From positions 1 through 22,292 of IMG/VR virus record IMGVR_UViG_3300009152_000233: a DNA stretch of 22,292 bases, one strand, 5' to 3'. The position numbers and the translations under genes were made by a program. Below, piece by piece: positions 1 through 22,292 of this stretch. Positions within the stretch are counted from its first letter, which is position 1. Each line of letters starts with the position of its first letter. A model generated the notes under the pieces. The model was not told where the DNA came from. It did not search any database and was given only the letters and a program-made list of their open reading frames with translations. The DNA is from a virus.

Positions 1-3000
1 CTTACACGTTATCCAAGTAATTACGAAAAAGAAGTAAGCGAAGAAACTCGTATTAATGCACGTCAAAGATTAATCAAGTTAGAAAAACAACTTGAAGCTG
101 GAAAGATAACACCAGAAGGTTATCGATTAGGTGTGCAAAACGTAATTGATACAATGGAATCAGCGCGAATTAAACAACAATCCAAAGTCATAACTTCTGC
201 TAATCGTAGACGTGGAGCAGATTGGATAGTATCTCAAATGCGCAGAGGTGTTGCTGATAAGTATTTTGAAAAAAGTGAAGCTGATTTTGCACAATGGTTG
301 CTCTATCAAAATCCACATTTAGCCGATAATTTAGGATTTAGTGTCACAGCAAAAGATGGTGCTGGAACAGGAGGTACATATAATCCTTTATCTCAAGTTA
401 TCCAATTATTTGTAAATAATTCAAATGCAGGTACAGCAGTTCACGAGATACTTCATCACACTGAACGCATGATGCCCGAAGATGTTAGAAAAGGTATTAT
501 CAAAGCATGGGAAAAAGCATTAGCTGATGAATTTAAAAATACTCAAGATGCTAAATTAGTACGAGCATTAAATAATATGCTTGTGGCTTCAATGGGTAAT
601 CCAGATGCTAAACGTACAATGATGGGTGATTTTAAAGATGGGACGTTAAGTGTTGAAAAACATTATCAACTTTACAATCCATCTGAATTTTGGGCAGTTA
701 ATGGTACTCGTATTTTAGAGCAACGCTTTGAAGCAAAAGATTCTTGGGTAAAAATAGCAATGCAATGGATGAAAGAATTTTCTCAGAAAATCAAAGACTT
801 ATTAGGATTAAAATCCGATAATGCTGTTTTAAAAGCATTTGAATCAGTTGCTAATGGAGATGGGAAATTTGTTTCTGAGGGAATGATTCAAGATATTGCA
901 GGAATTCCAACGGGCGGTCTACTTGCCGACATCGCTCAAAACGAAGAAAACCTTTTCAATTTACCTGCTGAAACCAAGTTCCAATTTATGCGCAAATGGA
1001 TTCAAGATGATTTATTGAGAATCCGTGTTGTAATGGATAAGATTAGAGAGCAAGGCGGTAAAGTCGATGAAAGCAATGATGTGGTTCTTGCTATGGAAGC
1101 TGCGGGTAATATCGCAGCGAACCAATTGGAAAGTCTTAAAGAGCGTTTTATTCAACCGCTAATTGATAGAATGGCGAAAATGAATGTAAACAAAGATGAA
1201 ATTGGTTTACTTCTTTATGCTAAAGGCGCTCCTAGTCGTAATGCTTACATCCAATCTATCAATCCTAAATTCCGTAAATTAGGTGAAGGCGGTAGCGGTA
1301 TGACTGACTCAGAGTCAGCGGCTATTATTGAAAGATATAAAGAAACAATGGGTGATAAATACCCAGAGTTTGAAAAGTTAGTTGATGATTGGCAAAACAT
1401 TCAAAACATAGTTAAACGAATCTTAGTGCAATCGGGTGACATTTCACCAGAGCAAGCAGAGGAATGGGATAATGCGTCAGATTATCATGTTCCAATGAAG
1501 GGTTTTGAAGAAGTCGATGAAGTTACTGGTAAAGCAACTAAGAAATCTAGTCGTGGCAATATTGGTCAAGGTTTCTCTATATCGGGTAAATTCGATAGAA
1601 AAATGCTAGGTCGGCAATCGCGTGCTAGTCAAATTGTTGAAAACATTGTTATGAATTTAGAAAGAGCAGTTATTCGTTCTTCTAAAATGTATGTGCAATC
1701 AGTGCTTTACAAGTTAATTGAAGATAATCCCGACGCTAATTTATGGGAAACTGAAGTTACTCCAATGCAACCAGTTATGGGTAAAGCCAAAGCGCAATAC
1801 GTCATGTACTTCAACGGCAGTGAGATTGGTCAACGCGATACATTAAAAGATGCGCGTCGCTACGTTGAAGCAGAGACAGCGCGAACAGGTCAATCTAAAC
1901 GTGAATATGAAATTATTAAAGTAGGCGGTGAACCTCAAGTTACTTTGATGAAAAAACCTTATGACCAAAATGAAGAAATATCGTATTGGCGTAATGGTAA
2001 ACAAGTTCGTATTACAGTTAACGATCCGGAATTTGTACAAGCGTTTAATAGACTAGGTGACGAGAACATTTATTCCATGTTTAAGGTCATGGGTGCTTTT
2101 AATAGATTCTTGCGTCATGCCTATACGATTTTAAACCCTGTGTTTATTATTGCAAATGGCGTAATGGTTGATCCAGCAGTCGCGCTATATACCAATACCG
2201 CTAGAAAAGGATTTAAATACGCATCCACCGTGTTAGCTAATACTCCAATGGCTTCTTTGCAACTTGCCAAATACATGGCAAAAGGAACATCGGACAATGC
2301 GCAGTGGGATAACACAATCAAATCTTACCTTGATAACGGTGGTAAATCGGGAACAGCCTTTATTTCAAGCATTGAGCAAAAATCTGACGAACTTAACTTA
2401 GCGGTTTTAAAATCAAAAATGATGGATACTAAGTTTTATGAGTATCCACTAGATAAATTAAAACTGATGGTTGTAGATAATAAACTTGCTAACTTAATGA
2501 AATATTTAGGAGAAGTTGGCGAAACAGCAACCCGTTTATCCACCTTTAAAGTCGCTGTTGATAAAGGTATGAGTCCTCAAGAAGCAGCTAAAGTTGCACG
2601 AAATGTAACCATCAACTTTAATCGACGCGGTATTGTCGGTAGAGAACTTGGTGCGATGTATTTGTTTTTAAACGCATCTATACAAGGTACTGAAAATTTA
2701 ATTGATGCTACTATTCGCGGAGAGCATAAAGCGCAAGCTACCGCGATACTTTCAACTTACGTTGCATTGGGTTATTTAATAGCACTACTTGGTGGAGATG
2801 ATGGGGATGATGATTTGATTCCCGAAGAAGAAAAAAATAGATATATCAGTATTGTATTAGATAAAGAAACCGGACTTCGCGTCAATTGGAAACTTGCCTA
2901 TGGTTTATCGTTCTTTAAGGATGTCGGTATAGCAATCCGCAGAATACAAGCAGGCGGTGATGTGGAGAAAATTACCAATAAACTGATGTCATCTTTCTTT

Positions 3001-3738
3001 GGTAACTTTGCTTATGTCAATCCAATGGCATCGGGAGAATGGGATTCTAAAGATTTAATAGCAGGTATGATTCCTACCTTTGGGCGAATTCCTTATTCGG
3101 TTATTAATAATAGAAACCAATGGGGTAAACCTATTTATCCAGAAGATGTTTACAACACCACTGTTCCAGATAGTGAAAAAGAATGGTCTACAACAAGAGG
3201 TACGATGTATTCCGACTTTGCTAAATGGATGAACAAAGTCACAGGCGGAACAAAAGTAGAATCTGGCTTGGTAGATATATCTCCCGAAACAATGAAGTAT
3301 TTGACAAATGCGCTTACCGGATCGGCAGGAACGCAAGTTTATAAATTTGTAAACTCTATTTACACTTCTTCAATGAATGCTGAAGAAATGGGATTACATA
3401 ATTTACCTGTCGTATCGGGGTTTGTGAAAGAAAATACTATCGATGCTTATCGTCGTGTTTATAACTCGCAACGCAAAGAAGCAAAAGATATTTACGATAA
3501 GTTTAAAAAGTATGAAAAATTAGGTGATGATGACGCTACTGATAAATTTACCAGTAAGCATCAACCTACGCTCGACTTCTACGATGAAACCAAATCGATT
3601 ATCAAAGAGGTAAAAGATTTGCGAGATAAGCAAGATGAAGCACGAGTTGAAGGCGATAAGGCGTTAGTCAAAGAGCTTGAAGCTGAAGAAAAACAACTAT
3701 TGATTGAATACAGTTACCAGTATAATCAACGTCAGTAG
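1..3738 (+). CDS. Large polyvalent protein, zincin motif plus LPD38-like region (5' partial)
   Basis: The frame is open from base 1 with no stop, so the gene begins upstream; the GTG at 133 is not a convincing start. 1245 residues are visible. A zinc-protease signature HEILHH lies at visible residues 148-153 (nt 442-459). Around residues 682-967 is a pattern I recognise from the LPD38 domain of phage polyvalent proteins: an 'NRFLRHAYTILNPVF' block (NP near residue 712), then a hydrophobic helix at about 913-932 followed directly by an acidic run (DDGDDD). The C terminus is charged and coiled-coil-like. Polyvalent proteins are known as very long multi-domain phage or conjugative proteins thought to be delivered into the cell with the DNA; the zincin may cleave a host or phage protein. 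Delivery and substrate here are inference. The gene is followed by a hairpin and the packaging genes. The family call is good, the domain borders approximate. Confidence 0.75.
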   Translation, partial: LTRYPSNYEKEVSEETRINARQRLIKLEKQLEAGKITPEGYRLGVQNVIDTMESARIKQQSKVITSANRRRGADWIVSQMRRGVADKYFEKSEADFAQWLLYQNPHLADNLGFSVTAKDGAGTGGTYNPLSQVIQLFVNNSNAGTAVHEILHHTERMMPEDVRKGIIKAWEKALADEFKNTQDAKLVRALNNMLVASMGNPDAKRTMMGDFKDGTLSVEKHYQLYNPSEFWAVNGTRILEQRFEAKDSWVKIAMQWMKEFSQKIKDLLGLKSDNAVLKAFESVANGDGKFVSEGMIQDIAGIPTGGLLADIAQNEENLFNLPAETKFQFMRKWIQDDLLRIRVVMDKIREQGGKVDESNDVVLAMEAAGNIAANQLESLKERFIQPLIDRMAKMNVNKDEIGLLLYAKGAPSRNAYIQSINPKFRKLGEGGSGMTDSESAAIIERYKETMGDKYPEFEKLVDDWQNIQNIVKRILVQSGDISPEQAEEWDNASDYHVPMKGFEEVDEVTGKATKKSSRGNIGQGFSISGKFDRKMLGRQSRASQIVENIVMNLERAVIRSSKMYVQSVLYKLIEDNPDANLWETEVTPMQPVMGKAKAQYVMYFNGSEIGQRDTLKDARRYVEAETARTGQSKREYEIIKVGGEPQVTLMKKPYDQNEEISYWRNGKQVRITVNDPEFVQAFNRLGDENIYSMFKVMGAFNRFLRHAYTILNPVFIIANGVMVDPAVALYTNTARKGFKYASTVLANTPMASLQLAKYMAKGTSDNAQWDNTIKSYLDNGGKSGTAFISSIEQKSDELNLAVLKSKMMDTKFYEYPLDKLKLMVVDNKLANLMKYLGEVGETATRLSTFKVAVDKGMSPQEAAKVARNVTINFNRRGIVGRELGAMYLFLNASIQGTENLIDATIRGEHKAQATAILSTYVALGYLIALLGGDDGDDDLIPEEEKNRYISIVLDKETGLRVNWKLAYGLSFFKDVGIAIRRIQAGGDVEKITNKLMSSFFGNFAYVNPMASGEWDSKDLIAGMIPTFGRIPYSVINNRNQWGKPIYPEDVYNTTVPDSEKEWSTTRGTMYSDFAKWMNKVTGGTKVESGLVDISPETMKYLTNALTGSAGTQVYKFVNSIYTSSMNAEEMGLHNLPVVSGFVKENTIDAYRRVYNSQRKEAKDIYDKFKKYEKLGDDDATDKFTSKHQPTLDFYDETKSIIKEVKDLRDKQDEARVEGDKALVKELEAEEKQLLIEYSYQYNQRQ

Positions 3739-3747
3739 TAATCACTT

Positions 3748-3768
3748 GGCGCTACATACCGTAGCGCC
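3748..3768 (+). terminator. Perfect 8-bp hairpin after the polyvalent gene
   Basis: GGCGCTAC (3748-3755) and GTAGCGCC (3761-3768) pair perfectly around a 5-base loop, starting 10 bases after the stop codon. Only a short CTTT follows, so it is at best a weak intrinsic terminator. It may instead protect or process the mRNA. It sits 9 bases before the AGGAAAAG ribosome binding site of the next gene. Confidence 0.5.
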
Positions 3769-3787
3769 CTTTAACTAGGAAAAGAAG

Positions 3788-4111
3788 ATGGAAGAATTAG
3801 CAGTTACAATTACACGCGATGCACAAGGTCAATATACTGTTGAGAAAGAAAATAGCCAAGAGCAAACCGCTGAAGGCGGAGAAGGCGCAGCGGAAGGCAT
3901 GGCTGAAGGTATGGGCGCTGGTGTTCAAAAAGCGCGTGACCTTAACGAAGCATTGAAAATGGCAAAAGACTTATTGCAAGGTGCTGATAATGCAAGTGCA
4001 GAATCTTTATTTGCAAAAGGTTTTGGTGGCGAAGAAGGCGGTATGGGTATGGGCGGTGCGCCAGCACAGCAAGCACCTATGGGCAAACCAACTAGACCTG
4101 CGATGATGTAA
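3788..4111 (+). CDS. Small acidic Gly/Met/Gln-rich protein, unknown function
   Basis: 107 residues with a good Shine-Dalgarno (AGGAAAAG at about 3777-3784) before the ATG. The middle is Glu/Gly/Ala-rich (QTAEGGEGAAEGMAEGMGAG), then a predicted helix (RDLNEALKMAKDLLQGAD), then a Gly/Met/Pro-rich tail ending in PAMM. No domain is recognised. Its place between the polyvalent gene and terminase, with only one base before the small-terminase start, indicates co-expression with packaging genes. The composition suggests a largely disordered virion or assembly accessory, but this is inference. Confidence 0.7.
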   Translation: MEELAVTITRDAQGQYTVEKENSQEQTAEGGEGAAEGMAEGMGAGVQKARDLNEALKMAKDLLQGADNASAESLFAKGFGGEEGGMGMGGAPAQQAPMGKPTRPAMM

Positions 4112-4112
4112 T

Positions 4113-4589
4113 ATGGATTTTGAAGCTCTAAGCAAGCTCACTCCAAAGCAACGTGCTTTCTTGACCCATTACTTAGGTAATGGGCAGGACGGTACTAAGG
4201 CGGCTATTGCAGCGGGATATTCAGATAAGGCGGCAAGTAAACAAGCCTATACCCTTTTAAATAATCCTAATGTGCAAGCAGCGTGGAAAGAAATGGGAGA
4301 AGTGACTTCCAGTCATCATGCGATTGTTACCGAGATTCGAGAACAGTACGCGGCTAATATTGCATCTATTTTTGAGATACAGGAATTTTGGACTAACCTC
4401 GTTCGCAATAACAAAGATGAAAATGGTGATTATATTAAGTTAGATGCGCGTATTCGAGCCAGCGAATTACTTGCTAAGAATATGGGTATGTTCGTTGATA
4501 AGATTGAACACAGCGGTAAGGATGGTGCAGATTTACCATGTATTACCTTAAACTTCATTAAATCCGATACGACAATAAACAATGGCTGA
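4113..4589 (+). CDS. terS: Terminase small subunit
   Basis: 158 residues. The N-terminal part (residues 8-55) has the classic terminase_2-type helix-turn-helix: LTPKQRAFLTHYL, then TKAAIAAGYSDKAA and a LLNNPNV turn. This domain normally recognises the packaging start site on phage DNA and brings it to the large subunit. The remaining helical part probably oligomerises. The ATG lies one base after the previous stop (TAA-T-ATG) with no clear Shine-Dalgarno, so translation is probably coupled to the upstream gene. The 3' end overlaps the large-subunit start by 8 bases, the usual arrangement. Family assignment is strong; the DNA site recognised is not evident. Confidence 0.9.
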   Translation: MDFEALSKLTPKQRAFLTHYLGNGQDGTKAAIAAGYSDKAASKQAYTLLNNPNVQAAWKEMGEVTSSHHAIVTEIREQYAANIASIFEIQEFWTNLVRNNKDENGDYIKLDARIRASELLAKNMGMFVDKIEHSGKDGADLPCITLNFIKSDTTINNG

Positions 4590-5859
4590 AAACCTAGATG
4601 TACATTTCCCAGAGAAACTCCAATTCTTGTTTGCTCCGAAACGTTATAAAGTAGCACACGGAGGAAGGGGCAGCGGGAAAAGTTATAACTTTGCACAAGC
4701 ACTGATTCTTTTAGCGGCTCAAAAACCCATGCGCGTATTATGCACACGGGAGATTCAAAAAAGTATCAAGCAATCAGTGCATTTGCTTTTATCCGATCAA
4801 ATCCAACGACTTGGACTTGGGGCATTCTTTACTGTCCTTGAAACAGAGATTCGTGGGATGAATGGGTCGCTGTTTATGTTTGCCGGTTTAGCGCAACATA
4901 CAGTTGAATCTATCAAGTCTATTGAAGGCTGTGATATTGTATGGGTAGAGGAAGCGCAAACGGTAAGTAAGAAAAGTTGGGATATTCTTATTCCTACTAT
5001 TCGTAAAGATGATTCTGAGATTTGGGTGAGTTTCAATCCAGACTTAGATACGGATGATACTTACACACGATTTGTACTTAATCCTGCTCCGAGTGCAACT
5101 GTTGTTGAAATGAACTTTGGTGATAATCCTTATTTCCCTAAAGAACTTGAAGCAGAACGTCTACATTGCATGACAACCAATCCAGAGGACTATGATAACA
5201 TTTGGCTTGGTAAATGCCGCAGTGCTGTAACAGGTGCTATTTATGCGAATGAAGTTAACGCTGCAACGATACATGGCAGAATTTGTAATGTTCCTTATGA
5301 CCCATTACTTAAAGTTCATGCTATTTGGGATTTGGGTTGGAACGACTCGATGTCAATTCTTTTAGTACAAAAAGTCCGAAGTGAGATTCGCATTATTGAA
5401 AGTATTGAGGATGACCACAAGACCTTAGATTATTATGCTGGACTATTGAATAGTAAGAAGTATAATTGGGGGTATGATTACCTGCCACATGACGGGCGCA
5501 CTAAAGATTTTAAAACCGGTAAAAGTACAGAAGAACTTTTAAAGGCATTTGGACGTAAAGTAAAGATAACGCCTAATATGCCAATTGAATCGGGAATTAA
5601 GGCGGCTCGTTTAATGTTCTCGCAATGTTACTTTGATAAGGTACACGCAATTCGATTGCTCGAATGTTTAAAGCGCTATCGTCGAAGTATCAACCCAAGA
5701 ACAAATGAAGCAGGCGCACCGCTCCATGACACTTATAGTCATAGTGCAGATGCCTTTAGATATTTAGCAGTCAATGCTGAGAGTTTAAGCAATGAAGATA
5801 GACGCGCTCCTGTTGCTGCGCCAAGATGGCAACCGTATGATAGCGGTGTCGGATATTAA
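4582..5859 (+). CDS. terL: Terminase large subunit (terminase_3/PBSX type)
   Basis: 425 residues, the usual length for this family. It is the ATP-driven DNA-packaging motor and headful or site nuclease that docks on the portal. The ATPase half shows a Walker A motif GGRGSGKS (residues 27-34) and a Walker B motif DIVWVEEA (118-125) with the catalytic glutamates. The C-terminal RNase-H-like nuclease half has three well-placed acidic residues: D250 in WDLGWND, D304 in HDG and D390 in SHSADAFRY. The start ATG overlaps the small-subunit gene by 8 bases and has no clear Shine-Dalgarno, so coupled translation is likely. All key residues are present and no disruption is seen. Confidence 0.95.
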   Translation: MAENLDVHFPEKLQFLFAPKRYKVAHGGRGSGKSYNFAQALILLAAQKPMRVLCTREIQKSIKQSVHLLLSDQIQRLGLGAFFTVLETEIRGMNGSLFMFAGLAQHTVESIKSIEGCDIVWVEEAQTVSKKSWDILIPTIRKDDSEIWVSFNPDLDTDDTYTRFVLNPAPSATVVEMNFGDNPYFPKELEAERLHCMTTNPEDYDNIWLGKCRSAVTGAIYANEVNAATIHGRICNVPYDPLLKVHAIWDLGWNDSMSILLVQKVRSEIRIIESIEDDHKTLDYYAGLLNSKKYNWGYDYLPHDGRTKDFKTGKSTEELLKAFGRKVKITPNMPIESGIKAARLMFSQCYFDKVHAIRLLECLKRYRRSINPRTNEAGAPLHDTYSHSADAFRYLAVNAESLSNEDRRAPVAAPRWQPYDSGVGY

Positions 5860-5876
5860 TTTAATTGGAGATAGTC

Positions 5877-6071
5877 ATGTCATTTTTTGATAATATGGTT
5901 CACAAGGTTTCAGATGGCGCAAAGAAAGCCGTTGATGAAGCGGCTGGCGCAGTTACTGATGTGTCACATGGTGATATTGCAGGCGCAGCGCAACACGTTG
6001 AAAATATTCGTGAAATCCCTCAAGATACTGCCATTGATATTGCGAAAGCAACTATTAACGAAATTATCTAA
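5877..6071 (+). CDS. 64-residue protein, unknown function
   Basis: I chose the ATG at 5877 because a GGAG ribosome binding site (5867-5870) sits 6 bases before it; an in-frame TTG at 5865 overlaps that site and is unlikely. The product begins MSFFDNMVHKVSDGAKKAV and is mostly amphipathic Ala-rich helix. No domain, signal peptide or membrane segment is seen. It lies between the large terminase and the portal, so a role in head assembly or packaging is possible but unproven. Confidence 0.7.
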   Translation: MSFFDNMVHKVSDGAKKAVDEAAGAVTDVSHGDIAGAAQHVENIREIPQDTAIDIAKATINEII

Positions 6072-6084
6072 AATGCTTTATAAT
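6055..6084 (+). promoter_or_regulatory. Candidate sigma70-like promoter before the portal gene
   Basis: A perfect -10 hexamer TATAAT (6079-6084) lies 18 bases after TTAACG (6055-6060), which matches four of six -35 positions. The expected start would fall at about 6091, inside the dyad element at 6087-6101. Perfect TATAAT strings occur by chance in A+T-rich DNA, so this stays tentative. Confidence 0.3.
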
Positions 6085-6086
6085 TA

Positions 6087-6101
6087 ACGTCGAGATGATG
6101 T
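6087..6101 (+). promoter_or_regulatory. Dyad leader element, copy 1 (before portal)
   Basis: ACGTC-GAGAT-GATGT. It shares the 14-mer TAACGTCGAGATGA with the elements before the capsid and fibre genes. The right arm differs by one base, but as RNA the stem still closes through a G-U pair. A second, similar dyad (TGTC-GTGAT-GACA, 6109-6121) follows 7 bases later. Unlike copies 2 and 3 it lies about 50 bases before the start codon and does not contain the Shine-Dalgarno. Confidence 0.55.
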
Positions 6102-6150
6102 TACGCCATGTCGTGATGACAGAGCAAACTCCTTTAACTGGAACTAAGAG

Positions 6151-8370
6151 ATGATAGACGATTCTAAAATTGACAGACTAGACCGATTCGGAAAAGCACT
6201 TTTGTCCAAAAGGCAGAAGGCTATCCAAGCTCGTAAGAAATCGGGCATAGAAGAAATTTGGGATCAAGACAGTGAATATTATGAAGGTATTGATGATGCC
6301 AATCGTGGTGAAGTCAGTACCTCTATTACCAAAAATCTTGTAGACCGTGGTGGCTATTCGCGTGTAAATAGAAAGCGAATTGGCTCAAACGTGTTTATGA
6401 ATATCACTAAGCAATACACAGATATTGCCGCCATGTCACTCGCTGATATGCTCCTTCCAGTTGATGATGCGAACTTTGAAGTTCGCCCAACGCCTAAACC
6501 TGCCACAATGGAATTACTGCAAGTAAAACCCGTTGATGTCGGTATCGTGATGTATAAGAATCAACAAATGCCTGTTGAGCAATTTGAAGAAACGATTAAA
6601 CAAGACGCAAAGAAAAAAGCAGAAGAAGCTCAAAAACAAATTGAAGACTGGTTAGTTGAAGCGCATTGGAATCGTGAAGTTCGTAAAGTGCTTCGAGATT
6701 CAGCTATTCTGGGTACAGGTGTTGTTAAAGGCTGTTATCCAATTATTGATGAGCAAAACTCTGTACATAAAATGTTTCAAAAGCAAATGCCGACACCTCA
6801 AGGTGAAATGCAAGCAGAGGGTGTTGCGGATGTTAAAGTTATTGAAATTCGCCCCGCATCAAAACGTATTGACGTAAGAAACTTTTATCCCGATCCTGCG
6901 TGTGGAGATGATATTCACAGCGGCAGTTTTGTTTGGGAACGTGACTATATTACGAAAAAAGAATTGCGTAATTTACGCAAAGCAAAAGGTTACATTTCTT
7001 CTCAAATTGATTTAGTCCTTAAAGAAGGTGCTGACGACGATTTAGAAAAGAAACGTGATAAGACTAACTTTGGCGACAGATTTGAAGTGTGGTACTACTA
7101 TGGCGAAGCTACTAAAGAAGACCTTGAAGCTGCTGATTGTACTTGTGGTGATAGCGATACTTATGATGTTGTGGTTGTCATTGTCAATAATCGCGTTATC
7201 AAAGCTACCATGAACCCACTAGAAAGCGGTGAGTTCCCTTATGATGTAATGGTGTGGCAACCCATGAATGATACTTGGACAGGTATCGGTGTTGCACGTC
7301 AAGTAAGAGAACCTCAACGTATTATTAACGCGGCTACTCGTAATTTACTCGATAATGCAGGTAAAGGCGGTAGACCTACCACTATTATTGCTGATGGGGT
7401 TGAATCGGCTGACGGTGGATTAGTTGAAGTGGGTAGCGGTGCGTTACTTAGATTATCACCAGATTCCCCAATACAAGATGCGCGTGGCGCAATAAGCTCA
7501 ATCATCATTCCTATCATCACACAGGATTTGATGGCGATTATTCAGTATGCGCTGAAGATGGCTGAGGACATTACCGGCTTACCGATGATGCTACAAGGTC
7601 AACAAGGCAATGCGCCAGATACTGTTGGTGGCATGACCATGCTTCAGAATAACGCAGGGACTATTCGCAGAAACATTGCTCGTAACTTTGATGATCGCGT
7701 CACTGTTCCACACATTACACGTTATTATGAATGGATTATGCTTTACGGTGATGAGCAATTGAAAGGTGATTTTAATATTGAAGCTCGTGGATCAACAGTT
7801 CTGTTTGAGCGTGATGCGCAACATCAAGCCATTATGCAATTAGGCGCTCTCGTAATGAACCCAGCTTTCCAAATCAATCCTGCTAAATGGATTGATGAAG
7901 CATTTAAAGCGCAACGCCTTGATAGTAAACGCTTTAAATTTAGCGAAGAAGAAATTAAACAGATGCAAGCGCAAGCACAACAAAATCCACCGCAAGACCC
8001 TAAAGTCGCAGGTCAGATTGAAGTGGCTAAAGTTCGCGCTGCTGGTGAGATGGACAAGGCGAAATTCTTGCAATCTACTGATATGGTGGAGATGCAAGTT
8101 AAAGAAACGCTCGCCATGCAAGAACTCAAATTTAAAGCGCAACAGGCAGAGGTTGATCGTCAACATGAGATTCAAATGAAGCAGATGGAACGCGACATGA
8201 AGATTATGGAATTATCACAATCGACTCAAATTAGTGTTGCTGAAATCAAATCTCAATTAGCGCAAACAGCTCAAAAATTAAACGTACAAACGCAATTATC
8301 TAAACAGGTGTTAACTCCTCCCACTGAACCGGCAGGTAGAGCGCCAAATGGACAGGCTTATCAGAGATGA
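6151..8370 (+). CDS. Portal protein (podovirus type)
   Basis: 739 residues, the size of large podovirus portals such as those of P22-like and N4-like phages. It forms the dodecameric ring at the capsid vertex through which DNA enters and to which the tail binds. The call rests on size, position directly after terminase and before scaffold and capsid, and a typical portal core (for example GIGVARQVREPQRIINAATR and ITGLPMMLQGQQG). Residues about 600-735 are a long Gln/Met/Lys-rich coiled coil, as in many portals with an extended barrel or tail. A GGAA site (6140-6143) lies 7 bases before the ATG. The last four bases (ATGA) overlap the next gene. The exact portal subfamily is not determined. Confidence 0.88.
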   Translation: MIDDSKIDRLDRFGKALLSKRQKAIQARKKSGIEEIWDQDSEYYEGIDDANRGEVSTSITKNLVDRGGYSRVNRKRIGSNVFMNITKQYTDIAAMSLADMLLPVDDANFEVRPTPKPATMELLQVKPVDVGIVMYKNQQMPVEQFEETIKQDAKKKAEEAQKQIEDWLVEAHWNREVRKVLRDSAILGTGVVKGCYPIIDEQNSVHKMFQKQMPTPQGEMQAEGVADVKVIEIRPASKRIDVRNFYPDPACGDDIHSGSFVWERDYITKKELRNLRKAKGYISSQIDLVLKEGADDDLEKKRDKTNFGDRFEVWYYYGEATKEDLEAADCTCGDSDTYDVVVVIVNNRVIKATMNPLESGEFPYDVMVWQPMNDTWTGIGVARQVREPQRIINAATRNLLDNAGKGGRPTTIIADGVESADGGLVEVGSGALLRLSPDSPIQDARGAISSIIIPIITQDLMAIIQYALKMAEDITGLPMMLQGQQGNAPDTVGGMTMLQNNAGTIRRNIARNFDDRVTVPHITRYYEWIMLYGDEQLKGDFNIEARGSTVLFERDAQHQAIMQLGALVMNPAFQINPAKWIDEAFKAQRLDSKRFKFSEEEIKQMQAQAQQNPPQDPKVAGQIEVAKVRAAGEMDKAKFLQSTDMVEMQVKETLAMQELKFKAQQAEVDRQHEIQMKQMERDMKIMELSQSTQISVAEIKSQLAQTAQKLNVQTQLSKQVLTPPTEPAGRAPNGQAYQR

Positions 8371-8558
8371 TAGATAAACCAAGAGTTGATGTGAACTCAC
8401 CAACATGGATTGCAATTAAAGAATATCATATTGCAAGACTGGATGAATTGCGTAGAAAGAATGATAATCCTCAATCACAGGATGTAACAGAAAGACTTAG
8501 AGGGCAGATACTTGAAATTAAGAATCTCCTGTCTATAGAAAAACCCGTAGGCGAGTAA
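8367..8558 (+). CDS. 63-residue head-module protein, unknown function
   Basis: The start overlaps the portal stop in an ATGA junction, so it is translationally coupled. The product is highly charged and helical: a 'TWIAIKEYHIARLDELRRK' helix, then 'VTERLRGQILEIKNLL'. Similar small proteins with a conserved T-x-R-L-R-G-Q-I motif commonly follow portal genes in related phages (from memory). Function is not known; an assembly helper is possible. Confidence 0.75.
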   Translation: MIDKPRVDVNSPTWIAIKEYHIARLDELRRKNDNPQSQDVTERLRGQILEIKNLLSIEKPVGE

Positions 8559-8605
8559 TATCCCCTGCAATTTGTAATTCGCACAGCAAATGCCCTGCGA
8601 CTAAA

Positions 8606-8617
8606 ATGCGAAAGCAT
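8606..8617 (+). promoter_or_regulatory. GAAA-tetraloop hairpin abutting the scaffold ribosome binding site
   Basis: ATGC-GAAA-GCAT is a 4-bp stem closed by a stable GNRA-type loop. It is followed immediately by AGGAAG (8618-8623), the Shine-Dalgarno of the scaffold gene. The stem is short, so significance is uncertain, but the placement resembles the leaders of the capsid and fibre genes. Confidence 0.35.
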
Positions 8618-8628
8618 AGGAAGTAAAA

Positions 8629-9381
8629 ATGGAAGAATCACAAGTACAAGAAGAAAGCATTGAATTAGAAATTGATGATGCGTTTGCTGATGGCTTTGAG
8701 GAGTTTGGCGAAGATTCGTCCAACGAAATTAAAGAAGAAGCGATTCAAGAAATCATTGAACAAAATCCATCGTTTTCTGAAGAACAGATTCGTGAATTGT
8801 TTGAACAAAACAACCAAAGATTATTTGGCAAAATTGGCGAGATTAACCGAGAAGTTAAGCGTCTTGAAGCACTGGCTCAATCGTCCGCGCAACCAAGAGA
8901 AGCTCAACCTATCCAAGTTACTGCTGAGATGTTTTCCAATATGCGAGAAGAATTTGGCGAAGATTTCGCAAATGCTTTAGCTAGGGATTTATCGCAGATA
9001 CCTTTACAGCAACAAAGTGGCGGCATCGATCAAAATCAGATTGATTACATTTTGCAGCAAAAGGTCGCTCAAATAGAAAATAATTTTGAAATGAAGATGG
9101 TGACGAGAGAGCATCCCGATTGGGAATCAATTGCACAATCACAAGATTTCACCGGTTGGAAGAACCAATTACCTGCGGATATTCAAGATAGACTTGATAC
9201 TACATGGGATTCTGGTTTTATTTCCGCTGCAATTAGCGCTTATAAACGTGACAAGGCTTTGTATCAAGAACAAAAAAGTAAGAAAAATCAACGACTTGAA
9301 TCGGCAGTTATGCCAAAAAGCACAGGTGGGTTTGATGAAAATTACGAAGATGATTTTGAAGCAGGGTTTAATACAGACTAA
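8629..9381 (+). CDS. Capsid scaffold protein (probable)
   Basis: 250 residues, very acidic and helical, lying between portal and major capsid genes, which is the standard scaffold position. The N terminus is Glu/Asp-rich; residues about 55-90 look coiled-coil (SEEQIRELFEQNNQRLFGKI); the C terminus ends in an acidic FDENYEDDFEAGFNTD tail. Scaffolds template procapsid assembly and leave or are cleaved before DNA packing. They diverge quickly, so the call rests on position, composition and coiled coil rather than a motif. No protease gene is visible nearby. Confidence 0.75.
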   Translation: MEESQVQEESIELEIDDAFADGFEEFGEDSSNEIKEEAIQEIIEQNPSFSEEQIRELFEQNNQRLFGKIGEINREVKRLEALAQSSAQPREAQPIQVTAEMFSNMREEFGEDFANALARDLSQIPLQQQSGGIDQNQIDYILQQKVAQIENNFEMKMVTREHPDWESIAQSQDFTGWKNQLPADIQDRLDTTWDSGFISAAISAYKRDKALYQEQKSKKNQRLESAVMPKSTGGFDENYEDDFEAGFNTD

Positions 9382-9395
9382 CTTACTTTTATTTA

Positions 9396-9418
9396 ATAAC
9401 GTCGAGATGACGTAAGGA
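9396..9418 (+). promoter_or_regulatory. Dyad leader element, copy 2 (before major capsid)
   Basis: The core ACGTCGAGATGACGT (9399-9413) is a perfect 5-bp inverted repeat with loop GAGAT. The flanking bases are also conserved: 23 bases here are identical to the element before the tail fibre. The last five bases (AAGGA, 9414-9418) serve as the capsid ribosome binding site, 9 bases before the ATG at 9428. It could be a protein-binding operator, an RNA hairpin or a phage promoter. Confidence 0.6.
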
Positions 9419-9427
9419 TGCTTTAAA

Positions 9428-10486
9428 ATGGCTATTCAAGGTTACAATACATCCCCCGCCAGAATTAATAAATTCAAAGGCGAAATTTTAAAACACGCTG
9501 TTGCGCTAGAAGTATTAGCAAAACAAGGTCGTCAAATTTCTTTGCCTAAAAACCAAAGTGAAACTTATGTAGCACGTCGTTATGTTCCTTATAACGCGAC
9601 TGCTGGTAATCCAAATGTCTTCTTCCAAAACGTATCTGGTGATCGTGGTACAGCGATGGCTAACGCACACTTAACGCAAGAAGGTGTTACACCGCAAGCG
9701 GATACTATCGTAGCGCAAGACATTACTGCGGTAATCAATCAATACTCATGCTTATACAGCTTTACTGATAAAGTGGCTGATTTGTACGAAGATGATATTC
9801 CTAAAGCAATGGTGGAACAAGTTGGTGAGCGTGTTGCGCTTGTTAACGAAATGATTCTATTCGGTGCTTTAAAAGCGTGTACTAACGTGTTCTACTCTGG
9901 TACAGGTACTTCTATTGCAACAGTTAACGACTATTTGAAATTAGCAAATATCCGTAAAATCACTAAAGCAATGCAAGCTAACCATGCTCGCCCTGTAACT
10001 AACACATTAAAAGCATCACCAAATATCGCTACTCAACCTGTTGAAAGCGGCTATGTGATTGTTTGCCACACTGACTTAGAACCCGATTTGCGTGATATTG
10101 CTGGCTTTATTCCAACATCACAATACGCAAGTGGTACTCCAATGCCAAATGAAATTGGTCGCGTTGAGCGTTTCCGTTTCATTACTTCACCAGATTTACC
10201 TGCTCAATTGAGCGCTGGTGCGGCTATCGGTTCAACTGGTTGCCAATCAACTTTAGGCACAAGCATTGACGTATATCCTTATTTCGTATTTGCTCAAGAT
10301 GCGTTCTCGCAAATTGCATTACGCGGTAAAGAATCAATGTCACCTACTTTCATCCCAGCGGGTGAAAAAACTAAATCTGATCCACACGGTCAACGTGGTT
10401 ATGCCGGTTCAATCTGGTGGAAAGGTGTGATGATTGAAAACAACCAATGGATGGCTTTAGGCTATACTGGCGTTAAATCACTTTAA
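9428..10486 (+). CDS. Major capsid protein, N4-gp56 family
   Basis: 352 residues. The pattern matches the N4-gp56 family of HK97-fold shell proteins as I know it: an N-terminal segment ending 'KHAVALEVLAKQGRQISLPK', an extended loop with 'ARRYVPYNAT', a central helix ('VEQVGERVALVNEMILFGAL'), and the highly typical 'GYVIVCHTDLEPDLRDIAGF' followed by 'GRVERFRFITSP'. It builds the icosahedral head. A strong AAGGA site inside the dyad element precedes it, consistent with high expression. A 9-bp hairpin follows the stop. No insertion, truncation or cleavage site is evident. Confidence 0.92.
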   Translation: MAIQGYNTSPARINKFKGEILKHAVALEVLAKQGRQISLPKNQSETYVARRYVPYNATAGNPNVFFQNVSGDRGTAMANAHLTQEGVTPQADTIVAQDITAVINQYSCLYSFTDKVADLYEDDIPKAMVEQVGERVALVNEMILFGALKACTNVFYSGTGTSIATVNDYLKLANIRKITKAMQANHARPVTNTLKASPNIATQPVESGYVIVCHTDLEPDLRDIAGFIPTSQYASGTPMPNEIGRVERFRFITSPDLPAQLSAGAAIGSTGCQSTLGTSIDVYPYFVFAQDAFSQIALRGKESMSPTFIPAGEKTKSDPHGQRGYAGSIWWKGVMIENNQWMALGYTGVKSL

Positions 10487-10494
10487 TTAATATC

Positions 10495-10518
10495 TGCGCC
10501 AAGAGTTAACTTGGCGCA
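10495..10518 (+). terminator. 9-bp hairpin after the capsid gene, no T-tract
   Basis: TGCGCCAAG (10495-10503) pairs perfectly with CTTGGCGCA (10510-10518) around loop AGTTAA. No run of T follows, so it is not a standard intrinsic terminator. It may stabilise the capsid mRNA 3' end or attenuate read-through. It ends 6 bases before the AGAGGA site of the next gene. Confidence 0.45.
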
Positions 10519-10537
10519 CTCCTCAGAGGATTTTGAA

Positions 10538-11056
10538 ATGGCTGAAAATACAACTTATGTAGTGACCAGTAAAACAAACGATGGAGATTTCCAATTGGAT
10601 ACTTTCATTCGTTTATCATTTGACGCAACAACTATTGTTGCAGCGGATTATGTTGAATTAGATATTGGCTGTAAGCCACGTTACGTTTGTGTAGAAAACT
10701 TTACTGACCTTTCTAAATTTGAATGGTATGAAGGTGTAACCGCTACTGTATCTGCGGGTTCATTTGTTGCAAGTACAGTTTATACAATTGCGACTATTGG
10801 CTCAACTGATTATGTTGCAATTGGCGCACCGTCTAATACTGTTGGTGTAACATTTACGGCAACAGGTGTGGGCGCAGGTAGCGGCACAGCGGTAACTAAT
10901 GATAACGTATGTATCAAAACCGTTGCTGCGGGTACTCGTACCTTAGTCACTGCTAACTCAATTTTAGTTCGTGATCGCACAGTTCAATTATCACAAAATG
11001 CAACTACTGCGATGATTTTGGCAAGTAAAAACTTGTCGGTTCGCGTATCGGCTTAA
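10538..11056 (+). CDS. Probable capsid decoration or minor head protein with inserted beta domain
   Basis: 172 residues from the ATG at 10538, which has AGAGGA 7 bases upstream; an in-frame TTG at 10511 lies within the hairpin arm and is rejected. The outer parts (residues 1-69 and about 122-172) resemble small phage head proteins placed after the capsid gene: 'PRYVCVENFTD', an 'EWYEG' motif, then 'KTVAAGTRTL'. Between EWYEG and KTVAAG sits a segment at about 70-120 that matches a common phage insertion module: 'YTIATIGSTDYVAIGA', 'NTVGVTFTATG', then Gly-rich 'GAGSGTA'. The module recurs in unrelated phage virion proteins (from memory). Role as surface decoration is inferred from position. 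A strong terminator follows. Confidence 0.7.
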   Translation: MAENTTYVVTSKTNDGDFQLDTFIRLSFDATTIVAADYVELDIGCKPRYVCVENFTDLSKFEWYEGVTATVSAGSFVASTVYTIATIGSTDYVAIGAPSNTVGVTFTATGVGAGSGTAVTNDNVCIKTVAAGTRTLVTANSILVRDRTVQLSQNATTAMILASKNLSVRVSA

Positions 11057-11065
11057 GTGTTACCG

Positions 11066-11098
11066 GCAGTGTGTCTTTTAGGCACACTGCTATTTTTT
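11066..11098 (+). terminator. Rho-independent terminator
   Basis: GCAGTGTG (11066-11073) pairs with CACACTGC (11083-11090), followed directly by TATTTTTTAG. The stem of 8 bp plus a T-tract is a textbook intrinsic terminator, located 9 bases after the decoration gene's stop. It probably closes the highly expressed capsid transcript, with partial read-through into the tail genes. Confidence 0.85.
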
Positions 11099-11117
11099 AG
11101 TTTATTGGAGTTTAATC

Positions 11118-11582
11118 ATGGCAATTCAAAAAGAATTACATACAGAAGAAGTACGCGGCAGAGCAAAACCCACCATTAATTTAGAAGATAGTCTTGTTGA
11201 TATTCGTGACAACGAAGAAATCATTGTTGAAACAAGTGGTATCGATTTAGATTATCTTGATGAACTTCAGTTTATGGAAGAAAAAATCACTATTCGTATT
11301 GAGCCTTCGGCAGATAGATACGCTCCTCGTTTTGTTGACGTAGCTGTTAATGGTCGTATCGAATGGCTTGAAGTGGGTAAACCTATTGCCGTTGCTCGTA
11401 AATATATCGAAGTTTTGGCAAGAGCAAAATCAGATACTTTCATTACTATTGCGCCTAATACTAATGATGAAAATCCTGTGAATTTGATTTCTCGCAACAC
11501 ATCACAAAAATATCCATTCAGTGTGATTAAAGACCCTAATCCCCGTGGATACCAATGGTTGACGACTGTATTGTCACAATAA
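11118..11582 (+). CDS. Virion-region protein, unknown function
   Basis: 154 residues, with TTGGAG (11105-11110) upstream of the ATG. The N-terminal third is acidic (EDSLVDIRDNEEIIVET), the rest beta-rich with 'RFVDVAVNGRIEWLEVGKPIAVARKYIEVLARAK', ending 'NPRGYQWLTTVLSQ'. I recall similar proteins between capsid and adaptor genes in related phages but know no function. It is the first gene after the terminator. A head-completion or minor head role is a guess from position. Confidence 0.7.
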   Translation: MAIQKELHTEEVRGRAKPTINLEDSLVDIRDNEEIIVETSGIDLDYLDELQFMEEKITIRIEPSADRYAPRFVDVAVNGRIEWLEVGKPIAVARKYIEVLARAKSDTFITIAPNTNDENPVNLISRNTSQKYPFSVIKDPNPRGYQWLTTVLSQ

Positions 11583-11608
11583 TTTATTAACCGTACTGGA
11601 ATTAAACC

Positions 11609-12289
11609 ATGACATTTCTTGAACTCGCTAATCGCCTTTTATCTGAAGCAGATATTTCTGGTGCAGGATTAATCACAACGGCAAATCAACAGGGTGAGTA
11701 CAAACAAGCTGTTGATTACATCAATACTGCATATGCAGATATTCAATTACAACACGCCAATTGGGATTTCCTACGAGGAGATATGTCATTTAATACCATT
11801 AACGGTGTAAATAATTATTCTCAAACGGCTATCAGTTTAGCGGATTTAAGTGAATGGTCGCCCGAAACTATGCGCATCTATTTAACAGCGAATGGGATTG
11901 TCAGTGAACAATATCTCATTCCTGTTGAATGGGATGAGTTTAGAGATTTATTCATGTTTGGGAATGCGCGTATTCAAACCGGATTCCCAACACACTTTAC
12001 TATAAAACCTGCGGATAATTCGCTTACGTTTTATCCTATACCAGACAATGTTTACACGGTAGAAGGCGAGTATTATAAAAATCCTTCTGTCTTAGTAAAC
12101 GATACCGACACGCCAATTTTCCAATCTCGCTTTCACATGATTGTGGTTTGGCGAGCATTGATGTATTTTGCAACACAACTCAATGCCCAAGAGCTTTACG
12201 CCATCGGTAACATTGAATATCGTAAATTACTCTTTAAACTTGAACAGTTTAATTGCCCTGTACCCACTGCTTCGGAAGAACTCGCATGA
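11609..12289 (+). CDS. Adaptor / tail tubular A-like protein
   Basis: 226 residues. 'GEYKQAVDYINTAYADIQLQ' followed by 'NWDFLRGDMSF' is the signature I associate with podovirus adaptor proteins such as those of SU10-type phages, functionally like T7 gp11. These bind the portal base and carry the nozzle. The N-terminal helix (FLELANRLLSEADI) and the later mixed region with 'FTIKPADNSLTFYPIPDNVYTVEGEYYK' also fit. GGA (11598-11600) precedes the ATG by 8 bases. The stop overlaps the next start in ATGA, and the next gene is the likely nozzle, the expected partner. The family name is from memory. Confidence 0.75.
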   Translation: MTFLELANRLLSEADISGAGLITTANQQGEYKQAVDYINTAYADIQLQHANWDFLRGDMSFNTINGVNNYSQTAISLADLSEWSPETMRIYLTANGIVSEQYLIPVEWDEFRDLFMFGNARIQTGFPTHFTIKPADNSLTFYPIPDNVYTVEGEYYKNPSVLVNDTDTPIFQSRFHMIVVWRALMYFATQLNAQELYAIGNIEYRKLLFKLEQFNCPVPTASEELA

Positions 12290-14628
12290 GAATGAACGCG
12301 CTACCTAATGTTAAAACCACGACGCAATACTCGCGTTTTGCCGGAGGTCTTGATTTGGTATCGCCACCTCTCACTATTGATGCGGGTAAATGTATTTCAA
12401 TTAATAACTATGAGTGCAATGCACTGGGTGGTTATCGTCGCATTGATGGGTATGAGCGTTTTGACGGCAGACCTTCTCCTAGCGCTCAGAGTTACTACTA
12501 CTGCCCTTGCACGTTCTCAGCGGCAGTCACAGTAGGTCAAACAATTACAGGCGCTACAAGCGCGGCTACAGGCAAAGTATTACAGGTTGAATCCACTTAT
12601 CTCATTATCGATAGAGTGACGGGAACATTTGTTCTTGAGAACTTTAAAGTCGGTGGTGTTGTAAAAGGCGCTTTAACTATCCTGCCTTCCAAAGACGGAC
12701 ATCCTACAGGTATTGGTCATGCCACTGCACTTGGCTTAGTAGCGGATGATTATCGTGCCGATATTACTGCTGTAACTGGTAGTGGGGTGCTTCGCGGTGT
12801 CTGTATGTACAAAGGCATTGCTTATGGGTTTCGTGATAACGCGGCAGGAACGGCAGTCGATATTTGGAAATCAGCTTCCACTGGATGGCAACAAATTACA
12901 CTGTTCAAATCACTGCCTTTTAAAAGCTGTACGGTAGATGTGCTTGATGGCGTTGTTATTAATCAAAAGAACTCTGGCGCAACAGCGACTGTTAAACGAC
13001 AAGTAATTGAAACTTCTCAAAGTTTAGATGATTTAGAAGCTACTAGTGATACCACTACAGTGATGGCATTAGGTTCACATACGTTTACCATTCAAACGGG
13101 GAAAGCCTATGTCGCGGGGCAAGCGATATTAATTATTTCAACCGCGTCGCCAACCAACTATATGGAAGGTACGGTAACTTCGTACTCTACTAATCAAATT
13201 GTCATTAATATTACAAATAAAGTAGGATCGGGTACTTACGCATTATGGCGATTACATTCCGATCCAATTAATATTCGCAGTGACACTGGTCGCTTTATTG
13301 TCACAAGTGTCACCGGCACATGGACAAGTAATGTAGCGGATACGATACGAGTGGGTATTATTGATATCGCTGTTGTTGATAATCCCAGTGGAAATCCTGT
13401 TACTCAAATTAGCATTCTACAAGGTGGTAATTATCAGTTTGTTCAACATAACTTTTCAGCCGCGTCCGATGGTAAAAAATTATATGGTGCAGATTCATTA
13501 AATCGTGCTTTTGAGTTTGACGGTGACGTATATATCCCCATTAGAACTCAAATAACCATTGACGCACCGACCACTATTGCAGCGATTAATGGTCAACTTG
13601 CCTTATCTTATTTTGGTACAGTGATATTTTCAGCGGTAGGTAACCCCCATGACTTTAGAACAACTAGTTTAGGTTTTCAAGATGTTCAAGAATTTGGCGA
13701 TACTATTACTGGTATGAGTCCGATTGTTGGTGGAGTCCTTGCTGTTGCGTGTCGAGATAGTTTTTGGAAAGTATCCGTTGATTCGCAAACTAGTCTTTAC
13801 AAAGCGGAACTAATCTCTCCAGATATTGGTGCTATTCATTATGGGTTAATGAATCTTGGCGCACTTTATTCATTTGATGATAAAGGGATTATCCGCATTG
13901 TTCCTTCTTATGTATTCGGTGGCTTTGAACACGATACCATTAGCCGAGCCATTCAACCCGTTATTGATCGTTTCCGAGAAAAGATTGTCGCTACTGTGGT
14001 TTATAAAAGCAAAAACCAAGTTAGGTTTTATGCAAATGACGGTACGGGCATTATCATGACAATAACTTCGGGCGTAACGCAAACAGGCGCTGCGACCACT
14101 GGTCATGACTTTTCCGAGTTCACCTATCCCATCAATATTAGTTACGCATGGAGTGGTGAGGATGCAAGTGGGCGAGATATCGTTTTACTTGGCGATGAAG
14201 ATGGTTATGTTTATGTTGCTAATACTGGATCATCTTTTGATGGCGAACCTATTCAAGCCTATATCAGAACAGCATTTAATAATGTAAAATCACCCTCAGC
14301 AATCAAGCGATTTAGAAAAATTGAAGTTGAGCTTTCAACCGTAGGTTATTCGTATATTCGCTTTAATCCAGATTTCTCTTATGCTGATCCATCTATTGCC
14401 ACGCATCTTCTTAAATATGAAGAACTGCAAGGCGCAGGGGGTTATTGGGATGAAGCGATATGGAATGAATTTTACTATGATGGAAAGATAGTTTCTCAAC
14501 CAGAAATTCGCATACAAGGAAGTGGAACAAACATTGGTCTAGTCGTTTTCTCTAATTCGGCTATTGATTTAGGACATAATTTATCGGGCATTGTACTTCA
14601 CTACACGCCTAGAAAACTAAATAGATAA
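12286..14628 (+). CDS. Nozzle / tail tubular B-like protein
   Basis: 780 residues from the ATG at 12286, which overlaps the adaptor stop (ATGA) and has GGAAG (12274-12278) 7 bases upstream; a TTG at 12253 would only extend into the adaptor gene. The N terminus (residues about 17-50: 'FAGGLDLVSPPLTID', then 'NYECNALGGYRRIDGYE') parallels the start of T7 gp12-type nozzle proteins ('GG.S..P', then 'N..SE..G..RR'). The rest is almost entirely beta-strand, as expected for a propeller/barrel nozzle. The size is close to T7 gp12 (794). It would form the hexameric distal tube below the adaptor. Sequence similarity to gp12 itself is weak; the call combines pattern, size and order. Confidence 0.7.
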   Translation: MRMNALPNVKTTTQYSRFAGGLDLVSPPLTIDAGKCISINNYECNALGGYRRIDGYERFDGRPSPSAQSYYYCPCTFSAAVTVGQTITGATSAATGKVLQVESTYLIIDRVTGTFVLENFKVGGVVKGALTILPSKDGHPTGIGHATALGLVADDYRADITAVTGSGVLRGVCMYKGIAYGFRDNAAGTAVDIWKSASTGWQQITLFKSLPFKSCTVDVLDGVVINQKNSGATATVKRQVIETSQSLDDLEATSDTTTVMALGSHTFTIQTGKAYVAGQAILIISTASPTNYMEGTVTSYSTNQIVINITNKVGSGTYALWRLHSDPINIRSDTGRFIVTSVTGTWTSNVADTIRVGIIDIAVVDNPSGNPVTQISILQGGNYQFVQHNFSAASDGKKLYGADSLNRAFEFDGDVYIPIRTQITIDAPTTIAAINGQLALSYFGTVIFSAVGNPHDFRTTSLGFQDVQEFGDTITGMSPIVGGVLAVACRDSFWKVSVDSQTSLYKAELISPDIGAIHYGLMNLGALYSFDDKGIIRIVPSYVFGGFEHDTISRAIQPVIDRFREKIVATVVYKSKNQVRFYANDGTGIIMTITSGVTQTGAATTGHDFSEFTYPINISYAWSGEDASGRDIVLLGDEDGYVYVANTGSSFDGEPIQAYIRTAFNNVKSPSAIKRFRKIEVELSTVGYSYIRFNPDFSYADPSIATHLLKYEELQGAGGYWDEAIWNEFYYDGKIVSQPEIRIQGSGTNIGLVVFSNSAIDLGHNLSGIVLHYTPRKLNR

Positions 14629-14641
14629 TAGGAAAAAGAAA

Positions 14642-15673
14642 ATGGCAAAATTACGCTTAGAACCAGTAACCTCTCAACCTACGTTGTCACCAGCCCAGCT
14701 TGCTAATTTATCCGGACTTGCGGCTCAAGATGCAATTACCACTGCTATTAATTCAGCGGCTGTACAAGTAGCTAAAGAAAATAATATTTCACTTCCTCAA
14801 GCAAGTTTAATTGTGCAATCGGAAGTAAACCAATCATTTCAGCAACCAGATTATGTGCCAAATATACCTGCATCATTAGTACCTAGCCTTGATGCGTATA
14901 AGGCTTCTTTAAATGCTCAAGATTTAGCGCAAAAAGTTGATGCTTTAGCAGCATCTAATACCACTGGAACTACACCATCTGCGGACGTACTAGAAAAACA
15001 ACGAGTTGCAGCTATTCAGAACTCATGGACATCTCCTGCAAGTACGGACGCATGGTTTAATGCTAACCCTAATGACCCTTATACAATAAGAGAGATAGCC
15101 GCAGGGAGAGTTGCTAATCAAGTTGCGGATAATGTCGGAGTAACTACACCATCTGCTGATACGCTTGCTAATTTAGGTGGAACAGGTACTGCTAAAGTTA
15201 CGGATACAGGGACAATTATTGATAACACTAAACTTAATACGCAAGGTGATGTTAATAAAATTGCAACTTCCCCTGCTGCGACAAGTCCTCCCAGTACAAT
15301 AAATACAGGAAGCATTCCTGCGCTTACTACGGCTGATTTAGCATCATGGGGTAAAACACTTCCACAGGGATTAACTTCAGATCAATTAAAAACAGCATTG
15401 GAAGGACAGCAAACTGCTTTGAGCGGTCAAAATGCTAACTTCTTAAAAGATTGGAATACCAGTGCAGATGCGCTTAAAACTAATATCCTTAGCGGTGTTG
15501 ATACCAAAAATCAAGCATTTGGCACACAGGCAACACAAGGCTTTATGGATGCCTTTAAGAATTTCCAAATACCCACTAATCAGCAAACTGGTGTTAACTT
15601 AGGTAATTATAATGATAATCGAAATGCCGCTGCTGACCAATGGTGGTCACAATACGTTACAGGACGGAGATAA
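14642..15673 (+). CDS. Ala/Thr/Gln-rich virion-region protein, unknown function
   Basis: 343 residues, with GGAAAAAG (14631-14638) before the ATG. Composition is low-complexity, rich in Ala, Thr, Asn, Gln and Ser, with no Cys seen. Recognisable stretches are 'SLPQASLIVQSEVNQSFQQPDY', a 'DAWFNANPNDPYTIREIAAGRVANQ' block, and a C terminus ending 'ADQWWSQYVTGRR'. No domain is known to me. It is 4 bases from the next similarly composed gene. Position after the nozzle and composition suggest an internal or ejected virion protein, like the inner-core proteins of other podoviruses. This is inference. Confidence 0.65.
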   Translation: MAKLRLEPVTSQPTLSPAQLANLSGLAAQDAITTAINSAAVQVAKENNISLPQASLIVQSEVNQSFQQPDYVPNIPASLVPSLDAYKASLNAQDLAQKVDALAASNTTGTTPSADVLEKQRVAAIQNSWTSPASTDAWFNANPNDPYTIREIAAGRVANQVADNVGVTTPSADTLANLGGTGTAKVTDTGTIIDNTKLNTQGDVNKIATSPAATSPPSTINTGSIPALTTADLASWGKTLPQGLTSDQLKTALEGQQTALSGQNANFLKDWNTSADALKTNILSGVDTKNQAFGTQATQGFMDAFKNFQIPTNQQTGVNLGNYNDNRNAAADQWWSQYVTGRR

Positions 15674-15677
15674 TTAA

Positions 15678-17294
15678 ATGGCAACTGCTTTAGATACAAC
15701 AGCAACTACAGCTCAAACTTTTGATCCAAAATATATTAATACTTATGGGGATTTAATTAAAAATACTACCGATCCCAATTTGGTAAGTAAATTAACTACT
15801 TATGGGCAAGTTACTGACGCTTATGGGAATCCGTTATTTGACCAGAATGTGTTTTCGGCAGTTAACTCTCCAGATAAAAAAATAGCAAACCCTGCAAATA
15901 AAGCCATTCAAACTACTCTCGGTACTTGGGCAGATGAAGTGCTTCAAAAAGATACACTTGACCCATTAACAGGTCAACCTGTTAATTGGAGTATGGTAGG
16001 TGGCACAACAGGCAAGCAATATCAAGCAGCTAAAACTGCATTGATAAACAATCCTGCAAATAATGTTCGATGGGCAGCGCAACAAACCCAAGCTCAAACT
16101 ATTGCACAAAAAGCAATTGAGGATGCCAAGACTGCTCAAGATTTACAAATCGCTAAAGATGCTAAAGCAACTGCTGATGCGGAAGCGGCAGCCGCTACTG
16201 AAAAGACAGCTCAAGAAAAAGCCGCTACAGAACAAGCTGCTGCTGATGTTAAAACTGCACAACAATGGACAGATGTTAAAAAACCTTTAGATACTTCCAC
16301 ATTAAAGGGGGGATTTGATGCAACTGGAAAACCTATCCCAGTAGTAGCGCCTATTACCCAAGGGATGATTGATACCGCAAAACAAGGTGTTAATACTGTT
16401 ACTAGTGATATCACCAAAATGACTGATGCGGCTAAAGCCGCTGAGGTTAATGTAACACCCGATTCAATGGTATCCAATCAGTTATCGGGATTACTTGCTA
16501 AAAACAATCCTTATATCCAACAAGCTGTTAATGCGGCTAATTTGCAAGCATCGCGTAGAGGTATGCTTAATACAGGCGCTGCCGCTGGATTTGCTCAAGA
16601 CGCAGCGATTAAAGCCGCACTACCAATTGCTCAAGGTGATGCACAAACTATTGCAAGAGCCAATGAAGCCAATGCACTGGCAGCTAATAATTTGCAAAAT
16701 AATGTATTGAATTTAAAAGCCAATGGGTTGATGGCAGATGCTAAAGAGATCAATGCAATTAGCACTGTATATCAACAAGCTCAATTAAATGATTTGTTGA
16801 ACGGTGCAAACGAAACTCGTAAATTAAATGAACTAGTTACACAAGGCAATATCACTGCTTATAATCAAGTTAGTAAAGGATTGATTGACACGCTAATCAA
16901 CGATAAGTCTGCACAAGCGGCGCAATCATTGGCTATTTTAACTAGTACACTTGAAAGAAATAATAAACAATTCCAATCTGATTTAGATTTTACAATCAAA
17001 CAAGCTGAGTTTACTCAAAAGGATAGAGAAGCTCTACAAGGCTACATTAATAATCGGACTACTTCACTTGAAGCGTTTAGACTTAAAGTTCAAACTATGC
17101 CGGATATTACCGCAGTAGGTAAAGCGGCATTAATTAATAATGAAGAATCAAAAACACTTGAAAACATTAAAAATTATGCAAATGGTATGGGAATGTATGT
17201 AAATTTAACTGAATCTTCAGCAGGTATTACTGCAAGTAAACTAGTTGCACCGCCTAGTTTAAATACAGAAACCACTGCTGACGATGCCGCTTAA
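15678..17294 (+). CDS. Probable internal/ejection virion protein, coiled-coil
   Basis: 538 residues; the GGAG at 15666-15669, inside the end of the previous gene, is its ribosome binding site. Residues about 130-200 are an Ala/Lys/Glu/Gln-rich coiled coil. Residues about 290-330 carry 'RRGMLNTGAAAGFAQDAA' and 'AALPIAQGDAQT', a motif ([S/R]RG[LM]LN[ST]..A.GA..A.I.AALPIAQ.DA) I know from many podovirus proteins of unknown or presumed internal-virion role. The C-terminal half is helical. No lytic transglycosylase or other enzyme motif is seen. Ejection into the periplasm with the genome is plausible but not shown. Confidence 0.65.
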   Translation: MATALDTTATTAQTFDPKYINTYGDLIKNTTDPNLVSKLTTYGQVTDAYGNPLFDQNVFSAVNSPDKKIANPANKAIQTTLGTWADEVLQKDTLDPLTGQPVNWSMVGGTTGKQYQAAKTALINNPANNVRWAAQQTQAQTIAQKAIEDAKTAQDLQIAKDAKATADAEAAAATEKTAQEKAATEQAAADVKTAQQWTDVKKPLDTSTLKGGFDATGKPIPVVAPITQGMIDTAKQGVNTVTSDITKMTDAAKAAEVNVTPDSMVSNQLSGLLAKNNPYIQQAVNAANLQASRRGMLNTGAAAGFAQDAAIKAALPIAQGDAQTIARANEANALAANNLQNNVLNLKANGLMADAKEINAISTVYQQAQLNDLLNGANETRKLNELVTQGNITAYNQVSKGLIDTLINDKSAQAAQSLAILTSTLERNNKQFQSDLDFTIKQAEFTQKDREALQGYINNRTTSLEAFRLKVQTMPDITAVGKAALINNEESKTLENIKNYANGMGMYVNLTESSAGITASKLVAPPSLNTETTADDAA

Positions 17295-17338
17295 ATTACT
17301 AACGATAGATTTACTTCATTTAATACAGGTGGTTAATT

Positions 17339-17923
17339 ATGAGTCCTCAAACAACTGAACAATTACGTCAATACGTTAATCAATCTAATACAAGTCATGC
17401 ACAATCTGCATTAGGTCGATTTGAACAAGAATTACAAGCAAGAGATACTTCTCAAAGGGGAATGCTTAGTCCTTCTTTTTTTGAAAATAGAACTCAAATG
17501 AGCGCTAAGGATTCTACTTATTTTGCGACACCGCAACCACCTGCTCCAGCGAGCGGTGGCATGAGCGTAATGTGTACTTTAATGCGTGAATATGGCTATC
17601 TTGAAGATGATGTATTTGATGCGGATACTTTATTTGGGCATTTGATTGCAGATACTCATCCAGAAGTCCTCATCGGCTATCATGCGTGGGCAAAACCCCT
17701 AACTGAATTCTTGCGTAATAATGCGATTTATATCCCGTTATTTGCCTATATTGTTCAAGCATGGGCATATGAAATGGCAGAGCAATTTGGCATTGTAAAA
17801 AATCGCAGTACATTTAAACGATTAGTTGGTAAAATAGTGATGAATGTAGGTAAGCCAATTTGTGGGTTTATCGGAACAGTAATTTCATCATCACAAGGAA
17901 ACTATGAGTATCACCGGACTTAA
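17339..17923 (+). CDS. CTLMRE-motif virion-region protein, unknown function
   Basis: 194 residues; AGGTGG (17327-17332) precedes the ATG. Residues 1-75 are polar and probably disordered, ending in a Pro/Ala linker (PQPPAPASGG). Residues 78-150 form a conserved helical domain starting 'MCTLMREYGYLEDDVFDAD', continuing with 'HPEVLIGYHAWAKPL' and an amphipathic 'YIPLFAYIVQAWAYEMA'. I recall the same 'CT..M.ELGYL...' domain in phage proteins near, or at the C terminus of, tail fibres, with no settled function. The gene overlaps the following cupin-oxygenase by 20 bases, so the two are translated together. Tail or fibre-associated role is inferred. Confidence 0.7.
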   Translation: MSPQTTEQLRQYVNQSNTSHAQSALGRFEQELQARDTSQRGMLSPSFFENRTQMSAKDSTYFATPQPPAPASGGMSVMCTLMREYGYLEDDVFDADTLFGHLIADTHPEVLIGYHAWAKPLTEFLRNNAIYIPLFAYIVQAWAYEMAEQFGIVKNRSTFKRLVGKIVMNVGKPICGFIGTVISSSQGNYEYHRT

Positions 17924-18788
17924 CGTACAAGCACATCACTTTATTGGCGGAGTCTATGCTAAAGAAGTGATTATTGACGATGGCTTTGAAGTTCAGCAAC
18001 ACGCTCATACCTTTGATCACATGAGCGTTCTTGTTGAAGGATGCGCTATAGTTTGGCAAGGTGATACTCAAGAAACCTATTTTGCCCCTGCTGTGATTGA
18101 AATTAAAGCCGGTATTGAGCATAGCGTTCAAGCGGTTAACGGTAGAGTGGTTTGGCTATGTATCCATGCTACAGATACTTGTGATGCAGAAAATATAGAT
18201 GACGTGCTTATCGGCAAACCCAATATGGTCAATACCGGTATTCATGTTGATGTATCGGTTATCAATAAATTTATTTCTGATAATGATTATTTATGGAATA
18301 AATTTAAACAACGTACTGAATCGTCTAAATCGCCACATAGAGAAGTTGACGATATCTGGGTTCGCTATAATGATATTAAAAATTATAATCCATCGAACTC
18401 TTTAGCATTTCATGATGAACACGATAGCGTTTTCTATATTAACGATCAGAAATTTAAAGATGAAATTGCTAAGATTAACCGTGCAATTTGTGAAAAACAC
18501 AATATCCATAAAACAGAATTTGGTGGTATTTTAATTACTCGTATTCCTGCCGGTAAACAAGTCTATCGTCATAACGATGCGCATAGCTGGCATGCAGAAT
18601 ACTATAAAGATAAATATTTAATCCCTTTAGAATCCAATGATAAACAATCTTTTAACTACGAAGGGCAATCTATTATTACTCCTGTGGGCGATATATTTAG
18701 TTTTAATAACCTCGTTGACCATTGGGTGTTAAATGATTCGGATTCACCACGGGTTAGTTTAATAATTTGTATGCGCCATAACGCATAA
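17904..18788 (+). CDS. Cupin–2-oxoglutarate/Fe(II) oxygenase fusion (Asp/Asn hydroxylase-like)
   Basis: 294 residues; AAGGA lies 4-9 bases before the ATG. Residues about 10-100 are a cupin: motif 1 reads G27-x5-H33-x-H35-x3-H39-x6-G46, with His replacing the usual Glu, and motif 2 gives 'KAGIEH' with H73, so a four-His metal site is expected. Residues about 145-292 are a double-stranded-beta-helix oxygenase of the aspartyl/asparaginyl beta-hydroxylase type: H223-x-D225 in 'VYRHNDAHSWHAEYY', distal H273 in 'LVDHWVLND', and R283 ten residues later, the position that binds the 2-oxoglutarate carboxylate. All catalytic residues are intact, so it is probably an active protein hydroxylase; substrate unknown. 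It overlaps the upstream gene and directly precedes the fibre. Confidence 0.82.
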   Translation: MSITGLNVQAHHFIGGVYAKEVIIDDGFEVQQHAHTFDHMSVLVEGCAIVWQGDTQETYFAPAVIEIKAGIEHSVQAVNGRVVWLCIHATDTCDAENIDDVLIGKPNMVNTGIHVDVSVINKFISDNDYLWNKFKQRTESSKSPHREVDDIWVRYNDIKNYNPSNSLAFHDEHDSVFYINDQKFKDEIAKINRAICEKHNIHKTEFGGILITRIPAGKQVYRHNDAHSWHAEYYKDKYLIPLESNDKQSFNYEGQSIITPVGDIFSFNNLVDHWVLNDSDSPRVSLIICMRHNA

Positions 18789-18799
18789 TTACGCTACAC

Positions 18800-18822
18800 A
18801 TAACGTCGAGATGACGTAAGGA
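18800..18822 (+). promoter_or_regulatory. Dyad leader element, copy 3 (before tail fibre)
   Basis: Core ACGTCGAGATGACGT at 18803-18817, a perfect 5-bp inverted repeat, with 23 bases identical to the element before the major capsid gene. Its AAGGA end (18818-18822) is the ribosome binding site of the fibre gene, 6 bases before the ATG at 18829. Confidence 0.6.
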
Positions 18823-18828
18823 CAAAAG

Positions 18829-21800
18829 ATGAGTACCTTTAACCCACCGGCTGATATTGCTCAGATTACTCTAGCAAAATCCTCAGACGTTAACGCTGTT
18901 AAGGCGGCTACGGCAATTGCATTTGGATTACTTCCAAGTGAAACCAAACTTCAACGTGGTACAGTCAATTTCGCTGTAGACACCGGTACAGCGAATACCT
19001 ATGTGGTAGCACTAGACAGTTCCATAACAAGTTACACCGATGGTCTACAAGTCGTATTCAGACCTCTCAATGATAATACGGGTAGCGCCACTATTAATTT
19101 AAACAGTCTTGGTACGAAATCTATTAGACTTACTGATAGTGAACCAATTCAAGCAGGGGATATTAGCGCTGGAGGGATAATTGAGGTTCGCTATAGTACG
19201 TCAACAGGGTTTTTCCATTTAACGCCAAACTCAGCTATTTACGCTCACGATGCAGGGGTATCGGCAACAGCCGCAGCGGCAAGTGCATCGACGGCATCTA
19301 CTCAAGCAACTAATGCCGCAAGCAGTGCATCGTCAGCAAGCACATCAGCATCTAACGCATCAACTTCTGCCACTAACGCAGCGACAAGTGCATCCTCTAT
19401 GACGGCAAGCGTAGCAAGCTGTACTGCTAGTCAAACTGCTGCAGCGACAAGCGCTACTAACGCAGCGACAAGTGCATCGGGTGCATCAACATCAGCCACA
19501 ACTGCGACTACTCAAGCAGGTATTGCTACAACACAGGCGGGTATTGCGACCACTCAAGCAACTAACGCATCGACTTCAGCATCAACAGCAAGCACACAGG
19601 CAACTAATGCGGCTAATAGTGCATCAACTGCAACAACTAAAGCAAGTGAAGCATCAACTTCTGCTACTAACGCTGCGACATCTGCAACTAACGCATCGAC
19701 TTCAGCATCAACTGCTAGTACGCAAGCATCTAACGCATCAACATCAGCTACCAATGCGGCAAGTAGTGCCACAGCGGCATCGGGTAGCGCTTCAACTGCC
19801 ACAACACAGGCAGGGATTGCAACAACACAAGCAACTAACGCTGCAACAAGCGCGTCAACTGCAGCAACACAAGCAACTAACGCATCTACCTCAGCTACTA
19901 ATGCGGCAAGTAGTGCTACCGCAGCAGCGGCTAGTTATGACTCATTTGATGATAGATATTTAGGCGCAAAATCAAGTAATCCAACGGTGGATAACGATGG
20001 TAATGCACTACTTACGGGTGCGCTCTATTGGAACACAACAAGTAGCGAAATGCGCGTTTATAGTGGTAGCGCATGGATAACTTCTTACTTGCCTGCATCG
20101 GGATATTTAGCGTTAACTGGCGGCACGATGACGGGTGCAATTACGTTTGCGGCTGGGCAAACTATTGCTAACTTAGCATCTGGAAGCGCAGGTACAATTC
20201 CATACCAAACAGCATCGGGTACAACCGCTATGCTTGCTGTGGGGACATCTGGTCAAGTATTAACTTCTGCTGGTGCGGCTGCGCCTACATGGTCTACACC
20301 TGCGGCTGCTACAAAAACCATATCAAATCAAACAGCAGCATATACAGTCGTAGCAGGTGACTTAGGTAAAATCATTAACTGCACTAGCGGTACATTCACT
20401 GTTAGCTTAACAGCCGCTGCGTCATTGGGTAGTGGGTTTACTTGTACTATTTGGAATACATCTAATACAGCAACGGATGCAATTACTATTGACCCAAGTG
20501 GTGCTGAAACGATTGATGGACTTGCGACGTTGACTTTGCAAATGGGTGAAGGACTCGAGATTATATGTACTGGTACAAATTGGCAAACAGGAAATCAAAA
20601 AGAAATAAGAGGATATTCTGAAAATATCCTATCAACCGACACCAGACCATCTGCCTCAGGACTAAATTCAATTTCTCTTGGTAGCACGTCATCGGCTTCC
20701 GGTCAAGAGTCATTTTCTTTTGGTATATCTTCTCAGGCTTCAAATATATACACTGTTGCAATCGGTAGAACTGCACTAGCACAAGGTCTTCGATCAATTG
20801 GAATCGGAACGTTGGTAACCGCTTCTTCTGATTATTCGCTTGCTATAGGTCAAAACTCATCTGGCAGTGGATCAAAAGCAATCACAGGCGCAGGAGCAAT
20901 GGCACTAGGCGGTTCATATGCTTCCGGTACAGATAGTTTCGCTGCGGCTATTGGCAATAATACGAGTAGTTATGGGGCAAATGGTGGTAATAGTATTGCT
21001 ATGGGATATCACGCAAAAGCTAATGGTTACGGAATATCCATAGGTTATAATTCAGCATCAAATGGGACATCTTTTACAGCAGTGGCTATTGGTGAAGCTA
21101 CTAATGCCGTTGGTAATGGTGTTATAGCTGCTGGACATACTGCTTCAGCTACAGCCGATTATTCTAGTGCATTTGGAGCTAGTGCTAGTGCAACGTCAAT
21201 TAATTCTACATCGATAGGTAGAAACTCTGGTAATCAAGGTTCAGTCACCGCAACAGGCTCTGGCGCAATGGCACTAGGTGGTTCATACGCTTCTGGTACA
21301 GATAGTTTCGCTGCGGCTATTGGGAATAATACGAGTACCTATGGGGCAAAAAATACAAGTTCAATTGCAATAGGAAATATAAGCGTTGCAAGTGGGGCTT
21401 CAAGCAGTGTTGCTATAGGATACCAATGCGGGGCAACAGGCGGAAGAAGTGTTGCGATAGGGTATCAATCATTTGCTACGAGTAGTAAAGCGTTAGCTAT
21501 CGGTGATGGTTGCACTGCTGGAGATAATGGGGTGGCTTTGGGTATAGCCGCATCTGCATCTGCTGTAGGAGCAGTTGCTATTTCTGGTACAGCTTCTGCT
21601 ACCGGTGCAAGGTCTTTTGGTGGAACTGCATCCTCTAGTTATTCAACATCTATCGGTAACAACTCGGCTGGGGATGGTTCACAAGCAGTAACAGGCGCAG
21701 GTGCAATGGCACTAGGTGGTTCATACGCTTCTGGTACAGATAGTTTCGCTGCGGCTATTGCGACTAATACGAGTAGTTATGGGGCGACTGGGGCTAATGG

Positions 21801-22292
21801 TGTTGCTATTGGGCAGACGGCTAAATCGTCAGGTACAACATCAGCTGCTATAGGCACACAGGCTTTATCATCTGGGGGGTATTCAATATCGCTTGGATAT
21901 AACACAACATCAAGCGGAAACTACTCATGTGCGTTAGGAACATTTACAACAGCTAGTGGTGAAAGGTCTGTCGCTACAGGAACTCAATCGATAGCAGCCC
22001 AATACGGAAAATTTGCATACTCAGGTGGGCAGTTCGCAGCTCAAGGTGATGCTCAAGCAGGTAAAATGGTTCTTCGTGCAGCAACCACAACCACAACAGC
22101 CGTAGCATTAACATCCGATGGCGGTGCAGCATCAACAGCTAATCAACTTATCCTAGCATCTGGTCAAGCGATGGCAATTCAAGGCACATTGATAGCTAAA
22201 CAATCTGGTAGCGGTAATATGGCTGGCTGGAACATCACAGGTATAGTGTCGAATAATGCAGGTACGATGGCGGTGAGTGGGTTAGCGTTAAC
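18829..22292 (+). CDS. Giant tail fibre with Ala-heptad shaft and YadA-like head (3' partial)
   Basis: The frame is open from the ATG at 18829 to the right edge (1154 codons, no stop), so the gene continues. Domains in order: residues 1-145, a beta-rich virion-attachment region; 146-369, 32 consecutive heptads A-x-x-A-x-x-S/Q forming a probable coiled-coil shaft; 370-416, the 'YDSFDDRYLG ... YSGSAW' block frequent in phage fibres; a GGTMTGAITF repeat near 431; about 505-585, a beta-sandwich-like region ('YTVVAGDLGK ... CTGTNW'); about 614-1055, YadA-head-type beta-roll repeats (S-[IV]-A-[IL]-G); from about 1060, a 'KFAYSGGQFAAQGDAQAG' C-terminal domain also seen in other phage fibres. It is probably trimeric and binds the host surface. 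A C-terminal chaperone or tip could lie beyond the window. Confidence 0.88.
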   Translation, partial: MSTFNPPADIAQITLAKSSDVNAVKAATAIAFGLLPSETKLQRGTVNFAVDTGTANTYVVALDSSITSYTDGLQVVFRPLNDNTGSATINLNSLGTKSIRLTDSEPIQAGDISAGGIIEVRYSTSTGFFHLTPNSAIYAHDAGVSATAAAASASTASTQATNAASSASSASTSASNASTSATNAATSASSMTASVASCTASQTAAATSATNAATSASGASTSATTATTQAGIATTQAGIATTQATNASTSASTASTQATNAANSASTATTKASEASTSATNAATSATNASTSASTASTQASNASTSATNAASSATAASGSASTATTQAGIATTQATNAATSASTAATQATNASTSATNAASSATAAAASYDSFDDRYLGAKSSNPTVDNDGNALLTGALYWNTTSSEMRVYSGSAWITSYLPASGYLALTGGTMTGAITFAAGQTIANLASGSAGTIPYQTASGTTAMLAVGTSGQVLTSAGAAAPTWSTPAAATKTISNQTAAYTVVAGDLGKIINCTSGTFTVSLTAAASLGSGFTCTIWNTSNTATDAITIDPSGAETIDGLATLTLQMGEGLEIICTGTNWQTGNQKEIRGYSENILSTDTRPSASGLNSISLGSTSSASGQESFSFGISSQASNIYTVAIGRTALAQGLRSIGIGTLVTASSDYSLAIGQNSSGSGSKAITGAGAMALGGSYASGTDSFAAAIGNNTSSYGANGGNSIAMGYHAKANGYGISIGYNSASNGTSFTAVAIGEATNAVGNGVIAAGHTASATADYSSAFGASASATSINSTSIGRNSGNQGSVTATGSGAMALGGSYASGTDSFAAAIGNNTSTYGAKNTSSIAIGNISVASGASSSVAIGYQCGATGGRSVAIGYQSFATSSKALAIGDGCTAGDNGVALGIAASASAVGAVAISGTASATGARSFGGTASSSYSTSIGNNSAGDGSQAVTGAGAMALGGSYASGTDSFAAAIATNTSSYGATGANGVAIGQTAKSSGTTSAAIGTQALSSGGYSISLGYNTTSSGNYSCALGTFTTASGERSVATGTQSIAAQYGKFAYSGGQFAAQGDAQAGKMVLRAATTTTTAVALTSDGGAASTANQLILASGQAMAIQGTLIAKQSGSGNMAGWNITGIVSNNAGTMAVSGLAL
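19264..19935 (+). repeat. 21-nt periodic repeat, 32 units, encoding Ala heptads
   Basis: Exactly 672 bases, 32 units of 21, with no phase slip. Each unit encodes A-x-x-A-x-x-S/Q/K: Ala at position 1 and at position 4 in 30 of 32 units each; position 7 is Ser 22 times, Gln 9, Lys once. The exceptions cluster in units 7-9 (ASSMTAS, VASCTAS, QTAAATS). The first and last units encode the same heptad (ATAAAAS). Units vary at codon level but recurring strings such as ACTAACGCATC are frequent. It lies inside the fibre gene. Confidence 0.9.
20884..20979 (+). repeat. YadA-like fibre module, copy 1 of 3
   Basis: 96 bases encoding TGAGAMALGGSYASGTDSFA and a further 12 residues (AAIGNNTSSYGA). It recurs at 21253-21348 and 21691-21786. 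Compared with copies 2 and 3 it differs mainly at synonymous positions. It is preceded by a looser related segment (LAIGQNSSGSGS). Confidence 0.9.
21253..21348 (+). repeat. YadA-like fibre module, copy 2 of 3
   Basis: Second copy of the 32-residue module, with Ser for Ala at position 3 and Thr for Ser at position 29. Bases 21265-21322 (58 in a row) are identical to 21703-21760 in copy 3. The preceding segment is TSIGRNSGNQGS. Confidence 0.9.
21691..21786 (+). repeat. YadA-like fibre module, copy 3 of 3
   Basis: Third copy of the 32-residue module, with Ala-Thr replacing Gly-Asn at positions 24-25. It shares 58 consecutive identical bases with copy 2. The preceding segment is TSIGNNSAGDGS, so the duplicated unit is somewhat longer than the near-identical core. 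Confidence 0.9.

Follow-up and report, generated by a model that had tools for sequence, protein, structure and literature searches.

Introduction

Hydroxylases of the Asp/Asn type have been noted in the cyanophages P-HM1 and P-HM2 (PMC3037559), in pelagimyophages (PMC7029224) and, as ORF8, in Limnohabitans phage DC33 (PMC12195039), in each case with no function given. Such enzymes recur in lists of phage auxiliary metabolic genes, with no role assigned to them. Small cupins are found in phage tail modules: in Vibrio phage VvAW1, gp04 is preceded by the Hc3 nozzle and collar fibre genes and followed by the DNA ejection gene, the corresponding member in Bordetella phage BPP-1 is bbp23 (L153:8962-9417), and a cupin domain (RmlC-like) has been annotated in the short tail fibre of a Ralstonia phage (PMC8703784). 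A search of the open-access literature, with subscription papers outside its scope, returned no report of a pairing or fusion of cupin and hydroxylase.

Here we describe such a fusion, built from known families, on a 22,292-base stretch of viral DNA (IMG/VR record IMGVR_UViG_3300009152_000233, positions 1 to 22,292), referred to below as the window.

Results

The fused gene and its conservation

The gene (17904..18788, plus strand) is an ATG-initiated open reading frame of 294 residues, defined by the frame itself, Pfam matches, 33 close viral loci and purifying selection. Its cupin domain (about residues 1-105; 17904..18218, plus strand) contains H33, H35, H39, H73 and C86, the histidines forming the cupin ligand pattern HxHx3H...H. 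Pfam Cupin_2 (PF07883) matches residues 23-87 with 28.2 bits against a curated cutoff of 27.2, a score that is marginal by itself, and the assignment is backed by PHROG and PDB profile matches. The 2OG-Fe(II) oxygenase domain (about residues 106-294; 18219..18785, plus strand) carries H223, D225, H273 and R283 and was delimited from Pfam, conservation, a structural model, Foldseek and junction comparison. Pfam Asp_Arg_Hydrox (PF05118) covers residues 177-292 with 33.8 bits against a cutoff of 22.6; the domain extends beyond this match and starts at about residue 105. The initial annotation, which read this frame as a cupin joined to a complete 2-oxoglutarate oxygenase with H223-x-D225, H273, R283 and a four-His cupin site, is borne out by the reading frame, the Pfam matches and the conserved residues at these positions.

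At 89-99% identity the fused protein has 33 matching viral loci, of which one holds a C-terminal fragment only, and the named residues are present in 32 close relatives; one scan of prokaryote genomes found no close relatives. Catalytic and cupin-His residues are invariant in all of the distinct fused sequences of equal length (20/20), and in these 20 genes dN/dS is 0.05 for the cupin and 0.14 and 0.19 for the hydroxylase parts. Given the 33 matching loci, the invariant key residues and the low dN/dS, the fused gene is under purifying selection and is not a chance ORF. The H-D-H-R set is retained in 66 of the 67 complete hydroxylase rows of the alignment. A loop in and just after HxD (residues 224-227; window 18573-18584) differs among close relatives, with S, N or K at 224, K, A or S at 226 and G or H at 227; the HxD motif residues are fixed despite this variation.

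The hydroxylase half is an ordinary 2OG oxygenase by its residues

When the hydroxylase half was modelled alone, with 32 relatives as alignment, a confident fold was obtained (pLDDT 92.2, pTM 0.89). The best Foldseek matches of this model are 2OG oxygenases at a TM of about 0.6, which share the double-stranded beta-helix fold and include a Burkholderia 2OG-Fe(II) oxygenase, a proline cis-4-hydroxylase, an antibiotic-pathway hydroxylase, a chlorella virus prolyl hydroxylase and human AspH (PDB entries 6n1f, 4p7w and 5c5t, plus AspH). By sequence profile, proline cis-4-hydroxylase ranks first (E 6e-5) and AspH is weaker, and the hydroxylase of locus L059 has a weak NCBIfam match to LpxO. The window protein has the facial triad HxD/E...H and the 2OG-binding arginine of the Fe(II)/2OG superfamily, and it scores above the curated cutoff of PF05118.

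AspH proper is defined by a two-His iron site that lacks an acidic ligand and by a TPR domain, and its targets are Asp/Asn residues of EGF-like domains. In human AspH the iron is held by two His only and the usual HXD/E...H triad is missing (PMC7251097). The window protein has a conserved D225 at this position, and Pfam found no TPR domain in it. Judged by these residues, the phage family falls within PF05118 as an ordinary 2OG oxygenase. The earlier description of a full iron and co-substrate set of Asp/Asn beta-hydroxylase-like enzymes stands for the complete 2OG site; since the full HxD...H triad is present here and AspH itself lacks it, these residues do not imply specificity for Asp/Asn. 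Structure prediction had been proposed as a check. The hydroxylase half folds confidently. The full-length model (alignment A3; pLDDT 80.9, pTM 0.66), whose PDB matches are bicupins with large rmsd, was used only loosely because split cupins and hydroxylases are mixed in A3 and the split hydroxylases have their N-terminal half misaligned there.

The cupin half belongs to a family of tail-module proteins

The cupin half matches PHROG 24280 and 12032 (E 2.8e-11 and 3.9e-9), whose labels, tail fibre adhesin and short tail fibre, are annotation only; both the sequence family and the place in the tail module identify it as a cupin of this tail type. Its nearest solved relatives by profile are CelOCE (9bwf) and small metal cupins including TM1459 (5wsd). 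It contains the four-His ligand set HxHx3H...H of the TM1459 type, with a histidine spacing as in TM1459, and would be expected to bind a metal.

A reverse scan was run with hydroxylase-partnered cupins as queries, and the counts given here refer to its best 80 loci. All of these (80/80) retain the four-His site and the cysteine. One clade of lone cupins (L111-L151 and L037, as well as BPP-1 bbp23) has lost the site, which reads K/H/H/R and similar, and has kept its place in the tail module; on the tree, the site was lost once. Retention in the tail module after loss of the site suggests a structural core role for the cupin. The four-His site had also been considered as a marker of partnership with the hydroxylase (45/45 with the enzyme, 5/36 without). 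This was refuted by the cupin scan, as the site is kept in 80/80 of the best cupins, of which at least 21 have the enzyme, and its loss occurred once. Two relatives of the window phage have another cupin gene, different from the first, downstream of the fibre (L028:8715-9140 and L029:11969-12394).

The retained metal site raises the question of whether the cupin is itself catalytic, acting in sequence with the oxygenase or on the same small substrate, for instance a sugar of the surface, so that the fusion would be a two-centre oxidative enzyme. Such an activity would accord with the site being kept throughout the best 80 cupins, with the cellulose-oxidising cupin CelOCE as best solved profile relative and with the RmlC-like cupin in a phage short tail fibre. 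The similarity to CelOCE is remote, however, the site is kept where there is no hydroxylase, and a large clade has lost it although its cupins are still tail-module proteins, in what looks like a structural core role. We regard catalysis by the cupin as quite unlikely.

Membership of tail PHROGs could also mean that the fusion is a virion component that brings the enzyme onto the tail, where it would act on the cell surface during entry. Both Fe(II) and 2-oxoglutarate, however, are cytoplasmic co-factors that are scarce outside the cell, and the split forms do not have to be virion components. Action at entry therefore appears very unlikely.

Cupin and hydroxylase are paired across viruses

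In a scan with the hydroxylase domain, relatives were picked regardless of any cupin and fell into 36 clusters at 85% identity, one of them the fused cluster of the window and 35 further ones. A separate cupin gene directly adjoins the hydroxylase in 22 of the 36 clusters, 15 in the order hydroxylase-cupin (H-C) and seven in the order cupin-hydroxylase (C-H); in 13/36 no cupin was found nearby. In the reverse scan a hydroxylase was present in the fetched flank of at least 21 of the best 80 cupin loci, a minimum since some flanks are short and the enzyme of L159 lies beyond its flank (L080, same contig). All 21 are directly adjacent to the cupin (13 H-C, 8 C-H). The view of the initial annotation that cupin and hydroxylase also occur unfused, each as a small protein of phage tail modules, is supported by 22 of 36 clusters and by the cupin scan. 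One contig (L054:9953-10681 and 12540-13121) has two near-identical hydroxylase genes, of which one only stands beside a cupin.

In a group of loci with a short fibre and a cupin, the hydroxylase has been cleanly inserted or removed between the two, with gene order otherwise the same (with hydroxylase, L156, L157, L160, L163 and L164; without, L161, L162, L165 and L167). On the cupin tree its presence changed about 10 times, at least three of them on supported branches. From the same gene order with and without the enzyme and from these changes on the tree, the cupin is the constant part, a common tail-module protein, and the hydroxylase its optional accessory neighbour. Adjacency in both orders, direct adjacency wherever both occur, and the fusion support a partnership: the two proteins are very probably functionally linked and work together, as had been proposed from the fusion and as the 22 clusters with an adjacent cupin also indicate.

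Hydroxylases that lack a cupin have other small neighbours. Eight of the 13 cupin-less clusters have a small P-loop-like gene in front, three a conserved ORF of about 70 aa behind, and two neither. The former gene was seen directly upstream of the hydroxylase in L048, L051, L053, L055, L057, L061, L064 and L076; it encodes a protein of about 175 aa with a P-loop-like start, GLPRSRT(A/G)WL, and belongs to PHROG 10855 ('hydrolase'). One record labels it 'similar to sulfotransferase'; that label (family f11) was not upheld, as it stands in this one record and neither Pfam nor PDB supports it. The cupin and the GLPRSRT(A/G)WL protein look mutually exclusive as hydroxylase partners. In L043-L046, L049, L050 and L071 a conserved ORF of about 65-73 aa, with the motif FD(M/L)YFASxxSMQFHPGAGTK, overlaps the 3' end of the hydroxylase and could be a small partner or a substrate of it. 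Two isolates have a GNAT acetyltransferase-like gene after the hydroxylase (Limnohabitans phage DC33, L152, 9980-11052; Pseudomonas phage PfAn1, L036, 7995-9059), which is a further modifying-enzyme partner in these phages. DC33 ORF8 matches the hydroxylase profile; the DC33 record (PQ492659.1) is filed under Inoviridae, although the paper describes a tailed particle with a 39-kb double-stranded genome.

The enzyme being optional, with different small partners in other phages, the hydroxylase might instead be an accessory ('moron') enzyme, expressed late and directed at a host molecule, be it lipid A or another surface component, a protein or a metabolite. Its place in the tail operon would then serve expression timing, and the cupin link would reflect an insertion site. 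PF05118 also holds LpxO and small-molecule hydroxylases such as proline cis-4-hydroxylase, the best PDB profile match. Against a host target, both genes are always adjacent where both are present, on either side and once fused, and the slot beside the cupin held no other gene class in the best 80 cupin loci. We consider a host target unlikely, yet deserving of weight.

Genomic setting and the adjacent fibre

Upstream of the fusion the window has terminase, SU10-type portal and SU10-type adaptor genes, from which the virus is likely a short-tailed phage. The head-tail adaptor (11609..12289, plus strand; Pfam SU10_adaptor) is followed by a likely tail-nozzle gene (12253..14628, plus strand), which matches phrog_5107 over 562-765. 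This PHROG also matches the nozzle/Hc3-type protein of L059, and its label 'amidase' is probably misleading, given tail-nozzle-type matches in window 12253-14628 and L059:4564-6174. At the left end, positions 1-3738 hold an open-ended ORF of 1245 aa that carries an LPD38 domain and represents the C-terminal portion of a polyvalent phage protein of very large size.

Directly upstream of the fusion lies a gene of 194 aa with a conserved C-terminal half (17339..17923, plus strand). The 20-nt overlap reported between the two genes was confirmed, at the stop end of the upstream gene. A homologue occupies the same place in all fused loci read; no Pfam or PHROG family match was found for it. Comparison of the 343-, 538- and 194-aa genes of the window with the ejection genes of relatives by hhalign detected no homology.

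Forty nucleotides downstream of the fused ORF starts the tail fibre ORF (18829..22290, plus strand; PHROG tail fibre, Pfam YadA_head), which is open at the window end. It consists of a conserved N-terminal part of about 140-160 aa, an Ala/Ser/Thr/Asn heptad region at about 141-365 and YadA-head-like repeats. The window fibre has 11 such repeats and the fibres of relatives range from 295 aa upwards; Pfam found YadA-head repeats in 0/10 of the relatives' fibres.

From this adjacency the initial annotation had offered the Asn-rich heptad shaft as a substrate, with Asp or Asn as the hydroxylated residue. In every fused locus having downstream DNA, the next gene is indeed a fibre with the common N-terminus and variable length, and the window fibre does have the heptads. 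However, the Asn-heptad shaft is lacking in several relatives whose fusion is intact, among them L013, L014 and L015. The survey of relatives, suggested to relate fused and split forms to fibres, showed split forms mostly beside nozzle or ejection genes and not long fibres. Among the hydroxylase relatives, the nozzle gene and the first gene of ejection type are the steady neighbours: in about 27 of 36 clusters, counted from gene maps, a gene of family f3 (which holds the VvAW1-type ejection protein), f17, f42 or f54 follows the block immediately or after one intervening gene. The window lineage has the fibre next to the block instead. Finally, the short fibre beside the cupin is unchanged in kind between the clean presence and absence loci. 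Because the fusion persists where heptads are missing and short fibres are alike with and without the enzyme, the shaft is an unlikely substrate, and its hydroxylation at Asp/Asn strikes us as highly improbable. The conserved N-terminal domain of the fibre might still be a substrate. Comparison of relatives with and without the enzyme gave nothing clear in the way of hydroxylase-linked changes in short fibre or cupin, and names no substrate.

Origin of the fusion

In the hydroxylase tree the fusion is placed together with two clades, one of split C-H pairs and one that has no cupin (support 99/97). Split C-H genes abut or overlap by a few bases; in L193, for example, the cupin ends ...DEVLIGKE* and the hydroxylase start lies inside ATGA. 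The window junction reads ...DDVLIGKPNM..., with the likely start Met of the hydroxylase kept in frame. M108 is thus likely a relic of the start codon of a separate hydroxylase gene. The overlapping split genes and the in-frame Met fit an origin by a lost stop, and the fusion looks to have arisen in this way between overlapping C-H genes.

Discussion

We tentatively favour, at somewhat less than an even chance, a model in which the hydroxylase is an optional partner docked on the tail cupin and, as the virion assembles, modifies either this cupin or some tail protein that the cupin binds. The N-terminal half would be the four-His form of a small tail-module cupin common to many short-tailed phages, and the C-terminal half a putative Fe(II)/2-oxoglutarate hydroxylase. 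As expected from established 2OG oxygenase enzymology, hydroxylation would be coupled to 2-oxoglutarate, with succinate and CO2 released. The genomic data are consistent with the cupin serving as docking partner, so that the enzyme would act on the cupin-containing tail complex while virions assemble, its target being the cupin or a bound nozzle, ejection or fibre-base protein. Since most phages with a tail cupin lack the enzyme, the modification would be an optional trait, which might for instance tune stability or the interaction with the host. The stop between earlier overlapping cupin and hydroxylase genes would have been lost in the window lineage.

Several points speak against this model. 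The 13 of 36 hydroxylase clusters with no cupin nearby show that the enzyme does not need the cupin, most four-His cupins among the best 80 lack a hydroxylase, the comparison of relatives with and without the enzyme singled out no substrate, and the adjacency could stem in part from a shared insertion site. In a broader proposal, tail metal cupins would both dock an optional phage hydroxylase and carry its substrate, and a hitherto unreported enzymatic hydroxylation of a virion protein would vary between close phage relatives; this is possible and, in our estimate, less likely than not.

The tie to a specific tail-module protein, seen in both gene orders, in natural presence and absence and in a fusion, gives one of the phage hydroxylases a concrete partner. 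The link with a tail cupin moves the question of their role from metabolism towards virion assembly. Should virion proteins be hydroxylated, this would amount to an optional post-translational change of the phage particle.

Comparison with known systems

The hydroxylases of cyanophages P-HM1/P-HM2, of pelagimyophages and of DC33 have the enzyme label in common with the window enzyme. They differ in being unfused and in having no reported cupin partner; DC33, like PfAn1, has an acetyltransferase-like neighbour. With the PF05118 Asp_Arg_Hydrox family (AspH, LpxO and relatives of proline cis-4-hydroxylase) the window enzyme shares the Pfam match, the fold and HxD...H...R, whereas its size of about 190 aa, the lack of a TPR or membrane part and, unlike human AspH, a full triad set it apart. 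The collagen prolyl hydroxylase vCPH of chlorella virus PBCV-1 (5c5t) is likewise a virus-encoded 2OG hydroxylase of similar size and a Foldseek match, but it is a prolyl hydroxylase of a eukaryotic virus and belongs to another family by sequence.

Among cupins, TM1459 and CelOCE resemble the window cupin as single-domain metal cupins and in their profile match, and differ as non-phage proteins that lack an oxygenase fusion. The cupins of PHROG 24280 and 12032, namely VvAW1 gp04 ('tail fiber adhesin', PHA00672 superfamily) and BPP-1 bbp23, are of the same family as the window cupin, and VvAW1 gp04 also matches window-type cupins in its place before an ejection gene. Both lack the full four-His site and a hydroxylase, whereas the window member is fused to one.
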